Origin: Terriglobia bacterium
GTDB lineage: Bacteria > Acidobacteriota > Terriglobia > Terriglobales > Acidobacteriaceae
Reading direction: 5' to 3'
Assembly: GCA_020072585.1 (NCBI GenBank)
Contig: JAIQGL010000015.1
Span: 1 to 64,000, forward strand
Length of the DNA: 64,000 nt
The position numbers and the translations under genes were made by a program. Shown here in pieces: positions 1 through 64,000 of this stretch (position 1 is its first letter; every line of letters starts with the position of its first letter). Below the pieces are notes generated by a model. That model was not told the DNA's origin. It did not search any database and saw nothing but the letters and a program-made list of their open reading frames with translations.

Positions 1-65
1 TTGCCGGGCGTTTTGGGTTCGACCAATGATTTCAGCATCTCCCACTGCACATCAGTCAGTTCCAT
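1..65 (-). mobile_element. IS5-type transposase, N-terminal fragment cut by window edge
   Basis: On the minus strand an ATG at 65-63 opens a frame that stays open to base 1 and begins MELTDVQWEMLKSLVEP. The pattern LTDxQWxxLxxLxP is the usual N-terminus of IS5/IS1182-group transposases (DUF4096-type helix-turn-helix). Only about 21 residues are visible, so the family is recognised but not the specific element. The rest of the element lies outside the window to the left. Confidence 0.6.
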
Positions 66-115
66 AGTTACAGATGTGCCTGTAAATTCAACTCCGCGCA
101 ATTACTTAGTGCGAT

Positions 116-134
116 ACCTATTTATGAGATAGGT
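116..134. repeat. Short inverted repeat between transposase and tautomerase
   Basis: Six-base arms ACCTAT and ATAGGT are separated by 7 bases, just beyond the stop of the tautomerase gene and about 50 bp before the transposase start. It could be a weak terminator for the tautomerase gene or part of the IS terminal repeat. The other IS end is not visible, so I cannot decide. Confidence 0.35.
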
Positions 135-135
135 T

Positions 136-357
136 CTAGCCTTTTCCTGACGCCACAGCTTTGATTGCTTCTGTGGTCAAGGGTTCTCCGCCTAGGCCCC
201 ACTCTCCACTCCTGACTTCTTCAACGACCACCCAAATAACCTGCCGCATATTTTCCCCTGCAATGGAAACCACGGCATCAGTTAGCTTAACAATCATTTC
301 GTGTTTTTGTTTGGGTGTAAAGACGCCCTCGACCAGACTAACCTGAATTAAAGGCAT
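136..357 (-). CDS. 4-oxalocrotonate tautomerase family protein
   Basis: This 73-residue protein starts MPLIQVSLVEG. After removal of Met, Pro1 is the catalytic base of the 4-oxalocrotonate tautomerase family, and the length matches the 60-75 residue small members. The family keto-enol tautomerises or dehalogenates unsaturated acids, often ring-cleavage products. The start at 357 is preceded by a strong GGAGGAG ribosome site; a longer upstream extension in the same frame has no such support. It is the last gene on the minus strand before the IS fragment. The true substrate is unknown; its place beside tryptophan/anthranilate genes suggests a catabolic role. Confidence 0.8.
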   Translation of the reverse strand: MPLIQVSLVEGVFTPKQKHEMIVKLTDAVVSIAGENMRQVIWVVVEEVRSGEWGLGGEPLTTEAIKAVASGKG

Positions 358-510
358 TTGCTCTCCTCCTGTGCGTTTCGTCCCTCGCGTCATGCGCGCC
401 CCGGTCTCGGATCGGACTGACCTCACTTTCATTTGCCGAAACAGCAGCCCCTTCGGTCCCGGAAGCAAAATCTGAAGAGGCTGCCATTCCCTTGGGTCTG
501 AGTTGCCGCC

Positions 511-1122
511 TCACTCAGAGGTTTTGCCGATAAACTGCTCGCAGGAAACATTGGGGTGCCAGTTCACGAACGCGCCGTTGGGATTATCCTTCCAAGCCCA
601 GACATGCAACGTGTAGAACGCCGGGAGCCCAAAGCGGTTGGGCTTTTCAAACAAATGAAAAAACTGGCCCATGAGCTGCGGCGGCCCCTCCGGATGCTTC
701 GCATCCCATGCGTCGGCAAAAACCAGATAGTCTGCGCCGAGCAGCCGCAGGCGTCCGTCTGAAGTTGGCTCGTAGATCACGATCTGCGGGCGCGTGGCGT
801 CCAATACGCCGGTCTTGTTTATTTCGTCCAGCAGATCCATGTTCGTGAAGTGGAGCCCCATTGCTCCCGAATCGGGGCCGCTCACGCAGCCGAATAGAAG
901 GTGATAATGAGCTCTTTCAGCTTCAGCCACGTCCTTAAAGCGTTCGGTCGAGTCCCGGACAATTTTGATTAGATTCTTCTGGTTTGGAGTCAGTTCGTTG
1001 TTTTGCATTGTCGAGGTGTGTGAGTGCGCACCTTGCGCCAGAGCGCGCCCGGAACCGGCGCTCAAGAGAATGAGAGCGATCATGGAATACAGGAATTTCG
1101 TCACAAATTGTTTCACTTTCAT
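511..1122 (-). CDS. Exported protein of unknown function
   Basis: The product is 203 residues with a clear Sec signal peptide: MKVKQF, a hydrophobic stretch to about residue 22, then a likely cleavage near GRALA-QG. The mature part is soluble, with a His-containing N-terminal segment (GAHSHTS) and an aromatic-rich C-terminus (HVWAWKDNP). I chose the start at 1122 because AGGAGAAGG lies just upstream and it places the signal peptide at the N-terminus. I do not recognise the family. It lies downstream of the tryptophan dioxygenase gene on the same strand, about 340 bp away, so it may be separately transcribed. Confidence 0.7.
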   Translation of the reverse strand: MKVKQFVTKFLYSMIALILLSAGSGRALAQGAHSHTSTMQNNELTPNQKNLIKIVRDSTERFKDVAEAERAHYHLLFGCVSGPDSGAMGLHFTNMDLLDEINKTGVLDATRPQIVIYEPTSDGRLRLLGADYLVFADAWDAKHPEGPPQLMGQFFHLFEKPNRFGLPAFYTLHVWAWKDNPNGAFVNWHPNVSCEQFIGKTSE

Positions 1123-1462
1123 CGAGAAACCTTCTCCTAAGTTCATTTCGGGTTGCCAGCCTCAGCTCGGCCGCGTGTCCGGCCTGTGCCCGTGTCATCA
1201 AGGTATCTTCCGCAGGCAGTTGCGTCATGATGGCGCAATGAAAAATCCATGAAAACTAATACCGCTGGGAGACCCGCTCGGTTAGATTGCATTGATAACA
1301 GCATCTAAAATCGTTGGGAATTCTGGTGATTCTGCGAAGGCTGGGACGTTTATGTTCTTGTCATCGAACATACTGAAGTGAAGTGAGTGAGCATTTGCGT
1401 CAGTGGCTTGTTCGGAATAAATACCGCTCGCAGGTGCTGGCCACGCCGCCCTATGATTTTCT
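1123..1462. other. Gap without a convincing gene
   Basis: About 340 bp lie between the dioxygenase stop and the exported-protein start. An 82-codon minus-strand frame (1282-1530) overlaps the dioxygenase 3' end but has no ribosome site and no recognisable features. I see no terminator hairpin or repeat. Confidence 0.4.
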
Positions 1463-2167
1463 TTAGCTCGATGTATTTGCGTTAGCGGTAATCTGGTTCC
1501 GCAAATCCCAAAGCTCGCGATACGCGACATGTTGCATACGCTGTTGCAGGACCTCCACGGGCGTCCCCATGGTCCCGATCACGCCGCCGCCGATGATCCG
1601 TTGCGCCAGCTTGAGGTGATGAAAGCGGAATAACTGCATGCGCTCATCGAAGTCCAGCATACGTTCGGCCACGTCGTGCAGAGCAAAGAACTCTTCATGC
1701 CGACGATAGACGTCGTCCGCCGTCAGGCCTTTGTCCGTCAGGTGTTCCTGAAACGCATCGCCGATCCGGGGTGCTATGTGAAGCAGGGAGAGGAATCCCG
1801 GCGAATCCAATCCGCTGCCGTGTCCCAGACCGGCCCGAATGATGTGGTAGTCGTAAGGCGTGATTGTCTCCAGAATGTGCAGCAGCGCGATTGGGTGCTC
1901 AAGCATGGCGTTAGCGCGGCGCATGAGGCGTGCCGAGTTCTGATAATTTCCTGCAATCAGTGCCACACGGGCCCGCTCCAGTTCCCAACTCGCTCCTTTC
2001 ATCAGTAACTCTGAAGACTGATGGACCACCTGAAAGGTAAGCTCGTCGGGGTGCGAAAGCTCCTCTGCGGGTGTCTGCAGAGAAAGCAGCTCGTCGGTGC
2101 GAAGGTATCGTTCGTAGTCGGTGGCGCCTTTGCCTTCAAGGATGGGCTTGTGGAAATCTTTCACCAT
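1463..2167 (-). CDS. kynA: Tryptophan 2,3-dioxygenase family protein
   Basis: The 234-residue protein carries family signatures: YLRTDELLSLQ near residue 22, the helix DELTFQVVHQSSELLMK, a GHGSGLDSPGF segment that replaces the usual R-x-SGFQS, and the heme-helix region with HHLKLAQRIIGGG followed by GTMGTP. These enzymes are cytosolic heme proteins that open the indole ring of tryptophan to N-formylkynurenine. It is shorter than the classical 280-300 residue enzymes, and its divergent motifs place it in a variant subgroup, so the substrate could be another indole. ATG 2167 is preferred over an in-frame ATG at 2218, which lacks a ribosome site. A kynureninase gene is not in the window. Confidence 0.75.
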   Translation of the reverse strand: MVKDFHKPILEGKGATDYERYLRTDELLSLQTPAEELSHPDELTFQVVHQSSELLMKGASWELERARVALIAGNYQNSARLMRRANAMLEHPIALLHILETITPYDYHIIRAGLGHGSGLDSPGFLSLLHIAPRIGDAFQEHLTDKGLTADDVYRRHEEFFALHDVAERMLDFDERMQLFRFHHLKLAQRIIGGGVIGTMGTPVEVLQQRMQHVAYRELWDLRNQITANANTSS

Positions 2168-2351
2168 AGGATCATCGGCTCCTCGGGCTGTTGACGCGAT
2201 CACAGTCGTGACTGGCATCGAACGAGCGCAACGTCGCAGCTTTCACGAGCGCATAGAACAATCATATCAAGTTCATTGCCCGGGAGTTGTCGCTCGGGAC
2301 GGGCCGTTGCTTCAACATCGTTGTGACTCAACAAGTGTTGGAAGGAAGGGG

Positions 2352-2837
2352 CTAAGCGTCCTGCCGGCGAAGGAAGCCTATGATCATCCCGGCCAGAGCA
2401 GCTGTCAGTATGGCGGAACCCAGAATTGCAACAGCCTTGGGGATGGGGCCATGACTCCAGGTCTCTAACAAGACGCCAAGAGGGAAGAGTACGGAGCCAA
2501 GCAACAGAATCCAGGCCAGGAGCAACTTCCATTTCTCAGAAAATCCGACGTGATCCAGTCCTATCGCCAGAACCATGAGCAGCATTGCCAAGCCGATCCA
2601 GTGCCCGTGAACGTCCACCTGGCGGTCATAGGCGTACTTTGCCTGGCGGTACTGAACAAGAGCCTGGTCTCCAGTGGCCGGGTTTCTTTCGGCCGCCGCC
2701 TGGAAGGCTGAAGCGAGCGAATGGCCGATCCCATCCAGCGCCTGGTGCTCGGCGAATACCGCGTACCACAGACCGTAGCTCATCCCCAGTATGGCCAGGG
2801 CGATGCCGCCGCATAAGAGGAGTTGTCTAGCGTTCAT
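2352..2837 (-). CDS. Four-helix membrane protein, single HxH module
   Basis: This 161-residue membrane protein has four hydrophobic segments (about 5-28, 79-98, 106-124 and 134-156). It is one copy of the module found twice in its upstream neighbour: a His after helix 1 (H31), then a D-x-HxH at the start of helix 2 (H77, H79), and a later LFPLGVLLE motif. The ATG at 2837 overlaps the neighbour's stop by 4 bp, so the two are translationally coupled. The conserved histidines suggest heme or metal binding, as in heme-copper-oxidase-like or NnrS-like proteins, but I cannot assign the family. Confidence 0.75.
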   Translation of the reverse strand: MNARQLLLCGGIALAILGMSYGLWYAVFAEHQALDGIGHSLASAFQAAAERNPATGDQALVQYRQAKYAYDRQVDVHGHWIGLAMLLMVLAIGLDHVGFSEKWKLLLAWILLLGSVLFPLGVLLETWSHGPIPKAVAILGSAILTAALAGMIIGFLRRQDA

Positions 2838-3952
2838 GGTTGCGCTTCCTTCGCCATGGCGTCAACGCTACCGGTGTAGCGCAGAATACCGATCCACATG
2901 GCCAGCAAAGACAGGATCACCAACAGCCCGCCGAAATCCGCAACTCCCCCGGCGAGCAGTCCATATTTCATCTCCATGAGTACGCAGACCGGCAGCAAGA
3001 GTGATCCGGAAAGCAAGACTCCCGCCCAGCGGCGCTTCCACACATCGCGGAGTTGCACGTAAGGCTGAAAGAAGGCCAGCAGCATTGCGAGCAGTCCGAA
3101 CTCGATGATGTGAGCGTGTGCTGCGATCTTGACTGCTTTGTCTCCCTGAAGCTGTCCATAAGCGGCCAGGGCCTGATTGATTTGTGCTGGATTCCGTGCG
3201 GCGGCTCCTGAACTCATCTGCGCGAGGATGGTGTAGTCTTCAGCTTCATGGCGGTAGAGATCAACACCCGCGTAGTACGCACCGTGAAGGAAGCCGGCGA
3301 GAACAAGACCGAGGCCTCCCGCAAGCAGCCACCGTGACGCCGTGCTACGTTCGCGCAGAAATTGGTCAGGCGGCGACGGCTGTTTCACACGAAAATACTG
3401 ACCGATACCAGCCAGATAGCTGAGCGTCGCAACCAGCACCAGCAGGCCGCCCAGATCGGCAAAGATACTGGCCCAGCCGATGTCCCGGAGCGGGCTGTAC
3501 GCCAGGCCGACATAGTGAATCAGAAAGACGCCAACCGGCAACAGCACTCCACCGAACACCAGCAGCCATGCTAGACGCCGTCGGATGGCTTCAGAGAATT
3601 TCACCCAGGGCTGTGCCAGTGCCAGCAACAGCGCCAGGTATCCGAAAGTGGTAAGGTGAACATGCGTATCCACCTTGGTGCCCCGGTTCTCAAGAAATTC
3701 GCCGGTGCTTTTGAAATGCGCGGCAACCGCAGCGGTATCGCCCGCCTCGGCAGCATGAGCGGCCGCGGCCAAGCTGGCGCCCACGCGCGCGGCATTCTGA
3801 TGCAGCACGAACACGGCAAAGATATCGCCAAAGACCATTCCTGCGAGAATCATCCCAATACCCGCAAGAGTCAGAAGTCGACGCGTGCTCAACCATTGAA
3901 ACGCCGTTCGGTCCCATTGCGTCGAGGCAATCAACGGTTCGGGTGTGGCCAT
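2834..3952 (-). CDS. Eight-helix membrane protein with two HxH modules
   Basis: This 372-residue protein is an internal duplication. Module A spans about 23-187 and module B about 206-367. Each has a His at the end of helix 1 (H51; H235), an HxH pair 44-46 residues later (H97/H99; H279/H281), and a matching LLPVGVFLI / LLPVCVLME segment in helix 3. A soluble Ala-rich stretch of about 35 residues precedes each HxH. It is first in a minus-strand unit, overlaps the single-module gene by ATGA, and is divergent from the aminobenzoate-CoA ligase. I infer a membrane heme or metal protein, perhaps in electron transfer; no function is proven. Confidence 0.8.
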   Translation of the reverse strand: MATPEPLIASTQWDRTAFQWLSTRRLLTLAGIGMILAGMVFGDIFAVFVLHQNAARVGASLAAAAHAAEAGDTAAVAAHFKSTGEFLENRGTKVDTHVHLTTFGYLALLLALAQPWVKFSEAIRRRLAWLLVFGGVLLPVGVFLIHYVGLAYSPLRDIGWASIFADLGGLLVLVATLSYLAGIGQYFRVKQPSPPDQFLRERSTASRWLLAGGLGLVLAGFLHGAYYAGVDLYRHEAEDYTILAQMSSGAAARNPAQINQALAAYGQLQGDKAVKIAAHAHIIEFGLLAMLLAFFQPYVQLRDVWKRRWAGVLLSGSLLLPVCVLMEMKYGLLAGGVADFGGLLVILSLLAMWIGILRYTGSVDAMAKEAQP

Positions 3953-4055
3953 GTGGGATATCCTAGGGCAAGGTAAAATCTTTTGTGCCCGCTGACCGCG
4001 GCCGGAGGAACCCGGGCGAACAGGGCCCTGTCTGGACCGTAGACTAGAGTGTAAA

Positions 4056-4082
4056 GTTGAATACTTTAGGTGTCAATTATCT
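4056..4082 (+). promoter_or_regulatory. Candidate MarR operator, copy 1
   Basis: This 27-bp element lies in the divergent region between the HxH membrane genes and the CoA ligase. It matches 20 of 27 bases of the element at 16319-16345, including 16 of 18 in the right part, TTTAGxTGTCAAxTATCT. It contains a partial inverted repeat, TTGA...TCAA. It ends 77 bp before the ligase ATG. The MarR gene in the 9-gene operon is the obvious candidate partner; this is inference. Confidence 0.45.
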
Positions 4083-4159
4083 GGATAGCGCCGAAGAGAG
4101 ACATGCCGGGCCCCGGTGAATGACGCCCTGAATCCGTTACCCATGGCCCGACGTGAGCA

Positions 4160-5869
4160 ATGTCAAACACTAGACAGAAGTCATCATCCAAGCCGGCACG
4201 TCCCGCGTTGAATGAGGACACAGGGCTTAGCGTGCCAAGCGCACATGTTGATACCTTTGCCCGAGAACACTTGCCACCCAAAGAATCCTGGCCGGTGATG
4301 AAGGGCTATAGTGCCGGGAGCCTCGAGTACCCCGCAGTTCTGAACGCGGCGGTGGAGCTGCTTGATCGCAACGTCGAAAGCGGCTCTGGTTCGACCGCCT
4401 GCGTGCTCACTGATAGCGGCGTATGGAGTTACCAAAGACTGCTGGAGTTTGCCAACCGTTTTGCCAACCTCCTGGTGAGCCAGGGACTGGTGCCGGGCGA
4501 GCGCGTCCTGTTGCGAGATACCAACACTCCTATGCTGGCGGCATGCTGGTTCGCCGTCCTCAAAGCAGGAGGTATCGCCGTAACCACGATGCCGCAACTC
4601 CGCACTCAGGAACTGGCGGCGATGGCGCTCAAGGCCAGAATCAAATACGCGCTCTGCGCCCGCGAATACTCGGCAGAGCTCAGCAAGGCGCAACAAACAG
4701 CCCCGGTGCTGGAGAAAGTCATCCTCTATGACAACCTCTCTGGCGCGGACGTTCCGGCGCTGCTCACAGGCCATTCTGCTGAGTTCACTAATATCGCTAC
4801 GTTGCAGGATGACGTTGCCCTGATCGCCTTCAGTTCAGGCACAACAGGTGAGCCCAAGGCGACCATGCATTTCCATCGCGACCTGCTGGCTGTCTGTGAC
4901 ACATTTTCGAAACACATACTCAAGCCGCAAGCACAAGACATCTTCTGCGGCAGCCCGCCGCTGGCCTTTACTTTTGGGCTGGGCGGCTTGTTGCTCTTTC
5001 CCATGCGGGCGGGCGCCTGCACGCTGCTGCTGCCGAAGGTGAGCGCCGAAGGACTGCTTCAGGCCATCGAGCGGCACCGGTGCACAATCTGTTTTACAGC
5101 GCCCACGCTCTACCGCAGCATGTTCGAACTGGCGCCCCGCTTCAACCTGGCGTCGCTCAAGAAATGTGTCTCAGCGGGAGAACGCCTCCCGTTGGCGGTG
5201 TTCGAGGCGTGGCACAAGGAAACAGGACTCAGGATTATCGACGGTATTGGATCAACGGAGATGCTGCACATCTTCATTTCTGCCGCAGGCGACGACATAC
5301 GGCCCGGGGCAACAGGGAAGCCGGTGCCTGGGTACGAGGCCCGGGTTGTGGATGAAGCTGGCCGTCCCCTTACGGCGAATACAGTAGGACGCCTGGTTGT
5401 TAGGGGACCCACGGGCTGCCGGTATCTCCAAGCACCTGAACACCAGCGCAAGTATGTGCAGGATGGATGGAACATGACTGGCGACTTATACCGCATGGAC
5501 GCCGACGGCTACTTCTGGTACGAAGGGCGGACCGATGACCTGATTGTGAGTGCCGGGTACAAGATTTCGGCCGTCGAGATTGAAGCAGCGCTCATGGGCC
5601 ATCCCAACGTGGCGGAGTGCGCGGTGATTGGCGTGCCCAGCGAGGAGCGCGGTGAGATCGTGAAGGCCTTCGTGGTCCTCCAGGGAGAGATAACTGCGAG
5701 TGATCAGCTGCGGCGCGAACTGCAGGACTATGTGAAGTCACAGATCGCGCCGTATAAGTATCCGCGAGCCATTGAGTTCGTGGCTGAGTTGCCGCATACG
5801 TCCACGGGGAAGCTGCAGCGTTCGCGTTTGCGTGAGCAGGAACGGCAGAAGCGGTCCTCGTCCGCCTAG
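4160..5869 (+). CDS. abmG: 2-aminobenzoate-CoA (benzoate-CoA family) ligase
   Basis: This 569-residue ANL-superfamily enzyme activates an aromatic carboxylate to the CoA thioester through an acyl-AMP. Visible motifs are the P-loop-like FSSGTTGEPK (about residues 226-235), the A5-type GIGSTEM, the TGD motif, and the C-terminal STGKLQRSRL with the catalytic Lys. The segment DTFAREHLPPKESWP near residue 31 is typical of 2-aminobenzoate/benzoate-CoA ligases. It is on the plus strand, convergent with the operon that processes its likely product 2-aminobenzoyl-CoA. Benzoate could also be a substrate, which would feed the bcr operon at 28.7 kb. Gene naming follows the Azoarcus evansii abm genes. Confidence 0.85.
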   Translation: MSNTRQKSSSKPARPALNEDTGLSVPSAHVDTFAREHLPPKESWPVMKGYSAGSLEYPAVLNAAVELLDRNVESGSGSTACVLTDSGVWSYQRLLEFANRFANLLVSQGLVPGERVLLRDTNTPMLAACWFAVLKAGGIAVTTMPQLRTQELAAMALKARIKYALCAREYSAELSKAQQTAPVLEKVILYDNLSGADVPALLTGHSAEFTNIATLQDDVALIAFSSGTTGEPKATMHFHRDLLAVCDTFSKHILKPQAQDIFCGSPPLAFTFGLGGLLLFPMRAGACTLLLPKVSAEGLLQAIERHRCTICFTAPTLYRSMFELAPRFNLASLKKCVSAGERLPLAVFEAWHKETGLRIIDGIGSTEMLHIFISAAGDDIRPGATGKPVPGYEARVVDEAGRPLTANTVGRLVVRGPTGCRYLQAPEHQRKYVQDGWNMTGDLYRMDADGYFWYEGRTDDLIVSAGYKISAVEIEAALMGHPNVAECAVIGVPSEERGEIVKAFVVLQGEITASDQLRRELQDYVKSQIAPYKYPRAIEFVAELPHTSTGKLQRSRLREQERQKRSSSA

Positions 5870-5889
5870 CCCACCCCACACTGGAGCTG

Positions 5890-6282
5890 CTAGTCGGGCA
5901 CCACTGCGGTGACCTCGATCTCCACGCGCGCGTTGGCCTCAATCAGCCCTGACACTTCCACCACGGTCATGGCGGGATAGTGCCGGCCGATGATCTCGCG
6001 GTAGGCCACGCCCATTTCCTTCGCTGCCGCCATGTATTCGTTCTTGTCGAGCACATACCAGGTCATGCGGGCAATGTGCTCAGGTTTGGCTTGTGCCTGG
6101 TTCAAGATCTCAACGATGTTCCGCAGTGCCTGGCGAACCTGCGACGCAAAATCGAGCGCAGCAAATTCTCCCTGGGCATTCCAGCCGACAATGCCACTCA
6201 GGAAGACCAGGCTGCCGCGGGTGGCCACGCCGTTGGCGTAACCTTTGGGCCGCGGCCAATTCGGTGGTTGCAGAAATTTCAT
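5890..6282 (-). CDS. RidA/YjgF-family protein, probably non-deaminase type
   Basis: The 130-residue product has the RidA fold: the start MKFLQPPNWPRPKGYANGV, the central SGIVGWNAQG region and the C-terminal VEVSGLIEANARVEIEV. True RidA enamine/imine deaminases carry an Arg in a PARS-type segment; here it reads HYPAMTVVEV, so that Arg is absent and simple imine hydrolysis is doubtful. Last gene of the 9-gene operon. RidA-like proteins recur in aminobenzoyl-CoA clusters, where an amino group must be removed as an imine or enamine. ATG 6282 has GGGAGCGAG directly upstream and is preferred over 6300. Confidence 0.85.
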   Translation of the reverse strand: MKFLQPPNWPRPKGYANGVATRGSLVFLSGIVGWNAQGEFAALDFASQVRQALRNIVEILNQAQAKPEHIARMTWYVLDKNEYMAAAKEMGVAYREIIGRHYPAMTVVEVSGLIEANARVEIEVTAVVPD

Positions 6283-6324
6283 CTCGCTCCCAATCTCCAA
6301 GAGTACTCTCAGATGGACATCAGT

Positions 6325-6789
6325 TCAGCCGGAAACGACGAAAGCTTTGATCCTGCTGCGCAGTGCCTTAGGCAATGGCATTGCCCGAATGGCTTGCCGG
6401 TCCATCAATACCAGCACAACCTTCCCGCGCACGCGATCGGTCTGGTCCGGCCCGCAAAGCACAATGTCAGCACTGATCGAGCTGGTGCCGACGCTGCGCA
6501 CAAACAAGTTCGCTGTAAGGACTTCACCGAGGCGGCATGGAGCAATGAAGTCGGCTTCAAGGTGCACCGTCGGCAGGCCCCAGCCGCGCTTGATCACGAT
6601 ATCGTCAAAGGAAAAGTTTAGGCCGGCGCTGCACCAGTCTTCCACAAGATTGTTGAACATCTCCAGGAGCCGGGGATAGAAAACGATTCCCGCCGGATCG
6701 CAATCGGCAAAGCGCACCAATACTTCGGTCTTGAACGATGGGGTCGCGCGGGAGGAAGACGGGATAGCTGTATGCTGCGCGTCAGCCAC
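6325..6789 (-). CDS. Acyl-CoA thioesterase, 4HBT hot-dog family
   Basis: This hot-dog-fold protein of about 154 residues has the signature [15 protein letters not shown], whose Asp is the catalytic position of 4-hydroxybenzoyl-CoA thioesterases, and the matching [16 protein letters not shown] segment. It would hydrolyse an aromatic or alicyclic acyl-CoA, perhaps to rescue CoA from dead-end 2-aminobenzoyl-CoA products. The only well-placed start is GTG 6789, preceded by GAGGG; it overlaps the acyl-CoA dehydrogenase stop by 8 bp. An alternative ATG at 6834 lies inside the upstream gene. The substrate is inferred only from the operon. Confidence 0.82.
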
Positions 6790-7981
6790 GCTGGCCCTCA
6801 CTTGCCTTGTGGGCTTTGATAATGCCACGTGCAATGATCAATTGCTGTACCTCAGTGGCGCCTTCATAAATTCGTAACGGCCGGATCTCACGATAGAGGC
6901 GCTCCACCGTCTGCTCGCTTACCACGCCCAGAGCGCCAAAAATCTGCACGGCGGAATCAATGGCCTGCTGCGCAATCTCCGTCGCGGTCATCTTTGCCAT
7001 GGCCGCTTCCACGGTCACTGGCTGGCCCATGTCTTTGAGCCAGGCCGCACGATAGGTCAGAAGCGCCGCGCAGTCGATGTCCGTTGCCATCTTCGCCAGC
7101 TTGGCCTGCGTCAACTGGAAGTCGGCCAGCACCTGGCCGAACATCGTGCGGGACGTGGAACGCGACAAGGCTTCATGCAATGCATGCCGTGCGAAGCCGA
7201 GGGCCGCGGCCGCAACTGAGGATCGAAAGATGTCGAGCGTGGACATAGCGATCTTGAACCCCTGGCCTGGATCTCCCAGGCGCTGGCCCGCGGGAATCCT
7301 GCAGTCTTTGAACGCCAGCCGCGCAAGCGGATGTGGAGACATCACTTCAATGCGCTCCGCGATCTCAAGGCCTGGCGTGGCAGCGTCCACGATAAAAGCA
7401 GAGATGCCCTTGGCGCCGGCTTCTTCGCCGGTGCGCGCAAACAAGAGATAGAAGTCAGCAATGCCGCCATTGGATATCCAGGTCTTTTCCCCGGTGATCA
7501 GGTAGGAGTCGCCGTCTTTCCTGGCCGAGCACTGGAGCGCCGCGACATCCGAGCCAGCATCAGGCTCTGATATGGCGAACGCTGCGATTGCGGAGCCGCT
7601 GGCCACACAAGGAAGATAGCGTTGCTTCTGCTCATGGTTTCCGAAGAGGGAAATTGCTCCCGAACCCAGCCCCTGCATGGCAAAGGCAAAATCGGCGAGG
7701 CCGGAATGGCGGGCAAGGGTCTCACGGATCAGACAGACTGCACGAGTATCAATGGTGTCGGCGGAAGCTCCGTACTCGGCGCCGCCAATGGCGTACTTCA
7801 ACCAGCCGCCCTCTCCCAGTTGGCGCACAATTTTGCGGCAGGCGTCATCCACTGCGCGCACAGAGTGGTCCTCAAGAGGCTCGCCAGCGAGGACTCGGCC
7901 AGCCCAGCGGTCCAGATCTGCAGCCAGCGCCTTGTGGCGTGGCTCCAGAAAAGGCCAGTCAAGATGGCTGCTGTTGGTCAT
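6782..7981 (-). CDS. Acyl-CoA dehydrogenase
   Basis: This 399-residue enzyme matches the usual length of FAD acyl-CoA dehydrogenases. Signatures are [12 protein letters not shown] (about 130), [11 protein letters not shown] (about 165) and, at the C-terminus, [18 protein letters not shown] with the catalytic Glu. It transfers electrons from an alpha,beta-saturated acyl-CoA to ETF in the cytosol. It starts 2 bp after the hydratase stop. In the 2-aminobenzoyl-CoA pathway an acyl-CoA dehydrogenase acts in the beta-oxidation-like steps after ring reduction. The exact substrate, alicyclic or ring-opened, cannot be read from the sequence. Confidence 0.9.
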
Positions 7982-7983
7982 CC

Positions 7984-8835
7984 TTAATCTCCCTTGAATA
8001 CGGGTTTTTGCTTGGCTACAAAGGCCTGATACGCGCGATCAAAATCGTTGGTCGCCATGCAAATGGCCTGCGCCTGCGCTTCTGCTTCGATGGCCTCGTC
8101 CAGCCCCATGTTCCATTCCTGGTGCAGCATCTTCTTGGTCATTCCATGGGCAAAGGTGGGACCCGATGCAAGTTCGGCAGCCAGTTCCATCGCGCCGGCC
8201 AGCAGTGCTTCCGGCGCGCACAGGCGATTGAGGAAGCCCCAGCGTTCGGCTTCATCTCCGGCCATGCTGCGGCCGGTGAATAAGAGTTCGGCAGCGCGGC
8301 CCTGCCCGATGATCCTGGGCAGTATGGCGCACGCTCCCATGTCACAACCGGCGAGGCCCACACGGGTGAAGAGAAAGGCGGTCTTGCTGCGTGCCGTGCC
8401 CAGGCGAACGTCGGACGCCATGGCCAGGATCGCACCTGCTCCGGCACAAATGCCGTCGATGGCTGCGATGATCGGCTGCGGGCAGGCTCGCATGGCCTTG
8501 ACCAGATCGCCGGTCATACGCGTGAAGGCGAGCAAACCGGGCATGTCCAGCGCCGTGAGCGGGCCGATGATCTCATGCACATCGCCGCCCGAACAGAAAT
8601 TATCGCCAGCTCCGGTCAATACCACAGCCTTCACATCCGTTGCCAGCGCCATGGCGCGGAACAGGTCGCGCAGTTCCGCATACGATGCGAAGGTCAACGG
8701 GTTTTTGCGATCGGGCCGGTCCAGCGTGATGCAGGCCACGCCGTCTTTAAACCTGTATTTGAAATGCTGCGCGGAGTAGTCCGCCAGCACACCACCGCCA
8801 AATGCCGGACGGGCTGATTTGTTTCCGTCGTTCAT
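7984..8835 (-). CDS. Enoyl-CoA hydratase/isomerase family protein
   Basis: The 283-residue crotonase-fold protein shows the first oxyanion-hole segment [15 protein letters not shown] and the second, [21 protein letters not shown]. Its C-terminus, [16 protein letters not shown], is the usual family ending. It could hydrate a double bond or open the ring of the cyclic oxo-acyl-CoA made by the monooxygenase/reductase; both activities occur in the family. ATG 8835 overlaps the MarR stop by 4 bp and has a GGAGGGG ribosome site, so the regulator and hydratase are coupled. A longer upstream reading frame lies inside the MarR gene and is rejected. Confidence 0.88.
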
Positions 8836-9407
8836 CGACCCCTCCTGGGTTGCAAGCGTTGGTTGGGCGTACCCGCCAGCGAAGCGGTCCTGTTGATGTG
8901 CGCCTTCACTTTCCATAGCTCACTGATCATGGTTTCCTTCTCGTCCCTGCTCAGTCCGGCCAGAAGCTCTATGATCCAGAGCTCATGTCGCGCGGCCATT
9001 TCGCGAAAACGCTTCAATCCCGTATCGGTCAGCTTGACGGTAAATGCGCGGCGGTCGCCGGGACAAGGCGTTCGCGACACGAAACCTTCACGCTCCAGCT
9101 GATCAGTGATTCCGGTTACGTTGCCGCCCGACACCATCAGGCGCTTGGAAAGCTCGTTCATGCGCAGTCCGCCGGCGTTGCGCTCCAACTGGGCCATCAG
9201 ATCAAACCGCGGCAAAGTTGTTCCGAACTCGCGCCGCAAGCGGAGGCGAATTTTGTTCTCGATGCGCACCGTGCATGACAGGAGACGCAGCCACAAACGC
9301 AGGGCCTGGTGATCGCCCTTCTGGGCGCGCGTCTCCAGATCAAGGACTACGTTATCGGCTTGTCCCGAACCATGATTGCTTTTGCGTAGTGTTGAAGTAC
9401 TTGCCAT
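8832..9407 (-). CDS. MarR-family transcriptional regulator
   Basis: This 191-residue protein has a winged helix-turn-helix at about 75-145: [10 protein letters not shown]-type helix, [21 protein letters not shown] recognition region, and the wing [16 protein letters not shown]. An N-terminal extension of about 35 residues and a helical C-terminus complete the dimerisation region. It is embedded in the aminobenzoyl-CoA operon, 8 bp after the SDR and overlapping the hydratase by 4 bp. In related aromatic-CoA pathways such regulators are repressors released by an aryl-CoA. I infer that it controls this operon and the ligase through the elements at 4056 and 16319. Start 9407 is chosen; a longer frame runs into the SDR gene. 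Confidence 0.9.
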
Positions 9408-9415
9408 TCGTTCCC

Positions 9416-10189
9416 TCACATCACTTCGCCACCGGCAATCGCGATGGACTGGCCGGTGATCGCTTCGCTGCCCGGAAGGCACAGCCAGGCAACTGCATTG
9501 GCAACCTCTTCCGGTTGAATCATTCGTTTTTGCGGGTTCCTCGAACTCAATTCCGCCCGCGCCTCCGCCGCTGTGCGACCGGTTTTGGCCACAATGCCGT
9601 CGATGGTCCGCTGTAGCATTTCCGTCTCCGTGTAACCGGGGCAAACGGCATTTACCGTGACGCCCCTGGTCGCCACTTCAAGGGCCAGCGCCCGCGTTAG
9701 ACCTACGACGCCATGCTTGGCTGCACAATACGCTGAAACGTAACCGTAACCGGTGAGTCCGGCTGTGCTGGCAATGTTCACAATCCGTCCCCAGCCGGCA
9801 TCAAGCATGCTGCGTAAAACCGCGTGAATGCAGTGAAAGGTGCCATCGAGATTTACCTGCATCATGCTGCGCCAGAGCACAAGATCTGTCTTCAGGAAAG
9901 GAGCTGACTGTCCCTGGCCGGCGTTGTTTACCAGAATGTGAATTGGACCGAAAGCCGCGCACGCCGAGTCAAAGGCATGGGTCACGTTGTCTGGCTCGCA
10001 GACATCGGCCTGGACGTATTGAAGATCCGGGTTGTTTGCCAGCTCCAATGGAGGAGCAGCGCTGCGGCCAAGCATGGTAACTTTCGCGCCGTGGGCAGCC
10101 AGGGCCCGGGTCACCGCTGCACCAATGCCACGCGCGCCGCCCGTTACCGCGGCGTGCTTGCCAGCCAGTGCTTGTGAAGTCTGCTCCAT
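9416..10189 (-). CDS. Short-chain dehydrogenase/reductase
   Basis: The 257-residue protein is a classical SDR: VTGGARGIGAAV cofactor motif near residue 15, NNAGQG near 88, active-site Ser in NIASTAG and YVSAYCAAKHG with the Tyr-x3-Lys pair. The C-terminus ends AITGQSIAIAGGEVM as in FabG-type enzymes. It oxidises a 3-hydroxyacyl-CoA or reduces a ketone. Six bp after the monooxygenase/reductase stop and 8 bp before MarR, it probably supplies the 3-hydroxyacyl-CoA dehydrogenase step of the pathway. Confidence 0.9.
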   Translation of the reverse strand: MEQTSQALAGKHAAVTGGARGIGAAVTRALAAHGAKVTMLGRSAAPPLELANNPDLQYVQADVCEPDNVTHAFDSACAAFGPIHILVNNAGQGQSAPFLKTDLVLWRSMMQVNLDGTFHCIHAVLRSMLDAGWGRIVNIASTAGLTGYGYVSAYCAAKHGVVGLTRALALEVATRGVTVNAVCPGYTETEMLQRTIDGIVAKTGRTAAEARAELSSRNPQKRMIQPEEVANAVAWLCLPGSEAITGQSIAIAGGEVM

Positions 10190-10195
10190 GAGTGA

Positions 10196-12481
10196 TTACA
10201 CCTGCAACATCAGTTGCGCGCGTGCCAGGTTCCTTTCCAGCTGTTCTTTTCCGCTCAGATACTGTTTTGGCCAGGTGATCTCGGTAAACCCCTGCTTGGC
10301 CGCCTCATGCAACGTCCACGCGGGATCGGCCAGGTGAGGCCGTGCAATCGCACATAGGTCCGCCCTGCCCGCAGCGATGATGGTATTCACATGATCGCCT
10401 TCAAAAATATTGCCGACTGCAATGGTCGGAATGCCCACTTCATTGCGGATCTTGTCCGCAAATGGCACCTGGAACATGCGCCCGTAGACTGGTTTCTCCG
10501 CCTTGCTCACCTGCCCGGAGGAGCAATCGATCACGTCGGCCCCCACTTCTTTGAAGCGGCGGGCGACCTCCGCTGCGTCTTCCGGCGTGAGACCACCGGG
10601 CACCCAGTCATGGGCGGAGATGCGCACGCTCATGGGCCGGTCCTGAGGCCAGACGGCGCGCATGGCGCAAAAAACTTCCAAGGGGTAGCGGCAGCGATTT
10701 TCAAGAGTGCCGCCATATTCATCTGTGCGTTGGTTGGTGAGCGGCGAAATAAAGCTGGACATCAGATAGCCGTGAGCGCAATGGAATTCCAGCCAGTCAA
10801 AGCCGGTGACGGCCGCGCGCCGCGTCGACGAGACGAAATCCGTCTTGATGCGGCACATGTCCGCCCGCGTGGCTTCCTGGGGGACTTGCGAGAGATTTTC
10901 AATATAGGGCAGAGGCGAGGCCGATATCAGAGGCCAATTGCCGGTTTGGAGGGGCTGATCGATGGCGTCCCATCCCATGCGTGTGGAACCTTTGCGCCCG
11001 GCATGCCCAAGCTGAAAACCGATCTTCGCGTCCGTGTGCGTATGGACAAAATCCACGACGCGCTTCCAGGCACTTGCCTGCTCTTCATTCCACATGCCGG
11101 GACAACCCGGCGTAATGCGCGCGTCGGGCGAGACACAGGTCATCTCCGTGACCACCATAGCGGCGCCGCCCATGGCGCGTGCCGCCAGATGCACAAGATG
11201 GAAGTCATTGGGGAGGCCGTTCTGCGCCATGTATGTTGCCATGGGCGAGCAGATCACGCGGTTCTTCAGGGTGAGGCTGCGCACAGAAATTGGCGTGAAC
11301 ATGGGCGGCAACGGATGGTTTACACCGCTGCGCCCCGCGAACCATTTCTCCACTCGCTCTACATAGCAGGAGTCACGCAGTTTCAGGTTGGCATGGCCCA
11401 CGCGCTGGCTGCCGGTAAGCAGGCCATACGCGAACTGCTCCGGTTCCTGATGCACGTAACGCTCGACCTCTTCAAACCATTCCATGCGATTGCGCGCCGC
11501 GCTCTGCAACTTCAGGGCCTCGATCTCCCGTTCTTCCTGGTAGCGTTGCAGAGCGGCTTCCACGTTGCCGTTATGGGTGGAAAGCACTCGCGTCAGGGCT
11601 ATGGCGTCCTCCATGGCCAGTTTGGTGCCGGAGCCGATGCTGAAGTGAGCGGTGTGCGCGGCGTCGCCGATCAGCACAATGTTCTTGTGAAACCATTTTT
11701 CGCACAGCACACGGTTGAACTTAAGCCAGATGGTGGAACCGCGCAGGTGCTTGGCATTGGAGACAAGAGGATTGCTGTCCAGCCGTTCGGCAAAGAGCCT
11801 TTCGCACAGCGCGATCGACTCTTCCTGCTCCATCTTGTCGATTCCGGCTGCCAGCCAGTTCTTTTCCGGCGTCTCAACAATGAAGGTGGACCACTCGTCA
11901 TCAAATCGGTAGGCATGCAGGTTGAACCAGCCCCATTCGGTTTCTTTGAAATCGAAGGTAAACGCATCCAGCTTTCTGCGGCTGCCCAGCCAGACAAAGC
12001 GGTTCCGGCGGACCTGAATGTTGGGCTTGAAAATGTGCTCGTACTTCCTGCGCGTGATCGAAGACGCGCCGTCAGACGCGATCACCAGATCATAATGCGG
12101 AGCGTAGTCATCCGGATCGGCCACCTCGGTCTGGAAGACGAGTTTTACTCCCAGGCCGGCCCCGCGTTGTTGCAGGATCTGCAGCAGCTTGATGCGGGCA
12201 ATCCCGCAAAAGCCATGGCCGCCGGAGGTGATCTTGTTGCCTTTAAAGAAGACGTCAATATCGTCCCAGTGGCGGAAGGCGCGTGTGATTTCTGCGTGGG
12301 TTTCTTCGTCCACGCTCCTGAATCCGTCCATGGTCTTATCGGAGAAAACAATGCCCCAGCCGAACGTGTCATTGGGACGGTTGCGCTCGATGACGGTCAC
12401 GTCCCACGCCGGGTTTGCTTTCTTGAGCAGGATCGAAAAATAAAGTCCAGCGGGACCGCCGCCCAGGCAAGCGATTTTCAC
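10196..12481 (-). CDS. abmA: 2-aminobenzoyl-CoA (or salicylyl-CoA) monooxygenase/reductase
   Basis: This 761-residue fusion has two parts. Residues 1 to about 385 form an FAD aromatic monooxygenase: the GxGxxG motif CLGGGPAGLYF at the N-terminus and a GDAAHTAHFSIGSG segment near 285. Residues about 395-761 form an old-yellow-enzyme-like FMN reductase with SPLTNQRTDEYGG and EFHCAHGYLMSSF. In Azoarcus evansii the same fusion hydroxylates and then reduces 2-aminobenzoyl-CoA to a non-aromatic product using O2 and NADH, so oxygen is needed once. It overlaps iorB by 4 bp. Databases often label this family bifunctional salicylyl-CoA 5-hydroxylase/oxidoreductase; the neighbouring aminobenzoate-type ligase favours the amino substrate. 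Confidence 0.88.
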   Translation of the reverse strand: MKIACLGGGPAGLYFSILLKKANPAWDVTVIERNRPNDTFGWGIVFSDKTMDGFRSVDEETHAEITRAFRHWDDIDVFFKGNKITSGGHGFCGIARIKLLQILQQRGAGLGVKLVFQTEVADPDDYAPHYDLVIASDGASSITRRKYEHIFKPNIQVRRNRFVWLGSRRKLDAFTFDFKETEWGWFNLHAYRFDDEWSTFIVETPEKNWLAAGIDKMEQEESIALCERLFAERLDSNPLVSNAKHLRGSTIWLKFNRVLCEKWFHKNIVLIGDAAHTAHFSIGSGTKLAMEDAIALTRVLSTHNGNVEAALQRYQEEREIEALKLQSAARNRMEWFEEVERYVHQEPEQFAYGLLTGSQRVGHANLKLRDSCYVERVEKWFAGRSGVNHPLPPMFTPISVRSLTLKNRVICSPMATYMAQNGLPNDFHLVHLAARAMGGAAMVVTEMTCVSPDARITPGCPGMWNEEQASAWKRVVDFVHTHTDAKIGFQLGHAGRKGSTRMGWDAIDQPLQTGNWPLISASPLPYIENLSQVPQEATRADMCRIKTDFVSSTRRAAVTGFDWLEFHCAHGYLMSSFISPLTNQRTDEYGGTLENRCRYPLEVFCAMRAVWPQDRPMSVRISAHDWVPGGLTPEDAAEVARRFKEVGADVIDCSSGQVSKAEKPVYGRMFQVPFADKIRNEVGIPTIAVGNIFEGDHVNTIIAAGRADLCAIARPHLADPAWTLHEAAKQGFTEITWPKQYLSGKEQLERNLARAQLMLQV

Positions 12482-14043
12482 AGCGCGCCTCCCTGGGGTA
12501 GGTTCAGCTTGGCTAGCGCATCCTCAAGCTTTTTCCCGGTGTCGTCGGCCAGCGCAGCATGGCGCAGGTCCTTGAGGCGGGAGGCAGGGTTGTCCAGTTG
12601 CCGCAGGCGGGGAAGGGCCCGCATCAGACTTTCGAAATTGCGGCTGCCAAGAAGATAGGTATCACCGTATCCTTTTACGAGCCTGGGGCACTCCGCCACT
12701 TCGAGTGCTAGAGCGTAGTCCACCTGCGCCACATCTTTCACCTGTTCCAGCCAATTCGATATTCTTTGCTGCTCCCGCTGAAAGCGCAGTGTCTTGGGCC
12801 GCCAGCGGCGCAAGCTTGCCAGCCAGTAGAGCTGCAGAAAGCCCCACAGAGAAGTTGTTTGCAGGATCTTGCCTTTGCCGGTCAGGCGATTGACCAGGCG
12901 CGCGGCCCAGCCGGTCTTCAGCAGCCATGAGCCAAGCGCAACGGGCAGTATGTCTGCAAATTCTTCCACGCGAGGATGGAGAAACTCATTGATCAAGAGC
13001 AATTGATCATCGGCAACACGCGCGTCGGCATGGACGCGTTCAAAGCGGGCACGTCGCGTCTTCAGATCGGCAACGCGAATGGCGTCTTCATAAGACATCC
13101 AGAGCGCAAGATAGCGCGCGGTTTCGGTAAGCAGCGCCGCATCGTGGCCGCCTGGTTGTTGGGCCAGAGATCTGATGGGTTCCAGCCGGTCGAGATAGGT
13201 GGATGCGTAAGCAATATCCTGGTAGTCCGCCAGGCGCGCCAGGCCGGCGAGCAGAATGGCGTGGCTGGCCGGAGGAAAGCCGGCCGTCATCCGCGCCGCG
13301 AGTGCCGCAAGCCCAGGTCCAGCCTTGGGTACTGCACTGACGATAGGTTCTGACTTCACGGGTTCAGGGCTGGTTGCGGCGGCAAAACCGGCGGCAAAGG
13401 CTTTCAGGCTGGAAGAGACGGAGATGCCGCCGCGCTCGATTGCGGCTTCAAACTGCTGCCGCCGAAACGGCAACGTTTCCACGGCCGCGAGCGCTCCGAA
13501 CAGTGTGGCGCTGATCACGCTGCGATTCTGTTCCGCCAGGGCGGCGAAATCGCGATGGATAAAAACCCTGGCCGCATCACCACCGGCTTGGAGGAAAGCA
13601 TCGGCATCGGCGCGGCCATCGCCCATGGCGATTTTTTCGGTCATCGCATACACACGGTTGGTAGACGCAATCAAGGTAGTTCGATCCGGCGTGACCAGGC
13701 CACGAGTAATCGCCCGTCCGGCTTCCATCAGTTCCGAGGCAATGACCACGTCCACTTCGCCCGGCACCGGCATCAGAGCCAATACAGGTTGTTTTCCGGC
13801 GGCTCGCGCGGCGTCTTCAGGAAAAAGTTCGACGTAGTAAATGGTGGACCCGGTACGCTGGGCGACGCCCGGAACGGAAGTGGTCTGCGCGAGATAGCCG
13901 GAATTTTCCGCCAAATCAACAATCCAGTCCGCCAGCACGCCGCCGCCCTCGCCACCCATGGCCAGGATGGCGATGTTGATCGACCGGGCAGCCGCGGCGC
14001 CGGTGCCCGATGGAGCGGATTGTGATAGCTGACTGATCGGCAT
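12478..14043 (-). CDS. iorB: Indolepyruvate ferredoxin oxidoreductase beta subunit, long bacterial form
   Basis: The 521-residue product begins, after a Ser-rich leader, with INIAILAMGGEGGGVLADWIVDLAE, the gamma-type domain of 2-oxoacid:ferredoxin oxidoreductases (to about residue 210). About 300 further residues form an extra domain (DUF6537-like) typical of the long bacterial IorB, where archaeal IorB is about 200 residues. With IorA it would oxidatively decarboxylate an arylpyruvate to arylacetyl-CoA and reduce ferredoxin. It follows iorA by 9 bp and overlaps the monooxygenase gene by 4 bp. Its role in an aminobenzoyl-CoA operon is not explained by the classical pathway. Confidence 0.85.
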   Translation of the reverse strand: MPISQLSQSAPSGTGAAAARSINIAILAMGGEGGGVLADWIVDLAENSGYLAQTTSVPGVAQRTGSTIYYVELFPEDAARAAGKQPVLALMPVPGEVDVVIASELMEAGRAITRGLVTPDRTTLIASTNRVYAMTEKIAMGDGRADADAFLQAGGDAARVFIHRDFAALAEQNRSVISATLFGALAAVETLPFRRQQFEAAIERGGISVSSSLKAFAAGFAAATSPEPVKSEPIVSAVPKAGPGLAALAARMTAGFPPASHAILLAGLARLADYQDIAYASTYLDRLEPIRSLAQQPGGHDAALLTETARYLALWMSYEDAIRVADLKTRRARFERVHADARVADDQLLLINEFLHPRVEEFADILPVALGSWLLKTGWAARLVNRLTGKGKILQTTSLWGFLQLYWLASLRRWRPKTLRFQREQQRISNWLEQVKDVAQVDYALALEVAECPRLVKGYGDTYLLGSRNFESLMRALPRLRQLDNPASRLKDLRHAALADDTGKKLEDALAKLNLPQGGAL

Positions 14044-14052
14044 GGCTATTGG

Positions 14053-16212
14053 TCAGGTGGTGACGCGTGCAAGGCGTCGATCAATCCGGCGCTGTAGCAG
14101 TTGGATCACAGTGTTTCTGAATCTCGCCTTCATCCGGTCCCATGCGCTGGGGTTGGAAATGACCTCAGCACGGAAAAATGAAGGACACAATCTGGCTGCA
14201 TGCGCCACTTCGCCGCACACGCCGCAGCCGATGCAGCTGTCAAGAACTGTCGCCACCGGGTCCTGGCGCAACAAATCGGGATTCGGCGCGATGGTCAGCG
14301 ATGGGCAGCCGGAGAGACGTATGCAGGAGTGATCGCCCGTGCAGGTATCGGCGTCCACGCCAAAGCGCTCGCGCACCACGCGCTGTCCCTCGTCGATCCG
14401 TTTCTTGACCAGCGGCTTCAGGCGGCGTTGTTCGTTCAAAGCGCATTCACTCTGGGCCACAATCACCTTCGGGCCCTTTTCCTTTGTGGTTAAGGCCTCT
14501 TTGAAGATGTCACGTACCGCGGCCACGTCGTAGGTCCTGGTGATGGTTTTGATCCATTTGACGCCGACGCCACGCACTGCATCGGCGATCGAAAGCCTGG
14601 TGGTACGAATGGGATTGCGCGCCTGGGACGACAGAATATCTTGCCCGCCTGTGGCCGCGGTGTAGCTGTTGTCAACGATCACCAAGACGCTGTCACTCTG
14701 GTTGAAGACGGCATTGCCAACACCGCTGGTCAGGCCGTTGTGCCAAAAGCCGCCATCCCCCATGAAGCTGATGGTGCGTTTGGAAGTTTCATGGGTATTG
14801 AATGCCGCGGCGCTGGCCCAGCCCAGCCCGTAGCCCATGGTATGCGCGCCGATATTGAAGGGCGGCAGAATGGAAAACAGGTGACAGCCAATATCAGACG
14901 CGACATGGTGCGGGCCAAGTTCGCGTTCGGCCAGCTTCAATCCGGTGAAGATGGGGCGCTCCGGACAGCCTGTACAGAACGAAGGAGGCCGGGGCTGGAC
15001 CTGACTCTGCAAAATAGGCAGCGTGTCTGACTTTGTAGCCGGCGGCCTGACGACAGTCGGCAGCTTTTGCGGTTCTAAGAGGTTATTCCCATAACTCTCT
15101 ACAAACTTCAGAATGCCCCTGGTCACAACGGCAGCGGTATATTCGCCGGCCATGGCCAGCATATCTTTGCCGTGGACCACCGTCGGCAGCTCCGCCTTGC
15201 GCAGAATCGCATGCAGGTTCTGCTCGATGAAATCCGGCTGCCCCTCTTCCATTACCAGCACCGCGCGCTTGCCGGCACAAAACTCTTTTACCTCGGCGTC
15301 GATCAGGGGATAGGTCACGTTCAGCACATAGAGAGGAACCTGGCTATCGCCAAAGGCATTGCCCAGGTCCAGGAGCTCAAGTGCGCGCACAACTGCGTTG
15401 TACATCCCCCCTTGAAGGATGATGCCAAAGTCCTGGGCCCCGTTGGCGAATACTTCGTTCAAGCGGTTTTCGCGAATCCACTGCTGTGCCGCCGGCCAGC
15501 GTTTTTCAATTTTCTCGTGTTCATGGAGAAAGCTGCCCGGGGGCAGGACGACGCGGCTGGCGTCACGCACGGGATTCTCCATGGCGTCCTTCAGCGTGAA
15601 GTGAGGGCGGACGTTGTTCTTTGCGATGAAGCGCCCGTGCACATGACACGCGCGAATGCGCAGCTCCAGCATCACAGGAGTGTTGGTGGCCTCTGACAGA
15701 GCGAAGCCCTGCTCCACAGCCTGCACGATCGAGGGCAGATTGGGCCGCGGGTCCAGCAGCCAGATCTGCGACTTCATGGCGAAGGCGTGGGAACGCTCCT
15801 GCATGATACTGGAGCCCTCGCCATAGTCCTCGCCGACGATGATCAGCGCGCCGCCGATAACGCCGCCAGAGGCAAGATTGGCCAGTGCGTCCGAGGCCAC
15901 GTTGGTGCCTACGGTGGACTTGAAAGTTACCGCACCCCGCAACGGGTAGTTAACAGATGCAGCCAGGGTGGCTGCCGCGGTGGCTTCAGAAGCGCTGTGC
16001 TCAAAGTGGACGCCCAGTTCCACCAGGATGTCATTGGCATCGGTGAGCACGTCCATTAAGTGGGAAATGGGAGCGCCCTGATAGCCGGCAACGTAGGAGA
16101 CGCCGGATTGCAGCAGGGCTTTAGTGACTGCAAGAATACCTTCGCCGCGAAATTCCTGTCCTTCGCCGAGGTAAAGCTTCTGGACTTCCTTCTTAAAAAA
16201 CCGCTCGGCCAT
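14053..16212 (-). CDS. iorA: Indolepyruvate ferredoxin oxidoreductase alpha subunit
   Basis: The 719-residue protein has the POR-type pyrimidine-binding domain at the N-terminus (GYQGAPISHLMDVL), the TPP-binding domain around 430-580 (CTGCPERP, then GDGGFWHNGLTSG and NSYTAATGGQ), and a C-terminal ferredoxin domain with DSCIGCGVCGEV and a second, Cys-poorer set CTGDHSCIRLSGC. It takes arylpyruvates such as indolepyruvate, CoA and ferredoxin. It is the first gene of the nine-gene minus-strand operon; its start is 189 bp from the divergent TonB receptor ATG. Reduced ferredoxin from this enzyme could also feed benzoyl-CoA reductase; that link is inference. Confidence 0.9.
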   Translation of the reverse strand: MAERFFKKEVQKLYLGEGQEFRGEGILAVTKALLQSGVSYVAGYQGAPISHLMDVLTDANDILVELGVHFEHSASEATAAATLAASVNYPLRGAVTFKSTVGTNVASDALANLASGGVIGGALIIVGEDYGEGSSIMQERSHAFAMKSQIWLLDPRPNLPSIVQAVEQGFALSEATNTPVMLELRIRACHVHGRFIAKNNVRPHFTLKDAMENPVRDASRVVLPPGSFLHEHEKIEKRWPAAQQWIRENRLNEVFANGAQDFGIILQGGMYNAVVRALELLDLGNAFGDSQVPLYVLNVTYPLIDAEVKEFCAGKRAVLVMEEGQPDFIEQNLHAILRKAELPTVVHGKDMLAMAGEYTAAVVTRGILKFVESYGNNLLEPQKLPTVVRPPATKSDTLPILQSQVQPRPPSFCTGCPERPIFTGLKLAERELGPHHVASDIGCHLFSILPPFNIGAHTMGYGLGWASAAAFNTHETSKRTISFMGDGGFWHNGLTSGVGNAVFNQSDSVLVIVDNSYTAATGGQDILSSQARNPIRTTRLSIADAVRGVGVKWIKTITRTYDVAAVRDIFKEALTTKEKGPKVIVAQSECALNEQRRLKPLVKKRIDEGQRVVRERFGVDADTCTGDHSCIRLSGCPSLTIAPNPDLLRQDPVATVLDSCIGCGVCGEVAHAARLCPSFFRAEVISNPSAWDRMKARFRNTVIQLLQRRIDRRLARVTT

Positions 16213-16318
16213 TTTCGCCTCAATTGGTTCAGTTCTTCCTTACAATAGCAGTATTAAACGAACCAAGCGCAGCGCTCGGCTCACGTGGCCTCCGCTGGGG
16301 ACTGGCAAAAATTCTAGG

Positions 16319-16345
16319 TCTAAACATTTTAGATGTCAAATATCT
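16319..16345 (+). promoter_or_regulatory. Candidate MarR operator, copy 2
   Basis: The divergent region between iorA and the TonB receptor contains the perfect palindrome TCTAAA-CAT-TTTAGA (16319-16333), followed by TGTCAAATATCT. Together these 27 bp match 20 bases of the element at 4056-4082 in the same orientation to the downstream plus-strand gene. It ends 55 bp before the receptor ATG and about 107 bp from the iorA ATG. It is a likely operator for the locus MarR, by inference. Confidence 0.5.
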
Positions 16346-16400
16346 TGCCAATCCACTCCGTGAGGAATATATTTTTGGTCGCGCGCGAAGGAGAGAACCA

Positions 16401-19400
16401 ATGCAACTTCAATTTGCCAAGATCGCCGTAAAATTATCGCTGGCTTTGCTGCTGGGCTCGACTGCCTTTAGCCAGACCATAACGGCGTCACTGCAAGGGC
16501 GGGTGTCTGACAATTCAGGCGCCGTGTTGGCCAAGGCCAGCGTTACGGCCACCAATACCGAAACCGGACTTTCCCGGTCCACCGCGACCGATGCCAACGG
16601 CGAATACAATATTGCCCCCCTGCCGGTGGGCAATTACAAGATCGAGGTAAAGGCGGGAACATTTCAGCCGCAGACGCGCACCATCCCGCTGACCGTTGGT
16701 GAAAGTGCGACCCTGGACTTCTCTCTCTCGCCGGGTGAGGTCGAGCAGCAGGTCACCGTCACCACCGAGGCCGCATTGATCGAGCCGACTCGCACGTCGA
16801 CTGATACGGTCATCGAACAAAGTCAGATCAAAAACCTGCCGGTGAACGGCCGCCAGTTCATTGATTTCGCCCTGCTGGCTCCTGGCGTCACAATTGGCGA
16901 CACCACCTCCGGCAGCACGGACGTGATCATTGAGCCGGTCACCAAGCTTTCCTTTGCCGGACAAAACATTCACTACAATTTCATTGCTATCGATGGCGCG
17001 GATAATATCTCCACGGCATCCGGCGTGCAAAAGACCACGCCCTCCACGGACGCGGTGCGCGAGTTTCGCGTGGTCAACAACACCTATAGCGTGGAGGCCG
17101 GACGCGCGGTTGGCGGTATCGTCAACATTATTACCAAGAGCGGAACCAACGATCTGCACGGCTCGCTCTATGAATACCTGCGCAATGACGCGGTGGATGC
17201 CCGCAGTGAGCTGGCGGCCCCGGGCCTGAACAAGCTGCGGCAAAACCAGTTTGGTTTCACTCTGGGCGGCCCGATCAGGAAAAACCGCACTTTCTTTTTC
17301 GGCAATTATGAAGGCCAGCGCCGCAGCGAGAACCCATATTACAACTCCGTGATTCTCGGGAACCTTGCCCTGATCAATCAGTTCAAGACGAATTTTGGCC
17401 TGGCTCCCGAGCAGCTGAACGTAAACCGGAAGAGTGATTACGATAATTTTCTGCTCAAGCTGGACCATTCGTTTACCGATCGCCAATACGTGTTCCTGCG
17501 CTATTTCTTTAATGATGGCAGGCTGACCAATGTCTCACCGCTCAACGATGGGTTTGACTTGCCTTCGGGCTTCAAGGACAACAATCTTCGCGACCAGTCA
17601 CTGGTAGGAAGCCTGTCGTCAACTTTCTCCACGCACCTGGTGAATGAACTGCGTCTGCAATACGGCCACCGGACGTTCGACTTCCCCACGGTTACCACGC
17701 AGCCCCACCTGGAGGTGCTCAACACTTTCACCGCGGGAGTCAACCGTGGCAATCCTGATTTCTACCAGGAGAGCCGCACCGAGATTGTTGACAACGTAAC
17801 CTGGCAGAGCGGCAAGCACACATTTGCTTTTGGTGGCGACTTCAGCCACGTGAATACACTGGAATCGTTCCCCCTGTTTTATCCTTTTGAAGCCGACTTC
17901 GGATGCCTACTGACGATTCAGTGCCCATTCAGCCTGCAGGCCGGGGCGCCTTCAGTAATCTTCTTTGAGCGGTTCCGGGCGCCGAACTTCACCGAGCCCA
18001 CCTTTAACCCCTCAGTATTCCAGGGGCAAAGAATTTCCAGTGCCGTGCGGAACCAGGCGCAAGGCGAGACGCCGCATAATTATGGCGGCCTCTATCTCCA
18101 GCATACCTGGCAAGCCAGTAGCAATTTGAATTTGAACTATGGAATTCGCTACCAGTTTGAAACTTTTCCGGCAAACGTGTTAAACGGCCCGAAGGCGGAG
18201 TTTGATCCGCGTGCCGGCTTTGCCTACCACTTTGGCGGCAAGTACAACGTGGTCCTGCGCGGCGGCGGCGGGATTTTCCATGGAATTATCCCCATGCCCC
18301 TGCTGGCCTGCCAAGCGCCTTCCTGTGGTGGTACCACGGGAACGTTCCCTGGCCGTAACAATGAGAATGCTCTGAATGCAACCACACGGCTGTTTGCCTT
18401 TGCCAGTGCGCCGAACATTACGCAGATTGCGCTATCCAGCATGCTGGCCGGAACCTACCCTGATGCCGCCCCGCTGGGCTTCTGTCCAGGCGGAACAGTC
18501 GCCGGCTGCGGCTTTTTCGGCGATTCAGTGATTGCGCGCTTTGATAAAGACCACAAAGCGCCCTATGGAGTCCAGACCAGCCTGGGGCTTGAATTTCAAC
18601 CGACAAAAGAATCCGCACTGGACATCAGCTTCCTGCGTTCAAAAGGCGTCCATCTGGGAAGCTTCTTCAACGTAAACCAGCCCGATCCCAGCGGCCAGGT
18701 AACGGTGCATAACTCCTCCGGACAGACCGGAACCAAGAACACTTATTTTGCCGCGCCGGGAATTCCGGGTGCGCGCAGTGCCGCTCCGGGCTTCCCCACT
18801 TTGTACGCGGTATATTTTGAGGCCGCTTCGCGGTGGAACTCGTCCTGGAATGGTTTGCTGGTCAATTTCAACAAACGCATGAGCCACCATTTCAGCACCG
18901 GCGTGAGCTATACGTGGTCGAAGGGAATTGATGACGGACCGAACCCCAGCTTTGTTCTCATTCCTCAGGACAGCGCCAATTTCAAGGCGGAACGGGCGCT
19001 CTCCTCTGACAGCGTTGGCCAGCGCTTTGTCTTGAACGCCACACTTGCAGGGCCGACGAAACAGAATGCTATCGTCAACAATTTCCAGCTCAGCACGATC
19101 GTGACGCTTGAGTCGCCGAACTATTTCACCAAGTTTGCCGGCTTTGATGCCAATGGCGACATCTTTGGCAACAATGACCGCGTGGGCATCGAGCCGCGCA
19201 ACACTTTCAAGGGAGATACCTATCAGTCCGTCGATATGAGGATTGCCCGCACGTTCAAGGCAACGGAACGGCTTAACATCGAGGCCATGGCGGAGGCGTT
19301 TAACCTCTTGAATACCGTCAATGTAAGGTTCTTCAATACCGTGTATGGCGCAGCCGACTTCTGTACATTCAATGGTGCGGCCCAGGGGTGTTCGCCTACG

Positions 19401-19499
19401 CAGAGTTTCAAAGACGGATCACCCAACCCGAACTACGGCACTCCACGGGCGCTTTATAACCCTCGGCAGATCCAGTTCGCGCTGCGGTTGACCTTCTGA
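16401..19499 (+). CDS. TonB-dependent outer-membrane receptor, Oar type
   Basis: The 1032-residue protein has a signal peptide (cleavage near TAFS-QT), a carboxypeptidase-regulatory-like Ig domain at about 28-105 (ASLQGRVSDNSGAVLAKASV), a plug region, and a long beta-barrel ending in the terminal Phe of FALRLTF. This architecture is very common in Acidobacteriota for uptake of large or poorly soluble substrates. The start at 16401 has GAAGGAGAGAACC upstream; a longer frame back to 16224 is unlikely. It is divergent from the iorA operon and followed 19 bp later by a cyclase-family hydrolase, so it may import the aromatic substrate (tryptophan, indole compound or peptide). Confidence 0.9.
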   Translation: MQLQFAKIAVKLSLALLLGSTAFSQTITASLQGRVSDNSGAVLAKASVTATNTETGLSRSTATDANGEYNIAPLPVGNYKIEVKAGTFQPQTRTIPLTVGESATLDFSLSPGEVEQQVTVTTEAALIEPTRTSTDTVIEQSQIKNLPVNGRQFIDFALLAPGVTIGDTTSGSTDVIIEPVTKLSFAGQNIHYNFIAIDGADNISTASGVQKTTPSTDAVREFRVVNNTYSVEAGRAVGGIVNIITKSGTNDLHGSLYEYLRNDAVDARSELAAPGLNKLRQNQFGFTLGGPIRKNRTFFFGNYEGQRRSENPYYNSVILGNLALINQFKTNFGLAPEQLNVNRKSDYDNFLLKLDHSFTDRQYVFLRYFFNDGRLTNVSPLNDGFDLPSGFKDNNLRDQSLVGSLSSTFSTHLVNELRLQYGHRTFDFPTVTTQPHLEVLNTFTAGVNRGNPDFYQESRTEIVDNVTWQSGKHTFAFGGDFSHVNTLESFPLFYPFEADFGCLLTIQCPFSLQAGAPSVIFFERFRAPNFTEPTFNPSVFQGQRISSAVRNQAQGETPHNYGGLYLQHTWQASSNLNLNYGIRYQFETFPANVLNGPKAEFDPRAGFAYHFGGKYNVVLRGGGGIFHGIIPMPLLACQAPSCGGTTGTFPGRNNENALNATTRLFAFASAPNITQIALSSMLAGTYPDAAPLGFCPGGTVAGCGFFGDSVIARFDKDHKAPYGVQTSLGLEFQPTKESALDISFLRSKGVHLGSFFNVNQPDPSGQVTVHNSSGQTGTKNTYFAAPGIPGARSAAPGFPTLYAVYFEAASRWNSSWNGLLVNFNKRMSHHFSTGVSYTWSKGIDDGPNPSFVLIPQDSANFKAERALSSDSVGQRFVLNATLAGPTKQNAIVNNFQLSTIVTLESPNYFTKFAGFDANGDIFGNNDRVGIEPRNTFKGDTYQSVDMRIARTFKATERLNIEAMAEAFNLLNTVNVRFFNTVYGAADFCTFNGAAQGCSPTQSFKDGSPNPNYGTPRALYNPRQIQFALRLTF

Positions 19500-19518
19500 T
19501 CGGCAGGTACAGGGAATT

Positions 19519-20295
19519 ATGGCTAACGTTCTGGCGGAACTGGTATCACAATTGAACAGCGGCGCTTTACGCGTCATTGACCTGACGCAACCGCTGAGTG
19601 CGCAAACGCCATTGCTTCCTCTGCCGCCACAATGGCCCAACACACCGCAGTTCCGACTGTGGGAAATCTCCCGGTACGATGATCGCGGACCCGCCTGGTA
19701 TTGGAATGGTTTTGAAACAGGTGAACATACCGGGACACATTTTGATGCACCCATCCACTGGGTGAGCGGCAAGGACCTGCCGGAAAACAGCGTTGACAAG
19801 ATCAACCCCAGGAAATTTGTCGGCCCGGCATGCGTTGTTGACGTGAGCGCCGATGTTCAGAGAGACCCCAATTTCCTGCTTACCGTGGAGCGCGTGAAGC
19901 AATGGGAGCGGCAGCATGGGCGCATTCCCGCGGGCGCTTGGTTTCTGCTGCGTACCCTCTGGTCAGAACGTACAGATCCGGAACAGTATATCAATCTGCA
20001 GAAAGACGGTCCGCATACACCTGGCTTTGTCAAAGAATGTTCGGAGTTCCTGGCCAAAGAGCGAGATGTTCTGGGAGTAGGGGTGGAAACCGTGGGCACG
20101 GATGCGGGACAGGCGGCTACCTTCGATCCTCCTTTTCCCAATCACTACATCATGCACGGCAGCGGCAAGTTCGGTTTGGCCGGACTCTGCAACCTCGACC
20201 AGCTTCCCCCGGTGGGGGCCGTGGTGATTGCGGCGCCGCTGAAAATCGTGAACGGCTCCGGCAGTCCGTTGCGAGCTATCGCACTTACCCCGTAA
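19519..20295 (+). CDS. Cyclase-family metal hydrolase (kynurenine formamidase / isatin hydrolase type)
   Basis: The 258-residue protein has the family metal motif GEHTGTHFDAPIHW near residue 76, in which His, Asp and His bind the metal, plus a C-terminal FGLAGLCNLDQLPP segment. Family members hydrolyse N-formylkynurenine to kynurenine (KynB, usually about 210 residues) or isatin to isatinate (usually about 260 residues). The length favours the isatin-hydrolase-like subgroup; the tryptophan dioxygenase at 1.5 kb favours KynB. Either route leads toward anthranilate, the substrate of the ligase. An AGGGA ribosome site lies just before ATG 19519, and the gene is probably co-transcribed with the receptor. 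Confidence 0.8.
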   Translation: MANVLAELVSQLNSGALRVIDLTQPLSAQTPLLPLPPQWPNTPQFRLWEISRYDDRGPAWYWNGFETGEHTGTHFDAPIHWVSGKDLPENSVDKINPRKFVGPACVVDVSADVQRDPNFLLTVERVKQWERQHGRIPAGAWFLLRTLWSERTDPEQYINLQKDGPHTPGFVKECSEFLAKERDVLGVGVETVGTDAGQAATFDPPFPNHYIMHGSGKFGLAGLCNLDQLPPVGAVVIAAPLKIVNGSGSPLRAIALTP

Positions 20296-20419
20296 TGACC
20301 AGAATCATGGCCTCCGGCGATCAGAGGCCTAATAGTGTGTGGACAGCGCATCCGAGCCGGTTTCTATTGTTGTGGGATGTTGTGGGGAAAATGGCCCGGA
20401 TGCTGCCCCAACTCGCCTC

Positions 20420-21718
20420 TCAGCCGACGTTTTCCAGCGCCTCTTCGATCACCTCATACACGTAATGAATATCATCGCGACTGATACAGTACGGTGGCAA
20501 TATATAAATGACATGACCTAAGGGGCGTAGCAGGACACCACGCTCCAGGAAGAACCCGTATAGACGCGGCTTGAGGGTCGAAAAGTATCCCGCGTCGTCG
20601 GCTTTCAACTCGATGGCGGCTATGCTGCCGATCTGGCGAACCTCAGCTACCCGAGGATGGTTGGCAAGCCGCGGCAGACGCTCCGCGTGTTGAACGGCAA
20701 TTGCGTCAATCCGCGCAAATACATCTTCCGTCTCGAAAATCTCAAGGTTGGCCACCGCGGCCGCGCAGGCCAATGGATTTCCGGTATAAGAATGTCCGTG
20801 AAAAAAACTGCGGCCCTCACCAGTGAACTCTTGATGAATCGCGTCCGTGCACAGCGTGGCGCCCAGGGGAAGAAACCCGCCCGTGATGCCCTTGGACAGG
20901 CACATAAGATCGGGAACAACGCCAGCCATGTTGCAGGCAAACATTTTTCCGCACCGTCCAAAACCAGTAAGCACCTCGTCCGCGATGAGCAGCACGTTAT
21001 GCTCTGAGCACAGCGCCCGAATGCGCTCAAGGAATTCTCTTGGATGCGTGATCATGCCGCCGGCGCCCTGTAGCAGCGGCTCTACAATTAATGCGGCAAG
21101 CTTGTCACTGCTTTGCTCCAAAAGATTTTTGAGGGACTCGATACAATCGATGTCACAACTCGCCCGTTTTTGGCCTACAGGACAACGGAGGCAATACGCT
21201 GAGTGCACACGATGCACAGGAAAGCGAAGGCGAGAAAAAGGGCTGGTGAATCCTGAGTCGGCGCTTACCGACATGGCTCCCACCGTGTCGCCATGATAGG
21301 CATGCTCCAAAGCAACGATTTCCCGCTTTCCGGGACATCCCCTGTTCTGCCAGTACTGCACCGCCAACTTCAACGCGATTTCCACGGCCGTTGAGCCATC
21401 GTCGGAGTAGAAAACGTTCGCCAGTGCGGAAGGCACTATTCGCTGTAGTTTGTGCGTTAGCTGTTCCACGCTTGGGTGGGAGAAGCCGGCAAGCAAAACA
21501 TGGTCCAGTTTCCCCGCTTGGGCAGCAACAGCATTCGCAATCCTAGGATGACAGTGTCCGTGCAGGTTGACCCACCAGGATGAAATGGCGTCAATAATCT
21601 GGTGGCCGTCAGCCGTGTAAAGGTGAGTCCCCTGGGCGCGAACGACCTGCAATGGCTCGGGATCAAGGTGCGTTTGGGTGAATGGATGCCATATCTTAAG
21701 GCCCACGGTCGTGCTCAT
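20420..21718 (-). CDS. bioA: Adenosylmethionine-8-amino-7-oxononanoate aminotransferase
   Basis: The 432-residue PLP fold-type I aminotransferase converts 8-amino-7-oxononanoate to 7,8-diaminononanoate with S-adenosylmethionine as amino donor. Visible features are the N-terminal IWHPFTQ motif, SSWWVNLHGHCHP near 46, LIADEVLTGFGRCGK, and CLSKGITGGFLPLG with the PLP Lys. It is the last gene of a bioF-bioD-bioA unit and overlaps bioD by 4 bp. bioB is not in the window. It is convergent with the cyclase gene; the 124-bp gap between them shows no clear terminator. Confidence 0.95.
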   Translation of the reverse strand: MSTTVGLKIWHPFTQTHLDPEPLQVVRAQGTHLYTADGHQIIDAISSWWVNLHGHCHPRIANAVAAQAGKLDHVLLAGFSHPSVEQLTHKLQRIVPSALANVFYSDDGSTAVEIALKLAVQYWQNRGCPGKREIVALEHAYHGDTVGAMSVSADSGFTSPFSRLRFPVHRVHSAYCLRCPVGQKRASCDIDCIESLKNLLEQSSDKLAALIVEPLLQGAGGMITHPREFLERIRALCSEHNVLLIADEVLTGFGRCGKMFACNMAGVVPDLMCLSKGITGGFLPLGATLCTDAIHQEFTGEGRSFFHGHSYTGNPLACAAAVANLEIFETEDVFARIDAIAVQHAERLPRLANHPRVAEVRQIGSIAAIELKADDAGYFSTLKPRLYGFFLERGVLLRPLGHVIYILPPYCISRDDIHYVYEVIEEALENVG

Positions 21719-22347
21719 AGGAATGCTTCTCTGTTAAAGTGCCGGGCATAAGCCTCGCACAGACTCTCCCGGTTGATGGTTTCAAGCACCGGAAGCTGGC
21801 CGATGACCTGGATCCTTCCGTAGCGCTCAATGGCAGCTTTATTGTCGGCGTTCTCTGGCCCTATCAGGACTACGCCGAGTATCTGAATTCCGGCGTTTCG
21901 CAGGCATTCAACCGAGAGTAGTGTGTGGTTAATCGTTCCGAGCGTGCTGCGAGCAGCCAGGATTGCCGGGAGCTCCAGATGTCGCATCAGGTCTGTCATG
22001 AACTGGCTGGAATTGATCGGTACCATGACGCCGCCTGCACCTTCCACGATCAGCGGCATGCCGGAACTGGCCGCCGGCAACCCGATTTGCTTCAACACGA
22101 TCTCTCTTCCGGCGCGCTGAGCGGCCAGATGCGGAGAGACGGGGTCCTCAAATACGTACGCTTCCGGCAGGACCTGATCATCATCCAGCCCGGCCCACGA
22201 TTTGACTTGCTCCCGATCACTCCCATCGCGGGCTCCGGTCTGGATCGGTTTCCAATATCTCCCCGACAGTGCAGCGCACAATAGCGCTGCAAGTACGGAC
22301 TTGCCGACGTTCGTATCTGTTCCGGTGATGAAGAAGCGTTTACCCAT
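21715..22347 (-). CDS. bioD: Dethiobiotin synthase
   Basis: This 210-residue ATP-dependent carboxylase closes the ureido ring of dethiobiotin from diaminononanoate and CO2. The P-loop-like FITGTDTNVGKS is at the N-terminus (residues 5-16), and the EGAGGVMVPI motif lies near 119. It overlaps bioF by 8 bp and bioA by 4 bp, so expression is coupled. Length is near the usual 220 residues. Confidence 0.95.
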   Translation of the reverse strand: MGKRFFITGTDTNVGKSVLAALLCAALSGRYWKPIQTGARDGSDREQVKSWAGLDDDQVLPEAYVFEDPVSPHLAAQRAGREIVLKQIGLPAASSGMPLIVEGAGGVMVPINSSQFMTDLMRHLELPAILAARSTLGTINHTLLSVECLRNAGIQILGVVLIGPENADNKAAIERYGRIQVIGQLPVLETINRESLCEAYARHFNREAFL

Positions 22348-23494
22348 GGGAGATGTCGAGAGCGGAGACCGCCAGAACGCTATCCATGAATCTGTCGATG
22401 TCGCTCATGGTGAGCCGAGCCGTAAGCGAGAGACGCAGCCGTTCGGTTCCCGGAGGGACACTGGGAGACCGAATGGCGCGGACGGCAAACCCACGCTCCT
22501 GCAAGGCCATCGCCAGATCCAATGCTGCCGCATTACTGCCAATCATCAAAGGCACGATGTGAGAATCGCGGGCACCACAATCAAATCCCTCTGAACGCAA
22601 CCGTTCACGCAGCCTTGTCGAAAGCGATGCCAGATGATCGCGTTCGGCTTCCATCGGGTTTATCAATTGCAGAGCGGCCCGAACCTGAAAAGCCAGATAA
22701 GGCGGCAGAGCGGTGCTGAAAATAAAACTGCGGGCATGATTGATGAGAAACTGCTTCAGTGTTTTGCTTCCGCAGATGACAGCTCCAGCGCTCGCCAGCG
22801 CCTTGCTGCAGGTATGAACTACGGCAAGCGCCTCTTGCGCGAGACCAAGCTCGGCTACCAACCCGCGTCCGTGAGGACCGCAGACGCCGGTTGCGTGGGC
22901 TTCGTCCACGATGATCTCCGCGCCGTACCTTGCAGCGAGTTGGAACAACTCATTGAGAGGAGCGCGATCACCATCCATGCTGAAAATGCTCTCTGTGACG
23001 ATCACTCTGGATCCACTGGTTTGAGAATGCCCGCGCATCGCGTCTGCCAGGAAATTCAGGTCCCCGTGCGGGTAAATGACCTTGTGCACGCCTGATAAGC
23101 GGATACCGTCAATGATGCTGGCGTGGTTCAGGGCATCAGAAAAAACCACATCCCCAGGACCGAGCAATGCGCTGAGAAGGCCGGTATTCGCGGCGAAGCC
23201 GGAGTTGAAGAACAGGGCCGCCTCTGTTCCAGCAAAGGCAGCGAACCTGGCCTCCAACTCGTCCCAGACAGCATGGTGCCCGCTCAGCAAGCGTGATCCA
23301 GTTGCGCTTATCCGTTCAGAGTATTCAAGCCCTTCTTGCAAGGACTCTTTAAGGCGCGGATCGGTGGACAAACCAAGGTAGTCATTCGAACAGAGATTGA
23401 CTCCCTGGATGGTGGAGAGCTCTCGCATCTGAGATTGCCTCTCCAAATCCGACAGACGTGAGGCCATTCGTTTGGTGAGAAGGCTAGTGGGCAT
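22340..23494 (-). CDS. bioF: 8-amino-7-oxononanoate synthase
   Basis: The 384-residue alpha-oxoamine synthase condenses pimeloyl-ACP or -CoA with alanine. Features are CSNDYLGLSTDP (about 37), FFNSGFAANTGLL, VDEAHATGVCGPHGRG, and HTCSKALASAGAV with the PLP Lys. It is first in the bioFDA unit. ATG 23494 is preferred to an in-frame TTG 6 bp upstream. 3-Hydroxypimelyl-CoA from the bcr pathway is chemically close to the pimeloyl precursor, but no link is shown. Confidence 0.93.
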   Translation of the reverse strand: MPTSLLTKRMASRLSDLERQSQMRELSTIQGVNLCSNDYLGLSTDPRLKESLQEGLEYSERISATGSRLLSGHHAVWDELEARFAAFAGTEAALFFNSGFAANTGLLSALLGPGDVVFSDALNHASIIDGIRLSGVHKVIYPHGDLNFLADAMRGHSQTSGSRVIVTESIFSMDGDRAPLNELFQLAARYGAEIIVDEAHATGVCGPHGRGLVAELGLAQEALAVVHTCSKALASAGAVICGSKTLKQFLINHARSFIFSTALPPYLAFQVRAALQLINPMEAERDHLASLSTRLRERLRSEGFDCGARDSHIVPLMIGSNAAALDLAMALQERGFAVRAIRSPSVPPGTERLRLSLTARLTMSDIDRFMDSVLAVSALDISHG

Positions 23495-23500
23495 GAGCAA

Positions 23501-23892
23501 TCAATCGCATCGGTTTGACACCCATTTTTTTAGCAGATCGTTGTCCTGGTCCGCAGGATGAAATGCCCAATGAGTCTTTTGTGCCTGCAGCAGCCGAATC
23601 GAGCAGGAGTTGGCAGATCGAAGAAACCTTGTGACACGTCAAATCGTTGCGCACTGGTCCGGTAATTATAATCAAGTGTATTTGCCTGGGCCACCCGCAC
23701 GGATGGAAGGTAAAATGGCGGCCAGACCTCTCGCACGAACTATGTTCGCTTTGAATGTAGCGTAGTTGAAGCACTGGAAGGTGAGGCACCGTTCATTCAC
23801 CAGACACTCCCTTAGCAGCCGCTCACGATATATCTTCCTATGAAACAAGTGCTGTGCTCGAGAGTTCACAGGGCATCCATTGAAGGCGGCAA
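23501..23892. other. 392-bp gap upstream of bioF with a possible promoter
   Basis: On the minus strand a perfect TATAAT occurs at 23670-23665, about 170 bp before the bioF ATG, without a good TTGACA at the normal spacing. A sequence TTG-N8-CAA (23629-23642) resembles the outer bases of an FNR site but is not palindromic inside. A 101-codon minus frame spans 23484-23789 but overlaps the bioF start and has no recognisable features. Confidence 0.3.
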
Positions 23893-24885
23893 TTATGGGA
23901 CAATAACCGCCGCGCCATCAATGGAGTCATTTTTCACGGCAGCCAGCGCATCGTTTGCCTGGTCAAGCGCAAACACCGTGGTCTTGGGTCGCAGATCGAT
24001 CTCGCTTGCGGTTTGAAGAAAATCACGAGCATCGGAACGAGTCATGTTTGTGACACTTCGCATCTGACGTTCACCCCACAAGAGGCGATCGTAGTCAAAT
24101 TCGGGAATGCGATCCAGGTGGATCGCGTTGATTGCAACCACACCGCCCTTGCGGAGACTGGCAAGGGCTGCCACAACCACGTCACCGCTCGGTGCGAATG
24201 TGACAGCGCGGTCGAGTTTTACCGGTGGCCGTTCTATCTCTGAGCCAACCCATTTGGCGCCGAGCGATGCTGCCAATTTTTGGTGCGAAGCGCCTCGTGT
24301 AGAGACGTACACTTCACAGTTCCATGCTTGCAGAACTGAGATCGCAAGATGAGCAGAAGCCCCAAAGCCGAATAATCCCACGCGCTCTCCATGTTTCACT
24401 TCGGCCACGCGGAGGCTGCGAAACCCAATAATGCCGGCGCACAACAAAGGAGCGGCCTGGAGATCGCCCAGAGCGGTTGGCAGCGGAAATGTAAAGTCAG
24501 CACGTGCGCGGGCATATTCCGCGTAACCGCCATGCACGTCATAACCGGTAAACGTGGGGGAATCACAAAGATTTTCAAGACCTTGCCGGCAATACCAACA
24601 AGTTCCATCCACGCCACCCATCCAGGAGACGCCTACTCGGGCACCGCGAAGAAGATTGGTCGTGCCCGAGTCTACGATTTCCCCGACGATCTGGTGTCCT
24701 GGGACCACATTCTCGCAGCGAAGCGACAGTTCGCCTTCCACGATGTGCAAGTCTGTTCGACAAACGCCGCACGCTCGGACGCGAAGTAAAACATGGCCTG
24801 GCTTGAGCTCGGGTTGCGGAACCTGGCGGATTTCAAGCGGCTGGTTCGAGATATCCCGTGGTGTAGCGAGGACGGCGGCTTTCAT
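23893..24885 (-). CDS. Zinc-binding alcohol dehydrogenase (MDR family)
   Basis: The 330-residue protein is a medium-chain dehydrogenase. The catalytic-zinc segment reads VRACGVCRTDLHIVEGE with a later GHQIVGEI; the NAD(P) motif is degenerate, GLFGFGASAHLA near residue 170. The structural-zinc loop GTCWYCRQGLENLC has three of the usual four cysteines; the first is replaced by Gly. It probably oxidises or reduces a simple alcohol/aldehyde. It sits between biotin genes and a universal stress protein on the same strand, 109 bp after the latter's stop, and similar dehydrogenases often accompany Usp genes in anaerobic-stress regulons. Confidence 0.9.
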   Translation of the reverse strand: MKAAVLATPRDISNQPLEIRQVPQPELKPGHVLLRVRACGVCRTDLHIVEGELSLRCENVVPGHQIVGEIVDSGTTNLLRGARVGVSWMGGVDGTCWYCRQGLENLCDSPTFTGYDVHGGYAEYARARADFTFPLPTALGDLQAAPLLCAGIIGFRSLRVAEVKHGERVGLFGFGASAHLAISVLQAWNCEVYVSTRGASHQKLAASLGAKWVGSEIERPPVKLDRAVTFAPSGDVVVAALASLRKGGVVAINAIHLDRIPEFDYDRLLWGERQMRSVTNMTRSDARDFLQTASEIDLRPKTTVFALDQANDALAAVKNDSIDGAAVIVP

Positions 24886-24994
24886 TTGGATTTGCAGGCC
24901 CCTTACTCGCGTGATGCGTAGCCGTTATGGTCCGGCAATTCTCAGCGCCATATCATAATAACGAAACTCCGGCGCAGAACAGGAGCATACTGGG

Positions 24995-25453
24995 CTATTT
25001 GTTACTGCGAAGCCGAACTATCTGTACAGAGCATTGGGCATGGCGCGCAACTGCATCCGAGACGCTTCCTAGCAAGAACCGATCCAGTCCTTTCCTTCCA
25101 TGGGAGCCTATGATGATCAGGTCGGGATGCCATTCGTCCGCGTATTCCAGAATTGATGTTTTAGCGTCACCTTCACGGACGATCGTCTTCGTCGTAAAAC
25201 CAGCTGCCTGCAGTGCTTTTGCGGTTCGAGAAACAAGTGCTTCTCCTTGCGAGCGCCACTCTTGAAGGATAGATGTGTAGTCCTCGGCAAAAGCGACTCC
25301 TGTTCCAAAACTGTAAGCCGGCGGCATCAACTTTATCGATTCGACTACGTGAAATATATGCACTTCAGTATGTTCCGGCTTGATCGCATTCATGAGCATT
25401 TCTGTCGCTGCCTTTGAAAACTCTGAATCGTCCACGGCTAGTAGGATCCTCAT
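24995..25453 (-). CDS. Universal stress protein, single domain
   Basis: The 152-residue UspA-fold protein begins MRILLAVDDSEFSKAA and keeps the ATP-binding signature GSHGRKGLDRFLLGS (G-x2-G-x9-G-S type), so it should bind ATP. ATG 25453 is chosen for the family N-terminus; an in-frame ATG at 25468 gives five extra residues. The upstream 200 bp contains two TGTGA-N6-TCAC palindromes (25547 and 25588), shared with a divergent small membrane-protein gene. Usp proteins help in starvation, hypoxia and dormancy. Confidence 0.9.
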   Translation of the reverse strand: MRILLAVDDSEFSKAATEMLMNAIKPEHTEVHIFHVVESIKLMPPAYSFGTGVAFAEDYTSILQEWRSQGEALVSRTAKALQAAGFTTKTIVREGDAKTSILEYADEWHPDLIIIGSHGRKGLDRFLLGSVSDAVARHAQCSVQIVRLRSNK

Positions 25454-25546
25454 TGCAAGTATCTCCATGGAATGCCCGAGTAATGAATCTCAGAGTAATG
25501 TTGTCAGACTGCCTGGAACTCGGCTGTGCTGATGCTCACTCTTTCC

Positions 25547-25562
25547 TGTGATTGCTGTCACG
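25547..25562. promoter_or_regulatory. CRP/FNR-family-like box 1
   Basis: The sequence TGTGATTGCTGTCACG matches TGTGA-N6-TCACA with one mismatch in the last base. It lies between the divergent Usp and small membrane-protein genes. Its centre is 41 bp from box 2, about four helical turns, so both could be bound on the same DNA face. Confidence 0.65.
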
Positions 25563-25587
25563 TTCGCGGGAATAGATATAAGAGACA

Positions 25588-25603
25588 TGTGACAGGAATC
25601 ACA
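25588..25603. promoter_or_regulatory. CRP/FNR-family-like box 2, perfect palindrome arms
   Basis: The sequence TGTGACAGGAATCACA has perfect TGTGA/TCACA arms. A -10-like hexamer TATCAT (25626-25631) is centred 33 bp downstream on the plus strand, the spacing expected for class II activation at about -41.5, before the small membrane-protein gene at 25659. Confidence 0.72.
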
Positions 25604-25658
25604 GTGTTGCCGCAAGCAAAACTCTTATCATTGTGAATGCTAAGCACAGGTGAAAGCA

Positions 25659-25877
25659 ATGAGCTCGATCTCGAGAATATCAGCCGAAGAAGTTTCATTT
25701 GCCATCCGCTATCTGGATCCGGATCTTCAGAATGACGTTGAAGAGCATGAAGTTTGCCAGGTACAACCGCAATTCGGGCATCAGGTAAAGCTTTTCTTTG
25801 TAGTCGTGTCTATCGCCGTCCTCTCCTACTTCGCCACGCTTAGATATCTTCCGGCAGTCATACGCCTCCTGAATTAA
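25659..25877 (+). CDS. Small single-pass membrane protein
   Basis: This 72-residue protein has a charged N-terminal half (an acidic DPDLQNDVEEHE segment) and one C-terminal transmembrane helix (about 45-65, LFFVVVSIAVLSYFATL), ending close after it. ATG 25659 has AGGTGA six bases upstream; an in-frame GTG at 25650 overlaps that site and is less likely. I do not recognise the family. It has its own CRP/FNR-like box and sits among stress genes, which suggests a small membrane stress protein. Confidence 0.6.
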   Translation: MSSISRISAEEVSFAIRYLDPDLQNDVEEHEVCQVQPQFGHQVKLFFVVVSIAVLSYFATLRYLPAVIRLLN

Positions 25878-25964
25878 CGACGGCTTAAGTGACCATTGAG
25901 CCCTATCGCATCTAGCAAGCAGCAGTGGTTTCTCGATTTACGGACACCGGCCTGCCCGACAGAG

Positions 25965-25980
25965 CGTGATCTGGCTCACA
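25965..25980. promoter_or_regulatory. CRP/FNR-family-like box 3
   Basis: The sequence CGTGATCTGGCTCACA has one mismatch to TGTGA-N6-TCACA. A TAAAAT hexamer (26003-26008) is centred 33 bp downstream, ahead of the small CxxC protein gene with start at 26027. Confidence 0.65.
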
Positions 25981-26026
25981 GTTTTGCATCCGCCGCATTC
26001 ATTAAAATTAAACTTGGAGTAAATTT

Positions 26027-26269
26027 GTGCATGCAGACCTCAAGTTGACCGACATTCTGTTCGGCTGCTGGCACAGGCGCCTCAGTTTTCCGTTCTCGCC
26101 GAGAGCGGGTCAGCCCCGGCCTGCTGCTGCACAGCAAACGGGCACTTATGTCGTTTGCCTTCAATGTGGCAGACAGTTTCCTTACGACTGGAACCAGATG
26201 CGTGTTGTCCCAACCGGCCGCAGAGTCGTTTATGCCCACGATGTAGTGGAAGCTAAGAGCCACACTTGA
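26027..26269 (+). CDS. Small CxxC (zinc-ribbon-like) protein
   Basis: This 80-residue soluble protein contains TYVVCLQCGRQFPYDWNQMR near residues 40-59, a single CxxC knuckle followed by an aromatic/basic stretch. One CxxC gives only half of a zinc ribbon, so metal binding might need dimerisation, or W/H residues nearby (GCWHRR) may help. GTG 26027 has GGAG eight bases upstream; there is no good ATG. I do not know the function. The box at 25965 with a matching -10 supports a real, regulated gene. Confidence 0.6.
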   Translation: MHADLKLTDILFGCWHRRLSFPFSPRAGQPRPAAAQQTGTYVVCLQCGRQFPYDWNQMRVVPTGRRVVYAHDVVEAKSHT

Positions 26270-26402
26270 CAACAGCCGCGACGCGACATGACATGTGTCA
26301 CTGCCTGGCCTGCAAATGCAACGGCGACAACGACAAGCTTCTACAGCCTTGGACATCCGCAGCCAGGAGGTCCCTAGACTATCGTTGATCGTTCAGGCCA
26401 GG

Positions 26403-26418
26403 TGTGACAGCGGTCACG
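26403..26418. promoter_or_regulatory. CRP/FNR-family-like box 4
   Basis: The sequence TGTGACAGCGGTCACG differs from TGTGA-N6-TCACA only in the last base. It is centred about 51 bp before the chosen start of the tandem Usp gene (26462). Confidence 0.68.
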
Positions 26419-26461
26419 GTATCGCGGAGTTGATGAGCGGACGATATGAATGGGGATATAT

Positions 26462-27367
26462 ATGAGTGCCGTCTCAATTCCAATTCTGCCCGCCGTCCGA
26501 CTGAAACACATTCTTTACGCTACTGATTTCTCAGAAGCGTCACGTGCAGCGTTACCCATGGTTGCAGCTGTCGCGCGAAAATACGGCTCACAAATTTTTG
26601 CGGCCCATGTCTGGTCTCCTTTGCCTTACTCCATGGCAACACCCGAAGCACTTTCCGCTTTGGAAGGTAAAGAGGAGAGCGATGCCCGCGAAGTGCTGGA
26701 GAAATTTGTGCGCGTCAAGGAACTCGAAGGCCTGCCAGTCACCCCGGTCCTTAAGTGCGGCGATGCAGCAAGAGAACTGACCCGGATTGTGCATCAACAT
26801 CATATTGATCTGGCTGTTCTGAGCACGCATGGCCGTACCGGGTTCAAGCACTTGTTGATGGGTTCCGTGGCGGAAGAACTCTTTCGCAGCCTGCCATGTC
26901 CTGTGCTGACGGTGGGCCCGAATATTTCCAGGCGTTTCGAGACGCAATCTGAAGTGAAAGAGATTCTTTTTCCGACAGATCTTTCTTACGAGTCCGGAGC
27001 CGTGTTTCCGTATCTGGCCGTTCTAGCAGCCGAGTCCGCGGCGCGGATCACATTGCTGCATGTTGTCCCGCAGGACGATCGAAGACATCCCGCGGCAATG
27101 GATGAATCCGAGAGCCTGCGCAGCGCCATGCACCGGATGTTTTACCCACAGATTGATCCTCGCTGTGAGGTGAAGCTTGTAGTCGAAGCTGGAGATCCCG
27201 TTGAGCAAATATTGGCCCATATGCATGCCGACAAGGTCGATCTGATCGGCTTCGGAGTCCGAAAAGCCGGAGAAATCAGCACCCACTTCCGCAACACTGT
27301 TCCTTATAAGGTAGTGCTAACAGCGGAGTGTCCTGTGCTTACCTCTCATTTCGGCAATGGCTGGTGA
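26462..27367 (+). CDS. Universal stress protein, tandem UspA domains
   Basis: The product of about 301 residues has two UspA domains. Domain 1 (about 12-148) keeps the nucleotide motif STHGRTGFKHLLMGS. Domain 2 (about 155-300) ends with GFGVRKAGEISTHFRNT, in which the glycine motif is degraded, so only domain 1 is likely to bind ATP. ATG 26462 is preferred because GGGGA lies eight bases upstream; ATG 26450 adds four residues. A protease gene follows 95 bp later on the same strand. Confidence 0.9.
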   Translation: MSAVSIPILPAVRLKHILYATDFSEASRAALPMVAAVARKYGSQIFAAHVWSPLPYSMATPEALSALEGKEESDAREVLEKFVRVKELEGLPVTPVLKCGDAARELTRIVHQHHIDLAVLSTHGRTGFKHLLMGSVAEELFRSLPCPVLTVGPNISRRFETQSEVKEILFPTDLSYESGAVFPYLAVLAAESAARITLLHVVPQDDRRHPAAMDESESLRSAMHRMFYPQIDPRCEVKLVVEAGDPVEQILAHMHADKVDLIGFGVRKAGEISTHFRNTVPYKVVLTAECPVLTSHFGNGW

Positions 27368-27462
27368 ACCCGCAGCAAGTGGAGCAATTATGCAAGCCGG
27401 CGGGTGAGATGCGAATCGAAGTATCAGCTGGCCGGCCAGGGCCGTCAGGAGGAACGTCAAAA

Positions 27463-28620
27463 ATGAAGTGGTCGTGGAAGATAGGTAAATTTGCCGGGAT
27501 CAGCGTTTACGTGCATGCCACGTTCCTTATTCTTATCGCCTGGCTGGTGCTGACGGAGTGGGGAGCAACGCACAACGGTCGTGCCGTGCTCAATGCAGTG
27601 CTTTTCATATTGGCACTTTTTGCCTGTGTTGTCGCGCATGAGTTTGGCCATGCCTTGGCCGCCAGGCGCTTCGGAATCTCAACGCGCGACATTACTTTGC
27701 TCCCAATTGGAGGTGTGTCAAGTCTGGAACGCATCCCTGACGATCCCCGCCAGGAACTATGGGTTGCACTTGCAGGACCTGCGGTTAGCGTCGCCATCGG
27801 CACACTCATTCTGGTGGTGCTTTGGGTCACTGGTGCAGGCAGCCATTTCAGCCGAACAGGCCCGTGGGGCAACGTACCTTTTTTTGAGCAACTGTTGCTG
27901 GCAAACTTTGTTTTGGCGGTTTTCAATTTACTGCCGGCGTTTCCTTTGGATGGCGGACGAGTCTTCCGTGCACTGCTGGCCCGGCGGATGGACTATTCCA
28001 AGGCGACCCGCATTGCCGCCAATGTTGGGCAGGGCATGGCGTTTTTCTTTGCTCTGTTGGGCCTGTTTGGCAATCCTTTTCTGTTGTTGATTGCCTTGTT
28101 CGTCTGGATTGGCGCTGGGCAAGAAGCCGCCTCAGTGCAAATAAAGTCTGCGTTGAGGGGGATCCCCGTCAGCGAGGTCACTGTAACTGACTTCAGCACA
28201 GTTTCATCTTCAGATACGCTTGCGCGTCCAGTTGAATTGATGTTGCATGGAACCCAGCAGGATTTTCCCGTTGTCGATCATGGTCGCCTTACAGGAATCC
28301 TTACACGTAAAGAACTTCTTAGCGGGTTATCTCAGACCGGGCCAGATACACCGGTTTCACAGGTAATGCGTAAAGAATACCAGGTCATCTCCAGTACAGA
28401 AATGCTGCAGACTGCTTCCGAGAAATTGCAGGGCCCCGATTCTCGCGTTTTGCTTGTTATGGAGGGAGAAAGGCTGCTTGGTCTGTTTACGATCGAGAAC
28501 CTGTCAGAGTTTGTGATGGTTCAATCCGCTTTACGAGATGCGGGAAAGAAGCCAGGATCAATCCATCAAGAGCAGCGCCCAGTCAAGCGAGATGGTTCGC
28601 CGAAACTGATTGTTCAGTGA
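27463..28620 (+). CDS. Site-2 protease (M50) with C-terminal CBS pair
   Basis: The 385-residue membrane protease belongs to the M50B S2P group with CBS domains. The zinc motif VVAHEFGHALAARRFG (HExxH) lies in an early helix, and the second metal motif NLLPAFPLDGGRVF (about 156-170) supplies the Asp. About six hydrophobic segments fill residues 10-225; two CBS repeats at about 240-365 probably sense a nucleotide. S2P enzymes cut transmembrane anchors of regulators such as anti-sigma factors. ATG 27463 has AGGAGG ten bases upstream; longer frames reach into the Usp gene. The substrate is unknown. Confidence 0.9.
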   Translation: MKWSWKIGKFAGISVYVHATFLILIAWLVLTEWGATHNGRAVLNAVLFILALFACVVAHEFGHALAARRFGISTRDITLLPIGGVSSLERIPDDPRQELWVALAGPAVSVAIGTLILVVLWVTGAGSHFSRTGPWGNVPFFEQLLLANFVLAVFNLLPAFPLDGGRVFRALLARRMDYSKATRIAANVGQGMAFFFALLGLFGNPFLLLIALFVWIGAGQEAASVQIKSALRGIPVSEVTVTDFSTVSSSDTLARPVELMLHGTQQDFPVVDHGRLTGILTRKELLSGLSQTGPDTPVSQVMRKEYQVISSTEMLQTASEKLQGPDSRVLLVMEGERLLGLFTIENLSEFVMVQSALRDAGKKPGSIHQEQRPVKRDGSPKLIVQ

Positions 28621-28654
28621 TCCCCAGGGACAGGGACACCAACTCACATTCATG

Positions 28655-28670
28655 AGTGACGCACGTCACA
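28655..28670. promoter_or_regulatory. CRP/FNR-family-like box 5, before the benzoyl-CoA reductase operon
   Basis: The sequence AGTGACGCACGTCACA has one mismatch to TGTGA-N6-TCACA and an extended inner match (GTGAC...GTCAC). Its centre is 42.5 bp before the A of the bcrC ATG. An AATCAT hexamer (28693-28698) is centred 33 bp away. If the site acts at -41.5, transcription would start at or beside the ATG. Confidence 0.65.
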
Positions 28671-28704
28671 GCCCTTCCGCTGGCGCAGGGCCAATCATAG
28701 CTTC

Positions 28705-29859
28705 ATGAAGGAATTCGAACGAACGTTCGATAGTTTATACGAGGGGATGCAGGACCTCTCTTTTGCCGGCGTGCGGAACTGGAAAGAGCTGCACCCCGGC
28801 GCCAAAGCCGTGGCTTTCTTCCCGGTGTATGCCCCCATGGAGCTGGTCCATGCCGCGGGCATGCTTCCGGTGCTGCTGAGCGGCGCGGGTGACCGGCTCG
28901 ATATTCAGCATGCCGACTCCCGCTTTGGTTCATTCATCTGCTCCATCATCAAAACCACCATGGAGATGGCCATGACCGGCCATCTGGAACCGTTTGACGG
29001 ACTGCTTTTCTCTTCCATCTGCGACTCCGCGCGCAACCTCTGTTTCGTGGTAAAGCGCAATTACCCGCAGATGTATGTGGATTTCCTGCATCTGCCGCAC
29101 AGCACTTCGGAATCAAGCGTAGATTTCCTCGACGCCGAATACCGCAGGATCATCACGGAACTGGAGCGGCTGGGAGGGGCGCCGGTCCGGCAAGCAGCTC
29201 TGAACCGCAGCATCGAGCTCTATAACGAACAGCGCCGCCTGGTGCGGTGTCTCTATGATTTGCGCGCGCAAAGCCCGCACCTGCTGCGGGCCTGGGAATC
29301 GTACGTGCTTATCCGCAGCGGCAATCTAATGCCGGTAGAAGCGCACATCGAAGTATTGAAGCAGGCGCTCGACTACCTGCCAACGCGGCCGGGGAAAAAG
29401 AGGGACGCGATTCGCGTGGTGATTGAAGGCGCGTTCTGCGAGCAGCCTCCTCTGGAGCTCATACGCCTGCTCGAAAACGCCGGCTGCGACATTGTGGAAG
29501 ATGATCTGGCGATTGCGCAACGTTGGTTCACGGAAGACGTTCCGCTGACGGGCGATCCAGTGCGGGCGCTGGCGGAGAGTTATGTCCAGCGTTCGGTGTA
29601 TTCGTCGGTGCGCCACGATTTTTCCAAACCGCGCTGGGAAGGCCTGGCGGAGAAGGTCCGCGGCACGCGCGCTGAAGCCGTGATTTTCCTGATCGCCAAA
29701 TTCTGCGAGCCGGCATATTTCGATTTCGTGTTGTTCAAAAAGAAGGTCGACGAAATGGGGCTGCCGCACCTGCTGCTGGAGTTCGAAGAAAAGCTGTTCA
29801 CTTTTGATCGCCTGCGCACGGAAGTGGAGACCTTCGTCGAATCCCTGGTCTTTGATTAA
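28705..29859 (+). CDS. bcrC: Class I benzoyl-CoA reductase, gamma (BcrC/BzdN-like) subunit
   Basis: The 384-residue protein belongs to the 2-hydroxyacyl-CoA dehydratase D-component/BcrBC family. Cysteines at conserved family positions include FGSFICSIIK (about 78), FSSICDSARNLC (about 105-112) and IAKFCEPAYFD (about 333), candidates for [4Fe-4S] ligands. With BcrB it binds benzoyl-CoA and accepts low-potential electrons from the ATPase module to dearomatise the ring. The length equals classical BcrC (about 385). No ribosome site lies within 12 bp of the ATG, consistent with a leaderless start. First gene of the operon, behind box 5. Confidence 0.87.
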   Translation: MKEFERTFDSLYEGMQDLSFAGVRNWKELHPGAKAVAFFPVYAPMELVHAAGMLPVLLSGAGDRLDIQHADSRFGSFICSIIKTTMEMAMTGHLEPFDGLLFSSICDSARNLCFVVKRNYPQMYVDFLHLPHSTSESSVDFLDAEYRRIITELERLGGAPVRQAALNRSIELYNEQRRLVRCLYDLRAQSPHLLRAWESYVLIRSGNLMPVEAHIEVLKQALDYLPTRPGKKRDAIRVVIEGAFCEQPPLELIRLLENAGCDIVEDDLAIAQRWFTEDVPLTGDPVRALAESYVQRSVYSSVRHDFSKPRWEGLAEKVRGTRAEAVIFLIAKFCEPAYFDFVLFKKKVDEMGLPHLLLEFEEKLFTFDRLRTEVETFVESLVFD

Positions 29860-29940
29860 GTAGACCGGATTAAACAGACCAGATTAAGCAGGCTAGATTG
29901 CGCAGACCGGGATTGATCGAGACCAGACTGATTGGAACCT
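29854..29940 (+). repeat. Degenerate 14-bp tandem repeat between bcrC and bcrB
   Basis: About six units of the type GATTAAGCAGACCA follow one another, starting at the bcrC stop codon. Units 1-4 are exactly 14 bp apart; units 5 and 6 are 15 bp and more diverged. The stretch fills almost the entire bcrC-bcrB gap, in an operon whose other genes are nearly touching. It may reflect replication slippage or a spacer affecting expression of bcrB. Confidence 0.8.
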
Positions 29941-29958
29941 GACTCAGAAGGAGCCTCA

Positions 29959-31245
29959 ATGGCCGAAAAATCTGCAAGCGAATACCGCGGTAGCATTCAC
30001 CAGCAGCAGAAAGAACTGATGCTGGATTGGTACCAGCGTCTGGACCACGCGGCCGAGACCGGGGACCCGCCCACAGTGTCCATGATGATTTCCGGCAACT
30101 GTGTGGAATTACTGGAAGGATTTGGCGCCATTCCGCTTTACCCGGAGGTGAATGCGCTGCAGCTGGCCATCCGGCACCAGTCGCTGGAGCCGATCCTTGC
30201 GGCCGAGGAGATGGGCTATGCCGGAGACAACTGCGCCTATGTAAAGGCCGATATCGGCTGCATGCTGAAAGGCATCACGCCTACCGGTGGACGCCTGCCC
30301 AAGCCCACGCTGGTGTTGTGCAACTTTGTCGGCTGCAACACCTACGTCAAATGGTTTGAACACGTGGCCGCATTCACCGGAGCGCCTCTGTATGTGTTGG
30401 ATGTGCCATTTCTCCGCGGCGACCAGCCTTCCCAGGCTGATATTGATTATGTCGTCCGCCAGCTCAAGGAAGTTGTGCTGCAGATAGAGATGCTGACCGG
30501 GCGCAAGTTCGACTATGACCGCTTTCGCCAGTCGGTGGCGTACTCCAGCGAAGTAGAGGACCTCTGGTCACAGATCAAGCACCTGGCAAAGTATTCACCA
30601 TCGCCTTTTGATGCTTATTTTGATGCCATCACCCTGATGGGCCCTTTGTATGTCTACCGGGGCAAGCGTGAGGGTGTGGAGTTTTTCCGCGCCGCGCTCA
30701 ACGAGCTGAAAGAGAAAGCCCAGGCGGGCAACGGCATTTATGAGCAGGAAAGGTTCCGCGTCGTGGTGGAGGGGCCGCCTCCGTATCCCTACTTTCGCAC
30801 CTTCCGTGACATGTTTGCCAGTTGGTCGGCGGTGGCTGTGGCTTCCACATACTCTACCGTCGGAGGGCTGTGGGAGTTCGGCTTCCGGCACGACCCGAAG
30901 TGCCCTTTTGAATCGGTGGCCATGCACATGCTTGCGCAGAACGTCACGAATCGTAATTACCTGCAGCGTTATGACCAGATCCGGCGCTACGTGCAGGAGT
31001 GGAAAGCTGATGGCGTGATCATCCACTTCGTCAAGAGTTGCCGCCTGTTCTCCGCCGGGCAGGGAGACATGCGCGACTACTTTACCAAGCAACTAGGCGT
31101 CCCCACCTTATATATAGAGTCCGACCTGGAAGATCCGCGCTATTTTGCTGAAGCCCAAACCAAGAACCGGATCGATGCCTTCTTTGAATCTCTGGAGCAT
31201 GCCAAACACACAGCGGGGCATGCCGTATTTGAGAGGTCACGATGA
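29959..31245 (+). CDS. bcrB: Class I benzoyl-CoA reductase, beta (BcrB/BzdO-like) subunit
   Basis: The 428-residue partner of BcrC, same family. Conserved Cys segments are SGNCVELLEGFGAIP (about 41), ADIGCMLKG (about 97), CNFVGCNTYVKW (about 117-122) and HFVKSCRLFSAGQGD (about 365), fitting active-site iron-sulfur clusters. Start ATG 29959 has AAGGAG seven bases upstream; a TTG 27 bp earlier is rejected. It overlaps bcrA by 4 bp. Relatives act on hydroxyacyl-CoA substrates, but the downstream had-oah-dch set makes benzoyl-CoA reductase by far the best reading. Confidence 0.87.
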   Translation: MAEKSASEYRGSIHQQQKELMLDWYQRLDHAAETGDPPTVSMMISGNCVELLEGFGAIPLYPEVNALQLAIRHQSLEPILAAEEMGYAGDNCAYVKADIGCMLKGITPTGGRLPKPTLVLCNFVGCNTYVKWFEHVAAFTGAPLYVLDVPFLRGDQPSQADIDYVVRQLKEVVLQIEMLTGRKFDYDRFRQSVAYSSEVEDLWSQIKHLAKYSPSPFDAYFDAITLMGPLYVYRGKREGVEFFRAALNELKEKAQAGNGIYEQERFRVVVEGPPPYPYFRTFRDMFASWSAVAVASTYSTVGGLWEFGFRHDPKCPFESVAMHMLAQNVTNRNYLQRYDQIRRYVQEWKADGVIIHFVKSCRLFSAGQGDMRDYFTKQLGVPTLYIESDLEDPRYFAEAQTKNRIDAFFESLEHAKHTAGHAVFERSR

Positions 31246-32081
31246 GAATTGCAGCAGGAGTGGACGTAGGTTCAACGCAGACAAAAGCGGTGCTGGTGGG
31301 CGCCAACGGTGATGGCGTAAATGTTCTGTCGCGGTCGCTCATCGATACGGGCGCCAACGTTCGCAGGGCGGCGGAAAAGGCCTTCGACGAGTGCTGTCAG
31401 GCGGCAGGCATCTCCCAGTCGGACGTGGGCTTTGTGGTAGGCACCGGCTATGGCCGCTACAACATTTCCTTCGGTCACACCCAGATGACGGAGATCAGCT
31501 GCCATGCCCGCGGCGCCCATTTTCTCTGCCCTGGTACTCGAACTGTCATCGACATGGGCGGCCAGGACGCAAAGGCCATCGGGGTGGGCCCTTCCGGCGA
31601 AGTGCTGGATTTCGTGATGAATGACAAATGCGCCGCCGGCACAGGGCGCTTTCTGGCCAATGCCGCCGAGGTCATGGGACTCGGGTTGGACGATATCGGA
31701 CCGCTCTCTCTCCGCGCGACGCGGCCGGTGAAGATCGCAACCGTGTGCACCGTTTTTGTAGAGTCTGACATTCTCTCGTACCTCTCGCAGGGCAAGCGTC
31801 CGGAAGACATCATGGAGGGTGTGCACCTGGCGATTGCCAAGCGCACACTGTCATTGGCGCGGCGCGTAAACATTGAACCGCTCATCACCATGACCGGCGG
31901 TGTGGCCCGCAATATAGGTATGGTGCGCGCTCTCGAAACCGTGCTGGGACAGAAAATCGTCGTCACCCCGGACGCCCAGTTCATGGGCGCGGTTGGCGCT
32001 GCCCTGTTCTCACTGGAAAAACTTGGCGAAAGTTTTGAGTCAGGCGTTTGGAGGGACCATGCCGTTAGTAGCGGGAATTGA
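31242..32081 (+). CDS. bcrA: Class I benzoyl-CoA reductase ATPase subunit (BcrA/BzdP-like)
   Basis: The 279-residue protein is of the BadF/BcrA/HgdC activator family (ASKHA fold). It has the phosphate-1 motif GVDVGSTQTKAV, EISCHARGAHFL, the phosphate-2 motif VIDMGGQDAKAI, and Cys130 (NDKCAAGTGRF) and Cys169 (ATVCTVFVESD), which correspond in spacing to the two cysteines that hold the inter-subunit [4Fe-4S] cluster in HgdC. ATP hydrolysis drives electrons to the BC module. Thauera BcrA is much longer (about 440 residues); the short form resembles the Azoarcus BzdP type as I recall it. It overlaps bcrB by 4 bp. Confidence 0.87.
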   Translation: MRIAAGVDVGSTQTKAVLVGANGDGVNVLSRSLIDTGANVRRAAEKAFDECCQAAGISQSDVGFVVGTGYGRYNISFGHTQMTEISCHARGAHFLCPGTRTVIDMGGQDAKAIGVGPSGEVLDFVMNDKCAAGTGRFLANAAEVMGLGLDDIGPLSLRATRPVKIATVCTVFVESDILSYLSQGKRPEDIMEGVHLAIAKRTLSLARRVNIEPLITMTGGVARNIGMVRALETVLGQKIVVTPDAQFMGAVGAALFSLEKLGESFESGVWRDHAVSSGN

Positions 32082-32856
32082 TTGCGGATCGGGATTCACC
32101 AAAGCGATTGTGGTGGCTCAGGACTCACCCGGAAGCGAGCTGCGAATTCTCGGCCGGGGGCGCGCGCGCAGCGGCATCAATGTTGACCAGGCAGCCAACG
32201 ATGCGCTGGAACAGGCGCTGGCGGGCAATACAAGGTCGGACCTGAACTACACCGCCGCCACCGGCTTTGGCCGCTACAACCTGAGCTTTCGTGACATCGC
32301 CATTACCGAGATTACCACCGCCGCAAGGGGCGCCTATTTTCTCTTTCCCCGTCCTGGGGCCGTGCTCGACATCGGCAGCCAGACCACGCGGGCCATCGCG
32401 GTCAAGGAAAACGGCCGCGTGAATACTTTCAAAAGCAATGACAAGTGCGCTGCGGGCTCGGGGATGTTCATTGCCCGGGCGGCGAAATATCTGGAGGTGC
32501 CGCTGGAGCAGGTAGGCGAACTTTCCCTGCATGCCGCGCACTCGCACCCCATCAGCAGCGTATGCGCGGTGCTGGCGGAAAGCGAGATCATCAACCACGT
32601 CAGCAGCGGCGTGAGCGTGGAAGACATCTTGCGCGGCATCCATGATTCGCTCGCTGACCGCGCCGGCGCGCTGCTGAAGCGCGTGGGCCTGCACGGCGAA
32701 CTCACCTTTATCGGAGGCGTTGCGCATCAGCAGGGGATGGTGCGGGCGCTGGAGCAGCGGCTCAATGTGAAGGTGAATGTGGCCGAAGATTGTGAATTTG
32801 TTTGCGCGCTGGGTGCGGCCCTGCTTGGTTTGCGCCGCCTGGCCAGCAGGAACTGA
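32059..32856 (+). CDS. bcrD: Class I benzoyl-CoA reductase ATPase subunit (BcrD/BzdQ-like)
   Basis: The 265-residue paralogue of the preceding gene completes the ATPase heterodimer. It keeps GIDCGSGFTKAI and Cys130 (NDKCAAGSGMF) and Cys169 (SSVCAVLAESE) at identical positions, so both subunits can ligate a bridging cluster. Two motifs differ: EITTAARGAYFL lacks the Cys-His of its partner, and the phosphate-2 motif reads DIGSQTTRAI instead of GGQD. ATG 32059 follows GGAGGGACC and overlaps bcrA by 23 bp; a longer frame inside bcrA is rejected. The asymmetry may mean one active and one regulatory ATPase site. Confidence 0.85.
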   Translation: MPLVAGIDCGSGFTKAIVVAQDSPGSELRILGRGRARSGINVDQAANDALEQALAGNTRSDLNYTAATGFGRYNLSFRDIAITEITTAARGAYFLFPRPGAVLDIGSQTTRAIAVKENGRVNTFKSNDKCAAGSGMFIARAAKYLEVPLEQVGELSLHAAHSHPISSVCAVLAESEIINHVSSGVSVEDILRGIHDSLADRAGALLKRVGLHGELTFIGGVAHQQGMVRALEQRLNVKVNVAEDCEFVCALGAALLGLRRLASRN

Positions 32857-32864
32857 GAGGAACC

Positions 32865-33932
32865 ATGTCAATCCAGGGAGCGTATGGATACCAGCTCGCA
32901 ACCGTGGGGAAACCGCTGGATTTGGCGGAGCTGCCGAAACTTGAGCCGGGACCGGACGAAGTAATCGTCAAGGTGGCCGGCTGCGGAGTATGCCACACCG
33001 ATGTAGGCTTTGCCTCGGACGGCGTTCCCACGCGGCATGCCCTCCCGCTGGTGCTCGGGCATGAAATTGCCGGGCATGTGGTTGCCGCGGGCGATAAAGC
33101 GCCCTGGTGGATGGGGCAGGCCGTGATTGTTCCAGCGGTGATCGCCTGCGGAGAATGCCCCGCGTGCCGGGCGGGCCGGCCAACGACTTGCCGGAGACAG
33201 TTCATGCCCGGCAATGATGGCGACGGAGGCTTTGCCACACACGTACGCGTGCCCGCGCGCGGGCTATGTCGCGTTCCGGACAAGCTGCCCCCGGGCGTTT
33301 CTCTGGAAGCGCTGTCTGTTGTGGCTGACGCGGTAACTACTCCTTACGAAGCGATTCGCCGTTCCGGATTGCAGGCCGGTGAAGTGGCGGTGGTTGTGGG
33401 CGCGGGCGGTATCGGCAGTTTTGCGGTTCAGATCGCCGCTGCCATGGGCGCCAAGGCAATTGCAATTGATATCGACGCGGAACGCCTGGAACTGGCCCAG
33501 CAGTATGGAGCGTCTCTCATACTGAATTCCGACCGCGGTGATGAGAAGCAACTCAAGGCCAGCGTGCGTAGCTTTGTCAGTGAGAACGCTTCGCCTGGCT
33601 CGACGCTGAAAATCTTTGAGATGAGCGGCACGCCGGCCGGACAGGTCACGGCGTTCAATCTGCTCGATTTTGGCGCTTACCTGGCCATTGTTGGCTTTAC
33701 GCCGAAAAAAATTGAAGTGCGGCTGTCAAACCTGATGGCCTTTGACGCCACGGCCCGCGGCAACTGGGGCTGTCCCGCGGAACAGTATCCTGCCGTGCTT
33801 GACCTGGTGCTGAGCGGCAAAATCACTCTTGAGCCGTTCATTGAGCGGCATTCATTAAACGAGACCCCGGAAGTGCTTGCGGGAGTCGCCCGGCACGCGT
33901 TTCGCCGTCGCGTGGTGCTGGTGCCAAATTAA
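32865..33932 (+). CDS. had: 6-hydroxycyclohex-1-ene-1-carbonyl-CoA dehydrogenase
   Basis: The 355-residue zinc alcohol-dehydrogenase-type enzyme oxidises the alcohol formed by dienoyl-CoA hydratase, using NAD. Motifs are AGCGVCHTDVGF, GHEIAGHVV, the structural-zinc run CGECPACRAGRPTTC, and GAGGIGSFAVQIA near 180. Specific features of this family, such as RGNWGCPAEQYP near the C-terminus, set it apart from general alcohol dehydrogenases. ATG 32865 has GAGAGG seven bases upstream, 8 bp after the bcrD stop. Position between bcrD and oah supports the assignment. Confidence 0.9.
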   Translation: MSIQGAYGYQLATVGKPLDLAELPKLEPGPDEVIVKVAGCGVCHTDVGFASDGVPTRHALPLVLGHEIAGHVVAAGDKAPWWMGQAVIVPAVIACGECPACRAGRPTTCRRQFMPGNDGDGGFATHVRVPARGLCRVPDKLPPGVSLEALSVVADAVTTPYEAIRRSGLQAGEVAVVVGAGGIGSFAVQIAAAMGAKAIAIDIDAERLELAQQYGASLILNSDRGDEKQLKASVRSFVSENASPGSTLKIFEMSGTPAGQVTAFNLLDFGAYLAIVGFTPKKIEVRLSNLMAFDATARGNWGCPAEQYPAVLDLVLSGKITLEPFIERHSLNETPEVLAGVARHAFRRRVVLVPN

Positions 33933-33949
33933 ATGCCTGGGAGGCAGTC

Positions 33950-35113
33950 ATGAAAGATCATAATCTGGTTGAAAACTTCATTCCTCACGAAATCCTGGTG
34001 GAACAGAGGCCGGTGCGCGACCGCGAGGGCAAGACCGTTCCGGGACTGCACAATGTGTGGATCACTCTGAACAATCCTGCTGAACTGAACAGCTACACGA
34101 CTTCCACGGCGAAAGAAGTGATCCTGGCGTTGCGCGAAGCCAGCAATGATCGCGCCGCGGTGGCCGTGGTGCTGACCGGCGCGGGCACGCGCGCTTTCTG
34201 CAGCGGCGGCAACACTCGGGAATATGCCGAGGTCTACGCAGGAGCGCCGGCCGAGTATCGCCAGTACATGCGGCTGTTCAATGACATGGTCACGGCCATC
34301 CTGCATTGCGACAAGCCTGTGATTTGCCGAGTGAACGGCATGCGCGTGGGCGGAGGGCAGGAGATCGGCATGGCCTGCGACTTTTCCATCGCCAGCGATC
34401 TGGCCGTCTTCAGCCAGGCGGGGCCGAAGCACGGTTCCGTGCCGGATGGCGGCAGCACAGACTTCCTTCCGCTATACGTTGGAATTGAGCGTGCCATGGC
34501 CAGTGCGACCCTGTGCGAACCCTGGAGCGCCCACCGCTTCTATGCGCTCGGCGGCCTCACGCAGATCGTTCCTGTGCTCAAAGCGAATGGAAAATGGGCG
34601 CCGAATCCGCTGGTGATCAATGACCGTTTGCTGGATGAATACGGACGCATGGTGCTGGGCGAGTGGAAGACGGGCGAGGAGAAGGATCGCGCCAGGAAAT
34701 TCATGGCTGAGGCGACCGTTGATCTGCAACTTTTGGATGAAGCGGTGGAAAGCATGTGCACCAAGCTGCTCTACACCATGCCCGACTGCCTGACCAAAAC
34801 CATCGAGAGCCTGCGCAAGCACAAGCTGGAGCACTGGGACCGCAACCGTGAGACCAGTCGCGCATGGCTGGCCCTGAACATGATGACCGAAGCCAACGCG
34901 GGCTTCCGCGCGTTTCACTTCGGCACGAAAGAGCAGCGCGAAGTGGATTTTGTGCGGCTGCGGCAACGTCTGGGAGAAGGCGCGCGCTGGGGAGAAGAAC
35001 TGATCGAGGAAGTCGCGCCGTGGGTTCCTAGAACAGAGACATCTAGAACAAAGGCATCTGGAACAGAGACATCAAAAACAGAGACGGCCAATCCGGAAAT
35101 GGCAAAGGTGTGA
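33950..35113 (+). CDS. oah: 6-oxocyclohex-1-ene-1-carbonyl-CoA hydrolase
   Basis: The 387-residue crotonase-superfamily enzyme adds water and opens the ring of 6-oxocyclohexenecarbonyl-CoA to 3-hydroxypimelyl-CoA. Key features are the N-terminal VWITLNNPAELNSYTT, the oxyanion segment GAGTRAFCSGGNTREYAEV, and CRVNGMRVGGGQEIGMACD. The core length fits the family. The last 27 residues form a degenerate pentapeptide tail (RTETS, RTKAS, GTETS, KTETA), probably a recent slippage product. Start 33950 is preceded by GGGAGGCAG; the gene follows had by 17 bp. Confidence 0.92.
   Translation: MKDHNLVENFIPHEILVEQRPVRDREGKTVPGLHNVWITLNNPAELNSYTTSTAKEVILALREASNDRAAVAVVLTGAGTRAFCSGGNTREYAEVYAGAPAEYRQYMRLFNDMVTAILHCDKPVICRVNGMRVGGGQEIGMACDFSIASDLAVFSQAGPKHGSVPDGGSTDFLPLYVGIERAMASATLCEPWSAHRFYALGGLTQIVPVLKANGKWAPNPLVINDRLLDEYGRMVLGEWKTGEEKDRARKFMAEATVDLQLLDEAVESMCTKLLYTMPDCLTKTIESLRKHKLEHWDRNRETSRAWLALNMMTEANAGFRAFHFGTKEQREVDFVRLRQRLGEGARWGEELIEEVAPWVPRTETSRTKASGTETSKTETANPEMAKV
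35030..35089 (+). repeat. 15-bp tandem repeat encoding the Oah C-terminal tail
   Basis: Four units of the type AGAACAGAGACATCT, each 15 bp, encode RTETS-RTKAS-GTETS-KTETA after the conserved end of oah. The period is a multiple of three, so the frame is kept. Units differ by 2-5 bases. Confidence 0.8.
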
Positions 35114-35115
35114 TC

Positions 35116-35904
35116 ATGGAGAAGAGCGTTCGACTAGAGCTGACGCAGCAGGGCCAGATCGCGCGGATCACCTTGTCGGCGCCCAAGGCCAACATCCTGG
35201 ACAAGGCCATGATGCTCAGTCTTGGAGCGGCCCTGGAAGAATTGGTCGCGCAGGCCAATTTGAAAGCTATCGTGCTGGCGGGCGCCGGCTCGCACTTCAG
35301 TTTTGGGGCCAGCATCGAAGAACACCTGCCGGACCGAATCGGCGATACGCTGGCCCATCTTCGGAAACTCCTGCTGAAGATGGCGCTGGCGTCGGCGCCG
35401 CTGATTGCGGCGCTCCGTGGACAATGCCTGGGCGGAGGATTCGAACTCGCTCTTGCCTGTGACCTGATTGTCGCGGAGGAGAGCGCACAGCTCGGGCTGC
35501 CGGAGATCAAGCTGGGGGTTTTTCCCCCTGCAGGCGCTGCGCTGCTGCCGATGCGGGTAGGTTCAGGGCGGGCCGCGGAGATGGTTCTGACCGGCGCTAG
35601 CTGGACAGCAAACCGGGCCGCCGCTGCCGGATTGATCAACAAAGTTTTTCCCAACGGGGAACTAGAGCCGCAACTTGACGCCTGGCTGGCGGCCGAATTT
35701 CTGCCTCGATCGGCCCCGGCATTGCGTTTTGCCGCGCAGGCAGCACGGCTGCCCGTGGTTCGTGCGCTGGAAGTTGACCTGCCCGCTCTGGAGCGCCTGT
35801 ATCTGAATCAACTCATGGAGCAGCCCGATGCGGTTGAAGGTGTGCTGGCGTTTTTGGAAAAACGCCAGCCGCGCTGGTCGGCCGACCAGCTACTTCCGGC
35901 ATAA
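35116..35904 (+). CDS. dch: Cyclohexa-1,5-dienecarbonyl-CoA hydratase
   Basis: The 262-residue crotonase-fold enzyme hydrates the dienoyl-CoA product of benzoyl-CoA reductase to 6-hydroxycyclohexenecarbonyl-CoA. Motifs are the first oxyanion region GAGSHFSFGASIEEHLP and the second, LRGQCLGGGFELALACD; the FGASIEEHLP segment is typical of dienoyl-CoA hydratases rather than general enoyl-CoA hydratases. It starts 2 bp after the oah stop; an in-frame GTG at 35110 overlaps oah. It is the last gene of the operon. No ferredoxin or benzoate-CoA ligase gene follows. Confidence 0.88.
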   Translation: MEKSVRLELTQQGQIARITLSAPKANILDKAMMLSLGAALEELVAQANLKAIVLAGAGSHFSFGASIEEHLPDRIGDTLAHLRKLLLKMALASAPLIAALRGQCLGGGFELALACDLIVAEESAQLGLPEIKLGVFPPAGAALLPMRVGSGRAAEMVLTGASWTANRAAAAGLINKVFPNGELEPQLDAWLAAEFLPRSAPALRFAAQAARLPVVRALEVDLPALERLYLNQLMEQPDAVEGVLAFLEKRQPRWSADQLLPA

Positions 35905-35947
35905 GCCAGATTCCAAGCAAGGTAAAGCGGTGGAGGTCTCGATAATC

Positions 35948-36370
35948 TTATTGCACCGATCTCGAAAAATTGAGAGACCCATGTCCCATTGGCCCGTCCC
36001 ATTCGATCGTCATGCGCCAGGTCCCTCCCATTTCTAGCTTGGCATCGGCGGCGTATCGCCCGACCACACTGGTTCGCTGAACATCGATGTTGCCGAACAT
36101 TGTCATGCCCGGCATTGGCATATTTGCACTTGAGCGTACAGTGCCCACGTCTATGAGGCTTCCGTTTGACAACGACCGAAATTCGATGACGAATGTATCG
36201 CTGCCATGCCTCAACGCATCGCGCGGGGATAAGAGGACCACTTCCAGTTCGCCCGATCTGAGCCGCTGCAGTTCAGTCCTGTTTGTGGCTTCACCGGCAT
36301 GATTACACCCGATCATTGTCACAACCGACAGGAGGAGGCTACAGATCGTCAATATTGACAGTCGGCTCAT
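35948..36370 (-). CDS. Lipoprotein, FixH/YtkA-like domain
   Basis: The 140-residue product has a lipoprotein signal, MSRLSILTICSLLLSVVTMIGC, with the lipobox Cys near residue 22. The mature domain carries FVIEFRSLSNGSLIDVG and a Met-rich SSANMPMPGMTMFGN segment, then GTWRMTIEWDGPMG, as in YtkA/FixH-like Ig-fold domains. The Met-rich loop would suit copper or silver binding. It is 81 bp downstream of the RND pump gene on the same strand, so it is probably a periplasmic metal-handling accessory. An in-frame start at 36448 would bury the lipobox. Confidence 0.78.
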   Translation of the reverse strand: MSRLSILTICSLLLSVVTMIGCNHAGEATNRTELQRLRSGELEVVLLSPRDALRHGSDTFVIEFRSLSNGSLIDVGTVRSSANMPMPGMTMFGNIDVQRTSVVGRYAADAKLEMGGTWRMTIEWDGPMGHGSLNFSRSVQ

Positions 36371-36451
36371 CGAGCAAGCCCCATTCGAGCACAGACTATT
36401 GGATTCTTGGCCTTCAACACAGGAACTAGCAGAACCGCGGTATGCCACTCG

Positions 36452-39400
36452 TCAAGCTGAAACACGAACATGGTTCTCTCTCTTTCCTCCTAAATGACGC
36501 TCCCTCCAGGCACGAATGTCTTCTCCTATTGCAAAAAGGCATGGTGTCATGAACAGAACGTGAAGGCTTGATGTGATCATGCCCCCAATGCTTGGAGCTG
36601 CGATAGGTTTCATGATTTCCATTCCCGGTCCGCTCGAAACCAAAACAGGGAGCAAAGACAAAATAATGGCGGCAACCGTCATCAATTTTGGCCTCAACCG
36701 CGCAGTCGAGCCGTCGATTACAGCATCAATGTACAACTGGCCTTCAGCGCGATTTTCAAGAGCCGCGCGAATAAAAATCACCATGATGATTCCCGTCTGG
36801 ACCGCTACGGCAAAGAGGGAGATATAGCCTACAATTACAGCCGTCGTCATTGAATAGCCCAGTATCCATTGAAAGAAGACACCGCCGACCATTGCAAACG
36901 GTACGGACATTAGAATCAGGATGCTTTCGGCAACCGACTTGAACGCAACCACAAGAAGGGCAAAAATGATCACAAGCGTTAACGGCACAATAGTTCGCAG
37001 GCGAGCACGCGCGGCGGCAGCATATTGATACAACCCGGTCCATTCAATGGAATAACCGGGCGGCAGTGTCAGATTCTTAGCGAGGAACTGCTGGGCGCGA
37101 TCCACATAGTCCGGACCAGTCACATTCTGCAGATCAACGTAGATATAGCCTGCAAGATTTCCGTTGTCGTTTCGGATCATCTCAGGCATTTGCCGGACCG
37201 AAACGTCTGCAATTTCACTTAAAGGAATCGAACTGCCGTCGCTTGCAACTACCGGAACCCTGCGAACCTTGTCCAAGGTATCAATATATTCAGGCGAATA
37301 TTGAAGACTTAAAGGAACAATGGTATTGCCGGCCTGCTTCATGCCCAAGATATTGTCGCCTCCGATAGCATAGCGAACCGTTAGCATTGCTTCATCCGCG
37401 GTCACCCCTCGCTCCGCCATTCGCTCCAAATCATTTCGTATATCAATGTAATAGCCTTCTGAAATGCGCTCAGCAATGACGGATTTTGTGCCCGGGAGTG
37501 TGCGCAGCAGTCCTTCGATCTGCTGCGAGATGTCTTCGATGATTGAGATCTCCGGCCCCTTGACCTTAATCCCAACCGGTGTCTGAATGCCAGTACTTTG
37601 CATCATGACACGTGCCCGAATCGGCTGCACCCATGCGTTGACATAGCCGATCGTCTCGACAGCAGCATCCATGTCCGCTACCAACTTCTCCTTAGTCATT
37701 CCCTTTCGCCATTGGGATTTTGGCTTCAAAAGAACGGTCGTTTCTATCATTGTCAGTGGTGCTGGATCTGTGGAGGTATCGGCTCGGCCCACCTTCCCAA
37801 ACACGCGCTCGACTTCTGGGAGACCCTTGAGCTTCTTATCCATCTGCTGAAGAATCCACCCGGCCTCCCTATTGGGAAGGCCAGGCAGAGTCGTTGGCAT
37901 GTACAGGATCGAACCTTCATCGATTTCGGGCATGAAATCTTTTGGAAACTTTGCCAGCAGCATGCCTGCTGGAATCAGTATCAGCATGCCGGCACTGCAA
38001 AATACGTACCGATACCTGATCACCTTTCTCAGCATAGATCGATAGACCCTGGCGGCACGACTCTCCTGGAAGTTCCGACGTGCGACAGATTCGCGCTTAA
38101 AAATCCAGAAGACGATTGAGGGCAGCAAAAAAATCGTCAACAGCGTCGAGAATGCCATTGCAAACGTTTTACTGTAAGCCAACGGATCAAAAAGCCGGGC
38201 TTCCCGCTGCTCCAGAAAAAAAACGGGCAAAAATGACACCAGGATTATCAGTAAGGAGAACAGGAGTGGCTTGGTCACTGAGGCAATCGACCGAACCAGT
38301 ATCTCCTGTTTCTTGATGCGCGTCACATTAGCATGGAGAGATAACTCCGCTGTGCAGTTTTCAACAATGACAATGGTTGCATCTGCGATCTCGCCGATGG
38401 CGATGGCAAGACCGGCTAGCGAGAATAGATTGACCGTCTGCTTGAATCCGACGAGCGGCAGAATGGTGAATCCCGTGCTGAGCAAGAGAATGGAAATGGG
38501 GCCGATGGCGGTGCGGACATTCCTAAGAAACAAAAGCGTGACAACAATAAGGACCGCCAGTTCTATGATCAACGTTTCGAAGAACTGCCTGAGGGTTGCC
38601 CAAATCCAGGCTGAACGATCATAAGTGGTGACGATATCAATTCCCTCTGGCAGCGTTCGGCGGATCTGCCGTAATTTCTCTTCTACCGATCTCGTGATCG
38701 CAAGAACGTTTCGGTTTTGTTCCATGATCACGATACCGCCGACCACTTCACCCTTTCCGTCAAGATCAACCGTGCTCCTTCGCTGGTCATATCCCACTTC
38801 GAAGTAGCCGACATCTTTCAGATGGACGGTTTTTCCGTCCGGATCGCGGCCAAGCACTAGAAATTCAAGTTTGTCTAAGTCCTCCTTATTAATCGTGCCG
38901 CGCAGTTGATAATCCCGATTGGTGACTTCAATCATGCGCCCGCCGGCTTCCTGAAAAACGCTTTGTACCGAATTGATTAGTTGCCGTAAAGAAATGCCTG
39001 ACTTGGCGAGCAATGGCGGAAAAAGTTTTAGCTGATATTGCTTTTCCAGCCCGCCAACCGAGGCCACCTCTGCGACGCCAGGGACCGTTTGCAATCCTGA
39101 TTTGATCTGGCTCTCGTTCAATAACCGGAGCTCGCGCAAATCGTGTGTCCCCTGCCGGTCGAGGAGTGCATATTGGTATATCCATCCCATGCTGCTGGCG
39201 TTCGGGCCTAAGGTAATCGTGGCATCTGGGGGCAATTGTGGCCGGATGGTATTGATGCGATCAAGCACCAATTGTTGCGCCACCTCGCGACGGGCAGTAT
39301 TGTTCAAAACGATATAAATGAATGAATATCCCATGTGTGAGCTCCCACGGATCGCCTGTATGTCTGGCGATCCGACGAGTGCGCTCACGAGGGGTTCCGT

Positions 39401-39592
39401 AACTTCTGTTTCCAGCAGTTGTGGGCTGCGTGGCCACTTCACATACACAACAATTTGGGGGTCAGAAATATCAGGGATTGCATCGAGCGATGCTGTCCGA
39501 ATGGAGTAAGCGCTGAATAGCACCCCTGCCAGCACCAGGAGCCACACCGCGGCTTTCCAGCGAATGACCAATCTAATAATGCTGATCATCAT
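36452..39592 (-). CDS. Heavy-metal RND efflux pump, CusA/CzcA family
   Basis: The 1046-residue inner-membrane pump has full RND length: helix 1 near the N-terminus followed by DAIPDISDPQIVV, a large periplasmic loop, the proton-relay helix GLAIAIGEIADATIVIVEN (about 400) and a second loop with MPEIDEGSILYMPTTLPGLP, a heavy-metal-efflux signature. It exports monovalent or divalent metals from periplasm or cytosol. It overlaps the adaptor gene by 4 bp. The metal (Cu/Ag versus Zn/Co) cannot be settled; the Met-rich neighbour lipoprotein favours Cu/Ag. Confidence 0.93.
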   Translation of the reverse strand: MMISIIRLVIRWKAAVWLLVLAGVLFSAYSIRTASLDAIPDISDPQIVVYVKWPRSPQLLETEVTEPLVSALVGSPDIQAIRGSSHMGYSFIYIVLNNTARREVAQQLVLDRINTIRPQLPPDATITLGPNASSMGWIYQYALLDRQGTHDLRELRLLNESQIKSGLQTVPGVAEVASVGGLEKQYQLKLFPPLLAKSGISLRQLINSVQSVFQEAGGRMIEVTNRDYQLRGTINKEDLDKLEFLVLGRDPDGKTVHLKDVGYFEVGYDQRRSTVDLDGKGEVVGGIVIMEQNRNVLAITRSVEEKLRQIRRTLPEGIDIVTTYDRSAWIWATLRQFFETLIIELAVLIVVTLLFLRNVRTAIGPISILLLSTGFTILPLVGFKQTVNLFSLAGLAIAIGEIADATIVIVENCTAELSLHANVTRIKKQEILVRSIASVTKPLLFSLLIILVSFLPVFFLEQREARLFDPLAYSKTFAMAFSTLLTIFLLPSIVFWIFKRESVARRNFQESRAARVYRSMLRKVIRYRYVFCSAGMLILIPAGMLLAKFPKDFMPEIDEGSILYMPTTLPGLPNREAGWILQQMDKKLKGLPEVERVFGKVGRADTSTDPAPLTMIETTVLLKPKSQWRKGMTKEKLVADMDAAVETIGYVNAWVQPIRARVMMQSTGIQTPVGIKVKGPEISIIEDISQQIEGLLRTLPGTKSVIAERISEGYYIDIRNDLERMAERGVTADEAMLTVRYAIGGDNILGMKQAGNTIVPLSLQYSPEYIDTLDKVRRVPVVASDGSSIPLSEIADVSVRQMPEMIRNDNGNLAGYIYVDLQNVTGPDYVDRAQQFLAKNLTLPPGYSIEWTGLYQYAAAARARLRTIVPLTLVIIFALLVVAFKSVAESILILMSVPFAMVGGVFFQWILGYSMTTAVIVGYISLFAVAVQTGIIMVIFIRAALENRAEGQLYIDAVIDGSTARLRPKLMTVAAIILSLLPVLVSSGPGMEIMKPIAAPSIGGMITSSLHVLFMTPCLFAIGEDIRAWRERHLGGKRENHVRVSA

Positions 39593-40257
39593 TGTCTCGT
39601 CATCCCCTGCTCCGTTGCCTTGAGTTTGTGCTCGGCATCGATAAAAAAACTGCCCACGGTGACAACTTGGTCCCCATCGTTAAGTCCGTTGAGAACCTGC
39701 GTATAAAGCTCTCCCTGAACGCCAGTTTCAATCTCTTTTGGAACGTACTGGCCAGGCTGCTGCTGCAAATACACAATGTGTTTGTCGCCCTCTTCGATGA
39801 CGGCTTCATTGGGGATTGACAGAAACCATCCTCGCTCAACGACAATTTCAACTACGTAGTTCCTGCTGTTCCTCCATCCCCTTGCGGCAAAGGTTGCTTC
39901 CACCCTCATTCGTCCGTTCTCCGGGATGGTTCGCGTGACCCACGCCTGAAACATGGAAGATTTCGAGTCTGGGGCGAAAGCACGTACACGCTGCCCCGCT
40001 TTGACCAGTTGATGGCCGGGGGGATACAGATACGCGGTTAACACTTTGCCCGTCTTGTCGATTGTGCCCGAGGTTCGCACCCATTGTTGAATCGGCCGAA
40101 CTGCGGCTTGACCTACCGTGAGGGTAAGATCGTTTGCTTGCGATTCACTGACCGCCGTGCCTTTGGCAGGCTTGGTATGGCTACGAACGCCTTGTGCATG
40201 GAGCGAGCCAGACACATTCAGAAAAAAAAACAAGAGTGCGATTATTCTTATTCTCAT
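39589..40257 (-). CDS. Short RND periplasmic adaptor, CusB-like
   Basis: The 222-residue protein has a signal peptide (LLFFFLNVSGSLHAQ) and then only the beta-barrel and membrane-proximal domains of an adaptor: VRTSGTIDKTGKVLTAYLYPPGHQLVKAGQRV, RGWRNSRNYVVEIVVE and the end LNGLNDGDQVVTVGSFFIDAE. Normal CusB adaptors are about 400 residues with a lipoyl domain and an alpha-helical hairpin that contacts the outer-membrane channel; that part is absent here. It overlaps the pump by 4 bp. ATG 40257 places the signal peptide first; the longer frame overlaps the propeller gene. Confidence 0.82.
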   Translation of the reverse strand: MRIRIIALLFFFLNVSGSLHAQGVRSHTKPAKGTAVSESQANDLTLTVGQAAVRPIQQWVRTSGTIDKTGKVLTAYLYPPGHQLVKAGQRVRAFAPDSKSSMFQAWVTRTIPENGRMRVEATFAARGWRNSRNYVVEIVVERGWFLSIPNEAVIEEGDKHIVYLQQQPGQYVPKEIETGVQGELYTQVLNGLNDGDQVVTVGSFFIDAEHKLKATEQGMTRQ

Positions 40258-40321
40258 GGCTTTGTTAAAGCACATCGGCAACCATTTTCGCGATTGCCGG
40301 TGTGCAATCCCATCAGGACCA

Positions 40322-41509
40322 TCAATGGCAATAATTGTCCTTGCTATCCATGACGTGGGTCCCCCAGGGGAACAGGCCGACATTGCCAACCCGGGTGATG
40401 GCCTCTGTTTTGGCATCGATGATCACCACTTGATGGTTGGTTGACTCAGCAAGATATATCTTTTCATCAGCGGTATCAGTGGTGGCTGTTTCTATCTGAA
40501 TGTTTGAACCTATTTTTATACGGCCAGCGGGTTTAAGAGTATTCATGTTATAGACGTAAACAAAGCCGCTGGTTGAACTTATTACAAAAGCTTTACCAGC
40601 AGCGAAATTGACGCCCGTCATGTTTTCACCTGCTTCCAATGTGCCGACAACCTTATTGGCTTTAACATCAATGATGGAAATGGTTTGATCTCCGTTATTG
40701 GGAGTGATCGCATACTTGCCGTCGTGACTCATATATACGCGCCACGGATCGGGGCCCACTCTGATGACTTTTATCACCTTGTCATCACGAGTATCGATCA
40801 CGCCCACCACTCCTAAGGTTCCGGCGGCGGTGTATAAGTATCGTCCATCCGGAGTCGGAGTTGCATTATTGATGCCATGGATCTCTCCTAAATAGTGAGC
40901 TGGATCGAGCTTAGCAACACCTGGAGGCGGAGCAATCTCAATTTTCTTTAAAAGTTCATGACGTCTCACGTCCACTACACCTACCCAATTGGCGCCATAA
41001 TTGCCTATATAGGCCTTCGATCCATCCGGGGTAAAGGTGATGTTCAGTGGTTCAGCAAAACCGGAAATGGTTTTGAGCTTCGTCAATGAGACCATATCGA
41101 TGACGGATATAGAATCTCCTTCCGGATTCCCCTGATAGTACCAACGGCCATCTGGCGAAAAAGCCAGGTGTTCCGGCGCAATATCTACCGGAATAATTTT
41201 TACGAGTTGCAGAGTGCGTACATCAATAATGTAAGCCTTATTCGCGCGTGTTCCTCCGGTAACAACATAACGGCCGTCCGGAGACATCATGACCATATGC
41301 GGATTGACGTTATTACCCAAAAACGTACGTCCGACGATCTTGTTAGTTTTGATATCCATGAAGACGATTTCATTGGAATCCCGGGCAACGATCAGGACGA
41401 TAGAAGCCGGATCAGTTACTTTGACCTCGGCCGCGGTCCACGCGGTGCTCTGTAGGCCACACGCAATAAAGAGCACAAAGAGAACCAGAAGATGTTTTAC
41501 ACTGTGCAT
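40322..41509 (-). CDS. Secreted YVTN-type beta-propeller protein
   Basis: The 395-residue protein has a signal peptide (HLLVLFVLFIACGLQSTAWTA) and a string of 40-45 residue blades of the YVTN/YncE type (for example PDGRYVVTGG, PDGRWYYQGN, PDGSKAYIGNYGANWVGVVDVR, HDGKYAITPNNGDQTISIID), consistent with a seven-bladed propeller. These proteins act in the periplasm as binding platforms, sometimes for metals or quinoproteins. ATG 41509 has GAAGGAGAG upstream. It lies between the barrel and adaptor genes in the same minus-strand run; substrate unknown. Confidence 0.85.
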   Translation of the reverse strand: MHSVKHLLVLFVLFIACGLQSTAWTAAEVKVTDPASIVLIVARDSNEIVFMDIKTNKIVGRTFLGNNVNPHMVMMSPDGRYVVTGGTRANKAYIIDVRTLQLVKIIPVDIAPEHLAFSPDGRWYYQGNPEGDSISVIDMVSLTKLKTISGFAEPLNITFTPDGSKAYIGNYGANWVGVVDVRRHELLKKIEIAPPPGVAKLDPAHYLGEIHGINNATPTPDGRYLYTAAGTLGVVGVIDTRDDKVIKVIRVGPDPWRVYMSHDGKYAITPNNGDQTISIIDVKANKVVGTLEAGENMTGVNFAAGKAFVISSTSGFVYVYNMNTLKPAGRIKIGSNIQIETATTDTADEKIYLAESTNHQVVIIDAKTEAITRVGNVGLFPWGTHVMDSKDNYCH

Positions 41510-41546
41510 TTTCTCTCCTTCTAAATAGCCTTTCATCAATTCCGAT

Positions 41547-43211
41547 TTAAAACACTGCCTGTAGACGAAGCCCCGGCAGCAGATAACTGACCGGACTTGC
41601 CGCTAGTCTGGATTCGCGTACATATTGAATGCGTGGGGAAAGCCGAAATCTTTCGGTGAGCTGAAAGTTGTAATAAGCCTCGCCTAAATTTTCACGGGCA
41701 AGGCCTGAGGTAAGATTGGTTTGCGAGTATCCTATGCCCCATGCGTCTCCAGGATAAAATACAAACCGCTTCGCCAGCTGCAGGCCCCCACTGTAGAAGA
41801 GCATGTTCCCATTTTGAATATTGTTGGGAACATATCCATACCCAACGCGTCCGAATAACGTTAGCTGGTCAGTAACTTTTTGATCGAAGCTCAAACCTGT
41901 GGCCTGTTTGTGGCCACCCACGGTATTGTCCGACCGAACCCAGACTCGATAATTTCCCTCGGGCAGCGAAAAGGGCTTGGCAAGAATTCCGATTTCTGCC
42001 AGAGAGAGCAGTGATTGTGAAAGGCTCAGGGTATTGGGAGAATTTTGCTGAAATCCAACTTTGAAATTAAAGGTTTTCTTCGGGTCATACACTACAGCAA
42101 CCCCCGCGCCATTGCTGACAAGACCCAAGGTAGGATTGTTTACCAGGGCATCACTCAGAAACTGCCGCGTCTCATCATTGGCCGCCGCGTTGCGGTCAAA
42201 ATAATTGGTCAAATCGAGCCGGCCGGCACTGACGGCCAAAGTCTGATGGAGAAACTCCGATCTGATCCAGGCTTCGCGCACATCCACTTCATTCTGCCGA
42301 TTTAATCGTGCGGCGTAGCTATTGAGAAGCGTGAGCGTAGGGATCTGGTTTTCAGGAGTCGGGCCGCTGAGCCCCACAATATCACCAAAAAACGTTGTAT
42401 ATTGCGCTATCCGAGCGGTGAATGTCAGGTCGGCGCTTGCGAGGTCATATGCTTGTCCATGGGCATCCGTTTTCGGGCCGCTAGCCTGAAGCGCAGCATT
42501 TGGCATCAGCGCAGCACTTACTCCTACGGCGACACTCTTCTCACCCTGTTCCGCTAGAGCCTCTTGGACCTTTTCGTTAATTGTTTGGCGCCGGTACACT
42601 CTTTCTCTTTGATAGGTAATGACTTTTTTTGCGCCTGGGACTGGATGGTCGTATTCGTTGCTGTTTTTATCTACGTATACCTCGATCCGCTTCGTACGTG
42701 TTTCCGGTTCAGACAAGACCGTTGTAGATTCCATTTCGTTCACTCTTTTTTCAAGAGCAGCGATGCGATCTAGCAATATCTGAGTTTCAGGGGAAACAGT
42801 GGTTCCAGCAGAACCCCGGCTGACCGCGGTTCCCGGCTGGGGGATTTCGAGCCTTTGGACGGTTATCTTCAACGTTTCCTGGCTCGGTATCGTAATCTCT
42901 TGGGACCATCTCTCGAAACCAGGAGCATCCACTTCCAGCGCGTACTGTCCTGGTGGCACCGTTTGCAAAACGAATGTGCCGTCGTTGCCTGATTGAGCAT
43001 TAACTATTGCTGCCGTGTCCATCTTCATTGCGGGCATATTGGACATCGATCCGGCGGATGAGGGAAGTTTTAGCAACGATACTTCTGCGTTGGCGATTGC
43101 GGCGCCTTGTGTATCAACCACGTGGCCGCTTAAGGAAGAAGTTTGAGCTGACGCTATTCCTGCTATCAGCGAAATTGTCAAAACTCCGAGTACAGCACGA
43201 AATCCGTTCAT
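41547..43211 (-). CDS. Outer-membrane barrel with carboxypeptidase-regulatory-like domain
   Basis: The 554-residue protein has a signal peptide (AGIASA-QT), a regulatory Ig-like domain at about 25-115 (LSGHVVDTQGAAIANAEVS ... VPPGQYALEVDAPGF) with a Met-rich insert SMSNMPAMKMD, a short coiled coil (ILLDRIAALEKRVNEMES), and a porin-like beta-barrel of about 320 residues ending in a terminal Phe (RLQAVF). It is shorter than TonB receptors and shows no obvious plug, so it may be a porin-type channel. It heads the metal-efflux run, and the Met-rich insert hints at Cu/Ag. GGAGG precedes ATG 43211. Confidence 0.8.
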   Translation of the reverse strand: MNGFRAVLGVLTISLIAGIASAQTSSLSGHVVDTQGAAIANAEVSLLKLPSSAGSMSNMPAMKMDTAAIVNAQSGNDGTFVLQTVPPGQYALEVDAPGFERWSQEITIPSQETLKITVQRLEIPQPGTAVSRGSAGTTVSPETQILLDRIAALEKRVNEMESTTVLSEPETRTKRIEVYVDKNSNEYDHPVPGAKKVITYQRERVYRRQTINEKVQEALAEQGEKSVAVGVSAALMPNAALQASGPKTDAHGQAYDLASADLTFTARIAQYTTFFGDIVGLSGPTPENQIPTLTLLNSYAARLNRQNEVDVREAWIRSEFLHQTLAVSAGRLDLTNYFDRNAAANDETRQFLSDALVNNPTLGLVSNGAGVAVVYDPKKTFNFKVGFQQNSPNTLSLSQSLLSLAEIGILAKPFSLPEGNYRVWVRSDNTVGGHKQATGLSFDQKVTDQLTLFGRVGYGYVPNNIQNGNMLFYSGGLQLAKRFVFYPGDAWGIGYSQTNLTSGLARENLGEAYYNFQLTERFRLSPRIQYVRESRLAASPVSYLLPGLRLQAVF

Positions 43212-43262
43212 AAAAATAGCCTCCAATATCTCGTGGCCACTATTGCCACGTTGTGAAGCTGC

Positions 43263-43493
43263 TCATGGATGCAAAGCGATTCTCGCCTTGAATGGCACCG
43301 CGTCGGAAATAGGGCGCAAGGTTCCCGAAATGATCTCAAGCCCATCAGAGTTGGGTGGAAGATTTGTCAGGCGTAGAACGGCGCAGAGACGACTGCCCCT
43401 CCTGAATTCAATATGGTTCCCATAAAAGTCCCGGAATTCCTTGGTGCCGTGGCCGCTTGCAAAGAAAAGAGGAAATGAACTTTGATACGCCAT
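43263..43493 (-). CDS. Possible small protein upstream of the barrel gene
   Basis: A 76-codon frame starts at 43493 with AGGAG eight bases upstream and ends 51 bp before the barrel gene on the same strand. The translation (MAYQSSFPLFFASGHGTKEF...) has no transmembrane segment and no motif I recognise. The ribosome site and position are the only support; it may be a chance frame. Confidence 0.35.
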   Translation of the reverse strand: MAYQSSFPLFFASGHGTKEFRDFYGNHIEFRRGSRLCAVLRLTNLPPNSDGLEIISGTLRPISDAVPFKARIALHP

Positions 43494-44007
43494 GGGGGAG
43501 CTCCTGCATGAAAAAGGCGGGCTTTCTCAATGCGAGCAGCGACTTTAGAAGAAATTAATCGGCAAGCGGAGCAATTTTCCGTGAAAAAACTCAAATGCGT
43601 AGCCAGCGGCCTATTCTTAAACGTCAGCGGCTGTTTTGAAAGCAGACGCTATATCCGGCGATAGGCGAAAATAGGCCGTTAGTGTAACTTTGACACCCGG
43701 TAGCGGACGCGTCGCTGGAGGTAGAGGAAACAAATCGCGGAACTCTCGGAGGAGTTTGTGGGTTCCTAGTCGGCTGTAAGAGCTTAAGCGGAAGGTTTAT
43801 CACTTTTGGCGGGAATATCAAAATGGACCGTGTTCACAACACCCTTGCGTTGGAATCGTACCTGATGGCGAAACCGAACTCTTGGAAAGTTCTGTCCACA
43901 GGAAATACCGACTTGCTCTTTCCCGAACTTAGCATCCTAAGCACAGAACGGAACGGCAATATGGGAAATAAGCAATCGCTGGGCTATAACTCAGTAGATA
44001 TTGCAAG
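43494..44007. other. 514-bp gap, no convincing gene
   Basis: The region between the possible small gene and the response regulator shows only short frames without ribosome sites (for example 43823-44011, plus). I see no clear palindrome, repeat or terminator. It probably carries the promoter of the metal-efflux operon, which reads leftward. Confidence 0.35.
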
Positions 44008-44772
44008 CTAAAAGCTTAATAACTGGCGCACACTATTGGCCTGCCGCTTGCTAACGATAAATTCAAGATTGTTTCCTAAGGTAATAAGCCACCGTTGGCT
44101 GCTCATGGAGCTCATTTTACGTATATGGTCTGTATTCACGAGAGCATTCCGATGAATTCGACGGAAGCTGGTATTTTGCAGGCGCATCTGCAGGGTGGCC
44201 AAGGTATGTGTTGCCTGATACTTTTTATTTGCTGTGATGATCCACACGAGTTCACCTTCGGCTTTAAAGGCAAATACCTCTGAAGCATCCAGCAACACAT
44301 ATTCGTCGCCTGTTTTGCCAACAATCTTGCGCGACCACCCTTTGGCCATAGGCTCGATAACTTCCTCGATTTTACGTAGTTGTGCGGCGATTTCGGGAGG
44401 ATTTTGCCGCAATCGGCGAGCGCGCTCCACGGCCTGGATCAGGCGGGGTTCGCCCACCGGCTTCAGGACATAGTCAATCGCCCCCGCCTCCAAGGCTGGA
44501 ATAGCATATTGGTCAAAAGCAGTAACAACCACCACAATTGGGGGACTGGGCTTTTGGTTCAAGTTGTGAATCACCTCAAAGCCACCAAGGTCAGGTAGTT
44601 GCAAATCGAGAAATACAAGGTCAGGTGAGTTCTCTTCGATAATGTGAAGAGCTGATCTGCCATTATCGGCTTCTCCGATTACGACCAGACCTTGGATTTG
44701 CTCTAATTCTTCACGCAAAACGTAACGGGCAATCTGTTCATCATCCACTATGATTGTTCTTAGCAGCAGCAT
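44008..44772 (-). CDS. LytTR-family response regulator
   Basis: The 254-residue protein has a receiver domain (about 5-122) with the acidic pair VDDE, phospho-acceptor Asp in LVFLDLQLPDLGG, and Lys in YVLKPVG. A LytTR DNA-binding domain (about 150-250) carries FRRIHRNALVNTDHIRKM. It binds DNA as a phosphorylated dimer, usually at imperfect direct repeats. It is 105 bp downstream of the histidine kinase on the same strand. Targets are unknown; the adjacent metal-efflux operon is a candidate by position. Confidence 0.93.
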   Translation of the reverse strand: MLLLRTIIVDDEQIARYVLREELEQIQGLVVIGEADNGRSALHIIEENSPDLVFLDLQLPDLGGFEVIHNLNQKPSPPIVVVVTAFDQYAIPALEAGAIDYVLKPVGEPRLIQAVERARRLRQNPPEIAAQLRKIEEVIEPMAKGWSRKIVGKTGDEYVLLDASEVFAFKAEGELVWIITANKKYQATHTLATLQMRLQNTSFRRIHRNALVNTDHIRKMSSMSSQRWLITLGNNLEFIVSKRQANSVRQLLSF

Positions 44773-44877
44773 TATTTTTCTCGCTGATTCACCTTGCCTT
44801 TATCACAGAACCCTAAAATACAAGTCAAAGAAATCCACGAAAGGGCTAGTACAGTCCATGAACGGCCAGATTGATGC

Positions 44878-46797
44878 TCAAGCGGTCTTGCGCGTCACAG
44901 CTTCATGCCCGTCACTACTTGCGGGACGACGGACGAGGGGCATTGAGAATCCTACGATGGTGTGACCATCTTGTGACGAGATGTATAGTTCAGTATCAAA
45001 GCCAAAACAAAGCACGAGACGACGCCGTACATTGGCTAAGCCGACTCCATCTGTGTTGCCGTTCCGCGATACTGTGCTGAACTCTCCTCCCGTGTTTACT
45101 ACCCGAATGTTTACGTGGTTGTTCTCAGACCATATATTCAAGCTGACAAAGCCTTTTGCAGAATGGGGGGCAACTCCGTGTTTGACCGCATTTTCAACCA
45201 GTGGCTGAATGGACAATACTGGAATCTCAGCCTTAAGCAGGTCATCGGGAACCTGGATCTTGGTTGTCAGTCTCGAGCCAAGCCGCAAGCTTTCAATCTC
45301 AAGATATGCTTTAACAATCTTAAGTTCTTCCTCCAGAGTGATGAAGGTCCGGTCAGAGCGAAGGAAATAGCGAAAAATGTCAGCCAGATTCAAGACAAGG
45401 CGTCTTGCCTCGGTATTCTCGCGAGAGATGGTTCCATAAAGAGTGTTAAAAGAATTGAAAAGAAAATGAGGATTAATTTGTGCCTGGAGAGCTCTTAATT
45501 CGGCCTTTGATGCGAGAGCCTGCATTTCAAGATGGCGTCTGCGCTCCACCTGCACTTCAATGGTTTTTCCAAAGCGTGCCAACAAAGCGATATCCTCACT
45601 GAGATACTGGCGTCCGCCACGACGCGGTCCCAACAACAGCAAGCGGGCGTCGCCTCTGGAGAAGCGCAATGGCAGAACTGCTTCGGCCCATGAATGCGAA
45701 ATAAACGTTTGTGTGCGGTCTTTTTCGAGAAGGGCAACAGGTGCCGGAAGGTTCTCAAGATCGCCGGCCCGTAGGCGGTCCTGAACGCGGCTGAACTGAC
45801 ATTCGAAATAGCTCTCAATTGTCTGATGGGCATGGTTAAGGTATTGCTCTTCCGTATGCTCGCCCGTCAGAGGGTAACGTAATGCTTCCAAAACCGGTTC
45901 AATTCGGGGACGGCGAAACAGAAGCCGGGTACATATCTGTTCAATGAGACTGGAGAGTTTTGTAAAGACAATCAGAACAGTGCAAACACCAATGAATGTT
46001 AGTGCTGCCTCAAACTGATTACCAGCAACTCGCTCAATAAAGTGAAAGCCCGATTCCAGAACGAAGCCCAAGAGTACTAATCCTGAGGCCACGATACTTC
46101 TGATCGCAAACCTGAGAAATGCATCCAATAGCAGAAAACGGTAATCGATGAGAAGTAGAAAAAGCGAGAGTGGAACCCCCGCATGATGAAAATGGCCGAC
46201 TTTACTATCAAAGTAGACAAAAGCAACGGAGAAAAGCAAAACACACATGGCTGCAGCAAAACGCACCAAGATCCAGCGCTGCGCAGGCCACCGCCACGAA
46301 TCCAGTGCTATCGCAACAACAGTAAGTACACCAAACCCAACCGTGACCAGGGCCAATGCGGCACGGTGCGGCGAACTGACATTATTGAAATGGGTCCACA
46401 AGTGTAAACAAGCACCGGTAGCGGCTATCATGTAGCCGATATGCCATAGATATGCGTGCCGATGTTCAAGCCAGATATGGAGCAGAACTGCTGCTAGAAA
46501 TGTAAGGGCAGAAAAGCTGATCACGTGAAGAATGTGAACTGCAATATTTTCCTGGAGCCCTGGTGCAAGCACCACTAAATCCCCTATGTTCCAAAGCAGT
46601 GCCAGGGCTGCAGCACAGGCTGACATGCGGCTGCGGCTTCGTCTGGAACGCCGCCAATCCAGAAAGAAGAGGTATAGGAGAATGCTGAAGATTGCAACCC
46701 CTGTGCAATGCCCGAGGGTGTTACCGAGAATGGGGCCCCACATCTTCATAAGGTCGCCGAATAATATCTTCTTAAAATGGAACTTATTGCAATCCAT
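44878..46797 (-). CDS. LytS/YehU-type sensor histidine kinase
   Basis: This protein of about 639 residues has seven or more N-terminal transmembrane helices (about 25-300), a linker resembling a degenerate GAF domain, and a His_kinase domain: ALQAQINPHFLFNSFNTLYG with the phospho-accepting His near 440, then IQPLVENAVKHG (N box) and GVGLANVRRRL (G box). It pairs with the LytTR regulator next to it. No ribosome site marks the start; ATG 46797 is used, and ATG 46749 (MKMWGPIL) is an equally possible start just before helix 1. The ligand is unknown. Confidence 0.9.
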   Translation of the reverse strand: MDCNKFHFKKILFGDLMKMWGPILGNTLGHCTGVAIFSILLYLFFLDWRRSRRSRSRMSACAAALALLWNIGDLVVLAPGLQENIAVHILHVISFSALTFLAAVLLHIWLEHRHAYLWHIGYMIAATGACLHLWTHFNNVSSPHRAALALVTVGFGVLTVVAIALDSWRWPAQRWILVRFAAAMCVLLFSVAFVYFDSKVGHFHHAGVPLSLFLLLIDYRFLLLDAFLRFAIRSIVASGLVLLGFVLESGFHFIERVAGNQFEAALTFIGVCTVLIVFTKLSSLIEQICTRLLFRRPRIEPVLEALRYPLTGEHTEEQYLNHAHQTIESYFECQFSRVQDRLRAGDLENLPAPVALLEKDRTQTFISHSWAEAVLPLRFSRGDARLLLLGPRRGGRQYLSEDIALLARFGKTIEVQVERRRHLEMQALASKAELRALQAQINPHFLFNSFNTLYGTISRENTEARRLVLNLADIFRYFLRSDRTFITLEEELKIVKAYLEIESLRLGSRLTTKIQVPDDLLKAEIPVLSIQPLVENAVKHGVAPHSAKGFVSLNIWSENNHVNIRVVNTGGEFSTVSRNGNTDGVGLANVRRRLVLCFGFDTELYISSQDGHTIVGFSMPLVRRPASSDGHEAVTRKTA

Positions 46798-47466
46798 GTG
46801 CAATCATTTACGATTATGAAAATAGAACTAGAGCTACCAAAATGAAACAACTACTACTGGTCGTTGAAGGTCTCCGTCAGACAGTTCCCAGCGCGCAGGA
46901 AGGAACTGGAGCCAGAACTGGCAGGTCATTGCCCGTTCGCCGGTGAGAATGGTCCATTCATTCGCTATGAGAGTGCACTAGATAACAAAGTAGTAAATGC
47001 CGGGTAATCCGATGTGCAACGCAGTTCTCTGGGAGAACATCTTTCAAGCGAGATTGGCGAAGCCTAATCCAACATACCGTCAGGCATCATGAATGCGCTG
47101 CATAGTTCCCTGCCGGAGAATTTAGTAACTCTGAGGAGCCACCGCTGGACTGACAATCCCAATTTGGTTCCATTGCCTCTGGGTGATCCCATGGGTCTTA
47201 GGGTCAGCGAGAGAAGGGCTTTTCTGCTGGTATGGAAGACGGGAATCCAGAAAAGTAGGCCGGGCCGCTCTCGGAAAGCGATCCTGCATGCGCAAGCGCT
47301 TTCGAATTGACTTAACGGACACCATCAGTCTAGTATGAGCACCGCTAGTCTCTGCCCGAAGAGCTGACGTCCTTATCCCAAAGCGGTGCGTTCAGCTTCC
47401 TGCATGTGTCTCGCGTTTTACCCGGCCCAATTACATCTGTCAACAATCTTGCCTGGAGATGTGTAT
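46798..47466. other. 669-bp divergent gap, no convincing gene
   Basis: The region separates the histidine kinase (minus) from the M36 protease (plus). A 73-codon plus frame at 47089-47310 and its antisense partner have no ribosome site or recognisable features. I see no CRP/FNR-like box, no tRNA and no repeat here. Confidence 0.4.
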
Positions 47467-50400
47467 ATGAAAATGCGCCGCCTCATCGCTTGTTTTGCTC
47501 TCATTGCTTTCGTCTTTGCAGGCAGCCTGATCGCTAAAGACCGGCCCAACTACGATGCGCTGGCAAACAGCCCTGAATCGAAGGACCTCTCCGCTGACGC
47601 AAAGGAGAAAGCCGGGAAACTGGTGAAGCATGGAACGATAATGCAAATGGAGAAGCGTCTTGGTGTTCCAAACTTCCTATTTGCCAGTCAAGAAGCGGCG
47701 CACAACAAAGGCGAGAGAACTGGCACAGTTCCGGAAGAGGCCGCTGCGCGCGGACACATGGCCAAGTTTGCCTCGCTATACCAGCTTGACGAATATGATC
47801 TGGCCACGGCTGAGGTCAAAGGGATACACAACACCGGCAGAGGAGCTGTCATAGTCCAGCTTCGGCAGAGGATTGATGGAGTAGAGGTCTTTCGGGATGA
47901 GATGAAGATCGTTATGAACCAGCAGTTGGACATGGTGGCGATGTCCGGCTATATTCCGACCTGGACAAAGAACCGCACGGGCGCCTTCACGCTGGCCCCC
48001 GATCAAGCTATCGCCTTGGCATTCCAGGATCTTACCGATGCCGAGATTGATAGTTCATCCCTCGAGTGGCGCGAGACCCGCGACGAATTCGATTTCTTTG
48101 CGCTAAATGCACAGACTGAAAGCGGAATCAACCTGCACATGGTGGAGCCCAGCCGGGTCAAGAAGGTAATGTTTGACCTGCCGGAGGGATTGGAGCCCGC
48201 CTACTATCTTGAACTGAATGTCAGCTCACCAGAGAGCACAGACTCTGACTTCTATGCATATGTGATTTCGGCGGTGGATGGAAAACTCCTTTTCCGCAAC
48301 AATCTGACTTCCCAGGATTCATTCGGCTATCGCGTTTGGGCTGATTCAAGCGGAAAATTTATTCCCTTCGACGGACCACAAGGCACTACCGGGACTCCTC
48401 ATCCCACAGGGCTGCCCGATGGTTTCCAGGCCGAATTTGTATCTCCGCAACTCGTCACTTTGCAGAACAGTCCATTCAGCAAGAATGATCCATGGCTTCC
48501 GCCTGGGGCGACGCAAACCATTGGGAACAACGTGGAGGCTTACGCTGATCTGGTGACTCCAGATGGCTTTACGGCCGCCGGCGACTTTCATGCGGATGTG
48601 ACAAGCCCCAACACCTTTGACTACACCTACAACACCGGATTGGGCCCACAGACGAGTCTGAACCAGCAAAAAGCCGCAATCGTGCAGCTTTTCTTCATGA
48701 ACAATTTCTTACATGACTGGTATTACGATTCTGGCTTTGACGAAGCTGCCGGCAACGCGCAAACCTCCAACTTTGGCCGTGGCGGCCGGGAAAATGACAG
48801 TATCAGGGCCGAAGGGCAGGATTTCAGCGGTCGCAACAACGCCAACATGTCAACGCCCGCCGATGGCGGAAGACCGCGCATGCAGATGTTTATATTTAAC
48901 GGTAACGCCGCACATACACTTACCGTGAACTCTCCCACAGCGATCGCCCGGAATTTCTCGAATGGCACCGCTGCCTTTGGCCCCCAGGCGTTTGACACAA
49001 CGGCGCCCGTTGTCCAGGCAAATCCGCCGGACGGTTGCGCAGCATTGACCAATGCATCCGAAGTTGCGGGGAAGATCGCATTTGTAGACCGTGGCACCTG
49101 TAATTTCAACGTCAAGGTACAGAATGCGCAGTTGGCCGGCGCAGTGGGCGCGATCGTGGCCAACGTGGATATATCAACTGATCCAGAGATTGCGCCGGCG
49201 ATGGGTGGCACAGCGACCATCCCCGTTACCATCGGGGCCCTTTCCCTGGGTTTTTCCGATGGCAATCTCTTCCGCGCAAATTTTGGCAACGGAATTGTGG
49301 TCCGTCTGTTTCGCGAGGTTGCCATTGATCGTGACGGTACCATTGACAACCAGGTAATCGCTCACGAATGGGGCCACTACATCAGCAACCGCTTGATTGG
49401 CAATGCCAGTGGATTGAACACCAATATGTCAAGAGGCATGGGCGAGGGATGGGGCGACTTCCATGCCATGCTGCTCACGGTACGCGAGGAAGACGCGTTG
49501 GTTGCCTCAAATACGAATTACAACGGTGTTTACGGCATCGCCGGATACGTAACGTCCGGTGGAGGAAACAACGGCTATTATTTCGGCATTCGGCGTGTGC
49601 CCTATTCAACGGACATGACGAAGGACCCGCTTACGTTCAAGCACATCTCCAACGGGGTGCCAATATCCGGCGCACCGATTTCATTCGGCGCGAATGGAGC
49701 AAACAATGCCGAGGTCCACAACACCGGTGAAGTGTGGGCCACAATGTTGTGGGAATGCTATGCGGCCCTGCTGCGGGATACGCTGGGGTCCTCTCCACGC
49801 CTGACCTTCACAGAAGCTCAGGACAGGATGAAGGACTACCTGGTGGCGGCCTATAAGCTGACACCTAATTCACCCACATTCCTTGAGTCACGCGATGCGC
49901 TGCTGGCCGCAGCATTCGCCAATGATCCAACGGACTTTATTCTCTTTGCCAAGGCATTTGCGAAACGCGGGGCGGGAATCCGGGCTGTGTCTCCTGACCG
50001 TTTCTCGGCGACAAACTCTCCCGGCCTGGTGGAAAGCTTTGTCAGTGGCAATGACATCGAGTTTGCCAGCGCGTCACTGACCGATGGATTCAATGGCTGC
50101 GACCGTGATGGTGTCCTCGACAACGGTGAAACCGGGGTCCTCTCCATCACCGTGGAGAATTCCGGCACGGGTTTGTTGAGCGCAACCACAGCGACCATTA
50201 CCTCGACGAATCCCAATGTGAGCTTTCCCAAAGGGAATGTATTTCACTTTGTTGCCACCAAACCATTTGATACAACCACGGGACAGATTCCCATTCACCT
50301 TGAAGGCGCATCCGGCATCCAGATACTCGATTTCAAGATTGAGTTGAACGATCCGGATCTGGCGCTGGGACCGCCGCCCGCGAGCACCTTGACGGTACGC

Positions 50401-51801
50401 GGTAACTATGACGTGGTTCCGAACCAGTCCTCCTCTGATGACGTGGAAAGCCCATCCTCCCCCTGGACTACCACCGGAACAACCGCCAACCGCTGGACTC
50501 GCAGCGAAATCACCGCCGGTGACCACCGGTGGCTGGGACCGGACCCGGGAATAACTTCTGATCAGTCACTTATTTCTCCCACCTTGCAGGTAGGAACTGA
50601 CCCATTCAGCTTTACCTTTACCAACCGTTTTGGGTTTGAATTCACGGGCACAACCTTCTTTGACGGCGGAGTCATAGAAATCAGTACCGATGGTGGAACA
50701 ACGTGGACCGACATCGGGAACCTTGCTTCACCTGCATACAACGGCACGCTCGTCGCCAACGGCACGAACCCGCTGCGGGGACGCAAGGCATACGTCGGCA
50801 ATCAGACGACGCAGGTTCCCGTAACCGTGTCGCTGGGAACTACCTTTGCCAATCAGGCAGTCAAAGTCCGCTTCCGTACAGGAACGGATGTCGCAGGGAG
50901 CGGATTCGGATGGGAAATCGACAATCTCAGCTTCAGCGGCATTACCAATACTCCGTTCCCGGTCCTTGTGCCGGATCGTGGGCTCTGCATCGCCGTTACA
51001 AAGACGACGCTTGCCACTTCCGGCACCCCGTCGATCTACGGACAAGCTGTAACGTTTAGTTCTCTGGTTAGTGCCAACAATCCCAGTGAGGGCGTACCCA
51101 CCGGGACAATCGCTTTCCGCGAAGGACCCGCCACGTTGGGGATGGCTGCACTCGATGGAACCGGTAATGCCAGCTTCAGCACTTCGATTCTGGCTGCCGG
51201 ATTGCACCCAGTGCAGGCCTTCTATGGCGCCGATTCCTTCTTCAAATCGAGCTCATCACCGGTTATCACGCAGGTCGTCAACCAGGCTACAACGACTACA
51301 TCTCTTTCCTCATCGCCAAATCCATCCCGCCGTGGTGATAGTGTCACTTTCCTTGCAACTGTGGTTTCCCAATTTGGAGGAGCGGTGAGCGGCACGGTGC
51401 AGTTCATACAGGTAAGAGAAGAAGATGATGATCGTGCCGGTGACGGAGATGGAGACAAGAGACTGGACAGGGAGAAGAGCAACAAGAACACAGGAAACGA
51501 TGACAACGATCAGACCTTGCTGGGCGTGGCTACTGTGGACAGCTCGGGCCATGCAACATTTACGACATCGAACCTTAAAACCGGCAGGCATCTGGTCATC
51601 GCCATTTATTCGGGAGACAGCAACCTGACGGGAAGCACGTCATCCGTGGTCAGGCAACTGGTTAAGGGGAAGGGGGAAAAGTCGAGTTCCGTTCTTACTA
51701 TCTCCCCAGCTCCTGCACAGCGCGGAAAGGTTGTTAGCTCTATGCAGCTGTGGCTCCTGCGCAGATCGAAAATTCCATTCGGAGCCAGCTTTGCGGGATA
51801 A
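47467..51801 (+). CDS. Secreted M36 (fungalysin-type) metalloprotease with PA and Ig-like domains
   Basis: This 1444-residue exported protein has a signal peptide (residues 1-24), an FTP/PepSY-type propeptide region (about 50-290), and an M36 catalytic domain with AHEWGHYISN (zinc motif HExxH, His near 633) and the later Glu in GMGEGWGDFH. A PA domain is inserted at about 520-600 (ASEVAGKIAFVDRGTCNF). After it come a CARDB/jelly-roll-like region and two bacterial Ig-like repeats (about 1175-1390). A third Ig repeat starts (SSVLTISPAPAQRGKVV) but breaks off after 17 residues, so the C-terminus looks truncated. The second repeat carries an acidic insert, EEDDDRAGDGDGD, possibly calcium-binding. 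Confidence 0.9.
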   Translation: MKMRRLIACFALIAFVFAGSLIAKDRPNYDALANSPESKDLSADAKEKAGKLVKHGTIMQMEKRLGVPNFLFASQEAAHNKGERTGTVPEEAAARGHMAKFASLYQLDEYDLATAEVKGIHNTGRGAVIVQLRQRIDGVEVFRDEMKIVMNQQLDMVAMSGYIPTWTKNRTGAFTLAPDQAIALAFQDLTDAEIDSSSLEWRETRDEFDFFALNAQTESGINLHMVEPSRVKKVMFDLPEGLEPAYYLELNVSSPESTDSDFYAYVISAVDGKLLFRNNLTSQDSFGYRVWADSSGKFIPFDGPQGTTGTPHPTGLPDGFQAEFVSPQLVTLQNSPFSKNDPWLPPGATQTIGNNVEAYADLVTPDGFTAAGDFHADVTSPNTFDYTYNTGLGPQTSLNQQKAAIVQLFFMNNFLHDWYYDSGFDEAAGNAQTSNFGRGGRENDSIRAEGQDFSGRNNANMSTPADGGRPRMQMFIFNGNAAHTLTVNSPTAIARNFSNGTAAFGPQAFDTTAPVVQANPPDGCAALTNASEVAGKIAFVDRGTCNFNVKVQNAQLAGAVGAIVANVDISTDPEIAPAMGGTATIPVTIGALSLGFSDGNLFRANFGNGIVVRLFREVAIDRDGTIDNQVIAHEWGHYISNRLIGNASGLNTNMSRGMGEGWGDFHAMLLTVREEDALVASNTNYNGVYGIAGYVTSGGGNNGYYFGIRRVPYSTDMTKDPLTFKHISNGVPISGAPISFGANGANNAEVHNTGEVWATMLWECYAALLRDTLGSSPRLTFTEAQDRMKDYLVAAYKLTPNSPTFLESRDALLAAAFANDPTDFILFAKAFAKRGAGIRAVSPDRFSATNSPGLVESFVSGNDIEFASASLTDGFNGCDRDGVLDNGETGVLSITVENSGTGLLSATTATITSTNPNVSFPKGNVFHFVATKPFDTTTGQIPIHLEGASGIQILDFKIELNDPDLALGPPPASTLTVRGNYDVVPNQSSSDDVESPSSPWTTTGTTANRWTRSEITAGDHRWLGPDPGITSDQSLISPTLQVGTDPFSFTFTNRFGFEFTGTTFFDGGVIEISTDGGTTWTDIGNLASPAYNGTLVANGTNPLRGRKAYVGNQTTQVPVTVSLGTTFANQAVKVRFRTGTDVAGSGFGWEIDNLSFSGITNTPFPVLVPDRGLCIAVTKTTLATSGTPSIYGQAVTFSSLVSANNPSEGVPTGTIAFREGPATLGMAALDGTGNASFSTSILAAGLHPVQAFYGADSFFKSSSSPVITQVVNQATTTTSLSSSPNPSRRGDSVTFLATVVSQFGGAVSGTVQFIQVREEDDDRAGDGDGDKRLDREKSNKNTGNDDNDQTLLGVATVDSSGHATFTTSNLKTGRHLVIAIYSGDSNLTGSTSSVVRQLVKGKGEKSSSVLTISPAPAQRGKVVSSMQLWLLRRSKIPFGASFAG

Positions 51802-51965
51802 GTGACAAGAGTCCGATCTGGGGATGACTGCCATTTGGAAAAACCTGCTGACGGGGGTGTTTGTCGAGTAACCCAGCCTTTGTCTCTCCCTGACTCGCGG
51901 ACACTCCCCCTTCCGCCTATAAGTCGCTGCCTGCGGTATCCAGCTATTGCCGAATCACCGGGATA

Positions 51966-51981
51966 CGTGACGGCGGTCACG
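51966..51981. promoter_or_regulatory. CRP/FNR-family-like box 6
   Basis: The sequence CGTGACGGCGGTCACG matches the inner GTGA-N6-TCAC and is a palindrome itself. A TACATC hexamer is centred 31 bp downstream. The next gene (52177) starts about 200 bp away, so either the leader is long or the site serves something else. The gap 51802-52176 holds no other convincing gene. Confidence 0.5.
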
Positions 51982-52176
51982 GAAGTTCAGGGATATTTTC
52001 CTACATCATGCAACCAATCGAAGGAGTCAGCCGCATCTAGGAACAAGGAAGAATCTCTCGCAAGCACATTGCGCCGACTAGGTATCCAGCTCGGCGATAT
52101 CGTCTCGTGATATGGCCATATCGGTCTGTGACAACTCAGTCCCGACAACGGCCGACTTCTCATCCATGGAGGTTTT

Positions 52177-52752
52177 ATGTCATCACGATTTGCGGAGAAC
52201 GCAATAGAAAATGAGACCATCCCCGTTGGCACCATGAGGAAGGTCGTAAGCGTGATATTGCTGTTTTTGGGGATTGTCCTCATTTATGAAACGCTGTTAC
52301 TAGCGATTGCCATGGTGTTGGCATCGCCGGGCTATTTTCAGATCGGTTCGTATGTATACGACGCTTCTGAGGGTTGGAACTGGGGTTCTATTCTCCTTTT
52401 CTCAGTTATTGGCATTGGGCTGTTACTCTCTGGCGCAAAACTTTGGGGCAGGTGGCGGCTGCCTGCGGGAATCCTCCTGGTGATCATGAGTTTGTGGACG
52501 ATTACGCAAGCACTTCATTACCGAGTCCTCTCTCAGCAGCCTGGAGGCAGCGAGTTCAACCGAACGTGGGCGGCCCGGACAGCGGCGGCTTATGCAGTTG
52601 TGATCGCTGTGACCCTGCTGGCCGGCATCGCGTTGGTTGTTGCTGGACGGCGTCGACATCCTTCCCCCGCCTCTCTGCCTGCGCCTTCAACTGGAGCGAG
52701 CGCAATCGGCCCTGAGACGACATCGGCCATCAAGACGAAGAAGGCCTCATGA
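52177..52752 (+). CDS. Four-helix membrane protein of unknown function
   Basis: The 191-residue protein has four hydrophobic segments (about 20-45, 68-85, 93-110 and 132-155) and a Pro/Ser/Thr-rich cytoplasmic-like tail. A GGAGGTTTT ribosome site directly precedes ATG 52177. I do not recognise the family. The CRP/FNR-like box 200 bp upstream and the stress genes downstream suggest a membrane stress protein. Confidence 0.7.
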   Translation: MSSRFAENAIENETIPVGTMRKVVSVILLFLGIVLIYETLLLAIAMVLASPGYFQIGSYVYDASEGWNWGSILLFSVIGIGLLLSGAKLWGRWRLPAGILLVIMSLWTITQALHYRVLSQQPGGSEFNRTWAARTAAAYAVVIAVTLLAGIALVVAGRRRHPSPASLPAPSTGASAIGPETTSAIKTKKAS

Positions 52753-52858
52753 GGATGACAGCGTGAACAACGCTTGTACCGGGAAATCGTGCTCGACTTG
52801 TGGCGCAAGAGACAAAGTGACAGCCAAAATGTGCAAGCCGGCACTCGCAACCAGCGCG

Positions 52859-53404
52859 TCAGCTCGGATTTGGCACCTTAAGGACAGCTTCAGGTGGCTT
52901 CGGGGGCGGAGTGATAGGCTCGAAGCTGGATTTTATGTATTCGTCCGCATTCGTTTCGTAGCAAGGCAGAGGACTACGTTTGCGATCCAGATCCTCTCTG
53001 GGCACATTGCGAGAATAGATCAATGGTTCATGACGATCGGGCTGGCTCCGCGCTGTTAGCTGCGCGATGGTCTGGTCGCAATTCTGGTCTCGCCAGGCTG
53101 AGACCTCGTGAACCACTGAGTAATCAAAGCCGGATTCCGAGAGCCGCGGTTCATACGGCAGGAAGGTGAAGACGAGCTTGATGAGACTCCACTCATCGCG
53201 GCCAACCTCCGTTTCGGCAACGAACACCTCAGCGCTTTTGAAGAACGAAGAGCGCGGGAGAGATATAGCTACGGCAACGAGACGCACTCGTATGGGAGCT
53301 TTCTTGGGAGGATAGGACCAACGGAGCTGCCCTTCGGCCCGCCTACCTGAACCGCCAATACAAGTAGCGGCCAGGAAAAACAGGGCTGTAGTCCATTTCT
53401 TCAT
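52859..53404 (-). CDS. Exported hypothetical protein
   Basis: The 181-residue product starts with a signal peptide (KKWTTALFFLAATCIGGSGRRAEG). The mature part contains a KVELASSF-like beta-rich region with DEWSLIKLVFTFLPYEPRL and ends in a Pro-rich tail (PITPPPKPPEAVLKV). The Cys in LAATCIGG is not in a good lipobox. I do not recognise the family. Start 53404 is the Met before the basic signal-peptide residues; no strong ribosome site marks it. It lies alone on the minus strand. Confidence 0.6.
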   Translation of the reverse strand: MKKWTTALFFLAATCIGGSGRRAEGQLRWSYPPKKAPIRVRLVAVAISLPRSSFFKSAEVFVAETEVGRDEWSLIKLVFTFLPYEPRLSESGFDYSVVHEVSAWRDQNCDQTIAQLTARSQPDRHEPLIYSRNVPREDLDRKRSPLPCYETNADEYIKSSFEPITPPPKPPEAVLKVPNPS

Positions 53405-53848
53405 CCTGATGCTAATCACGCTCTGCTCTCTTGGCTTACGATATAAGCACTGAGCTTCATGCGCAACCCAGAAATAGTTCCAACGGCGATCGACCTTCCT
53501 CTGGGATGCTCTTGAACAGACTATGGAAACTTGCGAATGGGTTGCCCGGCGGCAACTCCGGAGAGAGCGCGACCGTGAAAAGAAGCGCCGGAGTACTAAG
53601 TGATGCTTCTTAATTTCGTTGGTCGGCCCGGGCAGAAAATTTTAGAACTTTCGTGCAAGCCCATGCTGTTCCAGCCGTCCCCCCGACGGATTTGAACCCG
53701 TGCTAACCCGCGCCATGAAGGACCTTCTCTCGGGCTTCTGAGCGCAAAGGCACAGGCTAGCTATGGCGCATCCTTTCCTTTACTGCACCCCCTGCACAAT
53801 TTGTGAACATTTTTTCTGCTCTATCCCATTGGTATGCGTGCTGGACAC
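53405..53848. other. 444-bp gap with a tRNA T-arm-like remnant
   Basis: On the minus strand near 53684-53704 there is CACGGGTTCAAATCCGT, like a tRNA T-arm with a GTTCAAAT loop, but only four stem pairs form and I cannot fold a matching acceptor stem or anticodon arm around it. It may be a decayed tRNA end or chance. No open frame with a ribosome site is seen here. Confidence 0.3.
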
Positions 53849-54502
53849 TCAGGCGGCAATCCGCAAATCATCTTCGACTTCTGTGACACCTGGAGCGGAC
53901 CACGCTGCACGCTCCGCCTCATCGCGCTCCGCCCAGGAGCGCACCTCTCCTCGCAGGATCACCTTGGCGCCGCGGACATCGACCTGAATCTTTTGTGCGT
54001 CCAACTCGGCAGCACGCTGCATGGCATTCTCGATTTTGGTTTTCACCGCCGAAGGAGTGACTATCGGTTTAACTTTAATGTGGTTCGTAATACCCTTCAC
54101 GCCGGCCAGATTGCGAACGGCATTCTCAACCTCGGCCTGCTGATGTTTGTAATCTACGATACCCTTCAGAATGATCCAGCCGTTCTCGACATGGACCTGG
54201 ATGCGCTCTTCGGGCACAAGAACATCCCACTTAAGCGCATTCAGCACCGCTCGGGCGATGTCTTCATCGCTTCGCTGATATGACGAGGCCAGTTCGACCT
54301 TCATCTCATCGACAACAACCCTTACTCCTCCGACACGCTGGGCGGCACGAACAGCCGACCACTTTTCAGCATAGCTCTTTACTTTTCCGGCAAGAGTTAC
54401 GATTCCATCATTCGCGGTGACTCCAATTTCCGCAGGGTCGACAGCAGGCTCAAATTGAAGTTCATCTAACACATCGCGCTGAAGTTGAATATTCGTTTTC
54501 AT
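53849..54502 (-). CDS. Triple BON-domain protein
   Basis: The 217-residue protein consists of three BON domains (about 5-70, 78-145 and 150-215), each with the VxLxGxV...A....AxxVxGVxxVxN pattern (for example [42 protein letters not shown]). There is no signal peptide, unlike periplasmic OsmY, so it is likely cytosolic. BON proteins bind membranes or polymers and are common in osmotic and starvation stress. An AAAGGAGATTGAC ribosome site precedes ATG 54502, and a CRP/FNR-like box lies 130 bp upstream. Confidence 0.88.
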
Positions 54503-54624
54503 GTCAATCTCCTTTTCGGGTGGCTGGGTCGCGCAAGGACAGGAGCGGCGCCCTCCAAACTGCTGCGTTGCAGGGCTTACGAGTTACTTCAATATTCATC
54601 TTCTGCGTGACCGAGGTCCCCCGC

Positions 54625-54640
54625 TGTGACAGACATCACG
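54625..54640. promoter_or_regulatory. CRP/FNR-family-like box 7
   Basis: The sequence TGTGACAGACATCACG differs from TGTGA-N6-TCACA only in the last base. It lies between the acyl carrier protein stop and the BON gene start, so it should act on the BON gene, 130 bp from centre to ATG. Confidence 0.6.
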
Positions 54641-54714
54641 TTGCAGGATAAAGCCGGGCTTGGGTGCCATGATGCGCACACAAAGACGGGGTTGGGTCTG
54701 CTGAATCTTGGACG

Positions 54715-54975
54715 CTATGCTTTTGGGACAGGACTCATATGGGACGTGAGATAACTTACACAATCATCCAAAGTCTCTAGTTTCGAGTAATCCGATTCCG
54801 GAATTTCCACGTTGAACTCCTTATGCAGTGCAATGACAAAGTTCAAGCGATCCATCGAATCGATGTCCAGTTGATCGCGAAACCTGCTGCCAGGCTTGAT
54901 TCTGCCGAGGTCGGCCTCAGGCGCAACAGTACCTAATAATCGGAGCACCGTATTTTTGATATCGTCACTAGTCAT
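54715..54975 (-). CDS. Acyl carrier protein
   Basis: The 86-residue protein has the ACP fold signature [14 protein letters not shown], whose Ser (near residue 40) takes the 4'-phosphopantetheine arm. It ends the minus-strand operon and overlaps the E2 gene by 4 bp, so it is coupled to a 2-oxoacid dehydrogenase. A fatty-acid ACP would normally lie near fab genes, so this is a specialised carrier. It might receive the acyl group made by the dehydrogenase or the acyl-CoA synthetase; this is inference. Confidence 0.88.
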
Positions 54976-56162
54976 AGCTTTTCCGGTTCCTGCAACAAGC
55001 GCGCGATGGTATTCAGAAATACGCCGCCCCGGTGGCCATCGCTAACGCGGTGGTCGGCTGAAAGGCTTGCCGTAATGAGTGGTCTGGACACGACCCCTCC
55101 TTCGACCGACCAGGGTCCCTGATGAACTTTGCCAAATCCAACCAAAGCAACTTGTGGAGGATAGATGATCCCAAAGATGCCTTCCACGCCCTGTTCGCCG
55201 AGGCTCGTGATTGTAATGGTTGAGTCAGAAAGCTCCGAGCTTCTTAGCGATCCCGCGCGCGCGCGCTGTACCAGATCGCGAAATTCCTTCATCAATTCTC
55301 CCAGAGGCTTTTGGTCAGTATTGAGCAGAGCGGGTGCAATCAAGCCGCCGCCGCGCAGCGAAATGGCTATCCCAACATGGATTTCCGGCTTCAGTACCAC
55401 TTGCCCATCGCTCCACACGGCATTGAACTCACGCTGTTCACGCAGTGCCAATGCCACAGCCTTCACCAGAAGAATTCCGTAGAGAAGACGGTCTTCTACG
55501 GTGCGCTTTACGTTCTCTTCATTCAGCCAGGTCAAAGCTCGGTGGAAATCGATGGTCGTGCTCAGGTAATAATGGGGAATTTCGCGCTTGGAGCGAGCCA
55601 TCGCCGCTGCAATCGCCTGTCTCATGCGTGCCGCCCGGTCCGGTGCTGCCGCCGGTGCAGGGGAGGGAACGGCTGCTTTGCGGGCCTGGGCTGCGTGCTC
55701 AATATCTTCTCGAGTGATTCTGCCTCCGGGGCCCGTGGGCGTCACGGATGCAGGATCTATTCCCAGCTCTTCCGCCAGTTTTTTTGCGAGCGGCGAAATT
55801 CGTAGCCGGCCCTCCTCATGTGTCAAAGTGGGAGCGCTGGTGGCTGTGACAGGGACTGGCGGTGCAATCGCCGGCGCGGAAGGCGCCTCGGCGACCTTGG
55901 TCGGAGCTGTCTTCGGAAGGACTTCTCCATCCTGACGAATGATCGCCAAGACGGTGCCGACCGGGCATTTGGTGCCCGGCTGAACCAAAATCTTTTCCAG
56001 AACTCCGCTTGTGAAGACTTCCACTTCTACGTCGGCCTTGTCTGTTTCCACATCGGCGATGATATCTCCGCGTTTGACGTAGTCGCCTGGCTTCTTGCGC
56101 CAGGCTTGGAGAGTGCCGGCCGTCATATCCGCTCCGAGATGGGGCATCAAGAATTCAGCCAT
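54972..56162 (-). CDS. 2-oxoacid dehydrogenase E2 (dihydrolipoamide acyltransferase)
   Basis: The 396-residue E2 has one N-terminal lipoyl domain ([14 protein letters not shown], lipoyl-Lys near 43), a Pro/Ala linker, an E3/E1-binding domain ([14 protein letters not shown] ... [11 protein letters not shown], about 118-155), a second linker, and the catalytic domain ending [16 protein letters not shown] (HxxxDG motif). It transfers an acyl group from E1 to CoA. It follows E1 beta by 6 bp and overlaps the acyl carrier protein gene. The acyl specificity (acetyl, acetoin-derived or branched chain) cannot be fixed from motifs. No E3 gene is present in the window. Confidence 0.93.
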
Positions 56163-56168
56163 GGCGGT

Positions 56169-57143
56169 TCACATGAGGTTTCGAACGGCTGTCACAATTG
56201 TATCTGGTTGGGGCAGGGCCGCCGTCTCCAGGTGAATGGCATACGGCATTGGCACTTCGGCGCTGCACACCCGGGATACAGGCGCATCCAACTCGTCAAA
56301 TGCTTGTTCCATGATTTGTGCGCTGATTTCGGCGGCAAAACTCCCGGTGCGCCAGGCCTCATCCACGATCACGGCACGATGGGTTTTGGACACTGATGCC
56401 AAAATGGTTGCAGTATCGAGAGGCCGCAAGACTCTCAAGTCAATCACCTCAGCCTCGATGCCATCTTTAGCCAGGCTGTCGGCTGCCTGAAGAGCTTTGA
56501 GCAAAGATGCACTATAGCTGATCAGAGTGATGTCTTTTCCTACACGGCATATGGCAGCCTTCGAGATATCTGCCGGCGCGATCTTCTCTTCTATCTCTCC
56601 TTCCAGCGGGTACAGAGTCGCGTGTTCAAAGATGAAAACAGGATCAGGTTCCCGCAACGCTGCGATCAACATTCCGGCTGCATCCATTACGTTTGCCGGC
56701 GTGAGCACCTTGATGCCGGGAATATGGGCATACCAGCCTTCCAGACTGTGAGAGTGTTGTGCCGCCATTTGCCGGCCACCACCGCTGGCCATCCTTACAA
56801 CCAGAGGAACGCTAAGCTGTCCCCCGGACATATGCCGCAAAGTTGCCGCGTTGTTCACGATCTGGTCGAGAGCAAGCAAGCTGAAGTTAATGGTCATGAT
56901 CTCGACAATGGGTCTCATGCCGCCCAGGGCAGCGCCAATGCCTGCGCCGAGAAACGTGGATTCGGAAAGCGGAGCATCACGAATACGCTCTGGCCCCAAT
57001 TCCTGTAGAAGCCCCAGGCTGACTGCAAATGCACCGCCATAGCGCCCCACGTCTTCTCCCATGAGAAAGACGCGCGAGTCGTCGCGCATGGCCTGGCGCA
57101 GCGCCGCCCGGATTGCCTCCCGGTACGTGACTTTCTTCTTCAT
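56169..57143 (-). CDS. 2-oxoacid dehydrogenase E1 beta subunit
   Basis: The 324-residue protein starts [19 protein letters not shown] and has the E1 beta patterns [37 protein letters not shown] and the C-terminal domain [16 protein letters not shown]. It completes the TPP site of E1 with the alpha subunit. ATG 57143 overlaps the alpha stop by 4 bp; a longer frame starting at 57200 is inside the alpha gene and rejected. Annotation tools could call this pyruvate or acetoin dehydrogenase; the sequence does not decide. Confidence 0.93.
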
Positions 57144-58168
57144 GACTTTCCTGCTTCCGGCGTGCAAACGTCCCTGGTGAGATCTTCGACAGGCTCCCAC
57201 GGACTGGAGTCCGCGAACTGAACCGCTTCGTCAAGTTCATGCGCGATGGCGCTCTCCAGGCTCGCCAGGTCGGCGTCTGTCAGAAGCCCGCGCTCGCGAA
57301 GGTGTTGCTCAAAGACCTTAATAGGGTCCCGTACCTGCCATTCTGCAATTTCTTTTTTAGTGCGATATAAATCCGGATCAGCCATTGAATGTGCGCGAAA
57401 CCGGTAAGTATGCAATTCCAGAAGAAAAGGCCTTCCGGTGGAACGCACCGCCTCGGCAGCCCTGTGTGTGGCTGCTTCGACGGCAAGAATGCTCATACCG
57501 TCCACGCTCTCGCTTTCGATCCCCTGGGCCTGGGCTTTGAGACAGATATTGGTTTGCGCGAAGGCTCGATCCAGCGCAGTTCCCATCGCGTATAGATTAT
57601 TTTCACAAAGGAACAACACAGGGAGTTTCCAGAGCGCAGCCAGGTTGAGGGACTCATAAAATTCTCCCTCTGCCGCCGCGCCATCGCCGAAGAAGCAAGC
57701 AGTGATTGTCTTCTCGTTGTGCTGAAGTTTGTCCGCCAGCGCTAGCCCAACAGCCACGGGCAATCCTCCGCCAACAATCGCGTAACCACCATAGAAACGC
57801 CGGGAGATGTCGAAGAAGTGCATGGATCCGCCATGGCCGTGGCTGCATCCCGTGATTTTTCCGTACATTTCTGCCATAAGTGAATTCGCAGAAATGCCGC
57901 GCGCCAACGCCTGCCCGTGTTCGCGGTACGTAGCCACAATGCGGTCATTGGCGGTGAGGGCCTGCATGGCGCCCACTGCGACCGCCTCTTCTCCTATATA
58001 TAGATGGAGAAATCCGCGAATTTTGCCCAGGGTATAGACTTCAGCAGCCTTTTCCTCAAAACGCCGGATACGCAGCATTTCGCGCAGAAGGAAGAGAGCA
58101 TGCTCACGGTCCTGATCCTGTTTGATAACCTCGACTTTTGGCGCCGAACTCAAGGGCACCTCCGCCAT
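57140..58168 (-). CDS. 2-oxoacid dehydrogenase E1 alpha subunit
   Basis: The 342-residue protein has the E1 alpha signatures [28 protein letters not shown]-type N-terminus, [11 protein letters not shown], and the TPP motif [18 protein letters not shown]...ENN (GDG-x26-NN). The phosphorylation-loop-like [15 protein letters not shown] is also typical. It decarboxylates a 2-oxoacid and transfers the acyl group to E2 lipoyl. ATG 58168 lies 1 bp after the synthetase stop, so the two are coupled; the earlier in-frame start is inside that gene. Confidence 0.93.
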
Positions 58169-58169
58169 C

Positions 58170-59981
58170 TCAACTCTGTTCCAGAGTTGACGTATCACCT
58201 TCCGGTAATCCCATCTCGCGGTTTTTCAGCAAGCGGCGCATGATTTTGCCGCTGCGTGTACGTGGCAATGTCGTGACGAACTCGATCTCCTTTGGCGCCA
58301 CCGCTGCTCCCAGCCGCGAACGTGCCCAGGCCATCAATTCACGCCGCAGATCATCCGTTGGCTGGCGGCCCTCATGAAGCAGCACGAATGCCTTCACGAT
58401 TTCGCCGGCCATCGGGTCCGGTTTACCGATCACGGCTGAGTCTGCAACCGCTTTGTGCTCCAGCAGGACGCTTTCAACCTCGAAAGGCCCAATCAGATGC
58501 CCGGACGTTTTGATCACATCGTCTTTTCTGCCCACAAACCAGTAATAGCCATCTGCATCACGTTTCGCCAGGTCGCCGGTGAAGTAAAAACCTCCGGCGA
58601 AGCATTTTTCGTAACGCTCTTTTTCCTGCCAGTAACCCCGGAACATCGAAGGCCATCCCGGCCGCAGGGCAATTTCTCCCTGCACGCCAGGCTCCACGAT
58701 TTCCTCAACTGAGCCGTCCTTGTGCTTTTGGACAATCGCTGCGTCAATGCCCGGAAGCGGCTTCCCCATGGAGCCCGGACGGACATCCATGGCAGCAAAG
58801 TTGGCGATCATGATGCCGCCCGTCTCGGTCTGCCACCAGTTGTCATGAAAAGGAAGGCCATAAGTTTCATGACTCCAAACCACTGCTTCAGGATTGAGCG
58901 GTTCACCTACGCTGGCCAGGAATCGCAGAGAACTCAGGTCGTACTTTGCTGGCAGTTCCTTGCCGGTCTTCATCAGCATGCGGATCGCTGTTGGGGCCGA
59001 ATACCAAACTGTGACCTTCTGATCCTGAAGGATTCGATACCAGCGTTCGGCGTCAAAGTCTTCCTCGTCAACAATGCAGGTGATGCCATTTGTGAGAGGA
59101 GCAATGATGCCGTAAGAAGTGCCTGTCACCCAACCGGGGTCAGCGGTGCACCAGAAGATATCGTCTGCGTGGAAATCCAACGCCAACTTGCCAGTGATGT
59201 GATGTGCGACCACTGCTTCATGTACGTGAATCGCGCCTTTGGGCGTGCCGGTAGTGCCACTGGTAAAGTGCAGTAAGGCGACATCCTGTGGGTCCGTTGG
59301 TTCAATGTTGAAATCCTCGGGGGGGGCGGCGGCCATCAGCCTCGTCAAGTCTTCTGTTCCAGGCGGTAGTTCAGCTCCCGGTTCTTCAGGAATGATCAAC
59401 ACATGCTCCAGGGTAGGCACTTCATTTCTTATCTGCCTGACCTTTCGCTCATAGAGACACTGGGTGGTTACCAGCAACTTCGCGCCCCCAATCGTCATGC
59501 GAGCCTTGATAGGCTGCGGACCGAACGCTGAGAACAAAGGACAGAACACACAGCGTTGCTTCAAAGTTCCAAGTGCCGCGATATACAGCTCTGGAATGCG
59601 GCCGGCGAGAACATAGACGCGGTCTCCTTTTTGTGCTCCCAGTTTTTTTAGGACATTGGCGAAACGGTTGGTCAGAATCTGCAAATCGCCATAAGTGTAG
59701 TCGCGGACGTCTCCTCTCTTGCCGATCCACCGGATCGCGAGATGGTTTCTTAGCGGGCCGCAAGCATGGCGATCGATCGCTTCATGGGCGATGTTCAGGC
59801 CCTGACCGTCGGGAAGGCCGTCAAGCTCCTTGAGTGCGGCTGCCCAGGAGAATGCGCTTCTTGTGGCCGAATAGTCCTTGAGATTGGGAGCAACTGCCCA
59901 GTCTTCCACCCGCTTGTGTATGACCGAGTGGGCCGTCGCCAAAACGGGCTGTGCTGCTGCGACTGTCAAGTGGGTGGCCAT
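58170..59981 (-). CDS. AMP-forming acyl-CoA synthetase, acetyl-CoA-synthetase-like
   Basis: The 603-residue ANL enzyme has [17 protein letters not shown] (about 240), [15 protein letters not shown] typical of acetyl-CoA synthetases, WWQTETGG (about 385), the TGD and [17 protein letters not shown] segments, and the C-terminal [13 protein letters not shown] with the catalytic and acetylatable Lys. It makes acetyl-CoA or another short acyl-CoA. It heads the operon acs-E1alpha-E1beta-E2-ACP. No ribosome site is close to ATG 59981 (a GGAGG lies about 22 bp away). A perfect CRP/FNR-like box is centred 42.5 bp before the ATG. Confidence 0.9.
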
Positions 59982-60015
59982 GAATTTACGCTCTCACACC
60001 ATTCCTCCAACTTGC

Positions 60016-60031
60016 TGTGACACATGTCACA
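60016..60031. promoter_or_regulatory. CRP/FNR-family-like box 8, perfect
   Basis: The sequence TGTGACACATGTCACA is fully palindromic over all 16 bases. Its centre is 42.5 bp from the acyl-CoA synthetase ATG, exactly the distance seen at bcrC. It shares a divergent 144-bp region with box 9, 52 bp away (about five helical turns). Confidence 0.75.
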
Positions 60032-60067
60032 TCAAGTGGTTTTCATGATTTTGGCATTCCGGAATCA

Positions 60068-60083
60068 AGTGACAGCAGTCACA
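60068..60083. promoter_or_regulatory. CRP/FNR-family-like box 9
   Basis: The sequence AGTGACAGCAGTCACA has one mismatch to TGTGA-N6-TCACA. It is centred about 50 bp before the phosphoribosyltransferase ATG (60126), which has a GGAG ribosome site. Confidence 0.68.
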
Positions 60084-60125
60084 GACCAGAGCTCTGAAAA
60101 TGCGGAGGATACAAAAGGAGACGTT

Positions 60126-60818
60126 ATGGGTAATCACACGAATAATGAGACCAATGGCTTTGTATTCCAGGATCGTTCTGAAGCCGGTTACCTCCTGGCG
60201 AACCGGCTCAAAGCGTATACGAACCTACGCGATGTTGAGGTACTTGCTCTTCCTCGCGGTGGAGTCCCGATCGGCGCTGAAATCGCGCGCGCGTTGAACG
60301 CTCCGCTTTTTCCTTTTATCGTGCGCAAACTCGGTGTACCAGGCCATAAAGAACTTGCGATGGGAGCGATCACAAACAGCGGCAGACCCTTGGTGAACAG
60401 AACTGTGACTAGGAAGTTAGGCCTTTCGGACCGATTCGTCGACACGGTTATTCGGCGCGAGACGAAGCGGTTGTTGCGTGCTCAGAATCTGTACTGTGCC
60501 GGACGGCCAATGCCTCTGCTCGAAGGCAAAATTGTTATTCTTGCGGACGATGGCGCTTCGACTGGATCAAGCCTGTCACTAGCGGTGCAAGCTGTCCAAG
60601 AGCTGGGGGCCGCATATGTGATTGTCGCCCTGCCTGTAGCCCCTCCGTATGCGGTTTCGCAGCTCAACAAGATTGCCAACGAAGTTCTTTGCTTGATGCA
60701 GCCAAGGAAGCTTGTGACAGTGAGTCGCTGGTACCACGAATTTCCTATGCCAACAGATCGTGAGATTTGCCAGATGCTGGATGGCGCCGGCATACAAATG
60801 CCTCGGAAATCGGCTTAG
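60126..60818 (+). CDS. Phosphoribosyltransferase-fold protein
   Basis: The 230-residue protein has the type I PRT fold: ALPRGGVPIGAEIARAL near residue 45 and the PRPP loop VILADDGASTGSSL (DDGxxTG) near 140. Such stand-alone PRT proteins often sit next to stress genes, sometimes with dienelactone-hydrolase partners; their substrates are mostly unknown. ATG 60126 follows AAAAGGAGACGTT; a longer frame from 60024 would run through box 9 and is rejected. It is not an obvious Hpt, Apt or Pyr enzyme. Confidence 0.85.
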   Translation: MGNHTNNETNGFVFQDRSEAGYLLANRLKAYTNLRDVEVLALPRGGVPIGAEIARALNAPLFPFIVRKLGVPGHKELAMGAITNSGRPLVNRTVTRKLGLSDRFVDTVIRRETKRLLRAQNLYCAGRPMPLLEGKIVILADDGASTGSSLSLAVQAVQELGAAYVIVALPVAPPYAVSQLNKIANEVLCLMQPRKLVTVSRWYHEFPMPTDREICQMLDGAGIQMPRKSA

Positions 60819-60932
60819 GCAAATTGCCAGATGACGTCTTAAGCATGATTGTGCAGCTGCCATTTGCAAACTAGGCGTAACAGTGACCACAGCTCATTGT
60901 GCAATGGATGCTACTGGTCTCTGAGGCAGTGG

Positions 60933-60948
60933 TGTGATAGTGGTCACA
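60933..60948. promoter_or_regulatory. CRP/FNR-family-like box 10, perfect arms
   Basis: The sequence TGTGATAGTGGTCACA has perfect TGTGA/TCACA arms. A TAGGGT hexamer (60970-60975) is centred 32 bp downstream, the class II geometry, and the hibernation-factor gene starts at 61009. Confidence 0.75.
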
Positions 60949-61008
60949 GCGAGAATTCGCAGCAGATCGTAGGGTTAATGTTATGAGCGAGTTTAAGGGA
61001 GATCGAAA

Positions 61009-61665
61009 ATGGATATGACCGAAGCGTTAACAAATTTCCCTTTGCAAGTTACTTTTCGTCACCTGGCAGTGCCGCCCGTCGTTGAGCGCTGGGTCCGGCT
61101 GGAGGCCGCAAATCTTAATAGGTTCTACAAACGAATCATGGGGTGCCGGGTCGCGATTGAACAGTCACACCGTTACGTAAAGGGCAGTCCTTACCGCGTT
61201 CGTATTGATCTGACCGTGCCGGGCGGTGAACTAGTGATCAATCATGAACCCACATTGAAAAGCAAGGCACGGCAAACGGGAGAGACGGAGATCAGAAAGC
61301 ATCTTGAAGTGAGCAGTCCCAACAAGCATCTTCAGCAAGCAATCAGTGAAGCTTTCAAGGCCGCTGGCCGCCGCTTACAGGACTACGCCCGTCGCCAACG
61401 TGGAGATGTAAAAAACAGGCAATCTCAGCCAGTGGCCAGGGTTAATCAACTCTTTCGCGCACAAGGGTACGGGTTCCTCCTGACCGGAGATGGCCGTGAA
61501 ATTTATTTTCATAAAGACAGCGTTCTCAGCCGGGCGTTCGGCCGGCTCAGGGTTGGATCAACGGTTACGTTCGCTGAAGAGCAGGGAGAGAAGGGCCCAC
61601 AGGCCAGCAGCGTTAAGATTGCCGCGAAGCATCGCATGCGGCACGCTACGTCTCCGGCAGCATGA
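61009..61665 (+). CDS. Ribosome hibernation (HPF/RaiA-like) protein fused to a cold-shock domain
   Basis: The 218-residue protein joins an S30AE/RaiA-type domain (about 8-115, with LQVTFRHLAVPPVVERWVRLEA and basic RVRIDLTVPGGELVI) to a C-terminal cold-shock-like OB domain (about 145-205, AQGYGFLLTGDGREIYFHKDSV ... VGSTVTFAEEQGEKGPQA). The first part binds the 30S subunit at the A/P sites and silences ribosomes; the second may bind RNA. A GGGAG ribosome site precedes ATG 61009. Expression is probably under box 10. Confidence 0.9.
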   Translation: MDMTEALTNFPLQVTFRHLAVPPVVERWVRLEAANLNRFYKRIMGCRVAIEQSHRYVKGSPYRVRIDLTVPGGELVINHEPTLKSKARQTGETEIRKHLEVSSPNKHLQQAISEAFKAAGRRLQDYARRQRGDVKNRQSQPVARVNQLFRAQGYGFLLTGDGREIYFHKDSVLSRAFGRLRVGSTVTFAEEQGEKGPQASSVKIAAKHRMRHATSPAA

Positions 61666-61785
61666 TCTGCTCGAATCGCGTGTTGATAAGAGGTACCCGA
61701 TTTCATACACGCGCGATCTCTGCGGTTTGACCTCAAGGATTCACTGCTCGCCAGCTTAGCTTAATTTTAAGAATCGAGTTGAGTT

Positions 61786-62814
61786 ATGAAACACTCCGAA
61801 ACAAGGCAAGATCCGTCAACACGGGAATGGGTCGTCATTGCGCCTGAACGTCCAATGGGTGACATGCTAAAGGTAGAAACCGCACGAGCACACGAGGTGC
61901 TTTGCCCATTCTGCCCAGGTAACGAGAACATGACTCCTGCGGAATTGCTTCGCGTGCCTCGAGGGTCTTCCAACACAGATTGGCAGTTGCGGGTGGTTCC
62001 CGACAAATTCGCTGCTCTTACACCGGACATTCCGCCCATCAAAGGAGATGGATTTTTCCGGCGGATGGCAGGATTTGGTCACCATGAGATCGTGATCGAA
62101 CACCCCCACCACAACATAGATCTCACTGACATGCCAGTTGAACACGTGCTCAAAATATTGCAGGTCTACAGAACGCGTCAGCACGAGCTGCGGAAGGTCA
62201 AAAATGTTCGATCTGTCAGTATTTTCAGGAATCATGGTTCTCTTGCCGGTGCGGCCTGCAATCATCCGCATGCGCAGATTATCGCCAGTGCAGTGATTCC
62301 GGAACTCACGCATCGCAAGCAGGAAATCGCGAAATCTTATGCCAGCCATACGCAGAGAAACCTCTATTCCGAGATATGGGAGGCTGAGACCTCAAGCGAA
62401 CGGCTGATTGAAACAGACGAAACGATGGCCGTATTTGTTCCCTTCGCCGCAGCTGTTCCTTACGAAATGTGGATCATGCCCCGTGCATCCCATCCTTCTT
62501 TTTCCATGGCCAGCGACCGCGACCTGGAAGGTCTTGCGGGCATGCTCCATCGGTCCTTATTACGGCTACGAGGCTGCTGGGGGGATGTTGCCTACGGTTT
62601 GGTCATTTACTCTTGTGCCGTTGGCGAAGAAGCTCCCTATTATCGATGGCATGTACAGATTACGCCCAGGGTGGCCCGTGCGGCCGGAGCTGAACTAGGT
62701 CCTCACATCTGTATTAATCCAATGCTGCCGGAGGATTCTGCGCGTAATCTGCGGCAAGCTTCTCTCAATAGCCATGAAAGTCAACTTCTAGCTGCGACGT
62801 ATCTGATCGAATAG
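61786..62814 (+). CDS. galT: Galactose-1-phosphate uridylyltransferase family
   Basis: The 342-residue HIT-superfamily enzyme has the N-terminal RQDPSTREWVVIAPER, the zinc-type CPFCPGNE (about 45), FRNHGSLAGAACNHPHAQI with the nucleophilic His (HPHAQ in place of the usual HPHGQ), and a second histidine-rich WHVQITPR. It swaps UMP between glucose-1-P and galactose-1-P, or acts as a related nucleotidyltransferase. No CRP/FNR-like box lies directly upstream; it may be read through from the hibernation-factor gene 120 bp upstream. galK and galE are not in the window. Confidence 0.85.
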   Translation: MKHSETRQDPSTREWVVIAPERPMGDMLKVETARAHEVLCPFCPGNENMTPAELLRVPRGSSNTDWQLRVVPDKFAALTPDIPPIKGDGFFRRMAGFGHHEIVIEHPHHNIDLTDMPVEHVLKILQVYRTRQHELRKVKNVRSVSIFRNHGSLAGAACNHPHAQIIASAVIPELTHRKQEIAKSYASHTQRNLYSEIWEAETSSERLIETDETMAVFVPFAAAVPYEMWIMPRASHPSFSMASDRDLEGLAGMLHRSLLRLRGCWGDVAYGLVIYSCAVGEEAPYYRWHVQITPRVARAAGAELGPHICINPMLPEDSARNLRQASLNSHESQLLAATYLIE

Positions 62815-63157
62815 TGCCGGCAGGTAATGCAACCCATAGCACCGTCTCAGAACGTCAAATGAAATTGTTTTCTGTGGAGAGTCAATGGCGTTTTCTGCCC
62901 GTTAATCTTGAACAGAGCCAAAGCCCAGGTCCCTCTATAGGAGCTACTCCAAATGGGCTTCCAGCTTACTTCTCGCGGATCGCTCACCATGATCGCGAGT
63001 TTGGCGAAGCAAGTCGAGGAAGCGGTCAGGACTCTGTAAAGATCTCCTCGCTCAGTTCTTCTGCGTGGCCACAGTCGTGCTGTGACAATTTCTGCATTGA
63101 CGGTGAGAACGATCCCTTGTTGGCGAATTTCACTCTATGTGAGTGTCTCTCAAGTTC

Positions 63158-63173
63158 AGTGATCCCCATCACG
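63158..63173. promoter_or_regulatory. CRP/FNR-family-like box 11
   Basis: The sequence AGTGATCCCCATCACG keeps GTGA-N6-TCAC with two end mismatches. A TAGACT hexamer (63195-63200) is centred 32 bp downstream, and the eRF1-like gene starts at 63228. The gap 62815-63227 contains a 127-codon frame that runs through this site and is rejected. Confidence 0.62.
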
Positions 63174-63227
63174 GTCAAGCTGTACCGCTTCTTCTAGACT
63201 CAAGACAAATGCGTTTGGAGGTGAATT

Positions 63228-64000
63228 ATGCCAGCAACCACCACTGGTCATCACAGAGACATTGTCACAGCAACTGACCTTACCGAGCTGGCCGGCTTTT
63301 GCGATGAGCAGGCCCATGCGGTTTCGTTCTATTTCAGTCTCGCTACCACACCCGATAACTCACATCGTGAGGAATTTATTGCCGTCAAGCGGCTCATTCA
63401 ACAGGCGCATGAGAGTATTGCACCATCAAATGTACCAACCTCTCTGGCCAAAGACCTGGAGCAGATACTTTCCACTGCTGATGAGATTTCTCTTGATCCC
63501 GCACGGCTGAAAGTAATCTTTGCATGTCGCGAAAGGCAAGCGTGGCAGGAATTTGAGATCCCAACACACCAGTCCATAAGCCTTTTGGATGTGGGAAGAC
63601 GTTTTCGGCTGAGGCCTCTAATGGCGGCATTGCAGGCCTGTGCTCCGTTTTGCGTGGTTATTCTGGAATCCGGAAAGGCGCGAGGATTTGTGATACGCGG
63701 TACCGATATCAAGGAAATAACAGGCCGGCTTTCTGTCGAGGATCTCAGTTTGCATGCGGAAGACTCCCGGGTGGGATGGTCGAGGCATGTTGAGACAAAT
63801 TTGGAAGAGCACGAGCAGGCATATTTCAAAAGACTGTCTCGCCAGGTGCATGAGTTTATGTCAGAACAACAGGCAGCGCACCTCGTCATTGGCTGCCGCG
63901 AAGATTTGTGGGGCGAAGTGGGGCCGCAGTTTGCCAATCTTCAGAATGAATTCATAGGACATTTCCACCTGACGAATTTTGAGGTGGGGCCGGCGGAAGT
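63228..64000 (+). CDS. Bacterial archaeo-eRF1-like (baeRF) family protein, 3' end outside window
   Basis: The frame from ATG 63228 stays open for 257 codons to the window end. The start has a strong GGAGGTGAATT ribosome site. The translation shows VSFYFSLATTPDNSHREEF (a common N-terminal pattern of the family), RRFRLRPLMAALQACAPFCVVILESGKARGFVI (about 120-155), and an AAHLVIGCREDLWGEV segment near 222, as in bacterial proteins related to the eRF1/Pelota/Vms1 fold. The family is thought to act on stalled ribosomes; function is unproven. Regulated probably through box 11. The family call is from motif memory. Confidence 0.7.
   Translation, partial: MPATTTGHHRDIVTATDLTELAGFCDEQAHAVSFYFSLATTPDNSHREEFIAVKRLIQQAHESIAPSNVPTSLAKDLEQILSTADEISLDPARLKVIFACRERQAWQEFEIPTHQSISLLDVGRRFRLRPLMAALQACAPFCVVILESGKARGFVIRGTDIKEITGRLSVEDLSLHAEDSRVGWSRHVETNLEEHEQAYFKRLSRQVHEFMSEQQAAHLVIGCREDLWGEVGPQFANLQNEFIGHFHLTNFEVGPAE

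Follow-up and report, generated by a model that had tools for sequence, protein, structure and literature searches.

Heme-copper oxidases reduce most of the oxygen used in respiration, and their fold displays a threefold pseudo-symmetry. Two histidine residues on helix X of these enzymes serve two different hemes, and the CuB ligands are a histidine on helix VI and an HH pair on helix VII. To our knowledge, the oxidase repeats have diverged too far to reveal their origin. Styrene oxide isomerase (SOI, StyC) employs its heme as a Lewis acid, and its pathway also includes a flavin monooxygenase. In the SOI structure report, H58 is described as the ligand of heme b where the subunits of the trimer meet, and the authors noted that a DALI comparison revealed no substantial structural relatives (PMC11374702). 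A second report assigns the same role to the equivalent H57 of the Rhodococcus SOI and place both termini in the cytosol (PMC12502698).

In this study, a window of 64,000 nucleotides from a Terriglobia bacterium (contig JAIQGL010000015.1, positions 1 to 64,000) was analysed. A sequence-only reading had pointed to three copies of a four-helix membrane module with histidine motifs, divided between two overlapping genes that are called 'two' and 'one' here. Their features are listed below with window coordinates; row counts refer to two alignments, with 55 rows for 'two' and 53 for 'one'.

2834-3952 (-): 'two', a 372-aa membrane protein with module 1 (approximately residues 21-192) and module 2 (approximately residues 203-366)
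2352-2837 (-): 'one', a 161-aa membrane protein that carries module 3
2834-2837 (-): 4-base overlap of the 'two' stop and the 'one' start, read from the sequence
3800-3802 (-): H51, where the membrane-embedded part of helix 1 of module 1 ends, in 55/55 rows
3656-3664 (-): HxH of module 1 (H97 and H99, each in 55/55 rows), putative heme ligands
3110-3118 (-): HxH of module 2 (H279 and H281, each in 54/54 rows; the one remaining 'two' row stops before them); H279 aligns with the SOI heme ligand H58
2601-2609 (-): HxH of module 3 (H77 and H79, each in 53/53 rows)

The sequence-only reading was correct on the two reading frames, on their lengths and on the overlap of four bases, and the histidines H51/H97/H99, H235/H279/H281 and H31/H77/H79 as well as the L-x-P-x2-V motif (at P139, P321 and P119) lie where it had placed them. 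The GC content by codon position of both genes is similar to that of three neighbouring genes. Scans of the two proteins against Pfam and NCBIfam yielded chance-level matches only (best E 0.45 and 0.052), a single-sequence search of the PDB with 'two' returned no match, and PADLOC reported nothing. When 72 modules from 24 loci were compared with Pfam and NCBIfam, the matches listed were weak and inconsistent.

That the three four-helix modules are homologous was borne out by profile matches and by the identity between modules. Applied to a naturally fused relative (L072), the 'one' profile recognised module 1 with an i-E of 6.8e-19, module 2 with 3.5e-14 and module 3 with 7.6e-70, and within-locus identity between modules averages 26, 27 and 32% over the 24 loci. 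In a tree of the 72 modules the three module positions separate cleanly (support 0.72, 0.97 and 1.00), with modules 1 and 2 as the nearest pair, suggesting that the triplication probably predates the spread of the family.

The only invariant columns of the 72-module alignment are G22, H77, H79 and P119 ('one' numbering), the last of which is present in 53/53 'one' rows. The motif of a single histidine followed by HxH had been proposed for every module. It holds for modules 1 and 3, where H51 and H31 (53/53 'one' rows) are constant. Module 2 retains the HxH only: H235 is a histidine in 38 of 55 'two' rows and a glutamine in nine, and the residue aligned with H51 and H31 is Y233, a tyrosine in 47 of 55 rows. 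The residues E88, K93, D95, W160 and D166 of 'two' are also invariant, as are E327 and D339 wherever a row extends that far (53 rows). In 'one', the same is true of E30, Q32, Y70 and W80. D166 in module 1 and D339 in module 2 are matched by a non-acidic residue in 'one'. This asymmetry, together with Y233 at the place of H51 and H31, suggests that the three module sites are not equivalent.

Among 61 related genomes, with the source genome counted, nine contain the pair, and both genes were present every time. One scan of genome contigs yielded 54 loci, of which 48 are titled Acidobacteriota or their classes and six are Gammaproteobacteria (two untyped, one Haliea, two other Halieaceae and one Woeseiaceae). 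The overlap of four bases recurs in 46 of the 48 contig-scan loci with both genes called and in all eight of the loci L023-L030, five loci belonging to both sets. 'one' is uncalled in 6 of 57 non-duplicate neighbourhoods; five of these contigs end inside 'two', and the sixth is the fusion. In the latter (L072:7917-9608 (+), found in one MAG), 'two' and 'one' are joined in frame into a protein of 564 residues and 12 helices. The gene pairing and this natural fusion support the 12-helix complex that had been proposed. Across the phylum the family is rare: the 'one' profile found 4 of 297 genomes, including one (G080) with a distant single-module relative only. A pooled module profile (A13) gave ten matches at E up to 0.01 in the 297 phylum genomes, with strong ones in G000, G018 and G313, three to single-module relatives and four near chance. 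G313 departs from the pairing: a shortened 'one' (L149:7405-7848 (+)) lies directly behind the outer-membrane receptor gene, with no 'two' in the 16-kb stretch covered, as a result of either a deletion or an assembly fault.

By sequence, the nearest relative of the modules is SOI (NF045734; PDB 8pnu/8pnv), with a similarity that is marginal when the distant relative L132 is left aside. SOI was the best PDB match of the 'two' profile (E 0.84, in three collinear pieces on module 2) and reached E 6.8 in another profile search of the PDB; it was absent when A13 was applied, where a quinol:cytochrome c oxidoreductase subunit came out best (E 0.45). These PDB matches are weak by themselves, and the case for SOI comes from profile comparison against decoys. 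NF045734 was unlisted for 'two' and 'one' at E up to 1, and absent among the 25 of 39 families listed for the 72 modules. Direct alignment of the 72 modules by hhalign with five SOI proteins from plasmid records gave a probability of 54, E 1.3e-4 and a score of 33.2. Decoys for this score stayed at or below 19.8 (60 column shuffles) and 19.6 (52 oxidase and NrfD alignment windows), and reversed SOI scored 13.4. Module 2 alone gave a probability of 38.5 and E 3.3e-4, and 'one' alone a probability of 4.

L132 (1486-1974 (+)) is a distant SOI relative from the same phylum, with 25% identity and an SOI-profile E of 5.0e-10. When L132 and the three proteins L136-L138 were added, the hhalign probability was 87, with E 3.7e-6 and a score of 42.3 (60 shuffles at most 17.7). 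Addition of L136-L138 without L132 brought no gain (probability 47, E 2.0e-4), and the E of 3.7e-6 therefore depends on L132. By themselves, L136-L138 align with SOI at E 0.038, and at 0.0026 with L132. They are single-module four-helix relatives with an HxH-type motif and no Pfam match (L136:1339-1758 (+), L137:1345-1785 (+) and L138:1501-1941 (-)), and possibly homotrimers.

These alignments point to a homologous four-helix module, including the place of the heme ligand H58, that the family would have in common with SOI, the relationship being weak for 'one' alone. The first histidine of the HxH aligns with H58 and the second with Gly60; N64, N99 and Y103, named as catalytic in the SOI structure report (PMC11374702), are aligned with different residues in the modules. 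According to this report and that on the Rhodococcus enzyme (PMC11374702, PMC12502698), SOI likewise consists of a four-helix module with cytosolic termini and has H58 where helix 2 starts, with heme at the interfaces of a trimer. However, the SOI homotrimer is made of identical subunits that have a single histidine at the ligand place and catalytic residues of their own, whereas 'two' and 'one' contain three diverged modules, encoded by two genes or, when fused, by one. Each of these modules has an HxH, the hairpin that joins helices 1 and 2 is longer than in SOI, and the neighbouring genes are different.

An AlphaFold2 model of 'two' based on the 55 rows (pLDDT 92.3, pTM 0.89) contains eight main helices, and in each module helix 1 is connected to helix 2 by a long helical hairpin. 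All 50 VIA matches listed for it are, by description and length, subunit I of an oxidase or NO reductase (Z 15.3-19.8, rmsd 3.8-6.1). The best is the cbb3 subunit CcoN (8smr) with Z 19.8, rmsd 4.0 over 274 residues and 13% identity; as a guide, helical models without a clear match reach a best Z of approximately 14, and up to 13 at rank 50. With the L072 fusion model (pLDDT 80.4, pTM 0.79), 46 of the 50 matches listed are oxidases or NO reductases, with Z up to 12.6, which is below the guide value, and the remaining four are unrelated membrane proteins. The fold argument therefore leans on the two-module model. Most VIA matches of both models cover about 260-310 residues in sequence order, roughly two of the three modules. 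Foldseek yielded no E below 1e-3 with either model; for 'two', oxidases stood on top with a probability of up to 1.00, and the lists also contained low-probability matches to receptors and transporters. The models thus predict for 'two' the subunit I fold of the heme-copper oxidase superfamily (PF00115), confidently for the eight-helix half only.

The proposed likeness to heme-copper oxidases consequently stands as a fold, including 12 helices in total and an HxH borne by a helix, helix X in the case of the oxidases, but not by sequence. The COX1 profile (PF00115) did not match 'two' or 'one' at E up to 1, profile searches of the PDB retrieved no oxidase, and hhalign of the modules against 14 oxidase sequences gave a non-significant E of 0.13, in an alignment where the HxH coincides with the helix X HFH. 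Conserved residues in the CuB-ligand pattern were absent from both the 'two' and the 'one' alignments. In addition, the modules are still 26-32% identical, and the ring of three modules would seem to be ordered opposite to that of the oxidases. The ring order is read from the end points of the aligned ranges only (module 1 on helices I-IV and module 2 on IX-XII; module 1 on V-VIII and module 3 on IX-XII), with the helix numbers assigned as we presume them to be in the oxidases.

NnrS (PF05940) and DUF2871 (PF11070) are likewise membrane proteins carrying HxH-type motifs. The suggested kinship to NnrS found no counterpart in sequence, as PF05940 did not match 'two' or 'one' at E up to 1 and hhalign of the modules with two NnrS proteins of the same genome gave E 0.11 and 0.33. 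DUF2871 touched 3 of the 72 modules, at E 0.034 or worse among the matches listed. As a lead it was rejected: it had matches in 5 of 199 genomes, none above the cut-off, and three of them fell on the HFH region of ordinary oxidases. By these tests the family lies outside SOI, the heme-copper oxidases and NnrS, but it uses a module of the kind seen in SOI and the oxidases. The NnrS proteins themselves (L021:568-1950 (-) and L022:694-2280 (-), on contigs C52 and C13 of the source genome; PF05940 41.7 and 47.7 bits, cut-off 28) are also found by the COX1 profile. A 150-residue single-module protein of the phylum (L122:1486-1935 (+)) is a one-third-size relative of oxidase subunit I; it scores above the COX1 cut-off (43.7 versus 34.8 bits) and just below that of DUF2871, and its HTH aligns with the module HxH at E 0.0016 and a probability of 16 (reversed, 0.42).

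Tentatively, and at somewhat less than even odds, the four-helix heme module of SOI and the 12-helix oxidase core could belong to one superfamily, in which 'two' and 'one' represent a second, independent and still legible triplication. The triplication appears independent of that in the oxidases because the modules are 26-32% alike and have no significant sequence similarity to oxidases. If this is true, the family is a living parallel to the step from a homotrimeric heme protein to oxidase subunit I. The combination of recognisable module copies, an oxidase fold in the two-module half and kinship to SOI would link SOI with the oxidases, and with such a bridge, ideas on how the oxidase core arose could be put to the test. 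Among the matches listed in limited open-access literature, no paper dealt with this family or connected SOI to the oxidases. The family would also add an unannotated, probably heme-containing complex to the inventory of soil Acidobacteriota and some Gammaproteobacteria.

The surroundings of the pair were compared in 57 neighbourhoods (BLAST E 1e-8), many of them cut by contig ends. The following neighbours in the window are referred to below.

5890-6300 (-): Rid-family protein; a homologue directly adjoins 'two' in the closest relative, L023
10196-12481 (-): flavoenzyme of the bifunctional salicylyl-CoA 5-hydroxylase/oxidoreductase type (NF006101, 1300.7 bits, cut-off 1078)
16224-19499 (+): outer-membrane beta-barrel protein with a CarboxypepD_reg domain (PF25183, PF13620), labelled 'TonB/Oar type' by us

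No partner gene is constant across the 57 neighbourhoods. The commonest neighbours are homologues of the outer-membrane beta-barrel receptor (45/57), and genes for molybdenum hydroxylases of the Cox/xanthine-oxidase type occur in 39; at least six of the 18 loci missing the latter end within or close behind 'two'. A ketopantoate-reductase-like gene is present in 32, a luciferase-like protein in 29, a PhsA-like/4Fe-4S/NrfD set in five and a homologue of the salicylyl-CoA 5-hydroxylase type in four. The catabolic cluster of the window itself differs and includes the Rid protein, a thioesterase, an acyl-CoA dehydrogenase and the salicylyl-CoA 5-hydroxylase-type flavoenzyme. This gene context supports the supposed tie to aromatic or other oxidative catabolism, the shared theme being the oxidative breakdown of aromatic or nitrogen-containing compounds with no single substrate in common. 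The companion idea, a tie to tryptophan metabolism, proved local to the window and was ruled out as a shared theme: the divergent tryptophan-2,3-dioxygenase-like protein encoded at 1463-2218 (-) (112.5 bits versus an NCBIfam cut-off of 390.7) has no counterpart in the stretches around the 57 related loci.

The reading we favour, with a probability of about 0.42, is a split (2+1) pseudo-trimeric heme-b membrane complex for electron transfer in oxidative catabolism. 'two' and 'one' would form one inner-membrane complex in which the three four-helix modules make up a pseudo-trimer. The HxH lies on the periplasmic side, as seen from the charged loops. Its first histidine, at the periplasmic start of helix 2, would be the heme b ligand. 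In a helix, residues i and i+2 point in roughly opposite directions, and the second histidine, on the opposite helix face, would reach the heme of the neighbouring interface. An HxH in each of three modules amounts to six histidines at three interfaces, which would suffice to bind three bis-His hemes close to the periplasmic face. We infer the heme, the number of hemes, their coordination and the role of the complex, and regard three putative heme sites as plausible; there could be up to three inter-module hemes, probably bis-His, in the manner of the two hemes that helix X serves in the oxidases. The complex would pass electrons from the oxidation of aromatic or nitrogen-containing substrates, by the molybdenum hydroxylase, the PhsA/NrfD-type complex and flavoenzymes, to the respiratory chain. 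Three possible bis-His hemes favour electron transfer, as does the need of the molybdenum hydroxylase and NrfD complex neighbours for electron acceptors.

Because the nearest sequence relative is a heme Lewis-acid isomerase, a catalytic role is a serious rival, even if we consider it unlikely. One or more of the interface hemes would then serve as a Lewis acid in the rearrangement of an epoxide or arene oxide, itself the product of a flavin monooxygenase of the luciferase-like or salicylyl-CoA hydroxylase type encoded nearby. Beyond the relationship to SOI itself, such an enzyme would fit the luciferase-like neighbours, the relatives of the salicylyl-CoA hydroxylase at four loci and in the window, and the gene for a Rossmann-type NAD/FAD-binding protein that follows L132. 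However, the invariant second histidine would close the sixth coordination site, and the residues that are catalytic in SOI are replaced. The monooxygenase neighbours are inconstant, and the two luciferase-like proteins that were scanned scored best on models of F420-dependent oxidoreductases, below the cut-offs. Electron transfer is somewhat likelier than isomerase chemistry.

A non-heme transporter or assembly factor, whose histidines bind copper, zinc or a substrate, is improbable. The prevalence of the outer-membrane receptor gene suggests uptake, yet the relationships to SOI and to the oxidases both indicate heme at this histidine position, and among all features of the modules the HxH is the most constant. 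Least probable is a gas enzyme or sensor for O2 or NO with the oxidase-like fold. In its favour, the fold matches oxidases and NO reductase, invariant histidines lie close to the periplasmic face, and modules 1 and 3 have an additional invariant histidine at the end of helix 1 that could bind a second metal. Against it, the conserved residues include neither an HH pair nor an HxxxY pattern, and all 26 of the 26 genomes of the group that were searched contain ordinary COX1 genes.

Two further observations concern other genes. In the Gammaproteobacteria loci L073, L077, L078 and L079, the pair is accompanied by F420-linked genes (CofE, Mer-like luciferase-family proteins and NpdG), with CofE in L073 at 263.4 bits (cut-off 180.65) and NpdG in L079 at 202.7 bits (cut-off 149.8). 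The window also encodes, at 28705-35113 (+), class I benzoyl-CoA reductase-like subunits, of which B and C are below the cut-offs, together with a 6-hydroxycyclohexene-carbonyl-CoA dehydrogenase and a 6-oxocyclohexene-carbonyl-CoA hydratase, both above the cut-off. The benzoyl-CoA-reductase-like genes share the genome with oxygenase-type aromatic genes.
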